Numbered from the stretch's first letter, positions 1 to 64,000 are shown. The stretch: 64,000 nucleotides of DNA from Pegethrix bostrychoides GSE-TBD4-15B (GCA_019359155.1 JAHHHV010000068.1:62001-126000); one strand, 5' to 3'. Program-made: numbers and translations. The notes: generated by a model not told the origin, from the letters alone.

Positions 1-1418
1 CGATCATCGCCTATGACACCACGGGCTGGAGCGAGAAAGAATACTACCTGGCCTCGGTGGCCGATCAGATTTTGCTCAACCCAACGGCGACGCTGGAGCT
101 AAACGGCTTCAGCATGGAAACCACTTTCTTTGGCGGCGCGTTTCAGAAATACGGGATTGGCGTTCAGCCGATTCGCGCCGGGAAGTACAAGTCAGCCATC
201 GAACCCTTTACCCGCAGCGCCAGCAGCCCAGAGGCTAAAGAAGAGAGCCAAAAGCTGCTGTCTGATTTGTGGGGTGAGTTTTTGAGCGCCACCGCCAAAA
301 GCCGCAGCCTCAAGCCCGATCAGCTGCAAATCATTGCCGATCAGCAAGGCTTGCTGCTGCCCGAACAGGCGCAGTCGGCCAAGCTGATTGATAAAGTCAT
401 GCAGGAAGACGAAGTGCTTACCGAGCTGCAAGATTTGACGGGCGAAGCCAAAGACAGCGACTCGTTCCGGCAGGTAGATATTAGCGACTATGCCAGAGCC
501 GTTGAGCTATCAGATCAGCGGCGAGTCAGCTCCAACAAAATTGCCGTGGTTTATGCAGAAGGCGAAATTGTCAGCGGCAAGGGCACGCCTAGCTCGATTG
601 GTGGCGACCGGATGACGGCTCTGCTGCGCGAGCTGCGCCAAGACGACGACATCAAAGCTGTTGTGCTGCGGGTAAACAGTCCAGGGGGCAGCGCCACGGC
701 TTCCGCCTTGATTGCCCGCGAAGTCTCGCTGATCAAGCAGAAAAAGCCGATTATCGTCTCCATGGGCAGCTATGCGGCCTCCGGCGGCTACCAGATTTCG
801 ACTGACGCCAGCCGCATCTTTGCGGCTCCCAGCACGGTCACTGGCTCAATTGGCGTGTTTGGGCTGCTGCCCAACGTCAAGACGCTGGCCAACCAGAACG
901 GCATCACCTGGGACGTGGTCAAAACCGCCAGGCTGGCCGACAGCAACACCATTGCCCGTCCTCGCACGCCCGAAGAGCTGGTAATTGGGCAGCAGGTCGT
1001 GGATCGGCTCTATGAGCAGTTTTTGAAGTTTGTCTCTGAGTCACGCTCGATTCCGGTGCCGAAGGTGAACGAAATTGCCCAGGGGCGAGTCTGGTCAGGG
1101 ACTGCCGCCAAAAACCTGGGGTTAGTAGACGAAATTGGCGGACTGGAAGCGGCGATTCAGGCGGCGGTGGAGGCGGCAAAGCTGGGCGATGACTGGCAGC
1201 TCGCGGAATACCCGCAGGCCAAATCGTTTGAGGCGCGGCTGTTTCGGAAGTTGCTCAACGGCAGCGCCAGCCTGCTGGGAGTTGATCTACCCGCAGTGCA
1301 AAAAACCCCACTGACGACTGGCCTGGAGCAATTTCAAGCCAACCTAAGCATTTTGCAGCTGATGAACGATCCGCAGGGAGCCTACAGCCGCCTGCCGATT
1401 GAGCTGGAGATTAAGTAG
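1..1418 (+). CDS. sppA: Signal peptide peptidase SppA, 67K type (5'-truncated)
   Basis: This is the 3' part of a membrane-bound serine protease that degrades residual signal peptides and, in cyanobacteria, is linked to light-stress acclimation. The reading frame is open from base 3 across the window edge, so the N-terminus lies outside. The catalytic lysine is expected in the AGKYKS motif near base 185, in the degenerate N-terminal repeat. The serine is in SMGSYAASGG near base 780, followed by TVTGSIGV, a hallmark of the family. About 470 residues are visible against roughly 600 in the long SppA form. It ends in TAG and is followed by a 136-bp spacer. The family call is secure; the missing start prevents judging the membrane anchor. 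Confidence 0.95.
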   Translation, partial: IIAYDTTGWSEKEYYLASVADQILLNPTATLELNGFSMETTFFGGAFQKYGIGVQPIRAGKYKSAIEPFTRSASSPEAKEESQKLLSDLWGEFLSATAKSRSLKPDQLQIIADQQGLLLPEQAQSAKLIDKVMQEDEVLTELQDLTGEAKDSDSFRQVDISDYARAVELSDQRRVSSNKIAVVYAEGEIVSGKGTPSSIGGDRMTALLRELRQDDDIKAVVLRVNSPGGSATASALIAREVSLIKQKKPIIVSMGSYAASGGYQISTDASRIFAAPSTVTGSIGVFGLLPNVKTLANQNGITWDVVKTARLADSNTIARPRTPEELVIGQQVVDRLYEQFLKFVSESRSIPVPKVNEIAQGRVWSGTAAKNLGLVDEIGGLEAAIQAAVEAAKLGDDWQLAEYPQAKSFEARLFRKLLNGSASLLGVDLPAVQKTPLTTGLEQFQANLSILQLMNDPQGAYSRLPIELEIK

Positions 1419-1554
1419 CTGGAGATCAAACAGCCTTCTCCTGAAACCTGCAAATCTTCATGCTGCGAAATTTATATCTAACCTTTGTCTAAAAAATTCA
1501 TAGGCAAACCGGATGCAGATCGCTACAATCAGGCAGCCTTTCGCAGAGCAACCC

Positions 1555-1752
1555 ATGAATCCAGCCATTCGCCCCCAGCCCTGGTGCCTAATTTGCCTAC
1601 AGCCCAGCCTGCAACATCAGGTGCTCAATCGGTTTCAGCGCCGCTACGAGGCTGAAGCCCATCTGAAAGTCATGCGACAGATTATGCCCAGCGCCAGCTA
1701 CATGGTGATGTTTGATCACGGCAGCGAGGAAGAAGAGTTTTCTGAGTTTTGA
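1555..1752 (+). CDS. Small conserved-type hypothetical protein (65 aa)
   Basis: A 65-residue reading frame starting MNPAIRPQPWC. It carries two cysteines in WCLICLQ near the N-terminus and an acidic tail (EEEEF). An in-frame ATG lies upstream at 1513, but the 1555 start gives a compact protein resembling short cyanobacterial hypotheticals. No strong ribosome binding site is seen. No function can be assigned. It stands alone between sppA and another small gene. It is probably real because codon composition matches its neighbours and the protein has a clear, non-repetitive sequence. Confidence 0.55.
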   Translation: MNPAIRPQPWCLICLQPSLQHQVLNRFQRRYEAEAHLKVMRQIMPSASYMVMFDHGSEEEEFSEF

Positions 1753-1932
1753 GCCGCTGCTATTCTGGCCTAGCCTGAACGCGCTTGAGACTGATCTTTG
1801 CGGCTTATGCCGAGACTCAGATCGAACAATCAGCGTTTTGTAGCTCATGTATCATCTTGTGTCGGAACTAATCTGGTATTTATTTAGCAGGTAAGCTAAA
1901 GATAAAGAAAATCTTAAATTTTTGAGGTTGCC

Positions 1933-2142
1933 ATGAGTCCTTCAATGCTGCGGCAAGTCTGGTCACTGATTGATGGAATACGGGCGACTGTGCCGGTTTC
2001 CTTAGATGATAGAAGTTTAGAGCAGTGGTTGCTGCGTCAGCTGCGCTCGCAGCAAACTCTCAACAATCCAGAGGCAGACGCACTAAGTGATTACATCCAC
2101 AATCGCCTGCCAATGATCCGTGAATTTGCTCAAGAGCAGTAG
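1933..2142 (+). CDS. Small hypothetical protein (69 aa)
   Basis: A 69-residue soluble, helix-rich protein beginning MSPSMLRQVWSLID. A GAGG ribosome binding site sits about 7 bases before the ATG, which supports translation. It has no membrane segment or recognisable domain. It precedes the amino-acid transporter operon, but the NtcA-type promoter of that operon lies after its stop codon, so it is likely a separate unit. Function unknown. Confidence 0.6.
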   Translation: MSPSMLRQVWSLIDGIRATVPVSLDDRSLEQWLLRQLRSQQTLNNPEADALSDYIHNRLPMIREFAQEQ

Positions 2143-2229
2143 TTTGCGTGATTCTTCGCTTTCGTTACTTAGGGATGGATTAAGTTCTGCTAATCTTCGA
2201 GCATTTGCTTGTTAGACAAAATAAAAACT

Positions 2230-2269
2230 GTAAAGAGCGATACATCTAGAACTGCAAAACCAGTAGACT
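2230..2269 (+). promoter_or_regulatory. NtcA-activated promoter of the amino-acid transporter operon
   Basis: GTA-N8-TAC, the NtcA consensus, lies at 2230-2243. It is followed after 20 bases by TAGACT at 2264-2269, which fits the TAN3T -10 box. This spacing is that of class II NtcA-activated promoters of cyanobacteria. Transcription would start near 2276, giving a leader of about 127 bases before the ATG at 2403. Nitrogen control of this operon is an inference from the site alone. Confidence 0.7.
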
Positions 2270-2402
2270 GTGAGAACACTAAACTGTGAAACCAGTTGGG
2301 ACATCAGACCGGAAGTTTATCCTTCCACCTTTGAAGAATTTGGTTCGATCTTGAACTGCGATTAAATTGTTTTCTGTTCATTCGGTGAGTGTAAAAAGTT
2401 CT

Positions 2403-3455
2403 ATGCGTAAATGGATTTCCCTGCTGCTAGCCACCGCGCTGACAGCAGCAGTTGCAGTAGCCTGTGCCTCCTCTAGCGACACAGCGGGAGGCGACGGAGC
2501 CGCAGATGGCAACAGCGTTCTCAATACCGTGCTTGATCGCGGCTCTGTGATCTGTGGGGTCAACGGTCAGCTTCCGGGCTTCAGCTTCGTAGACAGCGGG
2601 GGTGAATATTCCGGCATGGATGCCGACTACTGCCGCGCCATTGCCGCCGCGCTATTTGACGATCCTTCTAAAGTCGAGTTTCGCAATCTCAGTGCCCAAG
2701 AGCGGTTTACAGCCCTAGCTGCCGGCGAAGTTGACGTCTTAATCCGCAACACAACCTGGACAATCAACCGCGATACGGCGCTGGGTCTAGAATTTATGCC
2801 CACCACGTTTTACGACGGTCAAGGCATGCTGGTGACGACCGCTTCGGGCGTGAAAGACCTGAAAGGGCTGAGCGGCAAGTCAATCTGCGTCCAGTCTGGA
2901 ACCACCACTGAGCAGAACCTAACCGACAGCTTCCGCAAGCAGAACATTCCATTCACGCCTGTGGTGTTTGACGATGAGGATGCGCTCTACTCGGCCTTCA
3001 CGCAAGGGCGCTGTCAGGCGGCGACCTCAGACCGCTCACAGCTTACTGCCCGCCGCAAATCATTGCCTAACCCGGATAACTACGCGGTGCTAGATGATGT
3101 GATCTCGAAAGAGCCATTGGGCGCTGCGGTTCGCAACAACGACTCCAAATGGGCAGATGCCGTGAAGTGGATTACCTACAGCACCTTTCAGGCCGAGGAA
3201 CTCGACATCACCCAAGCCTCGCTGGCGCAAGCTGAGTCCAGCGCTGATCCAGAGGTGAAGCGCCTGCTGGGCAAAGAAGGCACATTGGGCACCGACATGG
3301 GCTTGCCCAATGACTTTGCGGCCAGAGTCATCAAAGCGGTGGGCAACTACGGCGAAATTTACGACCGCAACATCGGCACGCCGTTTGCTCTAGAACGGGG
3401 CTTGAATGAGCTCTGGACAGATGGCGGGCTAATCTACTCGCCGCCGTTCCGCTAA
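2403..3455 (+). CDS. General L-amino acid ABC transporter, substrate-binding lipoprotein
   Basis: This is the periplasmic binding protein of a polar amino acid uptake system of the AapJ/BztA type (called NatF in Anabaena). The chosen ATG at 2403 gives MRKWISLLLATALTAA and then a cysteine in VACASSS that fits a lipobox, so the mature protein is probably a lipoprotein of about 330 residues. A TTG 36 bases upstream would wrongly lengthen the signal peptide. Type 3 solute-binding features follow: VICGVNGQLPGFS near the N-terminus and SGKSICVQSGTTTEQNL in mid-protein. It is the first gene of a four-gene operon and is followed by a strong stem-loop before the first permease. Confidence 0.92.
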   Translation: MRKWISLLLATALTAAVAVACASSSDTAGGDGAADGNSVLNTVLDRGSVICGVNGQLPGFSFVDSGGEYSGMDADYCRAIAAALFDDPSKVEFRNLSAQERFTALAAGEVDVLIRNTTWTINRDTALGLEFMPTTFYDGQGMLVTTASGVKDLKGLSGKSICVQSGTTTEQNLTDSFRKQNIPFTPVVFDDEDALYSAFTQGRCQAATSDRSQLTARRKSLPNPDNYAVLDDVISKEPLGAAVRNNDSKWADAVKWITYSTFQAEELDITQASLAQAESSADPEVKRLLGKEGTLGTDMGLPNDFAARVIKAVGNYGEIYDRNIGTPFALERGLNELWTDGGLIYSPPFR

Positions 3456-3464
3456 GGGTTGCAA

Positions 3465-3491
3465 GCGGGATGGCGCAATCTGCCATCCCGC
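3465..3491 (+). promoter_or_regulatory. Intercistronic stem-loop after the binding-protein gene
   Basis: A perfect 10-bp inverted repeat (GCGGGATGGC / GCCATCCCGC) with a 7-base loop begins 10 bases after the binding-protein stop codon. No T-run follows, so it is more likely an mRNA-stabilising or partial-attenuation hairpin than a full terminator. Such elements commonly allow more binding protein than permease. It also contains the upstream candidate ATG (3470) of the next frame within its stem, which argues that translation really starts at 3530. Confidence 0.65.
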
Positions 3492-3529
3492 AATTCTGGT
3501 TTCATCTATTTTTTCTAGCTGCCCGAATC

Positions 3530-4681
3530 ATGGACGAGCAAAAAGTTCCACTCTGGCGAGACGATCGATTTTTGAAAATAGCTGGCCAAGTGCTGGTGCT
3601 GCTGGTGGTGCTGATCATTGCGGCCATCATGGTCAACAACGTCACCGTCAACTTCCGCAAGCTGGGACTCAACTTCGGCTTTGGCTTCATCAACAGTCCG
3701 GCTTCGTTCGGGATTGGCGATTCGGCTATTCCCTACAGCTCCACTGACTCGTTTGGGCGGGCGCTCCTAGTGGGGCTGGTCAACACGCTGCGGGTAATCA
3801 TTTTCGGCATCTTGTTTGCCACAGTTTTGGGGATTATCGTCGGGATTGCACGCCTGTCAGACAACTGGCTGGTTCGGAAGCTGGCCTCGGTCTACGTCGA
3901 GATTTTCCGCAATACACCGCTGCTGCTACAGCTTTTCTTCATCTATACGGTGGGCTTTTTAAGTCTGCCGAGGGTGGCTGACTCAATGCAGCTCCCCGGC
4001 CCAACGTTCCTGTCAAACCAGGGAATCTACCTGCCCTGGCCAACTGGCTCAGTCCGCACTTGGATTGCGCTAGCGCTGCTGGTGGCAAGTCTGGTGCTGG
4101 CCGCCGTTTTTTGGCAGCGTCGCCTGAAGGTGATGGAGCTGGAGGGCGCGTCCGGCAACGGCTACCGCAATCTGCTGCTGGGGCTGGGGGCTGTGGCGCT
4201 GGTGGCGCTGCTGGGGCTGGAATGGCAGGCTCCGGCCTTTGCCAATGCGGCTGTTACCGGAGGGCTGCATCTGTCAAGCGAGTTCGGGGCGCTGCTGCTA
4301 GGGCTGGTGCTCTACACGGCGGCCTTCATTGCTGAAACAGTGCGAGCTGGCATTCAGTCGGTGTCCAAAGGGCAGTGGGAAGCCTCCAAAGCGCTGGGGA
4401 TCAGTTCCGGGCAGGCGATGCGGCTGGTGATTTTTCCGCAGGCGATGCGGGTGATGATTCCGCCACTGACCAGTGAATTTCTCAACCTGGCCAAAAACTC
4501 CAGTTTGGCCGCTGGGATTGCCTACGGCGATTTCTTCCAGATTTCAACCACGATCAACAATCAGACAGGCCGCGTGATTGAGGTAGTGATGCTAGTAATG
4601 ATCACTTACTTGACGATTAACCTGATTATCTCGCTGGGCATGAACCTGCTCAACCAGCGCGTTCAGCTCACCGAACGCTAG
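3530..4681 (+). CDS. General L-amino acid ABC transporter, permease 1
   Basis: Inner-membrane permease of the AapQ/BztB (NatG) type, 383 residues from the ATG at 3530 (MDEQKVPLWRDDRF). That start is preferred over 3470 because family members begin this way and the earlier ATG sits inside a hairpin. A first membrane segment (LVLLVVLIIAAIMV) is followed by a long insert and the usual permease core. The EAA loop that contacts the ATPase is visible as EASKALGISSGQAMRLVIFPQAMR. The central part (WIALALLVASLVLAAVFWQ, then another hydrophobic stretch) is the insert that makes these permeases longer than histidine-type ones. It pairs with the next gene as a heterodimer. Confidence 0.93.
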   Translation: MDEQKVPLWRDDRFLKIAGQVLVLLVVLIIAAIMVNNVTVNFRKLGLNFGFGFINSPASFGIGDSAIPYSSTDSFGRALLVGLVNTLRVIIFGILFATVLGIIVGIARLSDNWLVRKLASVYVEIFRNTPLLLQLFFIYTVGFLSLPRVADSMQLPGPTFLSNQGIYLPWPTGSVRTWIALALLVASLVLAAVFWQRRLKVMELEGASGNGYRNLLLGLGAVALVALLGLEWQAPAFANAAVTGGLHLSSEFGALLLGLVLYTAAFIAETVRAGIQSVSKGQWEASKALGISSGQAMRLVIFPQAMRVMIPPLTSEFLNLAKNSSLAAGIAYGDFFQISTTINNQTGRVIEVVMLVMITYLTINLIISLGMNLLNQRVQLTER

Positions 4682-4713
4682 TGCCCTCTTTGTAATTCCT
4701 ACCCTGCTCAGCC

Positions 4714-5964
4714 ATGACGACTGCCACGCCACCTTCTTCTGCTCCGCCGCTTAACCAAATTGGAGCCGCAGCTTGGGCTAAGAAAAATCTGTTCAGCAGT
4801 GTTTCTAACACGATCCTGACGATTGTCAGCGGTCTAGTGCTGATCTGGGTAGTTTTAACTCTGCTGATCTGGGGCTTTACTCAAGCCGATTGGCGGGTGA
4901 TCCCGGCCAACTTTCGGCTGCTGATGGTAGGGCGCTACCCAATCAATCTGATTTGGCGAGTCTGGCTGGCGCTAGGGCTAATCGTGGTGGCAGCTGGCCT
5001 AAGCTGGGGCGTTTTGGCACGCAACTCGCGGCTGTTTGATCGGCGCGGGCTGATTGTCCTGGGGATTGGGGCGGCGGCGCTAGTGATTGTCCTGGCGCTG
5101 CTGAGCGACCCAATTTCAATTGCGATTTCGCTGGGGCTGTTGGCGCTGCTGGTGGGCTTAGCCTTTGTCGGTCAGCAGGTGGGGAAAGTGGTGCCGACCT
5201 TTGGCAATTGGCTGCCGCTGGTTTGGCTGGTGGCGTTTGTGATTGGCTACAGCCTGATTCGCGGCTTTTTGATTGGCAGACCCGTCAAGGGCGATGATTT
5301 GGGCGGGCTGCTGCTAACGCTGCTAACGGCTTCGGTGAGTATTGTGCTGTCGTTTCCGTTTGGGATTTTGCTGGCGCTGGGGCGGCGCAGCGACCTCCCC
5401 GTGATTCGGCTGCTTTCGACGATCTATATTGAAGTGATTCGGGGTTTGCCTTTGATCACAATTCTGTTTGCCTCGCAGTTTTTGGTGCCGCTGGTGCTGC
5501 CGCCCTATATCCGCACTGACCGCCTAATCCGAGCTGTGGTAGGTCTGACCATGTTTAGCGCTGCCTACCTGGCGGAGAACGTGCGGGGCGGCTTGCAAGC
5601 TGTGCCCAGAGGTCAGGCGGAAGCTTCTAAGGCTCTGGGTATGAATCCGCTTTTAACAACCGGGCTAATTGTGATGCCTCAGGCGCTAAAGGCCGTGATT
5701 CCGACAATGGTGGGGCAGTTTATTAGCCTGTTCAAAGACACCTCGCTGCTGACGATTATTGGCTTTACGGAGCTGTTGGGCATTGGCCAAACGATTTTGG
5801 CAAACCCGCAGTTTCTAGGCCGCAACGTCGAGATGTATACCTTCATTGGCCTGATCTATTTCCTCTGCTGCTATGCCATGTCAATTGCGAGCCAGCGTCT
5901 AGAGCGACAGCTCAACAGTTCGGGTACCCCTACCGTGGCTCCGGCTGCAACAATTGATCCCTAA
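4714..5964 (+). CDS. General L-amino acid ABC transporter, permease 2
   Basis: Second permease of the AapM/BztC (NatH) type, 416 residues, 32 bases after permease 1. It has several hydrophobic segments: one near residues 35-55, a cluster around 95-190, and the conserved C-terminal core. The EAA loop reads EASKALGMNPLLTTGLIVMPQALK, and FKDTSLLTIIGFTELLG is a typical C-terminal signature. It would form the heterodimeric channel with permease 1 and bind the ATPase encoded next. The short Pro/Ser/Ala-rich N-terminus is cytoplasmic and unremarkable. Confidence 0.93.
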   Translation: MTTATPPSSAPPLNQIGAAAWAKKNLFSSVSNTILTIVSGLVLIWVVLTLLIWGFTQADWRVIPANFRLLMVGRYPINLIWRVWLALGLIVVAAGLSWGVLARNSRLFDRRGLIVLGIGAAALVIVLALLSDPISIAISLGLLALLVGLAFVGQQVGKVVPTFGNWLPLVWLVAFVIGYSLIRGFLIGRPVKGDDLGGLLLTLLTASVSIVLSFPFGILLALGRRSDLPVIRLLSTIYIEVIRGLPLITILFASQFLVPLVLPPYIRTDRLIRAVVGLTMFSAAYLAENVRGGLQAVPRGQAEASKALGMNPLLTTGLIVMPQALKAVIPTMVGQFISLFKDTSLLTIIGFTELLGIGQTILANPQFLGRNVEMYTFIGLIYFLCCYAMSIASQRLERQLNSSGTPTVAPAATIDP

Positions 5965-6043
5965 GCGCTTTGTTTGTATTGTTCATCAAATTGTTCATCA
6001 AACTATTTCAGTAACCCAATCTCAGTAACCAGAACAGAGAACC

Positions 6044-6823
6044 ATGACTCAACCCCAAACCGAACCAACAGCCAATCAAACCGGAGCTGAGCCGATTATT
6101 ATCGCCAGAGATGTTGAGAAGTGGTACGACAATAATTTTCATGTGCTCAAGGGCGTGAGCATGACTGTGACCAAAGGCGAGGTGGTGGTGGTGATGGGGC
6201 CATCGGGTTCGGGTAAATCGACCTTCATTCGCACCTTCAACGCGCTGGAGCCTTACCAGAAAGGCACAATCGAAATTGACGGCATCCAGCTCTCGCACGA
6301 CCTGAAAAACATTGACGCGATTCGGCGGGAAGTCGGGATGGTGTTCCAGCAGTTCAACCTGTTTCCACATCTGACCGTGCTGCAAAACGTGACGCTGGCT
6401 CCGATCTGGGTGCGGCGCTGGTCAAAGTCTAAAGCTGAAGAAGTGGCAATGCAGCTGCTTGACCGGGTTGGCATTCTCTCTCAGGCCAACAAGTTTCCGG
6501 GGCAGCTGTCGGGCGGGCAGCAGCAGCGGGTGGCGATTGCGCGGGCGCTAGCGATGCAGCCGAAGGTAATGCTGTTTGACGAGCCGACCTCGGCGCTCGA
6601 CCCAGAAATGGTACGCGAGGTGCTGGACGTGATGCGGACGCTGGCTGGTTCTGGGATGACGATGGTTTGCGTCACACATGAGGTGGGCTTTGCTCGCGAG
6701 GTGGCTGACCGGGTGGTGCTGATGGCGGATGGAATGCTGGTGGAAGACTCGAAGCCCGACGAATTCTTCACCAATCCCAAGAGCGACCGCACCAAAAAAT
6801 TCTTGTCGCAGATTCTGCACTAG
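6044..6823 (+). CDS. Amino acid ABC transporter, ATP-binding protein
   Basis: The ATPase subunit (AapP/BztD type; BgtA-like in Anabaena), 259 residues. Walker A is GPSGSGKST, the Q-loop is [10 protein letters not shown], the signature is [15 protein letters not shown], Walker B is [14 protein letters not shown], and the switch histidine is in CVTHEVGFA. It has an N-terminal extension of about 20 polar residues. It closes the four-gene operon after an 79-base spacer that contains a short duplicated stretch around 5979-6001. With NtcA control upstream, the set is expected to serve scavenging of glutamate, glutamine, aspartate or other polar amino acids; exact specificity cannot be read from sequence. 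Confidence 0.96.
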
Positions 6824-6850
6824 GCGAACGGGTTTCGGCAATCTGGCTCT

Positions 6851-7729
6851 ATGACTTGGACAGCTCAGCCCACCGACGACGGCTCGTTTACTTTCTTTTC
6901 GGCTGAGTTTAACGAGGCGTTTCACTCTCGTCAGGGCGCTCGCAGCGAGGCTTTTACTAAGTTTGCCGAGGCGACGGATCTGCCTGAGCAGGCGAGAGCG
7001 CCGCAGCTTTGTCTGCTGGATGTCTGCTACGGACTCGGCTACAACAGCGCGGCGGCGCTAGAGACGATTTGGGCGGTGAATCCAGACTGTCGGGTTGAAC
7101 TCTATGCGCTAGAGCTGGATGCGTCAGTACCGCAGGCGGTAGTGGATTCGTCGCTGGTCAATATTTGGCTGCCGCCGACTCAGGAAATTTTGCAGGCGTT
7201 GGCGACTGACTCTGAATGCCACAGCCAGCAACTCTCGGCCAAGCTGCTGGTTGGCGATGCGCGGCAGACAATTCAGCAGCTCTCGATGCAAGCCGACGCA
7301 GTTTTCTTTGATCCCTTTTCGCCGCGGCGCTGTCCGCAGCTCTGGACGGTTGAGTTTTTTCAGCAGGTCAGGGGCAGGCTAGCCCCCAACGGTAAACTCG
7401 CTACATATTCGCGCTCTGCCTCGGTGAGAGCCGCCATGCAGCAAGTCGGCCTGCAAATTGGCACGATTCCGCTGGGCGCAGCGCATTTGCCGCACGAATG
7501 GTCGCAGGGCACGGTAGCTGCTATACCGAGCGCTGCGAGTGAAGCGATCCGACTCACGCCGCTTTCGCCAATGGAACAAGAGCATTTGCAGACGCGAGCT
7601 GCAGTCCCCTACCGCGACCTTAGTTTGCGAGACTCAGCTCAGCAGATTTTGGCGCGGCATCAGGCAGAACAGCAGCAGTCATCGTTAGAATCGACCTCTA
7701 GCTGGCGCAGACGCTGGGGAATTCGGTAA
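6851..7729 (+). CDS. mnmD: MnmD-like tRNA 5-methylaminomethyl-2-thiouridine methyltransferase
   Basis: A stand-alone SAM-dependent methyltransferase of the DUF752/MnmC-N family, 292 residues. It acts on the wobble uridine of certain tRNAs. The N-terminus SFTFFSAEFNEAFHS matches the substrate-positioning segment, LCLLDVCYGLGYN is the SAM-binding loop, and VFFDPFSPRRCPQLW carries the DxFxP motif. It lacks the FAD oxidase half found in E. coli MnmC, as expected for the single-domain form. It starts 27 bases after the ATPase gene and may be read from the same transcript. The C-terminal 50 residues are basic and variable. Confidence 0.82.
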   Translation: MTWTAQPTDDGSFTFFSAEFNEAFHSRQGARSEAFTKFAEATDLPEQARAPQLCLLDVCYGLGYNSAAALETIWAVNPDCRVELYALELDASVPQAVVDSSLVNIWLPPTQEILQALATDSECHSQQLSAKLLVGDARQTIQQLSMQADAVFFDPFSPRRCPQLWTVEFFQQVRGRLAPNGKLATYSRSASVRAAMQQVGLQIGTIPLGAAHLPHEWSQGTVAAIPSAASEAIRLTPLSPMEQEHLQTRAAVPYRDLSLRDSAQQILARHQAEQQQSSLESTSSWRRRWGIR

Positions 7730-7784
7730 ATGTATGAGGTGTATGAGGCTAAATTTGCGCTAGGCCGCACTTCGTTGGGTCGCA

Positions 7785-8027
7785 CTAATAGTGCTGTGAG
7801 CGACACTTGCGGTGCAGAAACTCAGCAATGATCTGCTTAGAGTTTAGGCGGCGCAGAGTGGGCGACGCGCAGAGGCTTGGATTGAGCATAATCCAGCGAT
7901 CGCGAATTAGACCCCGAATCAGCTCGCCTGCTGTGATGTTTTCCTGAACCAGAATCTCGCTCAGATAGCGCTGCGTTTCACAGTCAATCTCTTGGACGAT
8001 TTCCGGGGCAAGTTCTTGGGTCAACAT
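7785..8027 (-). CDS. Small hypothetical protein with ribbon-helix-helix-like centre (80 aa)
   Basis: An 80-residue reading frame. A good ribosome binding site (GAGGTGAT) precedes the ATG by a few bases, which supports expression. The central segment ENITAGELIRGLIRDRW resembles the helix-turn-helix part of ribbon-helix-helix DNA-binding proteins such as antitoxins, but the preceding strand is not clear. The C-terminus is basic (RRLNSKQIIAEFLHRK). No toxin-like partner is adjacent. It contains one HIP1 palindrome (GCGATCGC). Function unknown. Confidence 0.55.
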   Translation of the reverse strand: MLTQELAPEIVQEIDCETQRYLSEILVQENITAGELIRGLIRDRWIMLNPSLCASPTLRRLNSKQIIAEFLHRKCRSQHY

Positions 8028-8183
8028 ATAATCACCTCAACCTCAGTCATTCCTGGTCTTATACCTGAGATGGTAACGGTGTTGATTTCCTGAATGCATC
8101 AGCCTTTCGATTTTCTCCTGATTTTTGTCATATTTGTTTGAGTTTCTTCAAGGTTCTTCAACTATTGCTTCAACAATCTTTAT

Positions 8184-9599
8184 CTAAGCCGGACTGTTCT
8201 GCTGCCACCGCTGTCTCGCCGCAGCCAGCGCCCGATTCACCTGCTCAAACCCGGTGCCGCCAAAGCTGTTTCTGGCGCTCACCACCTGGCGTGGCTCAAT
8301 GGCCGCATAGATATCACTGTCGAAAGCCGGATGTAGGCTCTGCCACTCTTCCAGCGTTAAATCCTTCAGCAGCTTGTTGGCTGCCAAAGAGGTTTTGACC
8401 ACTTTGCCAACCAGATTGTAGGCTTCGCGGAAGGGCACGCCTTTAGCCGCTAGATAGTCCGCCACATCCGTCGCGTTTGAGAAGTCTTCGGTAACGGCTT
8501 GATTGAGGCGCGCTGGGCGAAACTCCAAGCCCTCGGCAAACAGAATTGTCATGGCTTCCAAGCAGCCCTGCACGGTTTTCACGCCGTCAAACAGCGCCTC
8601 TTTATCCTCTTGCAGATCCTTGTTGTAGGCCAGCGGCAAGCCCTTCATCAGCACCAGCATTCCCTGCAAATGGCCGAAGACACGCCCGGTTTTGCCCCGC
8701 ACCAGCTCCGGCACGTCCGGATTTTTTTTCTGCGGCATGATGCTAGAACCCGTCGAGCAGCTATCTTTGAGCGTCACGAAGCCAAATTCTTCGGAAGCCC
8801 ATAAGATCACCTCTTCCGAAAGCCGCGACAGATGCACCATAATCAGGCTGGCAGCGCCGAGAAACTCAATCGCAAAATCGCGGTCGCTGACTCCATCCAG
8901 GCTGTTAGCATAGACCGACTCAAAGCCCAGCAGCTCGGCTGAGTAGTGCCGATCAATCGGAAACGTTGTGCCCGCTAGCGCCCCCGAACCCAGCGGCGAA
9001 ATATTAACGCGATGGTAGATTTCGCCCAGCCGCTGCCAGTCGCGCTGCGTCATCTCAACATAGGCCAGCAGGTGATGCGCCAAACTCAGCGGCTGAGCGC
9101 GTTGCAGATGCGTGTAGCCCGGAATCAGCGTTTCCACATGCTGCTCGGCCAGTCCCAGCATCACGGCCTGAAAGTCGAGAATCTGCTGCCGGATCCGGGT
9201 GATTTGGGCACGCAGATAGAGCCGCGTGTCGGTGCCAACTTGATCATTGCGCGAACGAGCCGTATGCAGCTTTTTGCCCACGTCGCCGACCAGCTCGGTC
9301 AGTCGCCGCTCTACGGCGAAATGTACGTCTTCGGCTTCTACTCCCGGCTGAAACTGACCCGCCCGGTACTCTTGCCGAATCTGCTCCAAGCCTGCGACTA
9401 GCGACTCGCCTTCTGCTTCTGAAATAATCCCAGTACGCGCCAGCATCTTGGCATGAGCCTGTGAGCCGCTCAGGTCATATTCAATCAGCTCAATATCAAA
9501 GCCGATGCTGGCATTGAATAGCGCAATCGCCGGATGCAGCGCCGACTCAAAGCGCTGGCTCCAGGTTTGGCCTGATGAAGCAGAAGGGGAAGTCGCCAT
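8184..9599 (-). CDS. argH: Argininosuccinate lyase
   Basis: Cytosolic enzyme that splits argininosuccinate into arginine and fumarate in the last step of arginine synthesis, 471 residues, normal length. The fumarase-superfamily signature [12 protein letters not shown] carries the catalytic serine and lies near residue 290. TARSRNDQV and [10 protein letters not shown], with the general-base histidine, are also present. The N-terminus ([17 protein letters not shown]) includes the usual W-x-x-RF start. It appears monocistronic, with an upstream spacer that holds a short GAATGGA-type repeat. Confidence 0.97.
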
Positions 9600-9765
9600 T
9601 TTTGATCTCTGAATGGACTACTGAATGGATCACTGAATGAAACGCAAAGCAGGCTGAGGAAGTCGCAGAAACATCAGCGCTCAGCATCAAGTTTGGCATT
9701 GTACAGCCTTCTGCGCTGTTAAACTGTGCGGACTCTAACCGTAGGCAGTCACGACCTGTAAGAGT

Positions 9766-10077
9766 TCATGAACCGTATGAGGTTCCGGCTCGCAACAGAT
9801 AGCCCGCGACTAGTCCCGCTAGGAATACCCAGTGCTTGCCAGTCTTGAGGAAGCTATTAACGCTATTGCGAGCGCTTTTGAACACATCGGTTTCAAACTG
9901 CTGTCCCTGAAGCTGAGCCTGAATGGTTCCCAAATCGAAACTGGCGCTATGCCCAATGCCATGCGAGCCGTGCCCAGCAGTAACAGCGGTCAGACTGTGC
10001 CAATGGGGCAGCAAGTGGGGTAAATCATGGGGCGTGAAGCCTTGCGTTGCCATATCTTGTATCAACTGAAGCAGCAT
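9766..10077 (-). CDS. Small hypothetical protein with C-terminal membrane segment (103 aa)
   Basis: A 103-residue protein with a soluble N-terminal two thirds rich in His and Gly (HGSHGIGH near residue 38) and one hydrophobic segment near the C-terminus (WVFLAGLVAGYLLRAG), suggesting a tail-anchored protein. A GAGG sits about 12 bases before the ATG. No domain is recognised and no conserved operon partner is adjacent. It lies between argH and the RsbU-like phosphatase on the same strand but with long spacers. Confidence 0.5.
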   Translation of the reverse strand: MLLQLIQDMATQGFTPHDLPHLLPHWHSLTAVTAGHGSHGIGHSASFDLGTIQAQLQGQQFETDVFKSARNSVNSFLKTGKHWVFLAGLVAGYLLRAGTSYGS

Positions 10078-10167
10078 ATCGATTAAACCTCACCCAGAAA
10101 GAGAATCGAACCTAGTCTGCCATAGTTCTCGCAGTTCGGATCACTCGAACATCTAGATGAATTCCGC

Positions 10168-11613
10168 TCAGGCTTTGGGATTTAGCCGCTCTGGCTGCAC
10201 CTGCATCACAATCAGCGTCATGTCGTCTTCGTTATGCCGCTCCGCGCCAATAAATTGCTGCACCTGGTCAAACAAATAGTCGAGAATTGCCTTCGGCGTG
10301 GAGCAATTTTGGCAAGCCCACTGGAAATGCTTGATCAGGTTTTCTTCGTCAAACCGCTCGCCGCTTTGGTTGGCCGCATCCGTAAAGCCGTCAGTGAAGT
10401 AGATCAGCGTATCGCCATACTGAAGCTGCACCTGCGACTCGTGATAGGCGCTATCCATATCCAGGCCAATCAGCATTCCCAGCGTGTCCAGCCGCTTGAT
10501 CTTTTGAGTCGCCGCCTGCCAGAGCAAAGGCGGGTTGTGAGCGGCATTGCCGTAGAACAGCGTCCGGGTGCTGGCGTCATATTCGGAATAAAACAGCGTC
10601 ACGAAGCGCTTGGAGTTTTCGAGGTCAGCGTACATCACCTGGTTGAGATGCTGCAAAATCCGCGCCGGGGAGTGAGCGTTCAGCACTTCTGCCCGCAGCA
10701 TCCCGCGCAGCATCGTCATGATCAGCCCTGCCGGAACACCTTTGCCCATCACGTCGCCAATCGCCAAACTCCAGCGATTTGATTCGGGATTGGTCGAACG
10801 ACGGCGCAGAGGTTCTGGGCTGCCCGGATTTTTGGCGGGGATAAAGTCGTAGTAGTCGCCGCCCACCCGATTGGCAGTTTTACAGAGCGCAGCAATTTCG
10901 ACCCCCTCAATTTTGGGGCAATGACGCGGCAAAAGCTGAAGCTGAATTTCGGCTCCGATTTCTAGCTCCCGATCCAGCCGCTCTTTTTTGCGGAGTTCAA
11001 CGGTCAGCTCGTCGTTTTCGATTGCCACTGCCGTTTGGTCGGCCACGAGTCGCACCAGCTTTTGGCGGGTTTCTGTCCAACTATAGCCCGGATCGCGGCT
11101 GAACACGTAGAGCCGCCCCCGCTCGACGTTTTTGGTCAAAATCGCCGTACCAAACAGCTTGACGGACTTGCCCAGCGCAGCGTTAACGTGGTAGTCCAGA
11201 GCCGCCGTGCGGTTGCTGTTGGTCGGTTTGGCATGGGCGGAAAACTGGCGCGCCGCAGATTCAATCGCCGCCCGGATATCCTGACAGCTATTGTCCTGAC
11301 AATGCAGCCGTTCTAGCCGCACCTGACCGTTAGATTTATAAAGAAGCAGCGCTCCACCGTCCGCATCTGTAACTCGGCTGGCGATTAAAGGCGTGAGCTC
11401 TAGAAACTGGTTGAGGTTTTTAAAGCTGCGGAGGGCAAACCCCAGCGAGCTGAGCAGATCTTGGATCTTGTTTTGCTCGCGGTGCAGCTTCAGCACCAGC
11501 TCCTTCAGGGCAAAAACAGGTGTAGTTTCTGGCGGATTATTGCCGCCAGCGTTGGAGCCACCCGTGAAGTCAGGGGAGGGCGAAGGCTGTCGAGGAGCAG
11601 GCACAGCGGTCAT
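10168..11613 (-). CDS. GAF domain plus PP2C-type serine phosphatase (RsbU/SpoIIE family)
   Basis: A 481-residue regulatory phosphatase. Residues about 45-200 form a GAF-like sensor domain, with a coiled linker following (VELRKKERLDRELEIGAEIQ). The C-terminal catalytic domain has the metal-binding motifs VGGDYYDF, LAIGDVMGKGVPAG, and NEDDMTLIV. Such enzymes dephosphorylate anti-sigma-factor antagonists in partner-switching cascades. No anti-sigma factor or STAS antagonist is adjacent, so its target is unknown. The first 30 residues are Pro/Ser/Gly-rich and probably disordered. Confidence 0.9.
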   Translation of the reverse strand: MTAVPAPRQPSPSPDFTGGSNAGGNNPPETTPVFALKELVLKLHREQNKIQDLLSSLGFALRSFKNLNQFLELTPLIASRVTDADGGALLLYKSNGQVRLERLHCQDNSCQDIRAAIESAARQFSAHAKPTNSNRTAALDYHVNAALGKSVKLFGTAILTKNVERGRLYVFSRDPGYSWTETRQKLVRLVADQTAVAIENDELTVELRKKERLDRELEIGAEIQLQLLPRHCPKIEGVEIAALCKTANRVGGDYYDFIPAKNPGSPEPLRRRSTNPESNRWSLAIGDVMGKGVPAGLIMTMLRGMLRAEVLNAHSPARILQHLNQVMYADLENSKRFVTLFYSEYDASTRTLFYGNAAHNPPLLWQAATQKIKRLDTLGMLIGLDMDSAYHESQVQLQYGDTLIYFTDGFTDAANQSGERFDEENLIKHFQWACQNCSTPKAILDYLFDQVQQFIGAERHNEDDMTLIVMQVQPERLNPKA

Positions 11614-12146
11614 TCAATAAGCCTTAGCACAAACAAACGTCAACCGAAGATCTGGCGAAGATCTGGAGCTACAACAAACTTAGCCTTAACTCACGTCTTA
11701 CTGAGAGCTGTTGTCCTAATTGGCACAGGTTTAATTGATACAGGTTTGATTGACACAGATCAAGCGATGGCAGAGGCTTTTGGCAGTAAGTTGGCAGTAA
11801 GACTGATTCATTGGGATAAATTCTAACGAATGCCCGCAGAATTGCCATAGCAATTTCTCGGCATATCGGATGAGTTTTGAATGCTAGAGCTAAACTTCAC
11901 GGCTGAAACCAACGATTCAGACCAGTAATTGAGGCTATAGATAGCGCAGATTTGGCAATTCCGCCAGGGGGGAGCCAACCTGTGCTCCCGTAGTGCCTCT
12001 ACTCCCGTAGTGCCTCCGCGCACGATGGTAGGTCGCTGGCTATAGCTTACCGATTAATCTGACATATTCTGCATGAGTACCAATCCAGAACCCCATACAG
12101 CCCCAAAATCCGCGAAAATTGGCTGAGCCTCAAGAGTTCGTCCCCT
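11614..12146. other. Non-coding divergent spacer between rsbU-like gene and ribD
   Basis: About 530 bases without a supported gene. The only reading frame of note (11823-12023, minus strand) has a composition unlike its neighbours and no ribosome binding site. The stretch holds several short imperfect duplications (11718-11759 and 11979-12017). It must contain promoters for both flanking genes, but no box could be assigned with confidence. No riboswitch was recognised in front of ribD. Confidence 0.5.
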
Positions 12147-13229
12147 ATGTCTAGCTTCGACCAGCAAATCATGCAGCGCTGCCTGGAACTAGCCAAGCAA
12201 GCCGCAGGCCAAACTGCCCCCAACCCAATGGTGGGAGCCGTGGTGGTGCAAGCAGGCCAAATCGTCGGCGAAGGCTTCCACCCCGCAGCTGGACAGCCCC
12301 ATGCCGAAGTCTTTGCCCTGCGCGATGCCGCTGCCCAGGCCAGGGGAGCCACCGTCTATGTCAACCTAGAGCCTTGCAGCCACTATGGCCGCACGCCACC
12401 CTGCGCCGACGCTTTGATTCAGGCAGGCGTGGCCAGAGTCGTCGTCGGCATGGTTGACCCCAATCCGCAGGTGGCCGGAGCCGGAATTGCCCGCCTGAGA
12501 GCTGCTGGAATTGAGGTGAGCTTGGGCATTGAAGCAGCCGCCTGCCGCAAGCTCAACGAGGGCTTCATTCACCGAATGCTCTACCAAAAGCCGCTGGGCA
12601 TCTTGAAATATGCGATGACGCTAGATGGCAAGATTGCGGCCAGCAGCGGCCATAGCGCCTGGGTGACTTCGCCGGAGGCTCGAGGCTGGGTGCATCGGCT
12701 GCGGGCAGAGTGCGACGCGGTGATTGTGGGCGGCAACACGGTGCGGCGCGACAATCCGCTGCTGACCAGTCACGGACAGGGGCATAATCCGCTGCGGGTG
12801 GTAATGAGCCGTAGATTAGATCTGCCAACTCAGGCGCAGCTCTGGCAGTCCGACGCGCCAACGCTGGTCTTGAGCGAAGCAGAGGCCGATCCCGCAGTGC
12901 GGCAGAGCTTGGAGCAGCAGGACGTGGAGGTCGTCAGTTTACCCGTCTTGACTCCGGCTTTGGCCATGCAGCAGCTTTACGAGCGCGGCTGTCTATCTGC
13001 GCTGTGGGAATGCGGCGGGACGCTAGCGGCAAGCGCCATTGCCGACGGCTCGGTGCAGAAGATTCTGGCTTTTGTCGCGCCCAAAATTATTGGTGGACTG
13101 GCCGCTTCGCCCGTGGGTGAGCTAGGGCTAACCAAAATGACCGAAGCGCTAACGCTAGAGCAACTGCGCTGGGAGCCAGTTGGAGCCGATTTGCTGATTG
13201 AAGCCTATTTGCCGCAGCTGATTCCCTAA
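12147..13229 (+). CDS. ribD: Bifunctional riboflavin deaminase/reductase RibD
   Basis: Two-step riboflavin enzyme, 360 residues. The N-terminal deaminase domain has HAEVFAL and PCSHYGRTPPC, the zinc ligands His, Cys and Cys. The C-terminal reductase domain begins near residue 145 (LKYAMTLDGKIA) and includes AVIVGGNTVRRDNP and the late GGTLAASAI loop. Length is typical. The companion ribF lies 35 kb away at 47.6 kb, so the pathway is dispersed, as is usual in cyanobacteria. It converges on miaE, with only 11 bases between the stop codons. Confidence 0.96.
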   Translation: MSSFDQQIMQRCLELAKQAAGQTAPNPMVGAVVVQAGQIVGEGFHPAAGQPHAEVFALRDAAAQARGATVYVNLEPCSHYGRTPPCADALIQAGVARVVVGMVDPNPQVAGAGIARLRAAGIEVSLGIEAAACRKLNEGFIHRMLYQKPLGILKYAMTLDGKIAASSGHSAWVTSPEARGWVHRLRAECDAVIVGGNTVRRDNPLLTSHGQGHNPLRVVMSRRLDLPTQAQLWQSDAPTLVLSEAEADPAVRQSLEQQDVEVVSLPVLTPALAMQQLYERGCLSALWECGGTLAASAIADGSVQKILAFVAPKIIGGLAASPVGELGLTKMTEALTLEQLRWEPVGADLLIEAYLPQLIP

Positions 13230-13240
13230 TCGCCTGCCCC

Positions 13241-13837
13241 CTAACTATGAATCCGAGGTTCGGGATGCAGAGTCGTCAGCAGCTCACTTTCCGCCACCGC
13301 CAGCTCTGCCAATCGCGGCTCTACTTCCGCTCGCTCAAAATACTCGACCGCCAGCATCCAATAAATGCCGTAGTGCCGTGCCTCTGAAGCCATCAGCCCC
13401 CGATAAAACTGCGCCAGTTCTGGCTCTGGGCAGTGCTGAGCCAGCAATCCCAACCGCTCATGGCTACGTGCCTCAATCAAGCCCGACACCAGCAGCGAAT
13501 CCAGCAAGCGCTCTGGCTCTTTGGGACGCATCTGGGCGCGCAGTCCGGCGGCGTAGGGCGGCGAAGACAGGGGCGCTAAGGCAATATTGCGCCGCTCTAG
13601 CCATTGATTCACCTGCTCGAAATGCTCCAGCTCTTCTTGAGCAATTGCCGTTAGCGCCCGCACCAGCCGCGTATTTGAAGGGTAGCGAAACATCAGGTTC
13701 ATCGCGACGCCGGCTGCCTTGCGCTCGCAGTGAGAGTGATCAAGCAGCAACGTATCTAGATTTGCCAGCGCTTGCTTGAGCCAAGCCTCAGAAGTCGGCT
13801 GCTGGAGGAATTTGATAGTGGGCAGAGTGATGGTCAC
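13241..13837 (-). CDS. miaE: tRNA-(ms2io6A)-hydroxylase
   Basis: Di-iron hydroxylase that converts 2-methylthio-isopentenyl adenosine 37 of tRNA to the cis-ribozeatin form, 198 residues. The ferritin-like metal ligands are visible: DHSHCERKAAG near residue 33, QEELEHFEQV near residue 67, LIEARSHERL near residue 120 and EARHYGIYW near residue 155. The pattern E, ExxH, E, ExxH is complete. It is transcribed towards ribD and away from the upstream FAD oxidoreductase, 27 bases from that gene's stop, so the two could be co-transcribed. Confidence 0.93.
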   Translation of the reverse strand: MTITLPTIKFLQQPTSEAWLKQALANLDTLLLDHSHCERKAAGVAMNLMFRYPSNTRLVRALTAIAQEELEHFEQVNQWLERRNIALAPLSSPPYAAGLRAQMRPKEPERLLDSLLVSGLIEARSHERLGLLAQHCPEPELAQFYRGLMASEARHYGIYWMLAVEYFERAEVEPRLAELAVAESELLTTLHPEPRIHS

Positions 13838-13864
13838 GGCAGTTCACGCAGGGATTTCTCTAGA

Positions 13865-15652
13865 TCACGATAGCAAGTTAGACTCAAGCTGTTCTACCAG
13901 CAGCCAGTTTCCAGAGCGATTCAATCGCCCCTGAAGCCGCAGAAATTGCCCGCTCTGGCAGTCCTGGAGCTGCTGATTCACTGCCGGATGCAGCGACACA
14001 AGCTGTACTGACTCTGCCGCAGCCGTCGCACCCGGCGCAATCTGGCTCAGACGATAGCTCTGTTCACCGTCCCGCTCAAAGTAGCCCTCGTAATATTTGC
14101 TGTCAGGTTTGTCGATAGGTTTGTTGATAGGTTTGTTGATAAGCTGATCGAACTGCGGCATATGACCATCCATTGGATAAGCTGCGGGATGGTCGAGATA
14201 ATACTGCTGCCAGTGCCGCCAGTCCGGGTCTTGGGGCAATAAATTAAACAATGGTACAACAGCCGCTGGAGCCGTAGGGTCTTGCAGCAGCGCCGTTTGC
14301 AGCGCTCTCACGGGTAAATCTCTCGGCTGACAGCCCTGCTCAACACAGAGCGCTGCCGCCATGCCCGCCGCCTGCCCAATATTCAACACCGTCGGCTGAA
14401 GCCGCGTCGCTCCGTTGGCGATATGAGACACCGAAATATTCTTTTCGCAAACCAGCAGCCCGTCTGTGGTAGCCGGAACCAAAGAGCCATACGGCAGCGC
14501 AAACGGCGTACCTGTCCAGCGTCCGCCCCAGCGAATCGACTTGGGCTGAAGCGCTAGCCGAAAGCCGGGATAGTGATGATCGTTGGCGTAGTTGCCTATG
14601 GCGACGGCATTCACGGCCTGCTGGGCATCCATCGGTAGCGCCGCCACCTGCCCCCCAGCAACAGGCAAAATGTCCTGCTCGCACACTGTGGCTAGCCCCT
14701 GCAGCCGCCGACTCTCGCGGTAGTAGGGCTGCAATGCATAGGCTCCGCCGCCAATTAGCGCTTTCGGAAACGTACCTGTGGCCAACTCATAGCCGCCGCC
14801 GAGCTGATCTAAAAGCCAATCGGCGTAGTCCTGCGCGTGAGCATAGGCATCTTGCCAAAACTCCTGACGAGCGGCGGCTGACTGAATCAATCGATCGGCT
14901 TGCAGGCCGTAGTCGTTGCCTTGCTCTGGCCAGTTGATCATGAAGCGGTTGTCAGGCAGCCGTCCGTAGTTGAGAAACGCCTCGGCTCCAAAACCAGTCC
15001 AGCTCTCCGCAAACTGGCTGGTCGCGCTCTGAGGCTCCGTAGGCAGCGCAGATTCCGCCGCTTGCAGCACAAACACCCAGGTCGGAGCCTGGACGCTGTA
15101 AGTTTGGGTGAGGCCACTGGGATGCCGAGGCGCACTTGGTTCTTGCCACTGCGAGTACCACTCCCAGCCCCAGCGATGCGGCACCTCAGCCAGCGCCAGC
15201 AAATCGCCTAGCTCAGTGGCATCCAGAATGACTTTAGACTCGACGCGATAGTTGGCAAACCGCACGGCAGTGACGCTGTCCTGCCGCCGCTCAACTTCTA
15301 AGGGCAGCTCGTTCTGAATCCAGCGCAGATTCGGCAATGCCTGCACCCAGTCCGCAAAAATGGCGGCTCCGGTCTGAGGCAGATAGGTAAAAAAGCTGAC
15401 CCAGGCGTGATCGAGTCCGGCTGGCTCTCGTCGCCGCAGCTCTTGCAGAAAAGCGCCCCAGATCCCCGTCTGAAAGGCCAGCAGCTCTAGGCCATCTGGA
15501 GCCGTCACGCCAGCACTCGTCAACATGCCGCCTAGCCAGCTCGATTCGCTTACCAGCACCGTCTTTGCCCCCCGGCGCGCCGCCTGAATTGCCGCTGCCA
15601 CGCCGCCCGTGCCGCCGCCCACCACCAAAACATCTGTCTGAATTGATTCCAA
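13865..15652 (-). CDS. FAD-dependent oxidoreductase (FAD_oxidored family)
   Basis: A 595-residue flavoprotein. The dinucleotide-binding motif is at the N-terminus (VLVVGGGTGGVAAAIQAARRG), followed by WLGGMLTSAGV, which is typical of the FAD_oxidored family related to GidA/thioredoxin reductase folds. DATELGDLL near residue 165 and a late GQAAGMAAALC are the second and third FAD contacts. The substrate is unknown. Residues about 505-520 contain a small repeated linker (NKPINKPIDKPDSK) encoded by an in-frame tandem duplication at 14105-14142, after which a distinct C-terminal domain follows. Confidence 0.85.
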   Translation of the reverse strand: MESIQTDVLVVGGGTGGVAAAIQAARRGAKTVLVSESSWLGGMLTSAGVTAPDGLELLAFQTGIWGAFLQELRRREPAGLDHAWVSFFTYLPQTGAAIFADWVQALPNLRWIQNELPLEVERRQDSVTAVRFANYRVESKVILDATELGDLLALAEVPHRWGWEWYSQWQEPSAPRHPSGLTQTYSVQAPTWVFVLQAAESALPTEPQSATSQFAESWTGFGAEAFLNYGRLPDNRFMINWPEQGNDYGLQADRLIQSAAARQEFWQDAYAHAQDYADWLLDQLGGGYELATGTFPKALIGGGAYALQPYYRESRRLQGLATVCEQDILPVAGGQVAALPMDAQQAVNAVAIGNYANDHHYPGFRLALQPKSIRWGGRWTGTPFALPYGSLVPATTDGLLVCEKNISVSHIANGATRLQPTVLNIGQAAGMAAALCVEQGCQPRDLPVRALQTALLQDPTAPAAVVPLFNLLPQDPDWRHWQQYYLDHPAAYPMDGHMPQFDQLINKPINKPIDKPDSKYYEGYFERDGEQSYRLSQIAPGATAAAESVQLVSLHPAVNQQLQDCQSGQFLRLQGRLNRSGNWLLVEQLESNLLS

Positions 15653-15693
15653 ACTAAATGACTTCCAAATTGCTACTTCTTAAATTTAAATTG

Positions 15694-16008
15694 CTACTTC
15701 TTGGCCTGGTTCTTGGCCTGGTTCTTGGTCTGTTTACCCCGCTGCCGATCCAGCCGAAACAGCCCCACCATTAGAGCCACTACGCCCACTTGCAGCGCCA
15801 GATTGGGCAAGGCCGCCTCAACCTCTCGACCGGCCATAATCTGCGTCAGAAACACAAACGCCCCAATCAGTCCAGAAGCACCCAGTCCAAAATAGACGAA
15901 CTGCCGCAGGCCGCGATAGGGCGTTTTTAGCTCGGCGCGGAGCTGGGCATAGAGTTCTGGATCAAGCTTGGGGTCAAGACGACGCGGTGTTCTAGGGGAA
16001 TCAGGCAT
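15694..16008 (-). CDS. DUF3493 family small membrane protein
   Basis: A 104-residue protein found in cyanobacteria and plastids. The conserved N-terminal part ELYAQLRAELKTPYRGLRQF precedes two membrane segments (FGLGASGLIGAFVFLTQI and ALQVGVVALMVGLF). The lysine-rich tail (KQTKNQAKNQAKK) is encoded by a short duplicated stretch and looks like a late addition. The exact role is not established from sequence; plastid relatives suggest a thylakoid function. It precedes the FAD oxidoreductase on the same strand by 41 bases. Confidence 0.75.
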   Translation of the reverse strand: MPDSPRTPRRLDPKLDPELYAQLRAELKTPYRGLRQFVYFGLGASGLIGAFVFLTQIMAGREVEAALPNLALQVGVVALMVGLFRLDRQRGKQTKNQAKNQAKK

Positions 16009-16049
16009 GAGTTTCAGCAGAAATATCTACCAGCTTACTGCTGAATTCA

Positions 16050-17669
16050 CTACCAAAGGCCGCGCTTGCCGCTGGGGTGGACGGTTGCCCAGTTGGTGCG
16101 GGCGGTGGCAAGCTGTTCGTCCGAGACTTTTGCGCCTGTCAAGTCAGAACCGCAGAGGTTCGCGCCGCGCAGGTTGGCATTGCTGAGGTGAGCATAGCTG
16201 AGGTCGGCACCGCGCAGGTCGGCACCGGCTAGGTCGGCATGGCTGAGATAGGCGCGGGCCAGTCTGGCATTTTTGAGGCTGGCTTGGACGAGGCTGGCGC
16301 GGCCAAAATCAGCGTTCATCAGGTTTGCACCTTGCAGACTGGTTTTTTGTAGCTTGGCCTGATGAAAATTCGAGCTAGAGAGGTCGGCTTTATTCAGGCT
16401 CAGCCCGTTTAGATCATAGTTGCTGAAGTCCCGCTTGCCTTTGGCATAGGCGGAAAGCAGATCTTCGGCAGAGGGTTTGGGAACTGTCGTGGCAGAATTG
16501 CCAGTTGAACTGCGTGAATGGAGCGTCGTCAGCGAGTGAGCGGCCTGTACCATCGTCCGGCGACGCGGCGAACCGGGCTGAATCGTCGTGGCCTCCGAGC
16601 GCAGCGGCCCTGAGACTGATTTGGCCGCCTGCCGCGCCCGAATGGCCGCCGCGACTTTGGCGTGCGGCGAAGAAATGCTGCTAGGTTCGGGCAATTCTCC
16701 TGAATAGGGCAATCCACGTCCGTTGCGATGGTTGGGCTGGCTTACCATGTTTTTGGCCAGACTGTCGAGGTAGGGTTCGAGATCGAGCGCTCGCAGCACC
16801 TCGGTAGCGTTTTGGTAGCGGTGGCGCACCGAGACTTCCAGCATTTTTTTGAGCACGTCGGTCAGGTGGTCACTGATATGCACCATCTCGCGCCAGAGGA
16901 TCTCGCCTGTGGCCGGGTCATACTCCATGTCCTTAGGCGACTTGCCCGTGAGTAAATAGAGCGAGGTCACCCCCACCGCATAGAGATCGCTGGCGTAGAC
17001 CGGACGCATCGCCATTTGCTCAGGTGGAGCATAGCCCGGAGTGCCAATCGCATACTGGGTCAACGCCGTCTGCTCAGAAGCGCCAATTCGCTCTGGATTC
17101 ACCTGATCCTTAACGGCTCCAAAGTCAATCAGCACCAGCTTGCGGTCTTGCGAACGCCGGATCAGGTTGGCGGGCTTGATGTCGCGGTGGATCACCTGCT
17201 GGCTGTGGATATAGTGCAGCATCGGCAACACTTCGCTGAGAAATTGCTTCACGCCCGCTTCGCTAAACGGGCCAGAGCGCTTGACTTCCTGCTGAAGCGT
17301 CGAGCCACTAATATATTCCTGGACTAAATAAAATTCGTTGTTGGCTTCAAAGTAGTCAAGCAGACGCGGCACCTGCGGGTGATTGCCAACTTTGCCCAGC
17401 GTGTTGGCCTCGCGCTCAAACAGATCGCGCGCCATCTGCATCACATGCTGCGAGGTGGCGGCGGGTCGCAGCTGCTTGATCACGCAGTAGGGGCTACCCG
17501 GCAAGCCTTCGTCTTTGGATAGAAATGTCGCGCCAAATCCACCCTGCCCCAGCGCCTGCAAGACCCGATAGCGCCCACGCAGCAAGAGGCTTGAACCACA
17601 GGCTCGACATCGCTCGGCCTGAGATGAATTTTCTGGATTGTTACAGGCTGGATTTAAGCAGTAGCTCAT
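16050..17669 (-). CDS. spkB: SpkB-like serine/threonine kinase with pentapeptide repeats
   Basis: A 539-residue kinase. The N-terminus has a four-cysteine motif (CLNPACNNPEN then CRACG), as in Synechocystis SpkB, where it is thought to respond to redox or metal. The kinase domain (about 30-290) has GQGGFGATF, VIKQL, HRDIKPANL, LIDFGAVKD and GTPGYAPPEQ, so all catalytic residues are present. A variable linker follows. From about residue 420 there are some fifteen A(D/N)LXX pentapeptide repeats forming a right-handed helix. Symbol by analogy; orthology was not tested. Confidence 0.88.
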   Translation of the reverse strand: MSYCLNPACNNPENSSQAERCRACGSSLLLRGRYRVLQALGQGGFGATFLSKDEGLPGSPYCVIKQLRPAATSQHVMQMARDLFEREANTLGKVGNHPQVPRLLDYFEANNEFYLVQEYISGSTLQQEVKRSGPFSEAGVKQFLSEVLPMLHYIHSQQVIHRDIKPANLIRRSQDRKLVLIDFGAVKDQVNPERIGASEQTALTQYAIGTPGYAPPEQMAMRPVYASDLYAVGVTSLYLLTGKSPKDMEYDPATGEILWREMVHISDHLTDVLKKMLEVSVRHRYQNATEVLRALDLEPYLDSLAKNMVSQPNHRNGRGLPYSGELPEPSSISSPHAKVAAAIRARQAAKSVSGPLRSEATTIQPGSPRRRTMVQAAHSLTTLHSRSSTGNSATTVPKPSAEDLLSAYAKGKRDFSNYDLNGLSLNKADLSSSNFHQAKLQKTSLQGANLMNADFGRASLVQASLKNARLARAYLSHADLAGADLRGADLSYAHLSNANLRGANLCGSDLTGAKVSDEQLATARTNWATVHPSGKRGLW

Positions 17670-18089
17670 GCCGCATCACTCGCTTCATCATTCGGTTAGC
17701 TATCGGAGGGTCTAAGAGGCTGGTTTCAAAACCCTAGTGACATTATCTTTCCTACAAATGCGGCATGGAGCATCATGCTTGCAGAAAATCTCTGGGAGCG
17801 TTACTGCATATTATCTCTGTTTTGCTAACAACTTTGATGGAATTGCAGGGATTTAGGACGCAATTGATGCCGATATGAGCTGGCATATTCACGGATTTAG
17901 CTTCACTTGTATCTCAGTTTCGCATGACTCCTGGGAGGGGTCACTCCCATCAAGCAAACTTTATCTGCGGCTCAAAATCCACGGTTAAATCACAGCTCGA
18001 CCGAACAGTCTAGCCCCAGGAAAATCAGCGGCTTACTGACGTTTACGGCGGCTGCGGCCAACATCCGGACTCTGCTCCCGCGCTTATCT
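17670..18089. other. Non-coding spacer between kinase and metallophosphoesterase
   Basis: About 420 bases with no credible coding frame on either strand. It contains AT-rich stretches that could hold the kinase promoter (near 17760-17830). No palindrome, tRNA-like fold or repeat family was recognised. A small RNA cannot be excluded. Confidence 0.4.
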
Positions 18090-19820
18090 CTACTGGGACA
18101 AAGAGAACTGGTCGAACTTAAGCGGGGGAGTGCTGGGCTGGGCTGTATCAAACCGATAGCTGCTGACGGTGCCAGTCGCGGTTTCTAGAATGCTGAAGAC
18201 GGTGATTTGATTGCTGGCGATGTAGGGCTGAGGCTGGCCGCTCTCTAAACTTGGGCGGATGGTTGGCAGCACGGGCGACAAGCCGTTTGGATCGCCGCTG
18301 GCGATATATTGCTCTCTATAATATTCTCTGTAATACTCTCTGTTGCCGATTGGAACCGCCCGCTGCTGATTGACAAATGCGCCGTAGGTGTTGCCGACGT
18401 TAGAGGATTCGAGGAAATTCATGCCGCCGGGGCTGACAAATCGATTCCAGAGATGCGAATGGCCGTAAAACACGAGCTGCACGCCTGCCGCCTCCAGCAA
18501 AGGCATCACGTCACGCACTAGATAGTCTGAGTCCAGCGGGTATTCGTAACGTACCGCGCTGATGCGGCCATCGGGCTGGCGCTCAATTTGCTGCACGGGG
18601 TCGGTGTAGGCGGGCACGACGTTGTCGCCCAAGCTGTGGGGTGGGTGGTGAAACATCACGACTTTATATTTGGCCTGCCGAAATTCGGGGCTGGCGAGTT
18701 CGGCTTGCAGCCAGCGATACTGGGCGCTTTCCGGCGTGATGGGCTCAAAGATATGCTGACCGTAGCCCCAGCGCTCTGGGTGGTTCAGGTCGGCCTGCCG
18801 CTCGCGGTAGCGGCCTCGATCGCTGTCAGCCAAGCCCGGAGTTCGCCAGATGTTGGCCGCAAACAGGGACACCAGCCGCAGATCGCCAACTGTGACGGCG
18901 TAGTATTTCTTACCGCCAATGCTGGCGGGCAGCGTGAAGATTTCTTCGTAGGAGTCGGTGTTAAACGAAGCATCTCGCAGATTGGCGGGGCGAGTTTGCA
19001 GCGCAGCCCCGCGCGGCACCGGATCGTTGAACTGCTCGTTGAGGCTGGCGGTCGTTGAAAAGCGCCCCATCACCTCATGGTTGCCAACGGCTGGAAATAG
19101 CGGCGCAGACTGAATGATTGCCCCGCCGCGATACTGAGTTTTGCGACCCTGGATCTCAAGCGAATAGGCAGCTCGCCCTTGCAGACTGGCAAAGAAAGCG
19201 TTGCCGCGACTGTCATCAAACCATTCGGAAGCGCGATCAGGCACATCGACCAAATCGCCCGCTAGCAGCACCGCATCGACTGCCCCGACGGTTTCGACCA
19301 CCTTTTGCAAGTTAGCAGCCACCATCGGCTTAAGCTGGTGATCGGAGGTGAGCAGAATTTTGAGCGGCGTTCCGGCAGGCGGCAGGGCGGCCAAGCTGAA
19401 AGAATTGCTGGCCACCCGACGACCATCCTCGCGCTGACTGACGACGCGATAGGGCAGGCGTGTCGCCCCAATGCCAGCCACCTGCGCCTCATGCCGCCAG
19501 ATTGGCCGCGCGACGGGCTGTGGGTAGATCGGGCGGTCGGGGGTTTGGTTCTGCCAGTGCGAGCCTTGGTCTTCCCGCATCCGGCTGAGCTGCGTCGTTG
19601 TGGAGATCACCTGCTGCGCCAAGCCGTCGCCATACTCAACCCAATGCTGCCGTCCCGCAAATTCGGTAAACCAGACCACCTGTACGGAGCTAGGCGTGGG
19701 GGCCTGCAAAAACGGATCGCTGAGGAGCTGCGGCGCGGTTGAGCGCCAGAGCCAGCCCAGAATTAAAGCCAGCAACAGGCCCATTACCCCGGCACCCCAG
19801 AGACGAAACCGCTTGCTCAT
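18090..19820 (-). CDS. Membrane-anchored calcineurin-like metallophosphoesterase
   Basis: A 576-residue enzyme with an N-terminal membrane anchor (GVMGLLLALILGWLW), a short beta-sandwich segment like that of purple acid phosphatases (PSSVQVVWFTEF), and a phosphoesterase domain. Metal-binding motifs are LTSDHQLK, LLAGDLVD, AVGNHEV, MFHHPPH and FYGHSHLWNR. The first motif has SDHQ rather than the common DxH, consistent with D-x-x spacing variants. It probably acts in the periplasm on phosphomonoesters or diesters; the substrate is unknown. It is 5 bases from the next upstream gene, so both are probably co-transcribed. Confidence 0.85.
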   Translation of the reverse strand: MSKRFRLWGAGVMGLLLALILGWLWRSTAPQLLSDPFLQAPTPSSVQVVWFTEFAGRQHWVEYGDGLAQQVISTTTQLSRMREDQGSHWQNQTPDRPIYPQPVARPIWRHEAQVAGIGATRLPYRVVSQREDGRRVASNSFSLAALPPAGTPLKILLTSDHQLKPMVAANLQKVVETVGAVDAVLLAGDLVDVPDRASEWFDDSRGNAFFASLQGRAAYSLEIQGRKTQYRGGAIIQSAPLFPAVGNHEVMGRFSTTASLNEQFNDPVPRGAALQTRPANLRDASFNTDSYEEIFTLPASIGGKKYYAVTVGDLRLVSLFAANIWRTPGLADSDRGRYRERQADLNHPERWGYGQHIFEPITPESAQYRWLQAELASPEFRQAKYKVVMFHHPPHSLGDNVVPAYTDPVQQIERQPDGRISAVRYEYPLDSDYLVRDVMPLLEAAGVQLVFYGHSHLWNRFVSPGGMNFLESSNVGNTYGAFVNQQRAVPIGNREYYREYYREQYIASGDPNGLSPVLPTIRPSLESGQPQPYIASNQITVFSILETATGTVSSYRFDTAQPSTPPLKFDQFSLSQ

Positions 19821-19825
19821 CGGTG

Positions 19826-20509
19826 TTAAATCGCGTTCGGGTTTCGCAAAAAGTCCTGATCAAGCTGGAGATCTAAATCGGTAGCTGGATCGACCACGAT
19901 CACCTCAACCTCGTTGCGATTGCGGATCAGCAGCGAGCCGAGCGCCCCCACGCCAGCACCGCCCAACACTTGCCAGAGCTGAATTTTGCCAAACACTTCG
20001 CCCAGCACCGCCGCCGCTACCGCCCCAATTGCCACTCCCTGGAACCATTCGGGATTCGAGCGTTTGCTGACTGTCTCACGGCGCGTAATCACATCAGAGC
20101 TGGCCTCAATCGCGTAGCGGTCGCCATTGGACAGCACGAGTTCTTGAGCCACAAACTGCGTGCCGTCACCGTTGGGGCGCAGCTCTCCCTCAATCTCGCT
20201 ATTAAACGGAATAATAATTGCCCCGCTAGCCGAGCGAATATCGTCATCAACAGTCAGCGTTACTTTAGATGTTTCCGCTGGCGTTACGACAATTTTCTCT
20301 TTTTCGTATCGGGTTGGGATAACTGTGCCGGTTGGCAAGATCGAACGCGACGGGTAGCCGGGAACGGGACGCGAAGTGCCGTTGCGCCAGGAGGGCGGAA
20401 ATACCTGAGCCGAAACCGAGCGGCTCAAGCCTATCGGCAGCAGTAGCGAGGCTGTAACTGCGAAAGTCAAACTGAGGGCAGTGCCTGACTGCCAGCGTCG
20501 TGAAATCAT
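19826..20509 (-). CDS. Exported hypothetical protein with glycine-zipper-like segment
   Basis: A 227-residue protein from the ATG at 20509, which gives a standard signal peptide (SGTALSLTFAVTASLLLPIGLSRSVSAQ). An earlier frame start at 20647 would overlap the upstream gene and lacks such a leader. The mature part is beta-rich. It ends with a glycine/alanine-rich amphipathic stretch (GVAIGAVAAAVLGEVFG, then LGGAGVGALGSLLIRN), reminiscent of glycine zipper outer-membrane-associated proteins, and an acidic tail. Related proteins are common in cyanobacteria without a known role. It lies 5 bases from the metallophosphoesterase. Confidence 0.7.
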   Translation of the reverse strand: MISRRWQSGTALSLTFAVTASLLLPIGLSRSVSAQVFPPSWRNGTSRPVPGYPSRSILPTGTVIPTRYEKEKIVVTPAETSKVTLTVDDDIRSASGAIIIPFNSEIEGELRPNGDGTQFVAQELVLSNGDRYAIEASSDVITRRETVSKRSNPEWFQGVAIGAVAAAVLGEVFGKIQLWQVLGGAGVGALGSLLIRNRNEVEVIVVDPATDLDLQLDQDFLRNPNAI

Positions 20510-20627
20510 TTGCGCGCTCCAAAGTCTAATCCAAAGTCTAAGATGAGGCTGTAGCAAATCAGCATTTGCGCCTACCCTTTTTGACTGGGGAGCCGCCAGA
20601 AAGTTCCAGATTGTTGGCGCTGATCTT

Positions 20628-21014
20628 TCAGGCTGAAGTCTGAGCATCTCGCACGAGTTCGCGGCAGGCTTGCAGCCCCAGATGCGGCGATTGGCGATAG
20701 CTCGGTTCGGGCACCCAGACTTCGACGTGACGGTTCGCTCTGATCCAGTAGAGGTACTCTACGTCAGGATAAAACTGCACCCCAACGCGCAAATTAGAAT
20801 AGTCGTCCTCGCAGATCTCAAAGCCAAAGCGCACCACCGTCTGAGCCAGCAGGCATTCGGGCGTGTCTAGGGCGGCTCCAGAAATATCGCGCTCTTGCCA
20901 GAAAGTGTTGAGAAATCGGTTCAGCGTCGGCAGCATTTTGTCGGGCGCACCGTTGCGGCTGGCGTAGATGATGGCAGGGTTGCCTTCAATCAAGATATGG
21001 CAGGGGCTAGACAT
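20628..21014 (-). CDS. Conserved-type hypothetical protein (128 aa)
   Basis: A 128-residue soluble protein of mixed alpha/beta character, with MSSPCHILIEGNPAIIYASRNG at the start and VGVQFYPDVEYLYWI in the middle. No domain is recognised and no catalytic pattern is obvious. A weak purine-rich site (AAGAGAG) precedes the ATG. It lies between larB and the exported hypothetical gene on the same strand, with an intergenic gap of about 120 bases to the latter when that gene starts at 20509. Confidence 0.6.
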   Translation of the reverse strand: MSSPCHILIEGNPAIIYASRNGAPDKMLPTLNRFLNTFWQERDISGAALDTPECLLAQTVVRFGFEICEDDYSNLRVGVQFYPDVEYLYWIRANRHVEVWVPEPSYRQSPHLGLQACRELVRDAQTSA

Positions 21015-21072
21015 GGTTTAACTCTCTTAAAGAAAACTTGACAAGAACTTGAATCAAAGGCGCTCACGCTGT

Positions 21073-21894
21073 TTAATTTTCCCTCTGAGCTGAAGCCGTT
21101 AACTTCTCGGCGGCTCGCAAAATCTGCCCCGCCAGCACCGCAGCTCCAAACCCATTATCAATGTTCACCACGCCAATGCCTGCCGCGCAGGAGTTGAGCA
21201 TGGTCAAGAGCGGCGCTAAGCCGCTGAAGCTGGCTCCATAGCCAACGCTGGTGGGTACGGCAATTACCGGACAGTCGGCCAAGCCTGCCACAACGCTGGG
21301 CAATGCGCCCTCCATGCCAGCCACCACAATCAGCACGTTCGCGTCGTAGATCACCTGGCGGTTGTTCAGCAGCCGATGGATGCCAGCTACGCCGACATCC
21401 CAGAGCCGCTTCACCCGAAAGCCGCAGAGTTCGGCGGTGACGGCAGCTTCTTCGGCTACGGGCAGATCGGCGGTGCCCGCAGAGAGCAGCGTGATCAGGC
21501 CGGCGTGACGGGGCGGCAGATCGGGCGGGGAAACGGCGCAGATCCGGGCGGCTGCGTAGTAGTGCAGATCTGGGATTTCGGCGGCAAGCTGGCTGTAGAC
21601 GGCTGGGGCAATCCGGGTGGCCATCACAACGGGGTTTTGCTGCTGCAACGCCTGAAAAATCTGCACGATTTGGTCAACGGTTTTGTCTTGTCCCCAGATT
21701 ACCTCTGGAAAGCCGGTTCGCAGGGTGCGATGGTGGTCGATCTTGGCGAAGTCGGAGACGGGTTCGTAGTCGAAATGCTTCAGATTGTCGAGCGCTGTTT
21801 CTGGACTAACTTGGCCGAGCGCTACGGCATTGAGCAGCTCGCGTAAAGCATCGGGTTGGGTCACAGGGTTTATGCAGGTAGACTTACTGGCCAT
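21073..21894 (-). CDS. larB: Nickel pincer cofactor biosynthesis protein LarB
   Basis: Pyridinium-3,5-bisthiocarboxylate synthesis begins with LarB, which carboxylates and hydrolyses nicotinic acid adenine dinucleotide. The protein is 273 residues from the ATG at 21894 (MASKSTCINPV); an upstream in-frame ATG at 21978 would add 28 poorly conserved residues. The family pattern is clear: an N-terminal helical part (LRELLNAVALGQVSPE), the segment FAKIDHHRTLRTGFPEVIWGQ, and a C-terminal PurE-like domain with SVGYGASFSGLAPLLTML and VVNIDNGFGA. LarC and LarE are not in the window. Confidence 0.88.
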   Translation of the reverse strand: MASKSTCINPVTQPDALRELLNAVALGQVSPETALDNLKHFDYEPVSDFAKIDHHRTLRTGFPEVIWGQDKTVDQIVQIFQALQQQNPVVMATRIAPAVYSQLAAEIPDLHYYAAARICAVSPPDLPPRHAGLITLLSAGTADLPVAEEAAVTAELCGFRVKRLWDVGVAGIHRLLNNRQVIYDANVLIVVAGMEGALPSVVAGLADCPVIAVPTSVGYGASFSGLAPLLTMLNSCAAGIGVVNIDNGFGAAVLAGQILRAAEKLTASAQREN

Positions 21895-22050
21895 TCTAGC
21901 GAGGAGATGTGCCAGACTGACCGCGACATTGCGGAATCGGTAAGCCTGGAATCTACTGCATTGATCACAAACGGGCATTGCTGCATAGCCTGAGCCTGAA
22001 GCAAATGCCCTTGTATTTTGTGCGAAATTGCCCGACTACCCAGAGTGAGC

Positions 22051-22251
22051 CTATCGCATCAGGACGCTCATGAATTTGCCCTGCGCGAACGGTGCAGGAA
22101 CCATTGGCGAGAACTGGCTGCGGTCGGTAATCATCTGCCGCACGTACATTTCGCTGATGATGTGGTTCACCTGCTCCCGCGTGCCGACAATCCAAATCTG
22201 CGCCTGATGGCCAAACGGCTCGCTCAGACGTTCGTTGAACTCTGTAGACAT
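22051..22251 (-). CDS. Small conserved-type hypothetical protein (66 aa)
   Basis: A 66-residue soluble protein beginning MSTEFNERLSEPFGH. A GAGG is found about 11 bases before the ATG. The pattern VGTREQVNHIISEMYV, followed by a Pro-rich loop and GKFMSVLMR at the end, looks like a family of short cyanobacterial proteins without known function. It lies between larB and the accessory island on the minus strand. Confidence 0.6.
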   Translation of the reverse strand: MSTEFNERLSEPFGHQAQIWIVGTREQVNHIISEMYVRQMITDRSQFSPMVPAPFAQGKFMSVLMR

Positions 22252-22614
22252 AGTATTTGCCTCAATTTTGAGTTATGGCTTTGAAAGCCTAAGGCGTTGA
22301 GTCACCTGACCACATGCGTGAACGAAGCGAGCGCGATGTAAAATCGACTCAGCCTTGCTTCCCGTTGTTGGCGGGGAGTCGGGTCAGCTGGCTAGTCGTG
22401 TGCAACCACTTCTAGTCAGCGACGCCTTAAGCTTTTGCGTGTCCTAACTGCTTCACGCAATCAGTTGGCAAATCATAAGCTGAAACTCTGGCTGAGCGCA
22501 AGTGGGGGTGGGAGAAATTTTACGTTTGGTGAGCTTTGGCTAGGCAGGTAGCTCATTTGCAGCCATCGTGCTTCTGAGACAGAGGGCAGGTTGCCTTTAG
22601 CTTCACCTGTAACG
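22252..22614. other. Non-coding stretch with an inverted repeat at the edge of the island
   Basis: No gene is supported here. An 8-bp perfect inverted repeat (TAAGGCGT at 22290-22297, ACGCCTTA at 22422-22429), which extends to about 11 bp with a mismatch, bounds a GC-rich segment of 140 bases with internal hairpin potential. This could be a small non-autonomous element, but no flanking target duplication was identified. Confidence 0.35.
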
Positions 22615-22775
22615 ATATGCGGAAAAATCTGCCTAACGGGGCAAGGAAGCGTGTTATACGGAGAGATTCTGCCTGAGTGCCGAATCTGGGGTGTTATGCC
22701 GACTCATTCTGCCTATTCAGCTACTGCGGGATCTTATGCGGAAACTTTCAGTCCATTATTAGTTATGCCGCAAAT
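22615..22775 (+). repeat. Imperfect 40-bp tandem repeat (four to five units)
   Basis: Units begin with (A/T)TATRC(G/C)G at 22615, 22654, 22694, 22734 and 22763, so spacing is 39, 40, 40 and 29 bases. The first half of each unit (TTATGCCGA...ATTCTGCCT) is better conserved than the second. The units make up most of a 97-residue open frame (22591-22884), which is therefore probably not a gene. Two units contain GTTATGC, the sequence that would complement the first base block of the attC site at 23348. Confidence 0.65.
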
Positions 22776-22917
22776 CCCTGGTAGAGAGAAGGTCCGGAAG
22801 TCAGTGATTTACCACTCAAGCAAAGAAATTGCCTTTTTGCAACGTAATTGTCAGTTTGAATCTTTTCTAAAGGATCATCGGTAATCAAAATCCGCTGGTT
22901 ATAATTAGTTCATTACC

Positions 22918-22933
22918 ACTCCTCTAGAGGAGT
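22918..22933. repeat. 16-bp perfect palindrome preceding the structured RNA
   Basis: ACTCCTCTAGAGGAGT is a perfect palindrome about 10-20 bases before the structured RNA region. It could be a regulator binding site or an element-boundary hairpin. Nothing in the sequence decides between these. Confidence 0.5.
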
Positions 22934-22940
22934 CTATAGT

Positions 22941-23310
22941 ACAAAGGTAATACCATCCTCTTCCGGGTGACAAGGCTGGGCGGTAGGTTGACTTGATGGT
23001 TCTGCTTGGATGGGGCACAGTCAGTCAATCCTAGTCCCTAAACCCGCTCCCGTGCTTCCTATGAAGGTAGACCTCTACTGGTTCACTTAATACGGAACAC
23101 GAGGTGTTATGGAGAGAGCTAAGCCAAGTGGCGGAAAGTGGGATAAGCATCCCACGCGGCCTCTTTACCGGAGGTTGAGAGTGCTTGTGCGGCGGTTACT
23201 ACCGTTCTTGCAAGCCCTTGCCGCTCTGTTCACGATTGTAAAGCTGTTAGGGTCATAGCGACTCTGATGCTATTCACATTGGAAAGGGGAGGGGGTACTC
23301 TTCCCTTTTC
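22941..23310 (+). ncRNA. Long structured RNA, possibly HEARO/omega-RNA type, without protein partner
   Basis: About 350 bases with no coding frame but dense base-pairing potential on the plus strand. ACCATCC (22952) pairs with GGATGGG (23007). GGTTGACT (22986) can pair with AGTCAATCC (23023), and because this interleaves with the first stem it forms a pseudoknot. CGTGcTTCC/GGAaCACG encloses a smaller hairpin, GTGGGAT-aagc-ATCCCAC is a perfect hairpin near 23138, and GCTTG...CAAGC near 23183 encloses CGGT/ACCG. The segment ends with a purine/pyrimidine hairpin near 23280-23310. The size, pseudoknot and general look recall HEARO (IscB-associated) RNAs common in cyanobacteria. No iscB or tnpB follows. 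A group II intron was considered, but no domain V was seen. Confidence 0.45.
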
Positions 23311-23347
23311 GCTTGTAAACCTCAAAAATGATTCGGTTGGTAGAACG

Positions 23348-23433
23348 GCATAACATAGCCTATGCAGCGGATTGATGGTGTTTGTTGTACTTCGTTTGAA
23401 GATATCTGCAACCGCTGATTTGAGTCGTTATAC
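23348..23433 (+). other. attC-like recombination site 1
   Basis: The 86-bp site starts with R'' GCATAAC (23348-23354) and ends with R' GTTATAC (23427-23433). The inner boxes CAGCGGATTG (23365-23374) and CAACCGCTG (23409-23417) pair perfectly apart from one extrahelical A, which is the hallmark of attC folding. The unpaired central spacers are 10 and 9 bases. A small hairpin (CTTC-GTTT-GAAG) lies in the variable terminal part. Its R' complements the R'' of the next site exactly, as expected for a cassette whose ends derive from one circle. Confidence 0.7.
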
Positions 23434-23462
23434 GTACAATGCAGAACTAGGGAGACTGATTA

Positions 23463-24581
23463 GTGGAATCGGCTAGATGGGATGAAACTTGGCATCGACT
23501 CAGAGAATGGACAAATGGACAAGCACCATCTGAGCGTCTAGCTGCCCAGATTTTGATTGGCGAAGGATTTAAAGAATTAGATCCAAGTCACCCTCTTGGT
23601 GGGACTGACGGAGGAAGGGATGCCATCTGCACGTACAACGAAGATATGTGGGTTATGGCTGTTTACTTTCCTCGGGGAAAGAAGAAAATCTCAGATATTA
23701 AAGCGAAGTTGCGTGCTGATGTGATGTCTGCATCCAAGCATAACCCGATAGGAATTGCTTTTGTAACCAATCAAGAGCTTACACTCACTCAACGGCAGCA
23801 ATTACGGAAGATTGCTTCACCTTTCAATCTTGAAGTTTTTCACCTTGAACGCATTACATCAGTTCTTGATTCTCCCCAAATGGCAGGGGTTAGAAAACAA
23901 TTTCTTGGAATTGAGAGCGTAGATGATATACCGATTTTAGAAGTTCAGTTTTATCAGCCAGGATCTAGACAGTCACTTGGAACAACAATAAAACTTCAGT
24001 CTATTGCTCACGGTATTCCAAATTACGGAATCCCGAATCTAGAAACGCCTCGCCAAACTTATTATGGCGGGATAACCCTTCGTCCCGGCATTATGGATGA
24101 GCTAAATCCTTCATATATGCGAGAGAAGGAACAATATGTCAGAGCCAGTGCACTTCTTCAAAAAGTCTTTCTTGGAATTCGTAATAGCAGCACTCGACTT
24201 GCTGAAGGGGTTACGCTTGAAATAGAGGGATTATTGGCTCAAGGTATTGAGGTTGCCGAAGAACTTCCACCACCACCCGTGAGGCAGCGTGTCAATAAAG
24301 TTCCGCATATTCGACCACTTTGGTGGAACTCACACATTACTCCTGATGTCGAAACATACGACGACAAATTTCGTATAACGATTCAGTTTGGCACAATTCA
24401 ACCAGGGCACATTTCAATCATGGAAGAGCCAGTTTTTCTCGGATCTAGAGAATCGACGAAACTATCGATGAATGCCCGAGTAATCGCTAACAATTTGCCC
24501 CTTCCGGCTGAATCTTCTCTCCAAATTGATTTTGATGTTATTCCTAAGCCTCCCCTAGACATTCACTTTCTCAAACAATAG
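23463..24581 (+). CDS. Restriction-endonuclease-like protein of unknown specificity (cassette gene)
   Basis: A 372-residue protein with a GTG start preceded by a GGGAG site about 8 bases upstream. Residues 20-60 show a PD-(D/E)xK-like core: LAAQILIGEGFKEL, then GGTDGGRDAI, as in Mrr-type nucleases. The third motif, normally (Q/E)xK, is not evident; the strand reads VMAVYFPRGKKK, so catalysis is uncertain. The pattern FVTNQELTLTQR and FHLERITSVLD belongs to a family seen in bacterial accessory DNA. Residues 160-372 form a second, beta-rich, unrecognised domain. It sits between two attC-like sites with AT-rich codon use unlike the backbone. A defence role is possible but only inferred. Confidence 0.75.
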   Translation: MESARWDETWHRLREWTNGQAPSERLAAQILIGEGFKELDPSHPLGGTDGGRDAICTYNEDMWVMAVYFPRGKKKISDIKAKLRADVMSASKHNPIGIAFVTNQELTLTQRQQLRKIASPFNLEVFHLERITSVLDSPQMAGVRKQFLGIESVDDIPILEVQFYQPGSRQSLGTTIKLQSIAHGIPNYGIPNLETPRQTYYGGITLRPGIMDELNPSYMREKEQYVRASALLQKVFLGIRNSSTRLAEGVTLEIEGLLAQGIEVAEELPPPPVRQRVNKVPHIRPLWWNSHITPDVETYDDKFRITIQFGTIQPGHISIMEEPVFLGSRESTKLSMNARVIANNLPLPAESSLQIDFDVIPKPPLDIHFLKQ

Positions 24582-24583
24582 AC

Positions 24584-24675
24584 GTATAACATAGCCTCTT
24601 GTATGTTGAGGGCAGTCAGTGCAACCTGATGACAGAACCCAACGGCGAATCTGGAGGCTGAGGGTTTAGTTATCT
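24584..24675 (+). other. attC-like recombination site 2
   Basis: R'' GTATAAC begins 3 bases after the stop codon of the cassette gene and R' GTTATCT ends at 24675. Inner pairing is AGCCTC (24593-24598) with GAGGCT (24654-24659), and GTTGAGGG (24605-24612) with CCCAAC (24638-24643), leaving one extrahelical A. A 69-base part (24587-24655) recurs at 26758-26826 with only three differences, so attC2 and attC3 are of one type. R' deviates from the GTTRRRY consensus at two positions. Confidence 0.7.
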
Positions 24676-24705
24676 TTTTACTCTCTCCCGGCTTACATAG
24701 ATTCT

Positions 24706-25758
24706 TTAGGTATCAACACTCTCTGCCCTACTAATCATCTGTGCAACATCTTTACTAGCATTTATGCTCATGATTTGTATTTCTGGATGTTGTTTCTTGA
24801 AAACCCGGAAAACTTCATCTGCAAATGCTTGTCCTATCGCTTCTACTCCAGAAAAATCAAAGACCACGACTCTAAATTTATCAACACCAGCTAGTAGCCT
24901 TTTTGCTTGCGAACGTGATACTAATCTTTCATCACCATATTGAGCTAAACGAACAGGTACTACTGTTTTCGTAAAAGCATAGTCGTCACCTGACGAGAAA
25001 CTATCAAATACCTGTTTAGAAGTTCTGGATGTATTATTATTCAATTTCATAAAAACAGTTGTTCCAGATTGGAAGCCATCTCTCTCGCAAATCCAATCTT
25101 CCGCTTTGTTGAACTCATGCGAGAAATAGACACTACCAGACAGTATTGCAAATTCATCAAACATACGTGACGTAAAAAATATACCTTGACCACTATGACG
25201 ATCTGGGTCAGTTGTCAGTTTACCTTTTGCTAACTCAAGAACCGCGTGGCGCTCGTCGTGTAGTTGTAATGCTCTCTGGATCTTCTTGAAAATTCCTTCT
25301 CCGTCATCATGAATAATTATTTGAGTGTCAACCGCTGTTTTCTCTAGTTGAACAGTAACTGTCGTTCCAGATGAGTGATCTATAGCATTATTCAACATTT
25401 CAGTAAATCCATAAATCCAAATATCTTTGACATTATCAGGTAGGTCAACCATCAAGGATTTTATATCAGAATCCCAAACAACATCTTCTTCAAGCTTGTT
25501 AGCTAGCTGATATTTTTGCATCCATTCAACTAATGGATGTAGGTAATAATTTCTATTCTTTGTAGAGCCTTTAACTACAATTGCTTTTTGTTCAACAAGA
25601 CGTTGCATATGTTTATTGATAGCCTGCCTAGTAATACCGAATTCTTGAGATGTCAAAGCAACAACATCTCTTGGATGCTCTTCTACATTCGTCAGGATAA
25701 ACTGGCGAATCTGCTCACCACGCCTACGAACTCTTGACACTAGCCCCTCCATCGTCAA
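24706..25758 (-). CDS. Winged-helix, HATPase and STAS-like (DUF4325) regulator
   Basis: A 350-residue three-domain protein. Residues 10-70 form a winged helix (FGITRQAINKHMQRLVEQKAI). Residues about 105-240 form a GHKL ATPase with FTEMLNNAIDHS (N box), IIIHDDGEGIF (G1) and HSGQGIFFTSRMFDEF (G2), but with no histidine-phosphotransfer helix. Residues 265-345 are a STAS-like DUF4325 domain (FRVVVFDFSGVEAIGQAFADEVFRVF). The mix of an anti-sigma-type ATPase and an antagonist-type STAS fold in one DNA-binding protein suggests a self-contained switch. It is transcribed against the cassette direction and ends 31 bases from attC2. Target genes are unknown. Confidence 0.82.
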   Translation of the reverse strand: MTMEGLVSRVRRRGEQIRQFILTNVEEHPRDVVALTSQEFGITRQAINKHMQRLVEQKAIVVKGSTKNRNYYLHPLVEWMQKYQLANKLEEDVVWDSDIKSLMVDLPDNVKDIWIYGFTEMLNNAIDHSSGTTVTVQLEKTAVDTQIIIHDDGEGIFKKIQRALQLHDERHAVLELAKGKLTTDPDRHSGQGIFFTSRMFDEFAILSGSVYFSHEFNKAEDWICERDGFQSGTTVFMKLNNNTSRTSKQVFDSFSSGDDYAFTKTVVPVRLAQYGDERLVSRSQAKRLLAGVDKFRVVVFDFSGVEAIGQAFADEVFRVFKKQHPEIQIMSINASKDVAQMISRAESVDT

Positions 25759-25940
25759 CTATTCGTCCCATCATTGTCAACCTTATGAGATTCATTGTCA
25801 ACCTGATTGCTTTAGTTTGAAGATTTAGTTCAGAAGTGAGTTTTGTAATCGCCTTTTAGTAGAGAATCTTCTCAAGCAAGCGTCATAAATTACTTTTGCC
25901 GATTAGTGACAATCTTCCGGTCTTTTACATTGAGACAATT

Positions 25941-26711
25941 ATGAAGCGAACTCCAAGCCAGCAAAATATTTCACGAAGAAGCCTTCTTCAATTCGGGGCA
26001 GGACTTATTGGCACAAGCTCTCTCACAGCTTGGTTGGGCACGGGTGCATTAGCTCAAACATTTGAGTATCGGGCATCTCATAAAAATCAAGACCAACTTA
26101 TTGCTGCTGTTCCAGACGGTGCTCATGCTGTGAGCGGTTTGACTCACGATGAAGCATTGGCAAAACTGATGGAAGGAAACCAGCGATTCGTCGCTAGAAG
26201 GCGGCTCAATCCTCATCAAGATTTTGCTCGCATTACTGAAGTTGCAGCAGGACAAGCCCCCTTTGCCGCTATTTTAAGCTGTGCAGACTCACGAGTAGTG
26301 CCGGAGATTGCGTTTGATCAGGGGATCGGCGATCTCTTTGTAGTCCGGGTTGCTGGCAATATTGCTATCACCGAAGATATTGCTAGTGAAGAGTATGCGG
26401 TCAGTGTCCTAAAAGCACCCCTACTGATGGTTTTAGGACATGAACGATGTGGAGCCGTGGATGCGGCTCTAAAAGGGGGTGAATTCCCAGGTGTCATTGA
26501 ATCGCTTGTATTTGCAATTCGACCAGCAGTTCAAGCTTCGGAGGGAGAATCGGGCGATCGCCTCACAAACGCGGTCAAGGCAAATGTGCGATTACAAGTA
26601 CAACGACTACAAACCTCTTCTGTGATTGCTTCAGCAGTGCAAGAAGGAAAACTCAAGATCGTTGGTGCATACTACGATCTCGATACGGGTGAAATTAGTT
26701 TGGTCAGCTAG
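25941..26711 (+). CDS. Beta-type carbonic anhydrase with Tat signal
   Basis: A 256-residue enzyme from the ATG at 25941, which places a twin-arginine signal (NISRRSLLQFGAGLIG) near the N-terminus; an earlier start at 25896 adds 15 residues. Zinc ligands are visible in SCADSRV (Cys and Asp-Arg dyad) and LGHERCGAV (His and Cys). It resembles EcaB-type extracellular enzymes that interconvert CO2 and bicarbonate in the periplasm. It diverges from the wHTH-HATPase-STAS regulator with a 182-base spacer, so the regulator might control it. It contains one HIP1 palindrome near 26557. It ends about 45 bases before attC3. Confidence 0.88.
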   Translation: MKRTPSQQNISRRSLLQFGAGLIGTSSLTAWLGTGALAQTFEYRASHKNQDQLIAAVPDGAHAVSGLTHDEALAKLMEGNQRFVARRRLNPHQDFARITEVAAGQAPFAAILSCADSRVVPEIAFDQGIGDLFVVRVAGNIAITEDIASEEYAVSVLKAPLLMVLGHERCGAVDAALKGGEFPGVIESLVFAIRPAVQASEGESGDRLTNAVKANVRLQVQRLQTSSVIASAVQEGKLKIVGAYYDLDTGEISLVS

Positions 26712-26754
26712 GATGACATCATTAGATCACATGTTGCTGAAAGGCATAATTGCC

Positions 26755-26826
26755 AGCTAACATAATCTCTTGTATGTTGAGGGCAGGCAGTGCAACCTGA
26801 TGACAGAACCCAACGGCGAATCTGGA
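26755..26826 (+). other. attC-like site 3, right end lost
   Basis: R'' AGCTAAC (26755-26761) is followed by a near copy of attC2 (66 of 69 bases identical from 26758 to 26826), including GTTGAGGG/CCCAAC pairing. After GGA at 26826 the similarity to attC2 stops, and no convincing R' follows. R'' differs from the complement of attC2's R' (AGATAAC) at one base, so a cassette from 24670 to 26754 is plausible. The loss fits disruption by the transposase remnant downstream. Confidence 0.55.
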
Positions 26827-26995
26827 TAGCCTCTCATGCGCTTGACGCTGTGCCTCAGATTTTAGATCCCGACTGGGTTTTGTAACGACTATGCACTGAA
26901 AGTGCGCCAAGGGAAAGCCCAACTCATCCTACTCCAGCAGAAAATTATCTCGCTCCTGATTCGATGGATTCCGGTGATGCTCCAAATACTCACCT

Positions 26996-27154
26996 ACCAA
27001 CTCCTGTGACAAGGCGCTTTACTGCGAGCGCAACCGAGTGGAGCGGTGGTTCAACCGGCTCAAGCCGTATCGTCGGATAGCGACTGGCTATGAGAATAAC
27101 GGCCAGAACTACCCGGCTATGCTGACTTTAGCCTCTATTCTGATGTGGTTATAG
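26996..27154 (+). pseudogene. C-terminal remnant of an IS5-family transposase
   Basis: The frame reads DKALYCERNRVERWFNRLK and then YRRIATGYEN, with the ending LTLASILMWL and a TAG stop. This is the typical C-terminus of IS5-type transposases (short-ORF subgroups), including the catalytic glutamate region (NRVERW). The N-terminal two thirds are missing and no start is available. A possible right end lies near 27160-27170, but no matching left inverted repeat was found. It marks past IS activity at the right edge of the island. Confidence 0.75.
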
Positions 27155-27231
27155 CTTTAAAACACGTCCTAATGTCAGAGTGGTGATTTTAATGATTGAC
27201 CGCGCCCTACCCTAAAAATGTTAAATGGGTT

Positions 27232-28359
27232 CTATAGATTTTCTGATATTCCGCAGTGAGCGATCGGCAAAACCACCGTGAACGTTGTACCACCATTAAG
27301 CTCACTCACGAGTGAAATGGTGCCGCCAGCTCGCGCTATAGCCTGCTTAACAATTGCCAGACCCAATCCAGTACCCGGTACGCCACCCACTGTTTTAGTG
27401 CGGTAGAACGCCTCGAATATATTCTGCTGATCATTTTCGGAAATGCCAACGCCTTGATCTTTCACTTCAAATGTGACAGATTCTGGACAATGCTGAACGG
27501 TCAAGTAAACAATGCTATCTACGGGTGAATACTTCAGGGCATTCGAGAGCAGATTGATTAAAATTTGCCGCAGCAAGGTTTCGTCAATCTGCGCTTTGCT
27601 AGAGTTGGCCTCGCAGCTGTAGGAAAAGTCAACGATGCGAGGCACCTCCAGGCTAATTTTGATCTCTTCCACCAGCTGTTGACAAAATGGCTCAATCGCA
27701 ATCGCCGTAGGGTTTGATAAGGGGCTGCTCTCAGTTCTAATCATGGTCAGCACGTCATCCAGCAGCAGCGTTGTGCGGCTCGCCGCTCTTTGAATGCGCT
27801 GCAAAAAGTCCGTTTGCTGCTCTGGAGAGACATCCCGTTTTTCTAAGAGCCGCGCAAATCCCAAAATCGTATTCAGCGGATTGCGAAATTCGTGCGAGGT
27901 GATTGCGATAAAGTGTGACTTGAGATCATTTAGCTCTCGTTCACGGGTAATCAAATCGTTGAGCTGCAATGAGAATCGGCGCGATCTCAGCAGCATTTCA
28001 ATTCGTACCCGCAGCTCTGTTTTTTGGATGGGTTGCGTAATCAGCTCGTCGATGCTTTCCCAAAGATTGCGGGTAATCAAATTCACATCAGGCCGAGCGG
28101 TCACGAGCAAAACGGGCAGCAAAACTGGCTGCTCTCGCTGCTTTCTCGCCTGAATTTCTGGCCAGAGATGCGTCAGCGCCATGCCGTCCAGAATGCATAG
28201 ATCAAACGGCTGCTCTAGCGCTGCGGCGGATGTAGATTGAGCGGTTGGCTCCCCGGCAGTCACCTCATAAAATTGCTTGAGATATTCCACCAGCAAGCGG
28301 TGGTTTTCGGACTGCTCAATAAATACTAAGATCTGTGCCTTTCTAGATTCTTGTTGCAT
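27232..28359 (-). CDS. Sensor histidine kinase with degenerate N-terminal receiver
   Basis: A 375-residue hybrid. Residues 8-125 are receiver-like: the phosphoacceptor Asp is kept (DLCILDG), but the conserved Lys-Pro is replaced by Gln-Pro (ELITQPIQ), so phosphotransfer is doubtful. A HisKA domain follows with SHEFRNPLNTILG, then a HATPase with LINLLSNALKYSP, VKDQGVGISE and GTGLGLAIVKQA. No membrane segment is present, so it is cytosolic. It lies 6 bases after the KaiC-like gene on the same strand, indicating one operon and probably a shared pathway. Confidence 0.9.
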   Translation of the reverse strand: MQQESRKAQILVFIEQSENHRLLVEYLKQFYEVTAGEPTAQSTSAAALEQPFDLCILDGMALTHLWPEIQARKQREQPVLLPVLLVTARPDVNLITRNLWESIDELITQPIQKTELRVRIEMLLRSRRFSLQLNDLITRERELNDLKSHFIAITSHEFRNPLNTILGFARLLEKRDVSPEQQTDFLQRIQRAASRTTLLLDDVLTMIRTESSPLSNPTAIAIEPFCQQLVEEIKISLEVPRIVDFSYSCEANSSKAQIDETLLRQILINLLSNALKYSPVDSIVYLTVQHCPESVTFEVKDQGVGISENDQQNIFEAFYRTKTVGGVPGTGLGLAIVKQAIARAGGTISLVSELNGGTTFTVVLPIAHCGISENL

Positions 28360-28365
28360 GGAAGC

Positions 28366-29805
28366 CTACTCAGAATCTGGGATGAATTTTGGCATCCCGC
28401 TCAGGATGCCGCGGAGCTGGCCGAGAGGCTGTCCGACTTTCACGCCATAACGGCTAATTTCAAACTCGCGCAGCGCTTTCTCAAAATTGCTCATCCGCTT
28501 TTTCAAGACCCCAATTGCGCGCCGCAGCTCGCCTTCCATTTCGATGTATCGCAAAAAGATAATATTATCTGCCAAATAGCTGATGCCGATTTCTGTGGCG
28601 CGGAAGTCGCCGGTGATGGTTTCGACTTCGTTGACCAGCAGCACCGCCACGCCCATATTTTGCAAATATTTACAGAGGGCATGAATGCTGCTCACAAGCT
28701 CTTCACCCCGCACCGAGAGCCGGTAGCCTGAAAGGCTATCAATCATCACAATTCGCACGTTGTGCTGCTCGACTTCTTGACGCACCATACTCGCAAATTC
28801 ATCCGGCGAATATCGCAAGGGTTCAATTTGCACCACCGAAAGCGTTTCTCTCTCCAACATTGCATCCACAGCAATATTGATCCCCCGGCAGCGGTGCAGT
28901 AATGTCTCTTTGCTTTCCTCAAACGAGTAGATCACCGAGCGCTCGCCCCGTCCGGCAGCTTCTTTCATAAACTGAGTGCCCAGCGTACTCTTGCCCACGC
29001 CGCTTGGCCCCGTAATCACGGTAATAGCGCCCCGCTCAATGCCACCATTCAGCAACTCGTCAATTTCCGGAATACCGGACGAGATTGTCTCGATGGTCAA
29101 CGCCTGATTGCGGGTACCTGGCACTAGCCTTGGGAAAAGCACCATTCCGCGCTGGGTAAGCTGAAGCGAATGTCGCCCCCCCTGAAAATTACTGCCTCGC
29201 AGCTTAGAGACGCAGAGAGCCCGATCCTGATTTTCAAGGCTCAAATTCAGCACCCCGTCACTCATAAACTGCAAGTCGTCATCGGGCGCGTCGCGGCTGT
29301 CTTCCGAGGTGAACAGTACAGTTGCTTTGTGCTCTCTCAAAAACCGCAAAAAAGACAGCACCTGCTTGCGAAACTGAAACGGATTGGCCGAAAAATAGCG
29401 GAACTGCGTAATTGAGTCGATGAAGATCCGCTGGGGCTGTAAAGATTCAATCTGCTCCACGATCATTTGGGTGATGGGTTCTCGTTCGACTTCGGCGGGC
29501 GAGAAGATGTCGTAAGTTTGCACCTTCGCAAAGAAATCAGTGGTCGGACTGAGATCTAGAAATGTTGTGGTGCTCAAGTCTAAGCCTAAGCCTTGCGCGG
29601 CAGTTTGCAGTTGGGCGACAGGTTCTTCAAGGGTAATAAACAGGCTCGATTCGCCCGCTGTCGCACCTGCGGTCAAGAAATGTAAGCCCACCGTCGTTTT
29701 GCCTGTTCCAGGCTGCCCACGCACCAGATAAGCTCGGTTGGGAAGGTAGCCGCCATTGAGAACTTCATCCAGCCCCAGAATGCCTGACTGTAGTTTTTCG
29801 AGCAT
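28366..29805 (-). CDS. KaiC-like double RecA ATPase
   Basis: A 479-residue tandem ATPase. The first domain has GQPGTGKTT, the paired glutamates in FITLEEP and the Walker B IFIDSITQF. The second has GPSGVGKST, SFEESKE and VMIDSLSGYR. Compared with clock KaiC, the segment around the phosphorylation sites reads TEIGISYLADN: the equivalents of Thr426 and Ser431 are kept while Thr432 is Tyr. The C-terminal A-loop region is shortened. No kaiA or kaiB is nearby. It is coupled to a histidine kinase gene, as in many KaiC homologues that act in signalling rather than in the circadian core. Not the main clock KaiC. Confidence 0.88.
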   Translation of the reverse strand: MLEKLQSGILGLDEVLNGGYLPNRAYLVRGQPGTGKTTVGLHFLTAGATAGESSLFITLEEPVAQLQTAAQGLGLDLSTTTFLDLSPTTDFFAKVQTYDIFSPAEVEREPITQMIVEQIESLQPQRIFIDSITQFRYFSANPFQFRKQVLSFLRFLREHKATVLFTSEDSRDAPDDDLQFMSDGVLNLSLENQDRALCVSKLRGSNFQGGRHSLQLTQRGMVLFPRLVPGTRNQALTIETISSGIPEIDELLNGGIERGAITVITGPSGVGKSTLGTQFMKEAAGRGERSVIYSFEESKETLLHRCRGINIAVDAMLERETLSVVQIEPLRYSPDEFASMVRQEVEQHNVRIVMIDSLSGYRLSVRGEELVSSIHALCKYLQNMGVAVLLVNEVETITGDFRATEIGISYLADNIIFLRYIEMEGELRRAIGVLKKRMSNFEKALREFEISRYGVKVGQPLGQLRGILSGMPKFIPDSE

Positions 29806-30058
29806 ATCTTCTGCTTTTTTTGATGCTTTTTCTGACGGGATGCCAAATTAAAAAAACGAATGATCTATATGATTTAAGTCAGCGTGGGAGCTACCAGAAG
29901 TTTATCAGAGGTTTTTTGTTAAACCACCTATATTCCCGCCCAAATGCCAGGATTCTGGGATTTAAGCAAGTGAGCCAATAAGCTGCCTATTCATTGTACA
30001 GCTAGCCTCTACCGACTCGTCGGGTTGCCTCATTCAGCAGCTAGCCAGACAGAGCGTT

Positions 30059-31543
30059 CTACAAAAAAGCCGTATAGTCTTGCCCCAAAAACAGCGCTCG
30101 CTCAGCGCGGCGGCGACGGGTTAAGCCTGCCAGCGTTTGGCCACCCGCCTTATCCCAGCGCAAAAACTGATCGGCAGCGCCCCGATAGTCGCGTTGGTTC
30201 AGCAGTCGCAGCAGCGTCGAGCCACCCAGCGCGCCCTCCCCGACGTTATAGGCAAAGCTGACCAGCGCCGAAAACTGAGCGCTGGTCAGCGGTACGTTCA
30301 CCAGATTGCTCACAGCGCGTTCAAATCGATTCAGGTCGCGCTTCAGCAGCTCTTCGGCCTGCGCTTCGGTGATTACCATGCCGGGACGCACGCCGCTGGT
30401 CGTGCCGTAGCCAATTGTCCAAACGCCAACTGCATCTTGATAAGCATTCAGGCGCAGTCCTTCAAAGGCTTTGAGCAAGCGTAGCCCGTCTCGGTTGATT
30501 TTGCCGCTGCTGGGTGCAGGTGTTGGTGCTGGAGCCGGTGCTGGTGTCGGTGCGGGAGCCGGAATGGGCACGACTTTACCATCTCTTAGCACTTGCACTG
30601 CCGGACGGTAAACATGCCAAGTGTTGCGGCCCTTAAACTGTACCTGATCGCCATCTGCGTCTTTGCCCAGCGTGACTTGGAGGTGATCGTTGGCAGCAGA
30701 ACTATAGGTGGCGAGTGGGAGCAGCGTGCCGTTGCTCAAAAACTGACGCTGGCTGTCGGATAGAGTTGAGCTTTGCACAGGGCTGGTCTTGAGCCAAGTG
30801 TCAATTACGGTTTTTAAGATCAGGGGGCTAGGCGTTGGCGTTGGCGTTGGGACAGGGGCGGGAGTGGGGACGGGAGTGGGAACTGGTGCTGGCGTTGGAA
30901 CGGGAACGGGCATTGGAGTGGGAACCGGGCTTGGCGCTGGCGTTGGCGTTGGCACCTGATCGCCCGTGAGGATCTGCACTGCCGGACGATAGACATACCA
31001 GGTGTTGCGCCCCTTAAACTGTACCTGATTGCCGTCTGTGTCTTTGCCCAGGGTGATTTTGAGGTGATTATTGTCGGCGTTCGCGTAGCTAGTCAGGGGC
31101 AGCAGCTCGCCGCCTGACACAAACTGCTTCTGGTCATCACGTAACAGCGAACCCTGACCCGTGCTGGTTTTGAGCCAGGTGTCAGTCAGCGGCCTCAGCC
31201 AGATTGATTGAGTAGGCGCTGGTGCGGGCTTCGGCACAGGTGCAGGCACGGGCGCAGGCACAGGAGCAACAGGCGGTAGCGCCACCAGTTTGCCGTTATT
31301 AAAAATCTGGGTTGCGGGGCGATAGATATACCAGGTGTTGCGGCCTTTGAACTGGAGCTGATTGCCCGCCGCATCTTTGCCCAGGGTCAGCTTAATGTGA
31401 TCATCCCCCACCAACTCAAAGCTTGTGACAGGCAGCACTGTCCCGCCTGACACAAACTGACGCTGCGAATCAGGTAGGGTCGAGCCTTGCGCCGTACTCA
31501 GCTTTAGCCAGGTATCGGTGATGGGTTTGATTACATATGCCAT
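30059..31543 (-). CDS. GH24 lysozyme with three N-terminal repeat domains
   Basis: A 494-residue protein from the ATG at 31543 (MAYVIKPITDTW); another start at 31627 would add an unrelated 28 residues. Three copies of a repeat of about 75 residues (ITDTWLK...QFVSGG...LGKD..GNQ.QFKGRNTWY.YRPA.Q) are joined by Pro/Ala/Thr-rich linkers. The C-terminal 145 residues are a phage-type lysozyme with E in KAFEGLR, D in AYQDAVG and T in GYGTTSG. No signal peptide is seen, so export is unclear. The repeats resemble none of the common LysM or SH3 wall-binding folds by eye and may bind peptidoglycan or another polymer. Confidence 0.85.
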   Translation of the reverse strand: MAYVIKPITDTWLKLSTAQGSTLPDSQRQFVSGGTVLPVTSFELVGDDHIKLTLGKDAAGNQLQFKGRNTWYIYRPATQIFNNGKLVALPPVAPVPAPVPAPVPKPAPAPTQSIWLRPLTDTWLKTSTGQGSLLRDDQKQFVSGGELLPLTSYANADNNHLKITLGKDTDGNQVQFKGRNTWYVYRPAVQILTGDQVPTPTPAPSPVPTPMPVPVPTPAPVPTPVPTPAPVPTPTPTPSPLILKTVIDTWLKTSPVQSSTLSDSQRQFLSNGTLLPLATYSSAANDHLQVTLGKDADGDQVQFKGRNTWHVYRPAVQVLRDGKVVPIPAPAPTPAPAPAPTPAPSSGKINRDGLRLLKAFEGLRLNAYQDAVGVWTIGYGTTSGVRPGMVITEAQAEELLKRDLNRFERAVSNLVNVPLTSAQFSALVSFAYNVGEGALGGSTLLRLLNQRDYRGAADQFLRWDKAGGQTLAGLTRRRRAERALFLGQDYTAFL

Positions 31544-31703
31544 ATCTATGCGACAGCGAGAGTCCTCATGCGAGTCCAATTTAGCAAAGATCGGGGCTGC
31601 GACAGTCAGGATTGCCACCTGCTCCATCCTCTAAGTCCAGGCCAGTGGCAATCCTGCGCCCACTCTATTGCGCCTGCTCTGCTGCGCCCACCCCAGCAAC
31701 TAG

Positions 31704-31720
31704 ATGATAAGCTTTATCAT
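31704..31720. promoter_or_regulatory. Inverted repeat upstream of the Fur-family gene, candidate autoregulatory operator
   Basis: ATGATAA-GCT-TTATCAT is a perfect 7-3-7 inverted repeat, about 100 bases before the start codon of the PerR-type regulator. AT-rich palindromes of this kind are bound by Fur/PerR proteins, which usually control their own genes. The link is inferred from position and symmetry only. Confidence 0.45.
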
Positions 31721-31819
31721 TAGATGCATTTAGAAACTGCCCACATCATAAATAAATATTGATAAAGACTTCTATTAACTGATTCAGCGCCGCTCACCCC
31801 TCTCCTCCCAACTCGTCCT

Positions 31820-32332
31820 ATGGCTTCGCATACTCCCGCTTCGCTCAAAGCACTGCTGAATCAGCGCGGCTTCCGACTTACCCCCCAGCGCCAGACGATT
31901 TTGCATATTTTTCAGACCTTGCCGCAGGGCAACCACCTCAGCGCTGAAGAACTGCACAACATTTTGGTGGCGCAAGGCGAGCGGATCAGCCTTTCCACCG
32001 TTTACCGGACGCTGCATGTGATGGCTTTCATGGGAGTTCTGCGCGAGCTAGAGCTAGCCGAAGGCCACAAACACTACGAGCTAAACTCCCCCGACCCGCA
32101 CCAGCATCACCATTTGGTCTGCGTCCAGTGCAACCGCACGCTGGAGTTTGAGAGCGATTTAATTGACCGGATTGGCACCAAGCAAGCCGAAGCCGAAGGC
32201 TATCACCTGCTCGACTGCCAACTCACCATCTATATTGTCTGTCCGGACGCGATGCAGCAAGGCTGGAGCCATAGCCTGCCGCGCGATTGGGTATGCAACC
32301 GCATGATGCAAATGCGGCCAGATCCCGAATAG
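31820..32332 (+). CDS. Fur-family regulator, PerR/FurC-like
   Basis: A 170-residue metal-dependent repressor. The winged helix includes GFRLTPQRQTILHIF and ISLSTVYRTLHVM. The metal-sensing region HQHHHLVCVQCNRTLEF keeps one CxxC, while the second CxxC typical of Fur is replaced by a lone cysteine (IYIVCPDAMQQ), as in cyanobacterial PerR (FurC) proteins. It probably senses peroxide or manganese/iron balance. It precedes isiA by 257 bases on the same strand, so it may regulate the isi genes, which respond to iron lack and oxidative stress. Confidence 0.85.
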   Translation: MASHTPASLKALLNQRGFRLTPQRQTILHIFQTLPQGNHLSAEELHNILVAQGERISLSTVYRTLHVMAFMGVLRELELAEGHKHYELNSPDPHQHHHLVCVQCNRTLEFESDLIDRIGTKQAEAEGYHLLDCQLTIYIVCPDAMQQGWSHSLPRDWVCNRMMQMRPDPE

Positions 32333-32422
32333 CCCACCGCCCTGCGCCTAATCGCCCCAGCGATCAGATCACGGCGCAGATCACGGCGCAAATCACGCAA
32401 AACTTTACCCGAAACTTAATGC

Positions 32423-32438
32423 TATTAATTCTCAATTG
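32423..32438. promoter_or_regulatory. Possible Fur box in the isiA promoter
   Basis: TATTAATTCTCAATTG resembles half-sites of cyanobacterial iron boxes (ATTCTCAAT). It lies about 150 bases before isiA. Iron control of isiA by Fur is well established in cyanobacteria, but this particular site is only a weak match, and another position may be the true operator. Confidence 0.3.
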
Positions 32439-32589
32439 TTGATTTTCCTGCTAAGCTAAGCTTGCAAGCTTCTAGAGAGGCTTTGCCAAGTTATCTCGAT
32501 AGATTGTCAACAAGATTTCGGCGCTGCTCAGGCGCAGGTTTTGTAGCGCTATCGTTTCGGCTCGCTGTGTTTTTAAGGAGAATTTTTTG

Positions 32590-33612
32590 ATGCAAACCTA
32601 TGCGAATTCAACGGTGAATTATGACTGGTGGGCAGGTAACGCTCGATTTACCAAGCTTTCCGGGCTGTTTATTTCAGCGCATGTGGCTCAAGCTGCCCTC
32701 ATTACCTTTTGGGCGGGCGCATTCACGCTGTTTGAGCTGTCGCGGTTTGACCCCAGCCTACCCATGGGCGAACAGGGGCTAATTTTACTGCCGCATCTGG
32801 CGACATTGGGCTTGGGCATTGGTCAAGGCGGTGCGGTCGTGGATACCTACCCCATGTTCGTCGTCGGCGTGGTGCATTTGATCTCCTCAGCCGTACTGGG
32901 TGCTGGAGCGCTGTTTCACACTTTCAAGGCTCCCGAAGATCTGAGTCAGGCGACTGGGCAAGCGCGCAAGTTTCACTTCCAGTGGGGCGATCCGAAGCAA
33001 CTCGGCCTGATTTTGGGACATCATCTGCTGTTTTTGGGCGCAGGGGCGCTGCTGCTGGTCTTCTGGGCTGGCAGTCACGGCCTTTACGATCCGGCAGTTG
33101 GCGCAGTCCGGGCTGTGACAAACCCCACGCTCGATCCGCTGGTGATCTACGGCTACCAGACGCATTTTGCTAGCGTCGACAATCTGGAAGATATCATTGG
33201 CGGCCATGTTTACGTTGGGGTGATGCTAATTGGCGGCGGCATCTGGCATATTCTGGTACCGCCACTGGGCTGGGCGAAGAAAGTGCTGGACTTTTCGGGT
33301 GAGGCGATTTTGTCTTATTCGCTGGGCGGGATTGCGCTAGCGGGCTTTGTAGCGGCTTATTTTTGCGCGGTGAATACCTTCGCCTATCCAGTGGAGTTTT
33401 ACGGTGCACCCCTGGAAGTTAAGCTTGGCATCGCGCCCTATTTTGCCGACACGGTCGAGCTACCGCTGGGCGCTCACAGCTCGCGGGCTTGGTTAGCGAA
33501 CGCTCACTTTTTCTTGGCGTTCTTCTTCCTGCAAGGCCACCTCTGGCACGCACTCAGAGCGATGGGGTTTGACTTCCGTCGGGTCGAGAAAGCGCTGGCT
33601 AGCGAATCGTAG
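32590..33612 (+). CDS. isiA: Iron-stress chlorophyll-binding protein IsiA (CP43')
   Basis: Six-helix chlorophyll protein that forms antenna rings around photosystem I under iron limitation and quenches excess energy, 340 residues. The start [20 protein letters not shown] and the helix histidines (for example [14 protein letters not shown] and [10 protein letters not shown]) are typical of the Pcb/IsiA family. The large lumenal loop of CP43 is absent, as expected. The ATG at 32590 is preceded by AAGGAG at 9 bases, so the overlapping TTG start 3 bases earlier is unlikely. It is followed by a strong hairpin and isiB. Confidence 0.96.
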
Positions 33613-33621
33613 GAATAAGCC

Positions 33622-33655
33622 GCTGGAGCAGGTCGGTCACATCACTCTGCTCCAG
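33622..33655 (+). promoter_or_regulatory. Stem-loop between isiA and isiB
   Basis: CTGGAGCAG and CTGCTCCAG form a perfect 9-bp stem with a 16-base loop, 10 bases after the isiA stop codon. No T-run follows. It probably stabilises the isiA message or stops part of the transcripts, which fits the known excess of isiA-only mRNA over isiAB mRNA in other cyanobacteria. Confidence 0.6.
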
Positions 33656-33693
33656 CAGGTGAGAATGAGCCTGAGAACTATAAGGAGAATGAA

Positions 33694-34203
33694 ATGGCAA
33701 GAATTGGCTTATTTTATGGCACCCAAACTGGCAACACACAGTCTGCCGCAGAGGATATTCAAAAGGCATTTGGCGGCAGCCTCGTTGAAATTCATGATAT
33801 TTCGGGTGCAGAGCTCGATGAACTAGCAGCCTATGACTGCCTGATTATTGGTTGCCCAACCTGGAACGTGGGTGAACTGCAAGCCGACTGGGATGGACTC
33901 TACGAAGATCTCGACAGCGTAGATTTTTCGGGTAAGAAAGTGGCCTACTTTGGCATAGGCGATCAGGTGGGCTATGCCGATAACTTTCAGGACGCGATGG
34001 GAATCTTAGAAGAGAGAATCTCAGAGTTGGGCGGTGTGACTGTAGGCTATTGGCCTGTAGAGAGCTATGACTTTTCGGAGTCTAAGGCCGTCAAAGACGG
34101 TAAGTTTGTCGGCTTGGCGCTAGATGAAGATAATCAGTCAGAGCTGACCTCTAGCCGCATTCAGCAATGGGTGGCACAGCTCAAATCAGAATTTGGCGTT
34201 TAG
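33694..34203 (+). CDS. isiB: Flavodoxin IsiB
   Basis: FMN protein that replaces ferredoxin under iron limitation, 169 residues, the normal long-chain type. The phosphate loop is FYGTQTGNTQSAAE at the N-terminus. The FMN-stacking regions are CPTWNVGELQADWDG and YFGIGDQVGYADNFQDA. The long-chain insert (ESYDFSESKAVKDGKFVGLALDED) is present. AAGGAG lies about 9 bases before the ATG. It follows isiA by 81 bases and precedes isiC. Confidence 0.97.
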   Translation: MARIGLFYGTQTGNTQSAAEDIQKAFGGSLVEIHDISGAELDELAAYDCLIIGCPTWNVGELQADWDGLYEDLDSVDFSGKKVAYFGIGDQVGYADNFQDAMGILEERISELGGVTVGYWPVESYDFSESKAVKDGKFVGLALDEDNQSELTSSRIQQWVAQLKSEFGV

Positions 34204-34214
34204 GTACTTTGTCC

Positions 34215-34250
34215 ATACTCAGGAGGTTAACGCTCCGGCCTTCTGAGTAT
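34215..34250 (+). terminator. Stem-loop after isiB, possible terminator
   Basis: ATACTCAG pairs with CTGAGTAT and AGG with CCT inside, followed by TCTGTCTTTA. The U-rich tail is weak, so termination may be partial with read-through to isiC. Confidence 0.5.
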
Positions 34251-34294
34251 TCTGTCTTTACTCTCATAGTTATTATTAAAGTTGTTTTATTACC

Positions 34295-35047
34295 ATGCAA
34301 GATCCCGACTCAGGCTCATATCTAGTCCTCTCACTAAACGTTAGTCCCAGTTTGCGTCGGCTCGATCAGCCCTTGCTGAAGCTGTTGTCGCAGACTCATA
34401 GCGTCTCACAGTGGGAATATCACCAGACTGAAGACGAACCCTGTTCGCTGACGGTAGCGCTCGTGCTGCTCCATGACTATCTCAAAAGCTGTCCGCGCCC
34501 CGTTCACCTAATCGGTCATGGCACAGGCGGACTATTGGGACTGCTCTATGCGCGTCAGCATCCAAAGCGGGTCAAATCTCTGGCGCTGCTGTCGGTGGGA
34601 ATCCATCCGGCAGTAGACTGGCAGGCGCATTATTACGTGCAGCGGCAGATGCTTTCTTGCAGTCGTGAGGCAATTTTGGCACAGATGGCGCAGCATTTGT
34701 TCAAGTCACCTGCCGCTCTGCCCATCCCAATGTTTCGGCGAATTCAAATGCTGGAGCGAGATATAGAAAATTCGCTCTCACCGCATTCGCTGTTTCGGCG
34801 GCATTGCCTGCCCTCTGGCAATATCAGCTCGCCGCTGATGGTCTGTGGTGGGGCAGAAGATATCGTTGTAGATCCCAATCAGCTCTGGGGCTGGCAGAAG
34901 CTGCTCAAGCCTGAAGATCGGATCTGGAGCTGTCCAGAGAGCGGCTATTTCTTCCACTTTTCGCACCCAGAGCTATTGGCCGCACAGCTATCTGAGTTCT
35001 GGTCTAGCTGCGCTGTTCCGGCTCAGGCTTTGCTCCAATCTTCCTAG
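34295..35047 (+). CDS. isiC: IsiC-like alpha/beta hydrolase-fold protein
   Basis: A 250-residue protein of alpha/beta hydrolase fold, the usual third gene behind isiAB. The nucleophile elbow reads LIGHGTGGLLG, so the serine of the expected GxSxG is replaced by glycine. The acid residue may be in GGAEDIVVDP and the late His in YFFHFSHPE. With the nucleophile absent, it is probably a non-catalytic or atypical member, perhaps a binding protein; this is inference. It starts 91 bases after isiB, behind a hairpin. Confidence 0.8.
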   Translation: MQDPDSGSYLVLSLNVSPSLRRLDQPLLKLLSQTHSVSQWEYHQTEDEPCSLTVALVLLHDYLKSCPRPVHLIGHGTGGLLGLLYARQHPKRVKSLALLSVGIHPAVDWQAHYYVQRQMLSCSREAILAQMAQHLFKSPAALPIPMFRRIQMLERDIENSLSPHSLFRRHCLPSGNISSPLMVCGGAEDIVVDPNQLWGWQKLLKPEDRIWSCPESGYFFHFSHPELLAAQLSEFWSSCAVPAQALLQSS

Positions 35048-35059
35048 AATTTTAAATTT

Positions 35060-35425
35060 ATGATGGTTCACCCTCAGTTGGCTTCACTGCTGGCTCTACC
35101 AGCGGCTCTACCAGCGGTTCCACTCGTGGCTCAGCTCGTTCCAGCTCCCATCTTGGGAATCTGCGTTTGGGGGGCGCTGGCTTCGTTTATATGCAGCCTT
35201 TGGGTGGCAATCAGAGAGGCCGCTGTCCAGCTCAAAAAGCTACATCAGGTGCCCTGCGACCAGTGCACTTATTTTACGGGTAGCTGCTATCTCAAATGTG
35301 CCGTCAATCCCAGCCTCGCCTTCACCGAAGCCGCCATTGACTGCCACGACTTTGTGCCTGCTTCTGAGCGGATTGCGGCCTGTAGCGCTTGCGCTCAGCC
35401 TTGTGCTCAACCCCACAAGCAGTGA
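35060..35425 (+). CDS. Small Cys-rich membrane protein downstream of isiC
   Basis: A 121-residue protein with one or two N-terminal hydrophobic segments (LLALPAALPAVPLVAQLV and LGICVWGALASFICSLWV) and a soluble C-terminal part rich in cysteine: CDQCTYFTGSCYLKCAVNP, AIDCHDF and CSACAQPC. The spacing CxxC...C...C might hold a metal centre. It starts 12 bases after isiC, so it is probably part of the iron-stress transcript. An exact role is unknown; metal or Fe-S binding is an inference from the cysteines. Confidence 0.7.
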   Translation: MMVHPQLASLLALPAALPAVPLVAQLVPAPILGICVWGALASFICSLWVAIREAAVQLKKLHQVPCDQCTYFTGSCYLKCAVNPSLAFTEAAIDCHDFVPASERIAACSACAQPCAQPHKQ

Positions 35426-35452
35426 TGTTATTTCGTTCGGATGAATGCTGCT

Positions 35453-35767
35453 TCACATCTGCGCCGCCATCCAGTCGAGGTAAGGCTGCGAACCTTGCAG
35501 GATGGGTAGGGTAATGATTTCGGGGGTTTCGTAGCTGTGCAGCTCGCGAATCTTGGCTTCTAGTTCAGCAAAGTGATCCAACCGAGTTTTGATCACGAGC
35601 TGCCATTCAGCCTCGCGGCAGACCTCGCCACCCCAGGTATAGATTGAGCGAATCGGCAGCAGGCTGACGCAAGCCGCCAGACGTGCCGCAATTAGCGCCT
35701 CAGCCAGTTGCTCCGCCTCCGCTTCCGAAGCCGCCGTCACCCAGACAACACCATAGGTTAGATCCAT
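35453..35767 (-). CDS. cutA: Divalent cation tolerance protein CutA
   Basis: A 104-residue trimeric protein from the ATG at 35767 (MDLTYGVVWVTAAS); the frame reaches back to 35818, but that extension is not conserved in the family. The signature pattern IYTWGGEVCREAEWQLVIKT and the later HSYETPEIITLPI are intact. It is often linked to copper or other metal tolerance, although its molecular role is still debated. It diverges from the following membrane protein gene. Confidence 0.93.
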   Translation of the reverse strand: MDLTYGVVWVTAASEAEAEQLAEALIAARLAACVSLLPIRSIYTWGGEVCREAEWQLVIKTRLDHFAELEAKIRELHSYETPEIITLPILQGSQPYLDWMAAQM

Positions 35768-35824
35768 AAACCAGCCCCAAAGCTCTACTCTAGAGACGAT
35801 AGAGCTTTGCGGAGTCAAACACCA

Positions 35825-36490
35825 GTGAGCATTTTCTGGATCTTGTGGCTGAGCCTGATTGGCTACGCTTTTTTCCTCGCCCCGCCCAACCAGCCCGATA
35901 CCTTTGATCTCATCCAGCGGCTCTCGACGGGACAGTGGCAGGGCATCAATCCGCTGGTGGTGGCGCTATTTAACGTGATGGGCATCTGGCCGCTGATCTA
36001 CAGCGCCCTGATCTATTTCGACGGACGCGGCCAGAAGGTACGGGCTTGGCCGTTTGCGGCGGTTTCGTTTGGCGTGGGTGCTTTTGCGCTGCTGCCCTAT
36101 CTGGCGCTGCGTCAGCCCAATCCCAGCTTTACGGGCGACAAAAACCTGCTGCTCAAGTTCTGGGATTCGCGCTGGACGGGATTGGTTTTGGCAATTGGGG
36201 CAGGGGTGCTGCTGGTCTACGGTTTGAGTCAGGGTGACTGGAGCAACTTTATCCAGCAGTGGCGCAGCGATCGGTTTATTCACGTGATGAGCCTGGATTT
36301 CTGTCTGCTCTGCCTGCTGTTTCCCAGCCTGCTGAAAGACGATATGGCGCGACGCGGACTCCACAGCCAAAAGCTATTTTGGGCGGTCAGTCTTTTGCCC
36401 TTGCTGGGATCTGTCGCCTACCTGACGCTGCGCCCGCCGATTCAGGTTGAGAAATCAGAGTCCGCTCAAGCCGTGAGCCAGGTGAGCTAG
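35825..36490 (+). CDS. Conserved-type multi-pass membrane protein (221 aa)
   Basis: A 221-residue protein from a GTG at 35825, chosen because GGAG lies about 11 bases before it; a TTG 18 bases upstream is the other option. Six hydrophobic segments are visible, starting with IFWILWLSLIGYAFFLA and including LVVALFNVMGIWPLIYSALIYF and GLVLAIGAGVLLVYGL. The motif FNVMGIWPL is of a type shared by cyanobacterial and plant proteins without known function. Its stop codon directly abuts that of thrS on the opposite strand. Confidence 0.75.
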   Translation: MSIFWILWLSLIGYAFFLAPPNQPDTFDLIQRLSTGQWQGINPLVVALFNVMGIWPLIYSALIYFDGRGQKVRAWPFAAVSFGVGAFALLPYLALRQPNPSFTGDKNLLLKFWDSRWTGLVLAIGAGVLLVYGLSQGDWSNFIQQWRSDRFIHVMSLDFCLLCLLFPSLLKDDMARRGLHSQKLFWAVSLLPLLGSVAYLTLRPPIQVEKSESAQAVSQVS

Positions 36491-38362
36491 TTAAAAATTG
36501 CCGTACTCAGCAATTGCCTGCTGCAAGCGCTGGTTGACTTCGGCCACAGGCAGACTGCCCAGCTCGCCTGCAGCGCGGGTGCGGATGCTGAGGCTCTGCG
36601 ACTCGGCTTCCTTCATGCCCACCACCGCCATCACCGGAATTTTAGCCTTCTCGGCGTTGCGAATTAGCTTGCCCAGGCGCTCGCCGCTCAAGTCGAGTTC
36701 GGCGCGGATGCCTGCGGTCTGCATTTGCAGCACCACCTCGCGGCAGAAGGGCAGCACTTCTTCGGTGACGGGCAGCAGCCGAATCTGAGTGGGAGCCAGC
36801 CAGATTGGGAAATCGCCCGCATATTCTTCAATCAAGATGCCAATTAGCCGCTCCAGCGAGCCAAACGGAGCGCGGTGAATCATCACCGGACGCTGACGGC
36901 TGCCGTCTTCGGCCACATATTCCAGGTCGAAGCGCTCTGGCAGATTGTAGTCTACCTGCGCTGTACCCAGCTGCCATTCGCGGTCGAGCGCGTCCTGGAA
37001 GATAAAATCTAGCTTGGGGCCATAGAAAGCCGCCTCGCCAATCCCCTCAAAGTGGCTCATCTCCAGCGTTTCAACTGCACGTCGGATTGCGCCTTCCGCC
37101 TTGTCCCAGGCTTCATCTGAGCCAATGTATTTATCTAGCTTGGGGTCACGGAAGCTGAGCCGCGCCCGGAAGTCCTTGAGCTGCAAGCTTTTGAAAACCG
37201 AGAGTGTCAGGTCTACAACTTTTAAAAACTCATCGTCTAGCTGTTCGGGTGTGACAAACAGGTGCGAGTCGTCCACCGTAAAGCCGCGCACGCGAGTCAG
37301 ACCGCCCAGCTCGCCCGACTGCTCATAGCGATAGACCGTACCAAACTCAGCCAGCCGCATCGGCAGCTCCCGGTACGACCGCAGCTCGCTTTTGTAGATC
37401 TGAATATGAAACGGACAGTTCATCGGCTTCATCACAAAGCCCTGCTCCTGCTGCCGCGACTCCTCATCGTCGGCCATCATCGGGAACATATCCTCTTTGT
37501 ATTTCTGCCAGTGCCCCGAAATCTTAAACAGATCCACCTTGGCAATATGCGGCGTGACGACGGGCAGATAGCCGCGCTTCACCTGCTCCCGCTTCAGGAA
37601 TTCCTCAAGCTGCGAGCGCAGCAGTGTCCCTTTAGGAGTCCAGAGCGGCAGACCCGGCCCGACCGAATCGGCAAAGATAAACAGCCCCAGCTCTTTGCCC
37701 AGCTTGCGGTGGTCGCGTCTCAAAGCCTCTTCCTTGCGGCGCTTGTACTCCGCGAGCTGCTTAGGGGTTTCCCAGGCCGTGCCGTAGATCCGCTGTAGCT
37801 GGGCTTTGGTTTCGTCGCCGCGCCAGTAGGCTCCAGCCACAGTTTCTAGCTCGATTGCGTCGGGGTTGAGTTCGGCGGTGCTCTCCAAATGCGGCCCCGC
37901 GCAGAGATCCCACCACTGCTCGCCGAGGTGATAAATCGTGATTGGCTCAGTTTTGATATCGGCCAGAATTTCTAGCTTATAGGGTTCGTTGAGCTGAGTG
38001 ATCCGGCGTTCGGCCTCGGCTCGGCTCACCTCCTCGCGGATCACGGGCAGCTTGCGATTGATGATTTTGATCATCTCTTTTTTGATCGCCTTCAGGTCTT
38101 TTTCGGTGAAGGGATCAGGGCTGTCAAAGTCGTAGTAGAAGCCATTTTCAATCCAGGGGCCAATCGTCACCTGCGCTTTGGGAAACAGCTTCTGCACGGC
38201 CATTGCCATCACGTGAGAGGCTGTATGGCGAATCTTTTTCAGCACTTCCGATTCGCTCGTGCGCGGCAGGTAGATTTTTTCGGGCTGTTCTGCGGGCTGT
38301 TCTGCGGGCTGTCCTGCTAGCTGTTCTGAGGGCGCATCAGGCTGAACGGCATCTGGCTTCAT
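36491..38362 (-). CDS. thrS: Threonyl-tRNA synthetase
   Basis: Class II synthetase, 623 residues. The editing domain has HTASHVMAMAVQ with the HxxxH pattern and later CAGPHLESTAEL. The catalytic core has motif 2 GTVYRYEQSGELGGLTRVRGFTVDD, which begins FGTVYRYE, and motif 3 HRAPFGSLERLIG. The anticodon-binding domain ends the protein. The bacterial TGS domain is absent, as in many cyanobacteria. The first 30 residues are a Pro/Glu/Gln-rich tail with the repeat QPAEQPAEQPE, encoded by short tandem duplications at 38281-38330. Confidence 0.97.
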   Translation of the reverse strand: MKPDAVQPDAPSEQLAGQPAEQPAEQPEKIYLPRTSESEVLKKIRHTASHVMAMAVQKLFPKAQVTIGPWIENGFYYDFDSPDPFTEKDLKAIKKEMIKIINRKLPVIREEVSRAEAERRITQLNEPYKLEILADIKTEPITIYHLGEQWWDLCAGPHLESTAELNPDAIELETVAGAYWRGDETKAQLQRIYGTAWETPKQLAEYKRRKEEALRRDHRKLGKELGLFIFADSVGPGLPLWTPKGTLLRSQLEEFLKREQVKRGYLPVVTPHIAKVDLFKISGHWQKYKEDMFPMMADDEESRQQEQGFVMKPMNCPFHIQIYKSELRSYRELPMRLAEFGTVYRYEQSGELGGLTRVRGFTVDDSHLFVTPEQLDDEFLKVVDLTLSVFKSLQLKDFRARLSFRDPKLDKYIGSDEAWDKAEGAIRRAVETLEMSHFEGIGEAAFYGPKLDFIFQDALDREWQLGTAQVDYNLPERFDLEYVAEDGSRQRPVMIHRAPFGSLERLIGILIEEYAGDFPIWLAPTQIRLLPVTEEVLPFCREVVLQMQTAGIRAELDLSGERLGKLIRNAEKAKIPVMAVVGMKEAESQSLSIRTRAAGELGSLPVAEVNQRLQQAIAEYGNF

Positions 38363-38588
38363 GAGTCAATCAACGGCAAAGGTCTTGTCTATATATCTTA
38401 TCGAGCCATGCAGCAGGTTGAGCGGGAAGATTTTGAGCAAAGGGATGGCTGAACCAAGCCCGCCCGCCCGATTCATAACGTCGATTCTTAACGTTACAAT
38501 AAGTAATTGTTACAAAACGTAAATCACGTTAAGCTTGAAGGGTCTCTCAGCTCATAAAGCTCACTCACACCAAGCTTGTAGATTTACA

Positions 38589-38951
38589 ATGTTTACTCCC
38601 GGTTCAAATTTACCAGAGCCTGATTTTCTTAAGACGTTACTCCAGCCGCTGCTTGAAGATTTTCAGTATTGGTTTGGTCGTTCGCAGAAGCTGTTGGAAA
38701 GCCATCAGATCGACTTCCTCAGCCCGGAGCAGCAGTCATCTCTGCTGACGAGAGTGCAGCAGGCACAGCAGGAAGTGAGTACGACTCAGCTGTTGTTCAA
38801 TGCAATGGACGGGCAGGCCGGGATTGAGACTGCGGTGCTGGTACCCTGGCATCAGCTCGTCACTGAATGCTGGCAGGTGGGCATGAAGTTTCGGATGGAG
38901 CATCCAGAGCTAGCGGCTTTGGAGCAGACCGCAGAGTTGGAGGAGACATAG
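38589..38951 (+). CDS. DUF2605 family protein
   Basis: A 120-residue cyanobacterial protein from the ATG at 38589 (MFTPGSNLPEPDFL). The motif LLEDFQYWFGRSQKLLE and the late GMKFRMEHPEL fit the DUF2605 family. It is soluble and helical. The frame extends upstream to 38535, but that part overlaps promoter-like sequence with GTTACA repeats (38486-38520). It is followed by a DUF2973 gene, a pair that recurs in cyanobacteria. Function unknown. Confidence 0.8.
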   Translation: MFTPGSNLPEPDFLKTLLQPLLEDFQYWFGRSQKLLESHQIDFLSPEQQSSLLTRVQQAQQEVSTTQLLFNAMDGQAGIETAVLVPWHQLVTECWQVGMKFRMEHPELAALEQTAELEET

Positions 38952-39186
38952 CGTAACAAGAGATTTAAACTTTAAGAATTTGTTGCAAACCGACCCAGAA
39001 CTGCTATCTGGTCTGAGAATAGGTAGACTAAGATCAGTTGAACAAAGTTTATTGTTTCGCTGTTTTTACCTTTCGCGGCTTTTACCGTTTGCGGCTTTGG
39101 CTCACGGGCTTTGCCTGTAGGCTACGGCGTTCAAAGGTTGGTTTCCATCAGTTCAGCTCGCAGGCTGTCGGTCACCAGGAGATATT

Positions 39187-39522
39187 ATGCTGCATTTGCT
39201 TTATATTCTTGCTTTCACAACGTTGGCTTTTTTGGCGGTCAGTAACCTGATCCGCAACATGATGACGCTAGGCTCAGAGTCGCAGCGGTTCTATGGCAAC
39301 CGGGGGCAGTTTACGCCCAATGCCGCATCTGGAGAGCGCGCACTCACATCGCAGCGGCTGCGCTCAGTGCCGCATCCGGAGCTGCTTGACAATCAGGGCA
39401 ATGTGGTCAACGAACCTTTTCTAGTCATGCGCTCTATGACGGTTGAAGATGCGCGCGACCGCCTAGATGCTCTCTACGATGCCTCGCCCAGCGTTGCAGA
39501 CGACACCCGCAGCGACCTATAG
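39187..39522 (+). CDS. DUF2973 family small membrane protein
   Basis: A 111-residue protein with an N-terminal membrane segment (LHLLYILAFTTLAFLAVSNLI) and a soluble C-terminal part containing SVPHPELLDNQGNVVNEPFLVM, the conserved DUF2973 motif. It lies 235 bases downstream of its usual partner, DUF2605. AGGAG stands about 7 bases before the ATG. An overlapping frame starting at 39038 is out of phase and not supported. Role unknown. Confidence 0.82.
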   Translation: MLHLLYILAFTTLAFLAVSNLIRNMMTLGSESQRFYGNRGQFTPNAASGERALTSQRLRSVPHPELLDNQGNVVNEPFLVMRSMTVEDARDRLDALYDASPSVADDTRSDL

Positions 39523-39945
39523 TTGGGCGGTTTAGCGTGGCAGTACAGAAATGTGATGCTCCGCCGGACTGTCGCTGTTAGATTAGCTGTTAGATTAAAA
39601 GATCAATAGAGAAATTGCGCGCGGGCAATCTGGATCGGAACGTTTTAGCAGACCTGACTCAATCCGGTCAAATGGCTTTAGCCCGCCTGGCTTTGCCGCA
39701 GGCGAGTCGGTCAAATTCGGCTCTAGGTTAGGGCTAGGATCTGCTGTTGCCTGAATTGGCTCAGAGCCTAGGGCTAAAACGCTAGCTTAAGTTCGCGACT
39801 GGCTCGGTGCAGGGGCACTGGGGTTCATAATTCTGCTGGTGGCTGACACCGTTAACCCGGCTAAATGGTGATTGGCTCATCGCTACATCTGTTGACCTGA
39901 CACCACTTTACGCCATTTGTTTCACATTTTTTCACGGTTGGCTCT
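39523..39945. other. Non-coding stretch with an inverted-repeat element
   Basis: About 420 bases without a supported gene. A 9-bp inverted repeat (CGTTTTAGC at 39641-39649, GCTAAAACG at 39773-39781) encloses 123 bases that hold a further hairpin (CGCCTG...CAGGCG near 39690). It could be a small non-autonomous element or an RNA; no flanking direct repeat was recognised. A short duplication (GTTAGATTA) lies near 39578-39597. Confidence 0.35.
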
Positions 39946-40749
39946 ATGGGCAGTGAGAGTACAGACTGCAAAGATCGCGTTCCCAAAGATCTGTCTCCAG
40001 TGGATGGGCAGCAGTCCAAATTTGCCCTTACTGTGATGGGATCTCTTCTTGAGCCAGTTCATCTCAAATCAAGCGCTATGCCCTCTAACTCTGCCCAAAA
40101 CCGCGCTCCAGCTAGCGCTCGCTATCCGCACCACGCCAACCACAGTCTGGTCGTACCCACGGCGCCGCTGCCTGACCCGATTGGCGAAACGATTGACACC
40201 ATTATTGCGCTGCGGGCTAAAGCTGAGCAAAAAGTCTCGCCGCATCAGCGCTGGGTGGAATGGATTAGCGAATTTTTTGGGCGACCTAGCTTTCTATACG
40301 TCGCAGTGATTGTAATTGCGGGCTGGCTAATCCTCAATGCGCTGCCGCCCGACTGGGGCGTTCCAAAATTTGACCCTTCTCCCTATGAAGGACTTGACAA
40401 AACGTTGGGCATCGTATCGCTGCTGATGACGGCAGCTGTCTTGGTACGCCAGAGTCGTCAGGAAACGCTGGCCGAGCAGCGCGCTCAGCTCAACCTTCAG
40501 CTTGATTTGCTCGCCGAGCAGAAGATTGCCAAGTTAATTGCCCTCGTTGAAGAACTGCGCCGCGACTTGCCAAACGTGCAAAATCGTTATGATGCTGAAG
40601 CTGAAGTCATGCAGCTAGCTGTTAATCCGCATATGGTTCTAGATACATTAGAAGAATCATTAAATGAACAGTTAGAGCAACTGCGAAATCCAGCTGAAAG
40701 CGAGGTTGATCCACGCTCAAAATCAGATCCAGAAACAGCTAAAATCTAG
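39946..40749 (+). CDS. DUF1003-like membrane protein
   Basis: A frame of up to 267 residues; the true start is uncertain, with ATGs at 39946 and 40078, neither having a clear ribosome binding site. The conserved part begins at HQRWVEWISEFFGRPSFLY and contains two membrane segments (VAVIVIAGWLILNAL and KTLGIVSLLMTAAVLV), then QSRQETLAEQRAQLNLQLDLLAEQK as a long helix, as in DUF1003 proteins. The C-terminus is acidic and helical. Function unknown. Confidence 0.7.
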   Translation: MGSESTDCKDRVPKDLSPVDGQQSKFALTVMGSLLEPVHLKSSAMPSNSAQNRAPASARYPHHANHSLVVPTAPLPDPIGETIDTIIALRAKAEQKVSPHQRWVEWISEFFGRPSFLYVAVIVIAGWLILNALPPDWGVPKFDPSPYEGLDKTLGIVSLLMTAAVLVRQSRQETLAEQRAQLNLQLDLLAEQKIAKLIALVEELRRDLPNVQNRYDAEAEVMQLAVNPHMVLDTLEESLNEQLEQLRNPAESEVDPRSKSDPETAKI

Positions 40750-40996
40750 CAATATTTCTTAGCGTTTTCTAGTTCTGAGGAGCCAGATCTCTATCTAAAG
40801 GTCGATAAACAGACATTTTTAGCGACGCTGTAATCTATCTGACGAGTGATAGCGATTTGAAAACTCCTCAAGTACATTCGTATACAGTTGCCGCAGCGAG
40901 ATGTTCCCTGGCTTGAAGGGAGTCTTACCGGTTTGTTCTGGTCACTACGTCGATTTTTCACTTCATTTTTCACAATAAATCAAGGGGTTACTGGGT

Positions 40997-42481
40997 ATGT
41001 CACAAGACAAAGGCGCGATGATGCAGTACTTCCACTGGTACATTGCTGATGATGGCAAGCTGTGGAACCGCGTCAAGGAAAAAGCTCAGCAGCTAGCCGA
41101 TGCTGGCTTCACGGCAATGTGGCTACCACCTGCTTACAAAGGCATCGGTGGAGGCATGGATGTAGGCTATGGTGTATACGATATGTATGACTTGGGTGAA
41201 TTTGATCAGAAAGGATCGGTTCGCACTAAGTACGGAACAAAAAATGAGTATGTTGAGGCGATCAAAACTCTGCGCGAAGTCGGAATCCGTACCTATGCCG
41301 ATATTGTCTTTAACCATCGTTTAGGCGGTGACGAGCCTGAAAAAGTTAAAGCCACGCCATACCCTCGCGACAACCGAACTGAGCCAAAGGGCGAGATGTA
41401 CGAAATCGAAGCCTACACCAAGTTCACATTTCCAGGTCGTCAGGGTAAATACTCCGACTTTCAGTGGCACTGGCATCACTTCAACGCTGTAGATTACGAT
41501 GCCAACAACACGGACGATGATTCAACCATCTATGTGTTTGAGGGCAAGAAGTTTGAAGACTACGTGGCGCTGGAGTTTGGCAACTTTGACTATCTGATGG
41601 GCTGCGATATCGAATTTGATAACGAAGAAGTTCGCAAAGAGCTATCCGACTGGGGCAAATGGTACATCGACACGACTGGCATTGACGGCTATCGGATTGA
41701 TGCCGCAAAGCATATCCCGGCATGGTATTTTCCAGACTGGCTGGATGAGATGAGCGAGTATTCTGGCCGGGAAAAGTTTGCAGTTGCTGAATACTGGGAC
41801 GCTGATATTGCTGCGCTCCATGCCTACATCGAAAACAGCCGGGGCAGAGTGGCGGTCTTTGATGTGCCGCTACACTACAACCTCCACGCTGCTAGCATTC
41901 AGGGCGAAGACTATGACATGCGGCAAATCTTTGACAACACGCTGGCTAAAGAGCAGCCGACTCTGGCCGTTACCTTCGTTGCCAATCACGACTCACAGGC
42001 GCTGCAAGATCTTGAATCAGTGGTCGAACCCTGGTTTAAGCCAATCGCCTATGCGCTGATTTTGCTGCGTCAGGAAGGTTATCCCTGCGTATTCTATCCC
42101 GACTATTACGGCGCTGAATATACGGATACAGGTAGTGATGGCAACGAGTATACTGTGGTGATGCCGTCTCACGGCTGGCTGATTGACAAGTTCCTCTATG
42201 CGCGCAAGCATTTCAGCTACGGCGCTCAGTATGATTACTTTGATCATGCCAACACAATTGGCTGGACTTGCCTGGGCGATGAGGAGCATCCCGGCGCAAT
42301 GGCGGTCGTGCTCACCAACGGATCTGAGGGCAGCAAGAGAATGGAAGTGGGTAAACCCAACACGAAGTTTGTCGATTTGACTGAGCATATCGACGAACCT
42401 GTGACAACTGACGAAAATGGCTGGGGTGAATTTCGCTGCAACGGCGGGTCAGTCTCAGTTTGGGTAGAAGCTGACCGCTGA
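40997..42481 (+). CDS. Cytoplasmic alpha-amylase (GH13)
   Basis: A 494-residue alpha-amylase of the intracellular, AmyS-like GH13_5 type without a signal peptide (MSQDKGAMMQYFHWY). The four conserved GH13 regions are visible: DIVFNHRLGG, GIDGYRIDAAKHI with the nucleophile Asp, VAEYWD with the acid/base Glu, and FVANHDSQ with the third Asp. It degrades alpha-1,4 glucan, probably glycogen or malto-oligosaccharides. It is monocistronic and ends before a hairpin terminator. Confidence 0.92.
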   Translation: MSQDKGAMMQYFHWYIADDGKLWNRVKEKAQQLADAGFTAMWLPPAYKGIGGGMDVGYGVYDMYDLGEFDQKGSVRTKYGTKNEYVEAIKTLREVGIRTYADIVFNHRLGGDEPEKVKATPYPRDNRTEPKGEMYEIEAYTKFTFPGRQGKYSDFQWHWHHFNAVDYDANNTDDDSTIYVFEGKKFEDYVALEFGNFDYLMGCDIEFDNEEVRKELSDWGKWYIDTTGIDGYRIDAAKHIPAWYFPDWLDEMSEYSGREKFAVAEYWDADIAALHAYIENSRGRVAVFDVPLHYNLHAASIQGEDYDMRQIFDNTLAKEQPTLAVTFVANHDSQALQDLESVVEPWFKPIAYALILLRQEGYPCVFYPDYYGAEYTDTGSDGNEYTVVMPSHGWLIDKFLYARKHFSYGAQYDYFDHANTIGWTCLGDEEHPGAMAVVLTNGSEGSKRMEVGKPNTKFVDLTEHIDEPVTTDENGWGEFRCNGGSVSVWVEADR

Positions 42482-42507
42482 GGGTAAGCACTACTCGGCA
42501 ATTTCAA

Positions 42508-42537
42508 AAAGCCCTTGCCGTCTGATGCGAGGGCTTT
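42508..42537. terminator. Bidirectional stem-loop terminator between amylase and prepilin genes
   Basis: AAAGCCCTTGC and GCGAGGGCTTT form a stem of 11 bp with a short loop, 27 bases after the amylase stop codon and 15 bases before the converging prepilin gene's stop. A-runs and T-runs flank both sides, so it may work in both directions. Confidence 0.7.
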
Positions 42538-42551
42538 GCCAGGACTACTCA

Positions 42552-43109
42552 CTACTCAGTTTGACTTCCGCAGCCGCTGTTAGCCTCTTTTCGCAGCACG
42601 CCAAGCAGCGTTGAAACCACGACGCAACGCCGGTTTTTGTCGCCACGATTGCTCGCTAGACTTAGCTTTCCAAACGGCGGCGTAACGTTACCTTTATCGT
42701 TAAATTCCACGATATAAACGCCTGCATTTTGCTTCAGCGTCGTTGTATCCTGAGCAATTTGCACGCCGGGATGCAGCGGTTGCCAATTGGGTGCCGCATT
42801 CGGCGCAAAGCTGGCCCATTCCACCTGAGCACCTGCTTCTCGAAATCCGACCCGCCAGATCTGCCGCTGATTTAGCGCCTGCACCTGAGCCTGCCGCATC
42901 GCTTGCAAGACGCTATCCTGAGCGGCGTTCAGATTGGCGACTGTCTGGAAACCCAGCCAGCCCGGAGCTAAAATGCTGGCTAGAGCGCCAGCTATCACGA
43001 CCACGACAAGCGTTTCAACTAAGGTAAAACCCGACGCAGAACGAGCAGTTTGGCGAAGACGCGCAGCCAAACGCCGACGGCGTGACCGACGAGTATAAAA
43101 GTGATTCAT
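42552..43109 (-). CDS. Type IV prepilin-like protein (GspH type)
   Basis: A 185-residue pseudopilin. A basic leader of about 25 residues is followed by SGFTLVETLVVVVIAGALASIL, the type III prepilin peptidase site (G before FTLVE) and the hydrophobic assembly helix. The C-terminal part fits the GspH/FimT family in size, and a Cys pair near the end may form a disulfide. It is a minor pilin candidate for pili or secretion. No other pil genes are in the window. Confidence 0.85.
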   Translation of the reverse strand: MNHFYTRRSRRRRLAARLRQTARSASGFTLVETLVVVVIAGALASILAPGWLGFQTVANLNAAQDSVLQAMRQAQVQALNQRQIWRVGFREAGAQVEWASFAPNAAPNWQPLHPGVQIAQDTTTLKQNAGVYIVEFNDKGNVTPPFGKLSLASNRGDKNRRCVVVSTLLGVLRKEANSGCGSQTE

Positions 43110-43308
43110 GGTAGATGCAGTTGACGATGCAGGAACTCTATTGAATTAAGATTCCCGGTTCCTGCCTGATGGATTGAAAGCAGGCCATTTGGCTCAATAA
43201 TTCGCAATGCTGCTCAGCCAGATCGAGGTTGTCAGATTGGCAAGGCGCAAACTATACTGGGTTGCTGGAGCAGACGTTGAGTAAACCCTTAAAGCTGCTT
43301 CAAAACCT

Positions 43309-43389
43309 GCGGATGTGGCGGAATTGGTATACGCGCACGTTTGAGGGGCGTGTGGCTTTGCCTTGCGAGTTCGAGTCTCGCCATCCGCA
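43309..43389 (+). tRNA. tRNA-Leu (GAG)
   Basis: The acceptor stem is GCGGATG/CATCCGC with discriminator A. The D-arm contains AATTGGTATA. The anticodon stem CACGT/GCGTG encloses TTGAGGG with anticodon GAG. There is a long variable arm (GGC-TTT-GCC), as expected for leucine, and the T-arm is GCGAG-TTCGAGT-CTCGC. The CCA end is not encoded. A strong terminator follows. Confidence 0.95.
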
Positions 43390-43405
43390 TTTGGTATCAA
43401 CTCAT

Positions 43406-43438
43406 AAAGCGTCAAGCTGAATAGCTAGGCGCTTTTTT
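43406..43438 (+). terminator. Rho-independent terminator of tRNA-Leu
   Basis: AAAGCG...CGCTTT with inner AGCT-gaat-AGCT forms a stable stem, followed directly by a T-run. It lies 16 bases after the tRNA. Confidence 0.8.
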
Positions 43439-43489
43439 ATAGCGCTCAGGTCGTTTCCAAGCTCCTGTTCGCATAAGACTGCTGTTAGG

Positions 43490-44152
43490 ATGAAGGGAGA
43501 AGAATTAACTTTTGTAACTCACTTGACTTCAGCCTTCAAATCTGCTCAAAGTCTTGCTCTGCCTGCCTGGTACGCCCTCGACCCGATCTGGGAAGCTGGC
43601 GAAGCGCTAGTAGCCAGCGGCTTGCCTCATGATCAGCTTGCTCCCCCCTGGCAAATGCTGCTGCTGGGCGACGGTTCCCCGACTCGTCACCTTCAGCTTT
43701 TAACGGGCGAACCCACCGAAGTGGACGTGATCGATATGTCGTCCGTCAGCGAAGCCGCAGATGATCACGCGCCCGCCCCGATCCAGATGGTGCCTGCTCC
43801 CTGGGTGCGGCGACAGGTCTGGCTGCGAACCGCTTCTGGGCAGAGACTGGCCTATGCGACATCCTGGTGGGAAGCCAGCCATGTTGATGACTATCTGCAA
43901 AACCGCTCGCTGCCGATTTGGGCCAGCCTCGCCCGCCTGCGGACTGAGCTATACCGCGACGTGCGGGGGTTGCACTACGGCCATTCGCAGCCGCTAGAGC
44001 GCGCCTTTGAGCAGTCTGGCCCATTTTGGGGACGACACTATCTGTTCTGGCATCACGGACGACCGCTGACGCTGATCTACGAGGTGTTCTCGCCCTACCT
44101 GACTCGCTATTTGGGGGAGACACAGACTGAGATAGCGCATGAGATCAACTAG
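43490..44152 (+). CDS. Chorismate lyase (UbiC-like, DUF98)
   Basis: A 220-residue enzyme that releases 4-hydroxybenzoate from chorismate, the first step of plastoquinone ring synthesis in cyanobacteria. The pattern [22 protein letters not shown] and [21 protein letters not shown] is typical, with the arginines that bind the product carboxylate. The later [22 protein letters not shown] is also conserved. It overlaps the stop of pheS by 4 bases on the opposite strand. Confidence 0.87.
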
Positions 44153-45144
44153 CTTTGAAACTGGCGCAAAAACCGCAGGTCGCTGGCGTAGAGGCGGCGG
44201 ATATCGTCGATTTGGTGCAGCACCATGGCAATCCGCTCAACTCCCAGACCTGCTGCAAAGCCCGTATAGGTTTCAGGATCATAGCCGACGGCTTTGAGCA
44301 CGTTGGGATCAACCATGCCGCAGCCCATCACCTCTAGCCAGCGACCTTGCCACTGCACGTCCACCTCAGCCGAAGGTTCAGTGAAGGGGAAGAAGCTGGG
44401 GCGAAAACGAATTGGGATCTCGCCAAACATGGCTTCTAGAAATACTTTGATGGTGCCGCGCAGGTCGGTAAAGCTTAAGCCCTCGTCAACCGCCAAAATT
44501 TCTAGCTGATGGAAGACCGCTGAGTGCGTTGCATCTACCGTATCGCGTCGGTAGCAGCGCCCCGGCATAATAATCCGCACGGGCGGGTCGTTGTCTTCCA
44601 TGTAGCGGATCTGCACTGAAGAAGTATGCGTCCGCAAAATGTTGCCGTCTGGCAGAAATAACGTGTCCTGCATATCGCGGGCGGGGTGATCGGGTAGAAA
44701 ATTCAGCGCCTCAAAGTTGTAATAGTCGGTTTCCATCTCTGGTCCCGTCGCCACCGTATAGCCCAGCCCTACGAAAATATCGATCATCCGGTCGATGGTG
44801 CTGGTGAGCGGATGTGCCTGTCCCTGCGGGCGATAAACAGCTGGCATCGTCACGTCGATGGCTTCGGCCTCAAGCTGCGCTTCGATTTGGGCAGCTTGCA
44901 GCGCCTCGCGCTTTTGATCGAGGCCAGTCTGCAGCGCCTCTTTGACTTCGTTGGCCAGCGAGCCAATTTTGGGACGCTCTTCGGCGCTCAGCTTGCCCAT
45001 GCCGCCCAACACCTGTGAAAGGCTGCCCTTTTTGCCCAGATACTTGATGCGGAGCTGCTCTAGATCTTCGAGCGTCACGATGGCGGCAATGGCCTGCTGC
45101 GCTTCCTGGCGTAATGCGGTCAACTGAGTTTCTAGCTGGGTCAT
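44149..45144 (-). CDS. pheS: Phenylalanyl-tRNA synthetase, alpha subunit
   Basis: Class II synthetase subunit of 331 residues. The N-terminal coiled coil carries [13 protein letters not shown]. The catalytic core includes [42 protein letters not shown] (motif 2) and [14 protein letters not shown] (motif 3). It needs PheT, which is not in the window. Length and motifs are normal. Confidence 0.97.
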
Positions 45145-45291
45145 GCTGCCTGAGCGGGGGAAATGGATGGATCTAAGAACAATCTAAGGATCTCTTAAAG
45201 GATCTCTTATCCAGTGTAAGCCGGAACAGCGCTAGCCAGAACCTCGGCCTTCTACACTGGATTTGATCTCTCTACCCAATTATCCAACGCC

Positions 45292-46128
45292 ATGAAGCTT
45301 TTGGTGAGCAACGACGACGGTATCTTTGCCTTAGGCATCCGCGCCTTGGCCAACAGCTTGGCCGCAGCCGGACATCAGGTGACGGTAGTTTGTCCTGATC
45401 GGGAGCGCTCTGCCACGGGGCATGGCCTGACGCTGCATAAGCCGATTCGGGCTGAGCAGGTTGAGTCAGTGTTTGCGGCTGGGATTCCGGCCTGGGCCTG
45501 TTCGGGCACTCCCTCAGACTGCGTCAAGCTGGCTTTGGGCGCACTGCTAGAGGAACCGCCTGACATGGTGCTCTCCGGCATTAACCACGGCGCGAATCTA
45601 GGGACAGACGTGCTCTATTCCGGCACCGTCTCAGCCGCGATGGAAGGCGTAATGGAAGGCATCCCCAGCATTGCCTTTAGCCTCAGCAGCTTTGCTGTGC
45701 AGGAGTTTCAGCCTGCTGCCAACTTTGCGAGAGCGTTGGTAGCTCAGCTCAGCGCATCGCCGCTGCCGGAGGCGATGCTGCTCAATGTCAATGTGCCTGC
45801 GGTGTCGGAGTCGGAAATTGCGGGCATTGCGATCACGCGACAGGGTTTGCGCCGCTATTTTGATCAGTTTGAAAAGCGGGTTGATCCCAGAGGCAAGACC
45901 TACTACTGGCTTGCAGGCGAGGTGCTAGAGGAGGTGAACGATACCCCGTTCGACTCTGCCGAAGCGCTGAAGCTGAAGGGCACCGACTTTGATCTGGCCT
46001 GGTTTCAGCAGATTCCCACCGACGTACAGGCGATTCGGCGAAACTACGTAACCATCACGCCGCTGCAATCCAATCTCACCTGTGCGCTCAGCATTGCCAG
46101 CCTGCAAGACCGCAAGTTTGACTTCTAG
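45292..46128 (+). CDS. surE: 5'/3'-nucleotidase SurE
   Basis: A 278-residue nucleoside monophosphate phosphatase. Metal ligands are in [14 protein letters not shown], and the family block is [39 protein letters not shown]. Length is typical. The preceding spacer holds a short duplication (45178-45212). Role: nucleotide recycling or stress survival. Not in an obvious operon. Confidence 0.96.
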
Positions 46129-46638
46129 AGCAGCTAACTCAGCAGCGCAGAATGAAGCTTCACCAGATTTCCCCCGTGTTTCCCGCATGTTTTTCGGGAG
46201 CTTTCCCAGATCTTCTCGGTGAATTCGGCAAATTTGCCGTGAGTTTTCGGCTCAAGCTGTGATCAACGCCCTATAAAATTGTCCGCAAAGGTGATAATTT
46301 TCCTAAATGAACTAAAAGCAATCAGCCGAATTAGCAACGAGTCTAATTTGCTGCATTGCCAGCTGCATTGCAATAAGTAGATTTGCTGTGCCCCCTGCTT
46401 GACCTAAGGCTAAACTTGCAGTTCCCTGCTCAGCTAGACGGCTGGCTGCATTGCTGGCTCAACTGCCAGCCAAATCTGGATCTAAGATCCAGACATAGGG
46501 CTAGAGCACCGGGGTTTTGATTGAGCGCTAGATCAGGGCTATCTTCCGGACAAATGGCTATAGATTCAGAATGAACTGTAAAGTTGATACCTTCTGAGGA
46601 TGGCTTTGAGGCGTGGTGAATTCTGGCAATAACTGCTG
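46129..46638. other. Non-coding stretch between surE and the MBL hydrolase gene
   Basis: About 510 bases with no supported coding frame. One perfect hairpin, CTGGATCT-aa-AGATCCAG, is found near 46475-46493, next to inverted GCTGGC/GCCAGC blocks (46440-46475). It may contain a small RNA or an unclassified repeat. A possible promoter for the downstream gene is near 46555-46575 (TATAGA). Confidence 0.4.
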
Positions 46639-47544
46639 ATGTCGAATCCGCAAGACCAATTTACGGTTCGTTTTTGGGGCGTGAGGGGCAGCATCGCCTG
46701 CCCAGGACAGAGCACCGTCCGCTACGGCGGCAATACCTCCTGCGTTGAGATGCGGGTGGGCGGGCAGCGGCTAATTTTTGACGGCGGCACGGGGCTGCGG
46801 GTACTAGGGCAGGCGCTAACCGCCGAGATGCCGGTTGAAGCGCACCTGTTTTTCTCGCATTCGCACTGGGATCACATCCAGGGCTTTCCGTTTTTTGTGC
46901 CAGCTTTCATTCCCAACAACCGCTTTCATATCTATGGAACCGTCGCTCCCAATGGCTCCACCATTGAGCAACGGCTCAACGACCAGATGCTGCATCCTAA
47001 CTTTCCGGTGCCGCTCCAGGTGATGGGTGCTGACCTGAAGTTCTATGATCTCAGCATTGGCCAATCGATGCAGCTGGGCGAGGTGCAGATCGAAAACGCC
47101 CTGCTGAACCATCCCGGCGAGGCGGTGGGCTATCGCGTCAGCTGGCAAGGGGGAGCCGTCGCCTACATTACCGACACCGAGCATTTCCCAGATCGTCTGG
47201 ACGAAAACGTACTCTGGCTCGCCCGCAACGCCGATTTGCTGATCTATGACGCGACTTATACTGACGAAGAATATTACTCAGAGCGGATGAGCCGGATTGG
47301 CTGGGGGCATTCCACCTGGCAGGAAGCGGTCAAGGTCGCCAAAGCAGCCAACGTCAGGCAGCTGGTGATTTTCCACCATGATCCACTGCATGACGATAAC
47401 TTTATGGATCAAGTGCGAAGCCTGACTGCCGAGCAGTTTCCCAATAGCCTGGTGGCCTGGGAAGGTCTGGAGGTGGCAATTTCGCCGCTGACAGTGGTCA
47501 GCAGCGCCAGCAAAGTGGCAGTCGAGACTCAGATTTCGGCCTAG
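46639..47544 (+). CDS. MBL-fold metallohydrolase
   Basis: A 301-residue protein with the beta-lactamase fold of the phosphodiesterase-like branch. Starting motif FWGVRGSIACPG, then YGGNTSC; the metal motif is FFSHSHWDHIQGFPFF. Further ligands are in ALLNHPGEAVGY, YITDTEH and FHHDPLHDD. The first half-site has SHWDH as in HxHxDH. Proteins of this group hydrolyse cyclic nucleotides or related diesters; the substrate is not predictable here. It is not clearly in an operon with ribF (81-base gap). Confidence 0.87.
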   Translation: MSNPQDQFTVRFWGVRGSIACPGQSTVRYGGNTSCVEMRVGGQRLIFDGGTGLRVLGQALTAEMPVEAHLFFSHSHWDHIQGFPFFVPAFIPNNRFHIYGTVAPNGSTIEQRLNDQMLHPNFPVPLQVMGADLKFYDLSIGQSMQLGEVQIENALLNHPGEAVGYRVSWQGGAVAYITDTEHFPDRLDENVLWLARNADLLIYDATYTDEEYYSERMSRIGWGHSTWQEAVKVAKAANVRQLVIFHHDPLHDDNFMDQVRSLTAEQFPNSLVAWEGLEVAISPLTVVSSASKVAVETQISA

Positions 47545-47625
47545 TGTTCCCGCGCTCTAGCTAGATCCAGGCCCGATCCAGACCAGATCCAGACTAGATC
47601 CAGGTTTTATGTCAGAATGTAAAGC

Positions 47626-48699
47626 GTGTGGATAGCTAATTGCCTAAAGACGGCCAAAACGCCGACGGTCATCGCTCTGGGGAACTTTGATGGCGTTCAC
47701 CAGGGGCATCAGACCGTGATTGCTCCGGTCGTGGAGGCGGCTTCGGCTGGCTTTCCGGCAGCTACTCCGGCAGTCACTCCGGCAGCTGTGCCTACCGTAG
47801 TCACCTTCTATCCGCATCCGCAAGAGTTTTTTACCGGGCAGAAGCGACTGCTGCTCACGCCCATCTCTGAAAAGGCCGCTTACCTAGAGCAGCTAGGGAT
47901 TCAGCAGCTAGTGCTGGTGCCGTTCAACCAGGCATTGGCTAGCCTCACGCCCTCAGAATTCGTCGAGCAAATCTTAGTGGAAGCTCTGCAAGCTCGCTGG
48001 ATCAGCGTCGGTCAAGATTTCCAGTTTGGCTGTCAGCGACGCGGCACGGTGACTGATTTGCAGCAAGTGGCGGCACTGCACGGCGTCACAGTCACGATTG
48101 CGCCGCTGCACCGACAGCAGGGCGAGCGGATCAGCAGTTCAACGATTCGCGCTGCCCTGACTGAAGGCGATCTGCACCGCGCTAATGCCCTGCTAGGTCG
48201 TCCTTACAGCCTGACGGGAACTGTCGTCAAAGGGCAGCAGCTAGGTCGGACGATTGGCTTTCCCACAGCCAACTTGCAGGTTGCCGCCGAGAAGTTTTTG
48301 CCGCGCTTAGGGGTTTACAGCGTTTGGGTCGATTCGGAGCGCGCTGGCCGCCAGCCTGCGGTGATGAACTTGGGGCATCGGCCGACGGTGAACGGCCAGC
48401 AGCTGACGGTGGAAGTGCATCTTCTAGACTGGTCAGGCGATCTCTACAGTCAGCAGCTTACGGTCAGCCTGCAAACCTTTCAGCGCCCCGAACAGAAGTT
48501 TGCCGGACTGCCAGAACTCCAGGCTCAGATTAGGCGAGACGCTGAGCAGGCGAGGCAGGATTTGCTGACCGTATCTGGAGGCTTGCCATCTGGAGGCTTG
48601 CCATCCGGAGTTTCGCCCGAAATCACATCTGGAATCACATCTGGCTCTGGATCTGCCGCTAAGATGGCAGGCACAATTCGGATTGAGAGGACAGCATGA
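47626..48699 (+). CDS. ribF: Bifunctional riboflavin kinase/FAD synthetase
   Basis: A 357-residue enzyme producing FMN and FAD, with a GTG start (MWIANCLKTAKTPTVIALG). The adenylyltransferase domain has ALGNFDGVHQGHQ and RISSSTIRAAL. The kinase domain has GTVVKGQQLGRTIGFPTANL and VMNLGHRPTV. The last 40 residues are a Gly/Ser/Pro-rich tail made of small repeats (GGLPSGGLPSG, then ITSGITSG), encoded by tandem duplications at 48580-48655. Its stop overlaps the moxR start (ATGA), indicating translational coupling. Confidence 0.95.
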   Translation: MWIANCLKTAKTPTVIALGNFDGVHQGHQTVIAPVVEAASAGFPAATPAVTPAAVPTVVTFYPHPQEFFTGQKRLLLTPISEKAAYLEQLGIQQLVLVPFNQALASLTPSEFVEQILVEALQARWISVGQDFQFGCQRRGTVTDLQQVAALHGVTVTIAPLHRQQGERISSSTIRAALTEGDLHRANALLGRPYSLTGTVVKGQQLGRTIGFPTANLQVAAEKFLPRLGVYSVWVDSERAGRQPAVMNLGHRPTVNGQQLTVEVHLLDWSGDLYSQQLTVSLQTFQRPEQKFAGLPELQAQIRRDAEQARQDLLTVSGGLPSGGLPSGVSPEITSGITSGSGSAAKMAGTIRIERTA

Positions 48700-49604
48700 G
48701 AGAGAGCGTGGAGCGGCTGGTAGAGAACCTGGGCAAAACGATTGTCGGCAAGCAGGAGGCGATTCAGCTGGTGCTGGTGGCGCTGTTTTCAGGCGGACAT
48801 GCGCTGCTAGAGGATGTGCCTGGAGTGGGCAAAACGCTGCTGGCCAAGTCGCTGGCTCGCTCTATTGACGGGCGCTTTCAGCGGATTCAGTGTACGCCCG
48901 ATCTGCTGCCTGCCGACGTGACGGGCACCAACATCTGGAATCCGCAGAGCGGCGAGTTTGTATTTCTGCCAGGGCCAGTCTTTACCAACGTGCTGCTGAC
49001 CGACGAGATCAATCGCGCGACACCCCGCACTCAGTCGGCTTTGCTGGAGGTGATGGAAGAGCAGCAGGTAACCCTGGACGGCGTTTCGCGGCCTGTGCCC
49101 AGCCCGTTTTTTGTGATTGCCACCCAAAACCCAATCGAATATCAGGGCACGTTTCCCTTACCCGAAGCCCAGATGGACAGGTTTGCGCTGTCGCTCAGCC
49201 TCGGCTATCCGGCGGCAGAAGAGGAACTGCAAATGATGCAGCGGCTGCACCAGGGTCTCCAGGCTGAGGCGCTCCAGCCCTGCATTTCTCTGGCAGAAGT
49301 CCAGAGTCTGCGTCGCCACTGTGCCGAGGTCTGGGTTGAGCCAGTTTTGCAGCAGTACATGCTGGATCTGGTACGCGCCACCCGCGCCGATGAAGCCGTG
49401 ATTTTGGGGGTCAGCCCACGCGGGACGGTAGCCTTACAGCGGGCGGTGCAGGCGCAGGCGTTTCTAGAGGGTCGCGACTATGCCATCCCCGATGATGTGA
49501 AGCGACTCGCGCCGCATGTGCTGGCCCACCGGATGATTGCCACCAGCGGCCAGAAGCCAAAGCAGGTGGTGGAGCGGCTGTTGCGGTCTGTGGCTGTGAG
49601 CTAA
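48696..49604 (+). CDS. MoxR-family AAA+ ATPase
   Basis: A 302-residue ATPase. Walker A is EDVPGVGKTLLAKSLA, Walker B is VLLTDEINRATPRTQSALLEVMEE, and the sensor region is FFVIATQNPIEYQGTFPLPEAQMDRF. C-terminal lid residues RGTVALQRAVQAQA fit the family. MoxR proteins act as chaperones that insert cofactors or metals with a von Willebrand factor partner; no such partner is adjacent. It starts within the ribF stop codon. Confidence 0.93.
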   Translation: MRESVERLVENLGKTIVGKQEAIQLVLVALFSGGHALLEDVPGVGKTLLAKSLARSIDGRFQRIQCTPDLLPADVTGTNIWNPQSGEFVFLPGPVFTNVLLTDEINRATPRTQSALLEVMEEQQVTLDGVSRPVPSPFFVIATQNPIEYQGTFPLPEAQMDRFALSLSLGYPAAEEELQMMQRLHQGLQAEALQPCISLAEVQSLRRHCAEVWVEPVLQQYMLDLVRATRADEAVILGVSPRGTVALQRAVQAQAFLEGRDYAIPDDVKRLAPHVLAHRMIATSGQKPKQVVERLLRSVAVS

Positions 49605-49606
49605 GG

Positions 49607-50764
49607 TTAGCTCACCTTAGTCAGCTGCAAAAACTCGCCAGACGGATTAACATAGCGCCAGCGCCCCCCAGCTTCTTCCGTCATCTGCACCCGCGCCCAG
49701 CCTCCGGCAAACGCCCCGGCGTTTTGAAACTGCGGCGCGATTTTGATTTGGCCGCTGCTGTCAACAAACCCAAACCGATCGCCCAGCTTGACGGCGGCTA
49801 GCCCTGCCGAGAAGTCAGCCGCATAGTCAAACTGCGGCGCAATCACCAGCTTGCCTGCCGGATCGACATAGCCCCATTTCTGCCCCACCAGCACCGCCGC
49901 CAGCCCTTCCGCAAAATCTGAGGCGAAGTCAAACTGCGGTGCCACTGTCAGCCTGCCCGTTGGGTCGATAAAGCCCCAGCGGTCTCCTTGCCGAACTCGC
50001 GCCAAGCCCTGCGAAAAGCTGAAGGCTCCGTCAAACTGCGGCGCAATCGCCAGCTTGCCAGAGGGTTCAATATAGCCCCACTGCTCGCCTGCTTTTACCA
50101 CTGCCCGCGATTCCGCAAAACTCCAGGCATCCTCAAACTGCGCGGCCACTACCCAATCGCCGATCAGATTCAGGTAGCCGTAGCGCCCGTCTTGCTTGAC
50201 AGCAGCCAGCCCCTCTGAGAAATCGGCGGCTAGGGCAAACTCTGGCTCAATCGCCAGCTGCCCAGCTCGGTCGAGGTAGCCGTGGCCGCGTCCTGTCTGC
50301 ACCACGGCTAGCCCTTGAGCGTAGGGATTGGCTGTAGCAAATTGCGGATCGACGACAATTTTGCCGCTCTGGTCGATATAGCCATACAGATCAGAGAGAC
50401 GCACTACAGCTCGCTGCTCGGTAAAAGCTGAGACGCCATCTAGCTCAGGGTCGAGCTGAAAAGCCAGCGCTCCGGCTGCGGTGAGATAGGCATAGCGGTC
50501 TGGCAGCTTAACGGCGGCTAGCCCTTCTGAGAAATCAGCAGCAGAGTCGAATTCAGCGATATCAGCGTTCATTGCAGGAGCAGGTAGAGCGGATGGGGCA
50601 GAGAACTGGACAGACCGAGCACGCGGGGCGATCTGTGGCAAATGACGACAGCTGCCTAGCAGCATCCCTATTGCAGCACAGATTCCGACTAAAATCCTCG
50701 CCGAAACCCCAGCCGGAAAGCCATATCGCCAGCGTTGAGCGGCAATTTTGCGTTGAGAAACCAT
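49607..50764 (-). CDS. WG-repeat lipoprotein-like protein
   Basis: A 385-residue exported protein. An N-terminal hydrophobic segment ends with LGSCRHLPQ, which fits a lipobox cysteine, so a lipoprotein is likely. About ten WG (KWG) repeats follow, each like WGYIDPSGKLVIAPQFDYA.. with ADFSEGLAAVKLGDRYG. The repeats form a beta structure used in binding proteins; the partner is unknown. It converges on moxR with only 2 bases between the two stops. Confidence 0.85.
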   Translation of the reverse strand: MVSQRKIAAQRWRYGFPAGVSARILVGICAAIGMLLGSCRHLPQIAPRARSVQFSAPSALPAPAMNADIAEFDSAADFSEGLAAVKLPDRYAYLTAAGALAFQLDPELDGVSAFTEQRAVVRLSDLYGYIDQSGKIVVDPQFATANPYAQGLAVVQTGRGHGYLDRAGQLAIEPEFALAADFSEGLAAVKQDGRYGYLNLIGDWVVAAQFEDAWSFAESRAVVKAGEQWGYIEPSGKLAIAPQFDGAFSFSQGLARVRQGDRWGFIDPTGRLTVAPQFDFASDFAEGLAAVLVGQKWGYVDPAGKLVIAPQFDYAADFSAGLAAVKLGDRFGFVDSSGQIKIAPQFQNAGAFAGGWARVQMTEEAGGRWRYVNPSGEFLQLTKVS

Positions 50765-50828
50765 AGCTGTTGATCCTGAGCCTGCCTTTCTTGCAGGATA
50801 ATGCTTTTAATGAATCCTGTCGTGAATC

Positions 50829-51488
50829 TTGGCAACCCACTCATCGCTCGAACCGCATCGCTACGGACTAGCTATTCATACGGCCAGCCATGATTTGGGG
50901 CTAGCCATCAGCAATTTTGCTGGCGACCAGCGCTGCCGAACTTGGCCGTTGGGTCGAGAGGTTTCCAACTACCTGCATTCAACGCTCAGCGACTTCATGC
51001 CGCCCCAAACCTGGTCTGATCTGGCGTTTCTGGCCGTTGCCAAAGGGCCGGGCAGCTTCACGGGAACGCGGCTGGGCGTAGTGACGGCTCGCACCCTGGC
51101 GCAGCAGCTTGACCTGCCGCTGTTCGCAATTTCAACGCTGGCGGCAGCGGCCTGGCAGTCTCAGGCCAATCTATCCTGCGATGCGGCTGCTCCCTCTCTC
51201 GACTTGGCCGTGCAAATGTCGGCGCAGCGGGGCGAACTCTACGGGGCAATCTATGGCCACGACGGCAATGGCTCCATCACTGCGTTGCTGCCTGACTCGG
51301 TGATGAGCCTTCAGCGCTGGCAGCAGCTTTTGGCCGCCTGGAACCGCCCCTATCGGCTAGTTTGGGCAGAGGCGGAGCTGGGCGCAACGGCTGAAGGTCT
51401 GCTACAGCTAGCCTATCAAGACTGGCAGCTAGGGCTGCGCGCGCACTGGTCAGAGGCGCTGCCGTTTTATGGCCAAAGCCCGGTTTAA
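50829..51488 (+). CDS. tsaB: tRNA threonylcarbamoyladenosine biosynthesis protein TsaB
   Basis: A 219-residue ASKHA-fold protein that scaffolds the TsaD/TsaB/TsaE complex for t6A37. The motif KGPGSFTGTRLGVVTARTLAQQLDLP is diagnostic. The C-terminal half is shortened and variable, as usual. It diverges from the WG-repeat gene and is followed by the hli gene at 108 bases. Confidence 0.92.
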   Translation: MATHSSLEPHRYGLAIHTASHDLGLAISNFAGDQRCRTWPLGREVSNYLHSTLSDFMPPQTWSDLAFLAVAKGPGSFTGTRLGVVTARTLAQQLDLPLFAISTLAAAAWQSQANLSCDAAAPSLDLAVQMSAQRGELYGAIYGHDGNGSITALLPDSVMSLQRWQQLLAAWNRPYRLVWAEAELGATAEGLLQLAYQDWQLGLRAHWSEALPFYGQSPV

Positions 51489-51562
51489 GTTGGCGGGCTG
51501 TTTAAGTCAGGATGCTTGAACTAGGGAAATGTTGCAGAATCTTAATATTGCTGCTAAGATTT

Positions 51563-51578
51563 GTTACATAAGTTAACA
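51563..51578. promoter_or_regulatory. Candidate HLR1 (RpaB) element before the hli gene
   Basis: GTTACA-TA-AG-TTAACA matches the HLR1 consensus of direct GTTACA-like repeats at 10-base spacing, with one mismatch in the second half. RpaB represses hli genes in low light through such sites. It lies only 18 bases before the start codon, which would put it in the leader, so the role remains uncertain. Confidence 0.35.
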
Positions 51579-51596
51579 AAGATTTGGGAGCACGCT

Positions 51597-51803
51597 ATGA
51601 AAGGCATGGTTACAGAAGAGCAGGGCAGACTCAACAACTACGCGATTGAGCCTAAGATGTACGTTGCCGAGGAGTCTGAGTTCGGCTTCACACCTGAAGC
51701 TGAGAAGCTAAACGGACGGCTGGCCATGATTGGCTTTGTCTCGCTGCTAGCGCTAGAGGTGCTCACGGGTCATGGTCTAGTGGGCTTGTTCTCCGGCTTC
51801 TAA
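51597..51803 (+). CDS. High-light-inducible protein (HLIP, one-helix Cab-like)
   Basis: A 68-residue thylakoid protein. The helix motif EKLNGRLAMIGFVSLLALEVLTG has the chlorophyll ligands in ExxNGRxAM. Start at the ATG at 51597, with GGGAG 6 bases upstream; a longer frame back to 51561 lacks a site. HLIPs bind chlorophyll and carotenoid and protect photosystem assembly under stress. It is followed by a hairpin terminator. Confidence 0.93.
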   Translation: MKGMVTEEQGRLNNYAIEPKMYVAEESEFGFTPEAEKLNGRLAMIGFVSLLALEVLTGHGLVGLFSGF

Positions 51804-52114
51804 GCTCTCACAGAATTTGAGTAGAAAAACCGAATAAAGCTCTTTAGATTTCCCTAGCAGCGTTGGTTGTTTCTAGGGAAATTTGCTGTCTGCTTCTCGT
51901 ATTCGCTGCTAAACGCTTGCCGCTAAACATCGCGAAAACACTGAAAATAGCCCTTGGCGGTGCAGATCTTTACCGAGCCTTCACGGAGACTTTACCGAGA
52001 TAGTCGTTAGATATCGTTAATCGCTTCAGCAGACGGGGCAATCTAGGGCTGAGGATTTCACGGAGACTCTCGTTGCTCTGTGATGCGGGTGGTGTTGCTG
52101 TTGAGAGAACGGAT
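51804..52114. other. Non-coding stretch between hli and sensor kinase genes
   Basis: About 310 bases; apart from the hli terminator (51848-51882), no gene or repeat is supported. It probably holds the promoter and leader of the sensor kinase gene. Confidence 0.4.
51848..51882 (+). terminator. Stem-loop terminator of the hli gene
   Basis: ATTTCCCTAG and CTAGGGAAAT form a perfect 10-bp stem with a 15-base loop, 44 bases after the hli stop codon. The sequence after the stem is only moderately T-rich. Confidence 0.6.
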
Positions 52115-53089
52115 ATGCAATTGGATCAGAGCTTGCCGCTAGAGAGCGCTGAGTTAGCTTTGCAGAACGCCAAGGCTCAGCTCTTGGTCGAAACCAGACG
52201 GCGGATGCAGGCAGAAGCTGCCCTAGAGGAGCAAATTCAGCAGCATGAGCAGGCGTTGAGACAGCTGCGCGACAAGCAGGCTGAGATGATCCAGACTGAG
52301 AAGATGTCGAGTCTAAGGCAGCTTGTGGCTGGAACTGCCCATGAGATTAACAATCCGATCAACTTTATTCAGGGCAATTTAAATCCGGCGCGGCGCTACA
52401 TTGCCGATCTCTTAGATCTGCTGCATCTCTACCAGCAGTCAAGCCCCCTGACCCCTCAGATCCAGGCCAAGCTAGAGGCGATTGACCTAGAATTTTTAGA
52501 AGCCGATCTGCCCAAACTACTCAACTCAATTGCAACAGGCGCGACTCGCATTCACGATATTGTCCGCTCGCTTCGCACCTTTTCGCATCTAGATGAAGCA
52601 GAAATCAAAGCTGTGGATATTCATGCTGGAATTGACAGCGCTCTACTGATGCTCAGAAGTCGATTTCGTTCTGGTGCCAAGATTCAGATTGTTAAAGCAT
52701 ATGCCGACCTACCGCTGGTAGAATGCTATCCCGGCCAAATCAATCAGGCTTTGATGAACATCTTAAATAATGCGGTCGATGCCCTAGAAGCGGTAGCGCG
52801 TGCCGCTCCCACCCGTGCTCTCAGCCTGACGGTCAGAACCGAAGCGCTGAGTCCTGACTGGGTGTCGGTCGCAATTTGCGACAATGGAATCGGCATCTCG
52901 CCTGACATCCAGCCGCAGATTTTTGACCCCTTCTTTACCACCAAGCCAGTCGGACAAGGCACGGGGCTAGGGTTATCCATCAGCTACCAGATTATTACCA
53001 ATCGGCATTGCGGCAAGCTCGACTACAGCTCTAGCCTGGGTAAAGGTAGTCAGTTTGTGGTCATGCTGCCCGTGCAGCTCTGGGGCTAA
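52115..53089 (+). CDS. Soluble sensor histidine kinase
   Basis: A 324-residue cytosolic kinase from the ATG at 52115; an upstream TTG at 52073 is less likely. An N-terminal coiled coil (LALQNAKAQLLVETRRRMQ) precedes the HisKA domain with GTAHEINNPINFIQGNL, then a HATPase with ALMNILNNAVDALE, ICDNGIGISPD and GTGLGLSISYQII. No sensor domain is seen, so its signal may come from a partner protein. No response regulator gene is adjacent. Confidence 0.9.
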   Translation: MQLDQSLPLESAELALQNAKAQLLVETRRRMQAEAALEEQIQQHEQALRQLRDKQAEMIQTEKMSSLRQLVAGTAHEINNPINFIQGNLNPARRYIADLLDLLHLYQQSSPLTPQIQAKLEAIDLEFLEADLPKLLNSIATGATRIHDIVRSLRTFSHLDEAEIKAVDIHAGIDSALLMLRSRFRSGAKIQIVKAYADLPLVECYPGQINQALMNILNNAVDALEAVARAAPTRALSLTVRTEALSPDWVSVAICDNGIGISPDIQPQIFDPFFTTKPVGQGTGLGLSISYQIITNRHCGKLDYSSSLGKGSQFVVMLPVQLWG

Positions 53090-53122
53090 ATTACTGGTTG
53101 AGTGACTGGTTGAATTACTGGC

Positions 53123-54745
53123 TCAATCACCTTCCAGCGTCAAAATCTGCTCGTCAATCTGCCGCAGGCGCTCCCTTACCGCTAGCTCAGAAACCAAGCC
53201 CCGCCGCAGCGCCTCGCTCAGCGCCCCTTTTTCCACCAGCAGCAGCCGCTTCCGAATCGCGTCTAGCCCGTCCGGGTCGCGCACTGCCGCATCTGTGGCC
53301 ACTTCAACCGCCCAGCGGTCATACAGATCGCGCAGCGACCGCTCAGCCTTCGCCACCTGCACCTGATATTTGGCCCGCATCTCCTCGTAGATTGACTTGG
53401 GCAAAATCCCAGTTTTTAGCATCCCCTCCAGCTCGTCTTGGGCAGCCTTGGCGGCAATGAGCTGGGCGCGCAGGGCTTCAGTCTGCTGCTGAGCAGGCGA
53501 AACTTCGGCCAGTTGCAGCCGCTTCACCATCCAGGGCAGACTCAGCCCCTGGCCAACCAGCGACAGCAAGACGCTGCCAAACACAATCGCAATCAGGTTG
53601 CTGCGTCCGGCCAAACTCAGCGGCAGGCTTAGCGCCAGCGCCATGGACAGCGAGCCTTTGATATTGCCCAAAAACAGCACATGCTGCCAGCGCAGCGGAA
53701 TAGGATGACCAAACCAGTGCAGTCCAGCCAGCAGCGGATAGACTGACAGCAGCCTGCCGCCTTGATAGGCCAGCACCGCCAGCAGCACCGCAGGCAAAAT
53801 CTGCCAAGAATCTACAGGCCGCAGCTCCACGCCAATCAGCAAAAAGATGAACGTATTCACGCCAAATCCGGCATAGTCCCAGAAGCTGTAGAGCGTCACC
53901 CGACTCGAAGCCGACACTCGTCGCGACAGCCCGACGTTGCCCACCATCAGCCCCGCCACTACCACCGCCACCACGCCCGATACCCCCAGCCAGTGTCCCA
54001 GCTGAAATGCCCCCAGCGCCAACGCCACGGTGAGCAAGATGCCGCTGCCGTCATCGGAGCGGGCAAATAGCTCGGCGCTCAGATAGCCTAGCACCAGACC
54101 CACCAGCGCTCCACCCACCATCACAAAGACCAGCGTCTGCACCGCCTCCAGCCAGCCGACGTTGCCCCGCGACTGAGTTAGCAAAATTAAGTTGAACAGC
54201 ACTAGCGCCACGCCGTCGTTAAACAGGCTCTCGCCTTCCACAATCGTGATCAATCGCGCCGGAACTGCCACGCCCTTGAACACTGCAATCACCGACACCG
54301 TATCGGTAATCGCCAGGATTGAGCCGAGCAGCAGCGCCGGAATCCAGTCGAGCAGCAGCCCCAACTTGAGCGTAATTGCCGTAATGCCGGTAGCAACCAC
54401 CACTCCTGGCCCTGCCAGCAGCGCAATCGGCCTGACGGTGCTGCGAAGTCGGCTGATGTCGGTCTTGATAGCTGCTTCAAACAGCAGAATTGGCAAAAAT
54501 AAATTGAGAATCAGCGACGAGTCGAGGCCGATATTCTGCGGCAAAAAGCTGGCGATTCCCAGTCCGGCCAGCACTAGCCCTGTCACATAGGGAATCTGAA
54601 AGCGCCGCGATAGCAAGGCCACCGCAGTCGCCACCAGCAGTAGGATAATCCCGCTGATCACATAGGCCGCAATCCCGGTTGGTGGTTCTAGACTGGCCGC
54701 TGTCGCCCAGATTGGGGCACCTGGCTCGAATTGGACAATCGGCAT
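53123..54745 (-). CDS. NhaP-type sodium/proton antiporter
   Basis: A 540-residue cation/proton antiporter of the CPA1 family, with about twelve membrane segments starting at YVISGIILLLVATAVALL. The ion-binding motifs SILAITDTVSVIAVFK and EGESLFNDGVALVLF are present. The cytoplasmic tail of about 120 residues is charged and contains a coiled coil (ALRAQLIAAKAAQDELEGML). It is expected to export Na+ in exchange for protons at the plasma or thylakoid membrane. The stop converges on the kinase gene. Confidence 0.92.
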   Translation of the reverse strand: MPIVQFEPGAPIWATAASLEPPTGIAAYVISGIILLLVATAVALLSRRFQIPYVTGLVLAGLGIASFLPQNIGLDSSLILNLFLPILLFEAAIKTDISRLRSTVRPIALLAGPGVVVATGITAITLKLGLLLDWIPALLLGSILAITDTVSVIAVFKGVAVPARLITIVEGESLFNDGVALVLFNLILLTQSRGNVGWLEAVQTLVFVMVGGALVGLVLGYLSAELFARSDDGSGILLTVALALGAFQLGHWLGVSGVVAVVVAGLMVGNVGLSRRVSASSRVTLYSFWDYAGFGVNTFIFLLIGVELRPVDSWQILPAVLLAVLAYQGGRLLSVYPLLAGLHWFGHPIPLRWQHVLFLGNIKGSLSMALALSLPLSLAGRSNLIAIVFGSVLLSLVGQGLSLPWMVKRLQLAEVSPAQQQTEALRAQLIAAKAAQDELEGMLKTGILPKSIYEEMRAKYQVQVAKAERSLRDLYDRWAVEVATDAAVRDPDGLDAIRKRLLLVEKGALSEALRRGLVSELAVRERLRQIDEQILTLEGD

Positions 54746-54951
54746 CAGAATTTAGTGGAATTTAATAAATGCTTTAATAGAGCGCGGCTTAATGGAGCGC
54801 TGACCTGCATGAAGATTGTCCCAGATTTTGGCTGAGCCGATTGCAAAGCGCTGAAGCCAGACTGGCAAGCTGTTATAACAGCAGCAGGGCAAACAGCTTA
54901 GCAGAATATAACTTAGAAAAGCAGCAACGACAGGGAGAACAAAACAGGTCT

Positions 54952-55956
54952 ATGGCAACAAAACCAACTATTTTAGTCGTGGGCGGAGCCGGATATATTG
55001 GCTCTCATGCGGTGCTGGCACTCCAGCAGGCGGGCTACGAAGCGCTCGTGCTCGACAATCTGGTCTATGGCCACCGCGAGCTAATCGACAGGCTGGGGGC
55101 TGAGCTGATTGAAGGCGATATGAACGACCGGGCGATGCTGGATCAGCTGTTTGCCAGCCGGGAGATTGCGGCGGTGATGCATTTTGCGGCCTATGCCTAC
55201 GTAGGCGAGTCAGTCACCGAACCCATCAAGTATTACCGCAACAACGTGGTGGCGACGCTGACGCTGCTAGAAGCGATGCTGGCCGCCAACGTCAAGCGGT
55301 TCGTCTTCTCTTCCACCTGCGCCACCTACGGCACGCCCAAAACTGTGCCGATTCCCGAAGATCATCCACAGTCACCCATTAACCCCTATGGCGCAACCAA
55401 GCTGATGGTCGAACGGATTTTGGCTGACTTTGACACCGCCTACGGACTTAAGTCAGTCTGCTTCCGCTACTTCAATGCGGCGGGCGCTGATCCGGAAGGC
55501 CGCTTGGGCGAAGACCACAACCCCGAAACGCACCTGATTCCGCTAGTGCTGCAAACGGCACTGGGACTACGCGAGGCCATCTCGGTGTTTGGCACAGACT
55601 ATCCGACCCCAGACGGCACCTGCATCCGCGACTATATCCACGTCAGCGATCTGGCGACTGCCCATATTCAGGGTGTTGAATATCTGCTCAAGGGCGGTGA
55701 GAGTGGTGCATTCAACCTGGGCAACGGCAGTGGCTTTTCGGTGAAGCAGGTGATTGAGACGGCGCAGAACATTACGGGTCGCCAGATTCAGGTGATCGAG
55801 CGCGAGCGGCGAGCGGGCGACCCGGCAGCTTTGATTGGCACCAGCGAACGCGCCCGCTCAATTCTGGGCTGGCAACCTCAATATCCAGAGCTGACGCAGA
55901 TTATTAGCCACGCCTGGAACTGGCATCAGCAGCGGCATCCTAAGCCAAACGCCTGA
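54952..55956 (+). CDS. galE: UDP-glucose 4-epimerase
   Basis: A 334-residue SDR enzyme from the ATG at 54952 (MATKPTILVVGGAGYIGSH); the frame opens 111 bases earlier, but only this start gives the usual N-terminal NAD motif GGAGYIG. Catalytic residues are in FSSTCATYGTP (Ser/Thr) and NPYGATKLMVE (Tyr/Lys). It interconverts UDP-glucose and UDP-galactose for glycan synthesis. It converges on ftsZ. Confidence 0.95.
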   Translation: MATKPTILVVGGAGYIGSHAVLALQQAGYEALVLDNLVYGHRELIDRLGAELIEGDMNDRAMLDQLFASREIAAVMHFAAYAYVGESVTEPIKYYRNNVVATLTLLEAMLAANVKRFVFSSTCATYGTPKTVPIPEDHPQSPINPYGATKLMVERILADFDTAYGLKSVCFRYFNAAGADPEGRLGEDHNPETHLIPLVLQTALGLREAISVFGTDYPTPDGTCIRDYIHVSDLATAHIQGVEYLLKGGESGAFNLGNGSGFSVKQVIETAQNITGRQIQVIERERRAGDPAALIGTSERARSILGWQPQYPELTQIISHAWNWHQQRHPKPNA

Positions 55957-55979
55957 GCCAGACGCTTCAGCTAAATTCC

Positions 55980-57257
55980 TTAGCGCGGCGGACGGCGACG
56001 CTGCAAAAACTCCGGGATGTCCAGGCCGGGTTTCGTGCCCGGTCGGGGCGGCTGCTCTTGAGTACTGGGGCTTTGCGGCGGTGGGGCTGGGCTGGGAGGA
56101 GCCGAAATGGCGGGTCGCTTCAGCGGCGAAACGCGAGTCGCCTGCTGGACGGGCGGCGCTTGAGCGGCAGTGGCAAAACCTGTGGCAATCACGGTAATCC
56201 GAATTTCGCCCTGAAGGTTGTTGTCAATCACGGCACCAAAAATGATGTTGGCGTTTGGATCGACGGCTTCGTAGATGATCTCGGCGGCAGCATTCACCTC
56301 ATGCAGCGTCAGGTCAGAGCCGCCGGTAATGTTAAATACCACACCCTGCGCGCCATCAATCGAGGACTCCAGCAGCGGTGAGGAGATGGCGGCGGTGGCG
56401 GCTTCGCGGGCGCGGGACTTGCCAGAGCCAATCCCGATACCCATCAGCGCCGAGCCAGCATCGGCCATGACAGCTCGCACGTCAGCAAAGTCAACATTGA
56501 CCAAACCCGGAATCGTAATAATGTCGGAGATGCCCTGCACGCCTTGCCGCAGGATATCGTCCGCCACCCGGAAGGCTTCCTGCACGGGGGTCTGCTCTGA
56601 AATCACCGCCAGCAGCTTGTCGTTAGGGATGATGATCAGCGTATCGACCCGGCTTTGCAGGGCTGCAATCCCTTCGTCAGCCTGATTGGTACGCCGCTTG
56701 CCCTCAAACGTGAAGGGACGGGTAACCACGCCGACGGTGAGCGCTCCCACTTCTTTGGCGACCTCAGCTACGACTGGGGCGGCACCCGTGCCCGTGCCGC
56801 CGCCCATGCCTGCCGTAATAAAGACTAAATCAGCCTGCTCCAGCGAGGCTGCAATCTCGTCGCGAGACTCTTCAGCAGCCTTCTGACCAATGGCTGGGTT
56901 GCCGCCTGCGCCGAGGCCGCGCGTCAGCTTTTGCCCCACCTGCAAGCGGTTATTGGCTTCAGCCAACGTCAGCGCCTGAGAGTCTGTGTTGATTGACCAG
57001 AACTCAATCCCCGCGACATTGCTGGCAATCATCCGATTCACGGCATTGCAGCCACCGCCGCCCACTCCAATCACCTTAATCTTCGCTACGCTACTTGGCA
57101 CAAGCTCATCACTCCTGTTGTCCGCCGCCGGGATGCCGTTCGGATCTCGAACTTGACCCAAGTTTACTCCAGAGTTTGCAAATGGATTCGTTGCATTCAT
57201 CGGCAGCGAAAAATTGATTGAGTCGGCATCGGAGGAATCTGCGTGAGTGGCCATCAA
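55980..57257 (-). CDS. ftsZ: Cell division GTPase FtsZ
   Basis: A 425-residue tubulin homologue. The GTP-binding region is [14 protein letters not shown] and [16 protein letters not shown], and the synergy loop is [21 protein letters not shown]. An N-terminal extension of about 50 residues and a Pro-rich linker are typical of cyanobacteria. The C-terminal peptide [12 protein letters not shown] binds partners such as SepF and ZipN. It lies downstream of ftsQ with a 391-base spacer. Confidence 0.97.
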
Positions 57258-57648
57258 CTTACTGCTTAAGGTGTGCTACTGGGTCATCTGAGAGTTTGAA
57301 TTTGAGCTTGAGGTCGAGATCATGGCCATTCACGTCGGCTGTTAAGCGCTAGCGCTTGGCTCTGGATTGCTGGCTCTATTTTTGGCTCTAGATTTTTGGC
57401 TCTAGATAATATAGGTCATGTTGCTCAAAAAGCCAAACTTAGCCTTCCAGCAGGGCTTTAGCTAGATCTAGGAGATTCGGTCTAGTAGATCTAATGGTTC
57501 TAACCGCTGAACTGGGGGCAATCAAAACCAGCAAGCTTGAATAGACTGAAACAATCTAAACAAAAACCTGCGTTCAGTCGGTTTTTGGGAATCCTTCTAT
57601 CTTACCGAATATTTGCTGAGCGGCATCGTCTGGGCTGAGTTCGCCTGA
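57258..57648. other. Non-coding ftsQ-ftsZ spacer with short repeats
   Basis: About 390 bases. It contains a tandem repeat of the kind TTGGCTCTAGAT (57370-57411) and a stem-loop (57561-57587). It must contain the ftsZ promoter on the minus strand; no box could be assigned with certainty. Confidence 0.45.
57561..57587 (-). terminator. Stem-loop downstream of ftsQ, possible terminator
   Basis: CAAAAACC and GGTTTTTG form an 8-bp stem about 60 bases after the ftsQ stop codon; on the minus strand the 3' arm runs into a T-rich stretch. It may terminate ftsQ transcripts, so that ftsZ is mainly read from its own promoter. Confidence 0.45.
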
Positions 57649-58509
57649 TTATTCCTCCTGCTCAACGGCGCGGCGCGACTTGGTCTTAGCAGGCGCTAGC
57701 TCCAGCATCGGCATATCGGGGTTGCTCAGGTCGATATAGGCGACCTGCTCAGATTTAATATTGTCGGGGAGCTGCCGCATCTGGTCTAGGATCTGGAGCT
57801 GCTGCTCAAACCGAGAGCCAAAGGGGCCGCAGTGTACCGTCGCAATATCGGTGTAGAGAATCAGATTGCTCGGCTCGCGCCAGTCGATCATCGTGATTTT
57901 GACCGGGCTACGGCTGACGGCTTGATAGAGACTGACCCACTGCGCCTGATACTGCTCTTGCAGGCCAATCACCTTCAGCGCAGGCAGCTTTTGAGACTGA
58001 TTCAGCGCTACAAATTTCTCGTAGGGAATCCAGACTCCAGCTCCGTCAATCAAAGCTGTGGCGAACAGATTGTCAAAACGGCGGTTGGGGGTGAGAGAAG
58101 TGCTGGGGCTGACATAAACCGTCGCAACTGGATGCCGCTCTTGCACCTGCACCACCATGCTGGGTGGAAACATGCGGCGCGTGACGGTGGCATCCGCAAT
58201 GGGAGCCTGCTGCTTTAGCTGCTGAGCTAGCGCATCAGGTCGCAGCGCCAAAATTGACTCTGGATAAGAAATGGTGAGCATGGCGCGAATCATATCGCTG
58301 GAGAGCGACTTGTTGCCCTGAATTACGATCTGCCGAGGGTCGCGAATCATCCAGTCGGGCAGCGTCACCATCCAGATCACGCCCAGCGTCAGTCCGGTCA
58401 TGGAGACAATTTGCCAGCTCGTCTGAAGCCATCGGCCTCGGCGTTTGCGTCGCAGGTCACGCCGTCGTGAGGTTAGCTCCTCAGAAGAAGTGGATGAGAT
58501 ATCCGTCAT
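57649..58509 (-). CDS. ftsQ: Cell division protein FtsQ
   Basis: A 286-residue bitopic protein. A basic cytoplasmic tail (RRRDLRRKRRGR) leads to one membrane helix (IVSMTGLTLGVIWMVTL), then a POTRA domain (IQGNKSLSSDMIRAML) and the FtsQ domain with TVTRRMFPPSMVVQVQERHPVA. It links FtsB/FtsL-type partners in the divisome. Location before ftsZ follows the usual cyanobacterial order. Confidence 0.9.
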   Translation of the reverse strand: MTDISSTSSEELTSRRRDLRRKRRGRWLQTSWQIVSMTGLTLGVIWMVTLPDWMIRDPRQIVIQGNKSLSSDMIRAMLTISYPESILALRPDALAQQLKQQAPIADATVTRRMFPPSMVVQVQERHPVATVYVSPSTSLTPNRRFDNLFATALIDGAGVWIPYEKFVALNQSQKLPALKVIGLQEQYQAQWVSLYQAVSRSPVKITMIDWREPSNLILYTDIATVHCGPFGSRFEQQLQILDQMRQLPDNIKSEQVAYIDLSNPDMPMLELAPAKTKSRRAVEQEE

Positions 58510-58816
58510 GAGCCGAAGCGCTGATTTAGGGGCAATTTGAGAAGCAGTTCTGAATGCATGTTACGGCAGGTTGCGGCCAACTCACAGCAGCGCGATCCGC
58601 GGCACTGAGACCACCGGGACTCGCGCTCAGGAAAGTGACTCCAAACCTAGCATAGAATCTAAATTTCGCTTCAGCCGCTCAATAATCTGCAACCCACTCT
58701 GCAACCCCCGAACCATGAAGTTCAGATTCCAGTCTATGAGCCTCAGTAAAGTCTAGAGGAAGAGATCGTGAATTCGCTCCTGATCAAGAACTGCCTCATC
58801 AGAATGGGAGATAGAT
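58510..58816. other. Non-coding divergent spacer between ftsQ and GH8 gene
   Basis: About 305 bases holding two divergent promoters. A repeated ATCTGCAACCC/CTCTGCAACCC block lies near 58686-58710. No gene is supported. Confidence 0.4.
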
Positions 58817-60223
58817 GTGAGAACTCTGTTGATGTCGAGTGATATCGGGATGGTAAAGATGATGGCTGAGGTTGTTTGGCATCTGCTGACGGGTGCGGTT
58901 GTGAGTTGGGTGGGGCTGAACTATGGTCTGGCACAGATCGCACAGAATACCGTCCAAGCTGCCGAGAAGGGACTGGCCAGCAGTATCGCTGAGGTGGCTC
59001 CAGCGGTGACTCCCCTCTCTCCCGCTCCTTCTCTGACAAAACCAATCGACGAGCCGCTGAGCGAGAGTTGGGCAGCCTATCGGTCGCGGTTTATTCAGGC
59101 AGACGGGCGGGTGATTGACCGCGAAAGCCAGGATAGAACGGTTTCTGAAGGCCAAGCTTATGCCATGCTGCGAGCTGTTTTGGCGGATGATCGCACGACC
59201 TTTGCGCTGACGCTTAACTGGGCTGAAGCTAATTTGCAGCGCCGCCCGCCGCTAGTCAAGCCAGCCCCAGATCCAGCCCCAGAAGCTGCCCCACAATCCA
59301 CATCCCAACCGCCATCCACTCCCGACGCGCCGCTTGATTCGCTCTGGGCTTGGCACTGGGGGCAGCGCGAAGCAGGCGACTGGGGCATTTTGGACTCAAA
59401 TTTTGCTAGCGATGCGGATCTAGATGCGGCGACTGCCTTGATTTTGGCCAGCCGTCGTTGGCATCGGCCTGACTATCTGGAGCTAGCGCGCACCAAGCTC
59501 AAAGACCTCTGGGATTATTCAACCGTGACTGCCTCAGGTCGCCGGCCCAAACGCTATTTTTTGCCGGGGCCAATTGACTCATTTCAGCCCGCTCCTGATC
59601 AGATCTATCTCAATCCCTCTTATCTGGCACCTGCGGCCTTTCGGCTGTTCGCTCAGGTTGATCCGGGGCGAGACTGGAAGAGCCTCGTAGACAGCAGCTA
59701 TCAGGTGCTTGAAGATTCGAGTCAGCTTTCGATGGTGAAACTGCCCAGCGACTGGGTGGTGCTGGATCTCAAAACCGGACGGTATAGCGCTCCGGCTACC
59801 GATTCGACGCTTCGCAGCACCTACAGCTTTGATGCCTTTCGCGTCTGGTGGCGGTTAGCCATGGATGTGGTCTGGTTCGATGAGCCGCGAGCCAAAGCTT
59901 ATCTAGCAGAGCATCTGCCCTACTTGCAAAAGCTCTGGCGAGATGGACGGCGAATTCCGGCAAGGATTAACCTGCGGGGAGCGGCTACCGCTTCCTATGA
60001 AGCCACCAGCCAGTATGCCATGCTCTACTCAGCGCTCGCCATTACCGATCCGGCAATGGCGGCAGAGATCCTTGAGCAAAAGCTGTTGCCTGCCTACCAA
60101 GACGGTATCTGGGATAACGACCGAGCTTACTACACGCAGAATTTGGTTTGGCTGGGGCTGTATTGGGCTGATGAGCATTTGGATCAGCATTTGGCTGACG
60201 AGCACCAGATCAGAGGTCACTAA
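58817..60223 (+). CDS. Glycoside hydrolase family 8 endoglucanase-like protein
   Basis: A frame of up to 468 residues starting near 58817; ATGs at 58832 and 58850 are alternatives. A hydrophobic N-terminus (VVWHLLTGAVVSWVGLNYGLAQ) looks like a signal or anchor. GH8 features: SEGQAYAMLRAVL with the acid Glu, WHWGQREAGDWGILDSNFASDADLDAATALILA with the catalytic region, and PSYLAPAAFRLF. GH8 members hydrolyse cellulose or other beta-1,4 glucans, commonly as partners of cellulose synthase. No cellulose synthase gene is adjacent. A Pro/Ala/Ser-rich insert occurs near residues 150-175. Confidence 0.88.
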   Translation: MRTLLMSSDIGMVKMMAEVVWHLLTGAVVSWVGLNYGLAQIAQNTVQAAEKGLASSIAEVAPAVTPLSPAPSLTKPIDEPLSESWAAYRSRFIQADGRVIDRESQDRTVSEGQAYAMLRAVLADDRTTFALTLNWAEANLQRRPPLVKPAPDPAPEAAPQSTSQPPSTPDAPLDSLWAWHWGQREAGDWGILDSNFASDADLDAATALILASRRWHRPDYLELARTKLKDLWDYSTVTASGRRPKRYFLPGPIDSFQPAPDQIYLNPSYLAPAAFRLFAQVDPGRDWKSLVDSSYQVLEDSSQLSMVKLPSDWVVLDLKTGRYSAPATDSTLRSTYSFDAFRVWWRLAMDVVWFDEPRAKAYLAEHLPYLQKLWRDGRRIPARINLRGAATASYEATSQYAMLYSALAITDPAMAAEILEQKLLPAYQDGIWDNDRAYYTQNLVWLGLYWADEHLDQHLADEHQIRGH

Positions 60224-60229
60224 TGCTCG

Positions 60230-60745
60230 CTAAGTGCCGCAGCCGCAGGGCAGCGGCGCTGGGCCACCCGTGCGATTTACGAACAAACTCGCCTGATAGC
60301 GGTTGGTGCCTTGGGCGGCCGACTTAATTTTTAGATAGTAAGTGCCAGTTTTCAAGCCTTGAAACACCGTCTCTCCCTGCTCTCCGCCCGCCACAGCTAA
60401 GCTCGACCTGCCCTTACGCAGGCTGACCGCTTGACCAGAGGCATCCAGCAAAACGGTTTGGATGCGGGTGCTGGAGCGATTGGTCATCTCTAGCCGCATC
60501 CGGCTGTTGGCAGTGAGATCAACCTGCATAAAGTCAACGGGATTGCCGCGCCCCACCGAGCCTTTAACGGTGGCCTGGCCGGGAAATGAGCCGAGCTGTT
60601 GGGCGGTGGCGAGCTGGCTGCTGCTAGCACGGCGGCTCAGGGAGAGCGGCTGAGCATTCCCGAATGCGGATTTGTCTGGAGCGAAGGCTGAAGCCGAGAG
60701 GGGGGAGCGAGTTGCGCTGGCTGATTTGCTGAATGGGACGACCAT
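60230..60745 (-). CDS. Exported-type hypothetical beta-sandwich protein (171 aa)
   Basis: A 171-residue protein with a Ser/Ala-rich N-terminus and a beta-sandwich C-terminal domain similar to pre-peptidase C-terminal (PPC) domains: DFMQVDLTANSRMRLEMTN, then GLKTGTYYLKI. It ends in a short motif PLPCGCGT with two cysteines. No clear signal peptide is seen. Domain call is by eye. It sits between the GH8 gene and the patatin gene, with GTG.. repeats in its upstream spacer (60754-60800). Confidence 0.55.
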   Translation of the reverse strand: MVVPFSKSASATRSPLSASAFAPDKSAFGNAQPLSLSRRASSSQLATAQQLGSFPGQATVKGSVGRGNPVDFMQVDLTANSRMRLEMTNRSSTRIQTVLLDASGQAVSLRKGRSSLAVAGGEQGETVFQGLKTGTYYLKIKSAAQGTNRYQASLFVNRTGGPAPLPCGCGT

Positions 60746-60828
60746 AAATTTTGTCTGTAAAGTGTCTATCGGGAAAGTATCTGTCGGGAAAGTGTCTGTC
60801 GGGATCTACTGCTGCAAAAATTATGCAC

Positions 60829-62559
60829 CTAGTCTAGCCTCAGCAGCTCATCTAGCTTTTTGCCGAGAAAAAATTTGAGGCTGAGCTTCAGCAGCCAGCG
60901 AACCCAAAAGCGGCCTTCGACCGACTCCACGATTCGTCCGCCGCGATCTAAGAGCTGTGCCTTGAGCGCAGTGCGGGTTTGGCGCGGCACTTGCCTTAGA
61001 TCAACTTTGCCTAAGTCGTCCGCAATCGGCGGCAGCGCATGGCCGGGTGCAAAGTTCAGCAGATAGAGCTGACCTTCGCTTTTGCCTGCTCGGTGCAGAG
61101 CTTGCAGCTTTTGCAAAAACGTCATGGCCTTGCGTCGCCCAAGATTGTAGTCAAAATCCCGAAACGACTGATCGAGAAAGCCGCCAAAGGCAAAAAGCTG
61201 TTCGCCCGCTAGCTCCAGATCGTCTGAGGTGATCGCATAGACCGTCATCACATCCTTGCTGCCCAAGTTCTGGACTTTTTCGAGCGCCTGCACCAGCTTC
61301 AGCCAGCTCTCGGCCACGGCCTCGCCGCCGATGGGCAGAGCCGTTTGGGTGAGACCATAGACCAGCCGATCATATTCTTCGGTGAACTGCTGCCGCAGTC
61401 GGTCGCGGTCGGTGGACATCTGGTAACGCTGTTCGACGGGCGATTCTGCTGGGTAGAGCACTGCCAGCAGGCTATCTCCAACCTGGCTAAAAGAGGCTTG
61501 GAGCTGCGGTGACTTGAGCAGAATATCGCTCAGCTCTTTCGACTGCTGCTCAAACTGGCGGATCTTCTGGTTGACTTTGCTGGTGGTCACCCAGTTTTGA
61601 AACCGCGCCTGGGTGAAGATGGCGCTGGCGAGTGCGGCACCGGTCTTCAGATAGGTGGCGTTCTCGGCGCGAATATCCGGGTTAGCGGTAGAGCTTTTGG
61701 CACCGGGCGAGACGTAGAGGTAAAAGCGGCTGTGGTGATCCTGGTGGTTCACGTCGATTTGATCCACCAAGTCTTTGGCCAGCCCCAGCGGCTCGTTTTC
61801 AAATACGCCACCGTCGGTGTAGACGAATGAATATGAGCCGGGAGAGAGCACGGAGCGGTCATAGCTGGGGTCGCTGCCCTGACGCTCGATTTGCAGGGGG
61901 CGGAAGGCAAACGGGAAGGCTCCTGACGAGCGAGCCGCCTTTTCCAAACCGCGCCAGACCTGCGCCGAGTCATCGCTGTCTGTGACTTCGTGGGTGAGGA
62001 AATCCTGGTGGCGGGTGTAGGTGAACATGCGGCGGGCACGGCTGTCGGGATTCATCACGTCGGGGAAGTCGGTGATTTCGACCGCATAGTCTACGCCGTT
62101 GAGGTTGGACATGGCGATACCGAGACGGATGCTGGCGGCGCTGGCCGGATGTCGCTGGCGCGGGGTGGGCAATCCGGCGGCGTAGCGCTGCAAAACATAG
62201 CGAGCGCCAATTTCGGCAATCTGGTCAGACGAGAGGATCGAAAAGTTGGGGTCTTCATCGGGGCGCAGATTCAGCAGGCGGGTGATATCGACATCTTCGA
62301 CCCAAGGCTTGTAGAGAGCGTTGGCGTAGGGCTGGCGCAATGCCTCGGCTTCAAACATCAGCTTCTGCGCCAAGATGCAGGCAGTCATGGCTCCGGCAGA
62401 AGCGCCGGTAATCACGTCGATTTCGATCTGCTGGTTGGGGGCGGTGTCTGGGTGTCCGTTGTGCTGGGCGATGGCCTCAATCATCTCGTAGAGCACGCCA
62501 GCTTCGTAGCTGCCCAATGACACCGCCCCGCTAATTGTGATTGCCAGTTTTTGCGGCAT
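60829..62559 (-). CDS. Patatin-like phospholipase
   Basis: A 576-residue lipase-like protein. The oxyanion loop is ISGAVSLGSYEAGVLYEM (variation of GGGxRG), the nucleophile is in GASAGAM, and the Asp is in YTDGGVFENEPLGLA. The Ser-Asp dyad is thus present. The C-terminal half is long and helical, as in the patatin-related TIGR03607-type proteins. Probably acts on membrane lipids; localisation uncertain, with no signal peptide. It diverges from the YebC gene. Confidence 0.88.
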   Translation of the reverse strand: MPQKLAITISGAVSLGSYEAGVLYEMIEAIAQHNGHPDTAPNQQIEIDVITGASAGAMTACILAQKLMFEAEALRQPYANALYKPWVEDVDITRLLNLRPDEDPNFSILSSDQIAEIGARYVLQRYAAGLPTPRQRHPASAASIRLGIAMSNLNGVDYAVEITDFPDVMNPDSRARRMFTYTRHQDFLTHEVTDSDDSAQVWRGLEKAARSSGAFPFAFRPLQIERQGSDPSYDRSVLSPGSYSFVYTDGGVFENEPLGLAKDLVDQIDVNHQDHHSRFYLYVSPGAKSSTANPDIRAENATYLKTGAALASAIFTQARFQNWVTTSKVNQKIRQFEQQSKELSDILLKSPQLQASFSQVGDSLLAVLYPAESPVEQRYQMSTDRDRLRQQFTEEYDRLVYGLTQTALPIGGEAVAESWLKLVQALEKVQNLGSKDVMTVYAITSDDLELAGEQLFAFGGFLDQSFRDFDYNLGRRKAMTFLQKLQALHRAGKSEGQLYLLNFAPGHALPPIADDLGKVDLRQVPRQTRTALKAQLLDRGGRIVESVEGRFWVRWLLKLSLKFFLGKKLDELLRLD

Positions 62560-62650
62560 CTTGCTAAATTTCTACTCCAAAAACCACGCATTCCCATCTC
62601 TCAGCCTCCTACATTATCCTAGTCATCTGAGGCGTTATGACAAGAGAGCG

Positions 62651-63448
62651 ATGTCTGGGCATAGCAAGTGGGCGACGATTAAGCGGCAAAAAGCGCGGGT
62701 GGATGCTGCCAAGGGCAAGACTTTCGCCAAAATTTCGCGGGCGATTATTATGGCGGCACGCTCTGGGGTGCCTGACCCGGCGGGTAATTTTCAGCTGAGA
62801 ACCGCGATTGAGAAGGCTAAAGCCGCTGGCATTCCCAACGACAATATTGACCGGGCGATTGCCAAAGGCGCAGGCAAGTTAGGAGCAGACGGGGCGCTGG
62901 AGGAGATCCGCTACGAGGGCTATGGGCCAGGGGGCGTGGCGATTTTGATTGAGGCGCTCACCGATAACCGCAACCGCACGGCGGCAGATCTGCGGGCAGC
63001 GTTTAGCAAGCGCGGCGGCAATTTGGGAGAGATGGGCTGCGTCGGCTGGATGTTTGAGCAGAAGGGGGTGGTGCGGATTTGGCGGGCAGGGAGCGGCAAG
63101 CTAAAAGCGCTGCCGATTGACGAAGAGAGTCTGCTAGAAGATCTGCTGGATCTGGGGGCGGAGACTTACGAGCTGGTGGAGCTGGACGAGGAGATTCCGG
63201 GAGCCGAAGTGTTTAGCAATCCGCTTGACTTGGAGGAACTGGGGCAAAGACTGGCGGCTAAAGGCTATCAGGTGATGGAGTCGGAGCTGCGCTGGATTCC
63301 GAGCAATAGCGTTGAGGTGACGGATGCGGAGCAGGCAGGGGCGCTGCTGCGGATGATGGAGGCGCTGGAGGATTTGGAAGATGTGCAGAGCGTGACAGGG
63401 AATTTTGAGATGGCGGATGAGCTGGTTGAGGTGATTGAGGTGGAGTAG
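62651..63448 (+). CDS. YebC/PmpR-family transcriptional or translational regulator
   Basis: A 265-residue protein from the ATG at 62651 (MSGHSKWATIKRQKARVDAAKGK), the standard family start; the frame opens further upstream, but that part overlaps the patatin gene promoter. Features: GRGGNLGE-like RGGNLGEMGCVGWMF, and IPNDNIDRAIAKG. YebC proteins act as DNA-binding regulators or as factors that relieve ribosome stalling. Length is typical. Confidence 0.94.
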   Translation: MSGHSKWATIKRQKARVDAAKGKTFAKISRAIIMAARSGVPDPAGNFQLRTAIEKAKAAGIPNDNIDRAIAKGAGKLGADGALEEIRYEGYGPGGVAILIEALTDNRNRTAADLRAAFSKRGGNLGEMGCVGWMFEQKGVVRIWRAGSGKLKALPIDEESLLEDLLDLGAETYELVELDEEIPGAEVFSNPLDLEELGQRLAAKGYQVMESELRWIPSNSVEVTDAEQAGALLRMMEALEDLEDVQSVTGNFEMADELVEVIEVE

Positions 63449-63671
63449 GGGTGAAGTAGGGGTGAAGTAGGGGTATTTCGGCTCGGCTCCCCGATCTCAG
63501 CATCAATCTCCCCACATCAATTCGTCTAATATAAAAGCAGCTAATCAATCGCTTTGCTAATCATTGCTTTACAAAAGTTGAGACTTCAGCGCAATAATTG
63601 AGTAGAGCCATTCTAAAGACAGCCAAAGACAGCCAAATTTTTAACAAAACGCCATACCAGGAGGATCAAAC

Positions 63672-64000
63672 ATGATCGCCATCGCCGAACGCACCCCAGC
63701 CCCCAGCTCCGCCAAACTCACCCTACAAACCCTCGAAATCGCCCCAAACACTACCGCCATCCGCTCCCTAGACTGGGATCGCGACCGCTTCGACATCGAA
63801 TTTGAACTCCGCAACGGCACCACCTACAACTCATTTCTAATTCGCGGCGAAAAAACCGCCCTGATTGACACCAGCCACGCCAAGTTTCATGATCTCTATC
63901 TCAATCAATTAACCCAGCTTATCAATCCCGCCGAAATTGACTATCTGGTGATCAGCCACACCGAACCCGACCACAGCGGCCTTGTCCGAGAACTCCTCAC
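63672..64000 (+). CDS. flv3: Flavodiiron protein, Flv3-like (3'-truncated)
   Basis: The first 109 residues of an A-type flavodiiron protein, which reduces oxygen to water downstream of photosystem I. AGGAGG lies 8-12 bases before the ATG. The segment IRSLDWDRDRFDIEFELRNG is followed by SHTEPDHSGLV, the canonical di-iron ligand motif HxExDH. Flv1 and Flv2 lack these ligands, so Flv3 (or Flv4) is indicated, and overall similarity favours Flv3. The gene runs out of the window, so the flavodoxin and flavin reductase domains are not seen. Confidence 0.85.
   Translation, partial: MIAIAERTPAPSSAKLTLQTLEIAPNTTAIRSLDWDRDRFDIEFELRNGTTYNSFLIRGEKTALIDTSHAKFHDLYLNQLTQLINPAEIDYLVISHTEPDHSGLVRELL

Follow-up and report, generated by a model that had tools for sequence, protein, structure and literature searches.

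A probable chromosomal integron without its integrase gene, one of many dispersed platforms in the cyanobacterium Pegethrix bostrychoides

A stretch of the genome of the cyanobacterium Pegethrix bostrychoides GSE-TBD4-15B is very probably a true integron, that is, a gene-capture platform, without its recombinase gene. The window (the whole stretch of DNA analysed, 64 kb) corresponds to C70:62001-126000 of a 5.72-Mb draft genome, here G000, assembled in 92 contigs and with an estimated completeness of 99.97%. Within it, the interval 22615-27154 had been described from the sequence alone as an integrase-less array with three attC sites, of the kind known as CALIN, a term for clusters of attC lacking an integron-integrase that are read as degraded integrons (PMC9024848). 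As an array the interval holds in substance, but the attI lying inside it had been overlooked; a true attC, the cassette register and the absence of IntI support the CALIN label, but only one attC scores in the window, fewer than the at least two that IntegronFinder 2 asks of a CALIN and that other contigs of G000 do contain. The attI and the genome context alone make the reading of the window as an array secure. The platform comprises the following features, numbered from the first base of the window:

22051-22251, minus strand: open reading frame of 66 amino acids (MSTEFNERL..SVLMR, the "A gene"), at the position that would be downstream of intI
22252-22562, no strand assigned: conserved region from the 66-aa gene to the attI, collinear in many copies
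22615-22764, plus strand: attI-like site of repeated imperfect palindromes ending in TAGTT, with the cross-over between G22762 and T22763

The layout of this attI block is the same as that just upstream of the full intI genes of G185, G174 and G011. In G000, eight copies of the block have been found, including one on contig C75, and all of them (seven aligned, the C75 copy read separately) are collinear as far as TAGTT and split exactly after G|TT into different cassettes. Another type of attI is present in about ten copies, most of which are likewise collinear and then diverge after GTT. Counting both types, about 18 attI sites are found in this genome, most of them followed by different captured DNA. 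The window thus holds one of the marks of an integron platform, an attI with its cross-over at G|TT. The sequence-only reading had proposed a presence/absence comparison at this very position, and the divergence is indeed precise, the comparison being between paralogous attI sites of one genome and not between strains. Cyanobacterial attI regions are long runs of palindromic repeats with a period of about 40-44 bp, as seen in L091:14500-14970, L088:14750-15275, L085:17250-17830 and the window at 22615-22764; the attI of class 1 integrons is shorter.

The first cassette and its recombination site lie directly after the attI:

22763-23427, plus strand: cassette 1, with TTATGC as its first bases, which complement the R'' of the cassette's attC (site 1)
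23348-23433, plus strand: site 1, an attC with R'' GCATAAC (23348-23354) and R' GTTATAC (23427-23433)

Site 1 has the structure diagnostic of an attC, an L''/L' stem with one extrahelical base, and is the only match on either strand of the window to a strict attC pattern, in which R'' and R' match at no fewer than 6 of 7 positions and the L'' side of the inner stem carries precisely one extra base. This is a relaxed pattern, used after a tighter one with fixed spacer and bulge positions had missed every real site; it arises by chance about once per 335 kb of random sequence, or about 0.2 times per 64 kb, and counts for little alone. Two covariance models were built for the present analysis, neither being the published attC_4, and their E-values are rough. 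R1 derives from nine attC near complete integron integrases of four other cyanobacterial genomes, its seed having been checked by hand because self-BLAST of the integrase loci mixed attC with unrelated repeats; the broader R2 derives from 88 attC sites, all outside G000. For site 1, R1 gives 55.2 bits at E 9.5e-12; the score under R2 is 56.8 bits, at E 1e-13. In the 88-site alignment, the L''/L' helix shows changes on both sides in 11 of 12 pairs and 90% of its cells are paired, while overall pairing across the structure falls from 86% to 25-38% when the partner strand is slid along the alignment. Twenty genomes of the phylum that are negative for IntI had been intended as a negative control for R2; 12 of them gave at least one match at E <=0.01, most of them strong, so that attC without an integrase are common in cyanobacteria, and only the eight silent genomes serve as the control, showing that R2 does not fire everywhere.

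The chance rate of the strict pattern, together with the fact that sites 2 and 3 (see below) are a repeat without an attC fold, could suggest that chance palindromes or ordinary dispersed repeats have been mistaken for integron sites. This explanation is highly improbable, given an E-value of about 1e-11 for site 1, an attI that matches those of complete integrons, the divergence at G|TT in many copies, the register described below and the silence of R2 in those eight genomes. It is refuted for site 1 and the attI, and would be possible only in respect of the core that sites 2 and 3 share. Cassette 1 has no evident gene of at least 60 aa, and an Rfam search of the platform and cassette 1 gave no match; elsewhere in the window, the IsrR antisense RNA, which regulates isiA, was found at 32983-33157 on the minus strand (RF01419, 72.6 bits).

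Further evidence for the integron comes from the register of the cassettes. Entry of a cassette as a circle should leave the R'' of its attC complementary to the R' ahead of the cassette, not to the R' behind it. Among 40 adjacent attC pairs from cyanobacterial arrays of several genomes, each R'' agreed with the preceding R' at 3.43 of the 4 outer bases on average, against 2.23 for its own R' and 2.15 after shuffling, and a value as high as the observed one did not arise in any of 10,000 shuffles. In the window, the attI (GTTATGC) is in exact register with the R'' of site 1, and the R' of site 1 is the exact complement of the R'' of site 2 (GTATAAC), as had been noticed from the sequence alone. 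The R' of site 2 (GTTATCT) agrees with the R'' of site 3 (AGCTAAC) at 3 of 4 bases. From these boxes, three cassettes can be delimited, at 22763-23427, 23428-24669 and 24670 to about 26826. When nine attI platforms were compared with the nearest attC found, five were in exact register, one agreed at 3/4 and three (L108, L190 and L199) at 1-2/4; the search possibly missed the true first attC of these three, which nevertheless count against the integron reading.

The two remaining sites proposed as attC are of a different nature:

24584-24675, plus strand: site 2, with R'' GTATAAC (24584-24590) and R' GTTATCT (24669-24675), in cassette register but with a core that is not an attC hairpin
26755-26826, plus strand: site 3, with R'' AGCTAAC (26755-26761) followed by the same 69-nt core as in site 2, and no R'

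The core shared by sites 2 and 3 does measure 69 nt with three differences (95.65% identity), as first described. On the other hand, the claim of three attC sites and its check by covariance model succeed for site 1 only, at about 1e-11, since both R1 and R2, even when run without any filters, leave sites 2 and 3 unscored. The inner boxes with a single extrahelical base, attributed to sites 1 and 2 alike, are likewise present in site 1 and not in site 2, where the predicted fold has a lopsided 6-bp inner stem with spacers of 2 and 9 nt. Sites 2 and 3 both resemble cassette ends that have decayed or are composite, with only their outer boxes retained. A second interpretation, to which we give somewhat less than an even chance, is that a short mobile element or repeat of separate origin has inserted into attC sites or taken their place, only the R'' boxes being original. 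It is favoured by the presence of one core, lacking the attC fold, at two places in the same array, by the recurrence of this core at 93% identity, together with the 3' flank of site 3, at the end of the array on C45 and in part on C92, and by a neighbouring site of the array on C75 that has the bases after R'' in common with sites 2 and 3 but not the core. However, the observed copies of the core stand at cassette ends and in the orientation of the array, as attC should, and no good copy was found outside cassette ends; a degenerate pattern of the core also had no match in a public genome collection, which may omit G000 and its nearest relatives. Under either interpretation, it counts against the integron reading that only one of the three sites is a proper attC and that the later two cassette ends are recognised by nothing more than their outer boxes and the register.

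Cassette 2 and the genes of the second and third cassettes are as follows:

23428-24669, plus strand: cassette 2, starting after G23427
23463-24581, plus strand: gene for a 372-aa protein in cassette 2, with its stop codon 2 bases ahead of the R'' of site 2
24706-25758, minus strand, opposite to the array: gene for a 350-aa protein with HATPase and DUF4325 domains, in cassette 3
25896-26711, plus strand: beta-carbonic anhydrase gene (Pro_CA) in cassette 3, with a likely start at 25944

The N-terminal half of the 372-aa protein looks like a restriction-type nuclease, judging from its motifs only, and the protein has no significant library match. Six homologues were found in 290 other genomes of the class, sporadically and in other families, and three of the six genes have an attC immediately after them in the same orientation; the other genomes of its own family that were searched contained no homologue. 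At about 2.1 kb, cassette 3 is of unusual length, and its two genes run in opposite directions, both of which are further points against the integron reading. Just after the array, at about 27007-27153 on the plus strand, a weak match to DDE_Tnp_1_2 (the C-terminal end of a DDE transposase), below the cut-off, is probably the remnant of an insertion sequence. In other arrays of G000, the cassette genes include DUF5996, TMEM175, GST, chlorite-dismutase-like and glyoxalase genes.

No integrase gene adjoins the attI of the window, the other mark of a complete platform. In relatives, the region matching 22252-22562 sits between the 66-aa gene and the 3' end of intI, and it is intI that is deleted in the window. 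The statement that the window has no tyrosine recombinase is borne out as regards integron integrases, and a search of the whole genome with IntI matched only C75, C30 and C48. No intact IntI was found in the draft assembly of G000, only a 77-aa IntI fragment and generic tyrosine-recombinase matches. The fragment, on C75, is an N-terminal remnant of 77 residues (E 2.7e-28, 72% identical to the IntI of G396) and the sole clear integron-type match in the genome; it adjoins a copy of the same attI and ends, truncated, at the start of the region upstream of the 66-aa gene. At L014:8674-9021, where an N-terminal IntI remnant is fused with the sequence upstream of the 66-aa gene, the adjacent array has four good attC and DUF5996, TMEM175, GST and chlorite-dismutase-like cassettes. 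Among 19 near genomes, chiefly members of the same family, 12 have full IntI above the curated cut-off, compared with IntI in 22 of 386 genomes drawn across the phylum; among congenerics, intI is full in Elainella saxicola E1 (G386) and present as long fragments at contig edges in G387 and G389. The region might still be active if an intact integrase in an unassembled part of the genome shuffled the dispersed attI and attC sites in trans. We consider this unlikely: a draft of 92 contigs may hide an intI, congenerics do retain full or partial genes and the first cassettes differ from attI to attI, but the near completeness of the genome contrasts with the IntI matches listed above, and sites 2 and 3 look decayed.

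The 66-aa gene is itself of interest. About 40 copies are present in G000 and about 60 in Elainella saxicola E1, and the family corresponds to no named family in Pfam, NCBIfam or PHROGs. In 11 of the 14 intI loci of the family of genomes, it follows intI on the same strand at a distance of about 350 bp (294-414 bp), a linkage far from chance since there are at most about 60 copies per 6-9 Mb. The copies have diverged under constraint (dN/dS about 0.12, dS about 0.76), and 18 of 25 copies in G000 and 54 of 78 elsewhere carry a strong terminator-like hairpin past the stop codon, the hairpins being mostly unrelated in sequence. These same features rule out a mobile element as the origin of the high-copy 510-bp repeat (22051-22562) and fit an old dispersed gene family. 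Most of the copies in Elainella saxicola E1 have no attC within 4 kb, so that the gene is not exclusive to integrons. Structure prediction reached a middling pLDDT of 71 and gave no fold match; as a guess, the product could be a small DNA-binding or regulatory protein.

These observations can be joined in a scheme, with recombination read from the sequence. The locus would once have been a gene-capture platform made up of the 66-aa gene, an integrase gene, the attI and cassettes. Deletion of the integrase gene would have joined the 66-aa gene almost directly to the attI. The cassettes would have entered as circles through recombination between attI and attC at G22762|T22763, probably by an integrase of the close-relative type, which may have acted in trans on all copies of the platform. 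Cassette 1 and the gene-bearing cassette 2 are still in perfect register, whereas the later sites would have decayed, and the array would now be static unless an integrase were supplied. With the platform occurring about 18 times in G000 with different cassettes, the window would hold one of many dispersed remnants, and the stretch as a whole is best described, with high confidence, as a degenerate chromosomal integron. At the genome scale, R1 finds 29 attC at E <=0.01 on about 20 contigs of G000, the 14 other genomes of the family that were tried all have 8 to 66 attC at E <=0.001, and the single-contig relative G391 has 50 attC sites in 12 separate clusters.

The superintegron of Vibrio is a single long array at a single attI. 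It resembles G000 in having many attC in one genome and cassettes in register, but G000 differs in its many short arrays and many attI. The resemblance to CALIN (PMC9024848) lies in attC and cassettes without a nearby integrase, whereas the window keeps the attI and the place of the lost integrase, and has one good attC against the two of the rule and about 29 genome-wide. The idea that the array would newly link integron-type exchange to cyanobacteria does not survive, as cyanobacteria have been listed among integron carriers (PMC2426708, of 2008; PMC8618304) and are a taxon with a dedicated attC covariance model (PMC8352920). The sedentary chromosomal integrons of cyanobacteria described in these works share with the present case the phylum, the IntI family TIGR02249, the attC type and an attI beside intI; the about 18 dispersed attI and the intI-linked 66-aa gene of G000 were not found described there. 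More than one IntI has been reported in 22% of IntI-bearing genomes (PMC9024848). A partial coverage of the literature yielded no account of a genome with about 18 attI platforms or of an intI-linked 66-aa gene, and, as far as could be found, the many dispersed attI platforms per genome and the conserved 66-aa gene near intI are new.

A more far-reaching proposal, advanced only tentatively and as rather doubtful, is that, for this family, the integron would be a system of many dispersed copies: a single type of platform (66-aa gene, intI and attI) would have been copied to many chromosomal sites, most copies having since lost intI, with all the attI arrays served in trans by few or no integrases, and the 66-aa protein, linked to intI and under purifying selection, would be a working part, for example a DNA-binding or directionality factor. 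The occurrence of about 18 attI and about 29 attC in one genome without an intact integrase is less expected than integrons in cyanobacteria as such, and the intI-linked 66-aa gene offers a candidate component open to direct testing. Should integrases serve many attI in trans, the integron would amount to a means of genome-wide gene shuffling and not to one array with one promoter.
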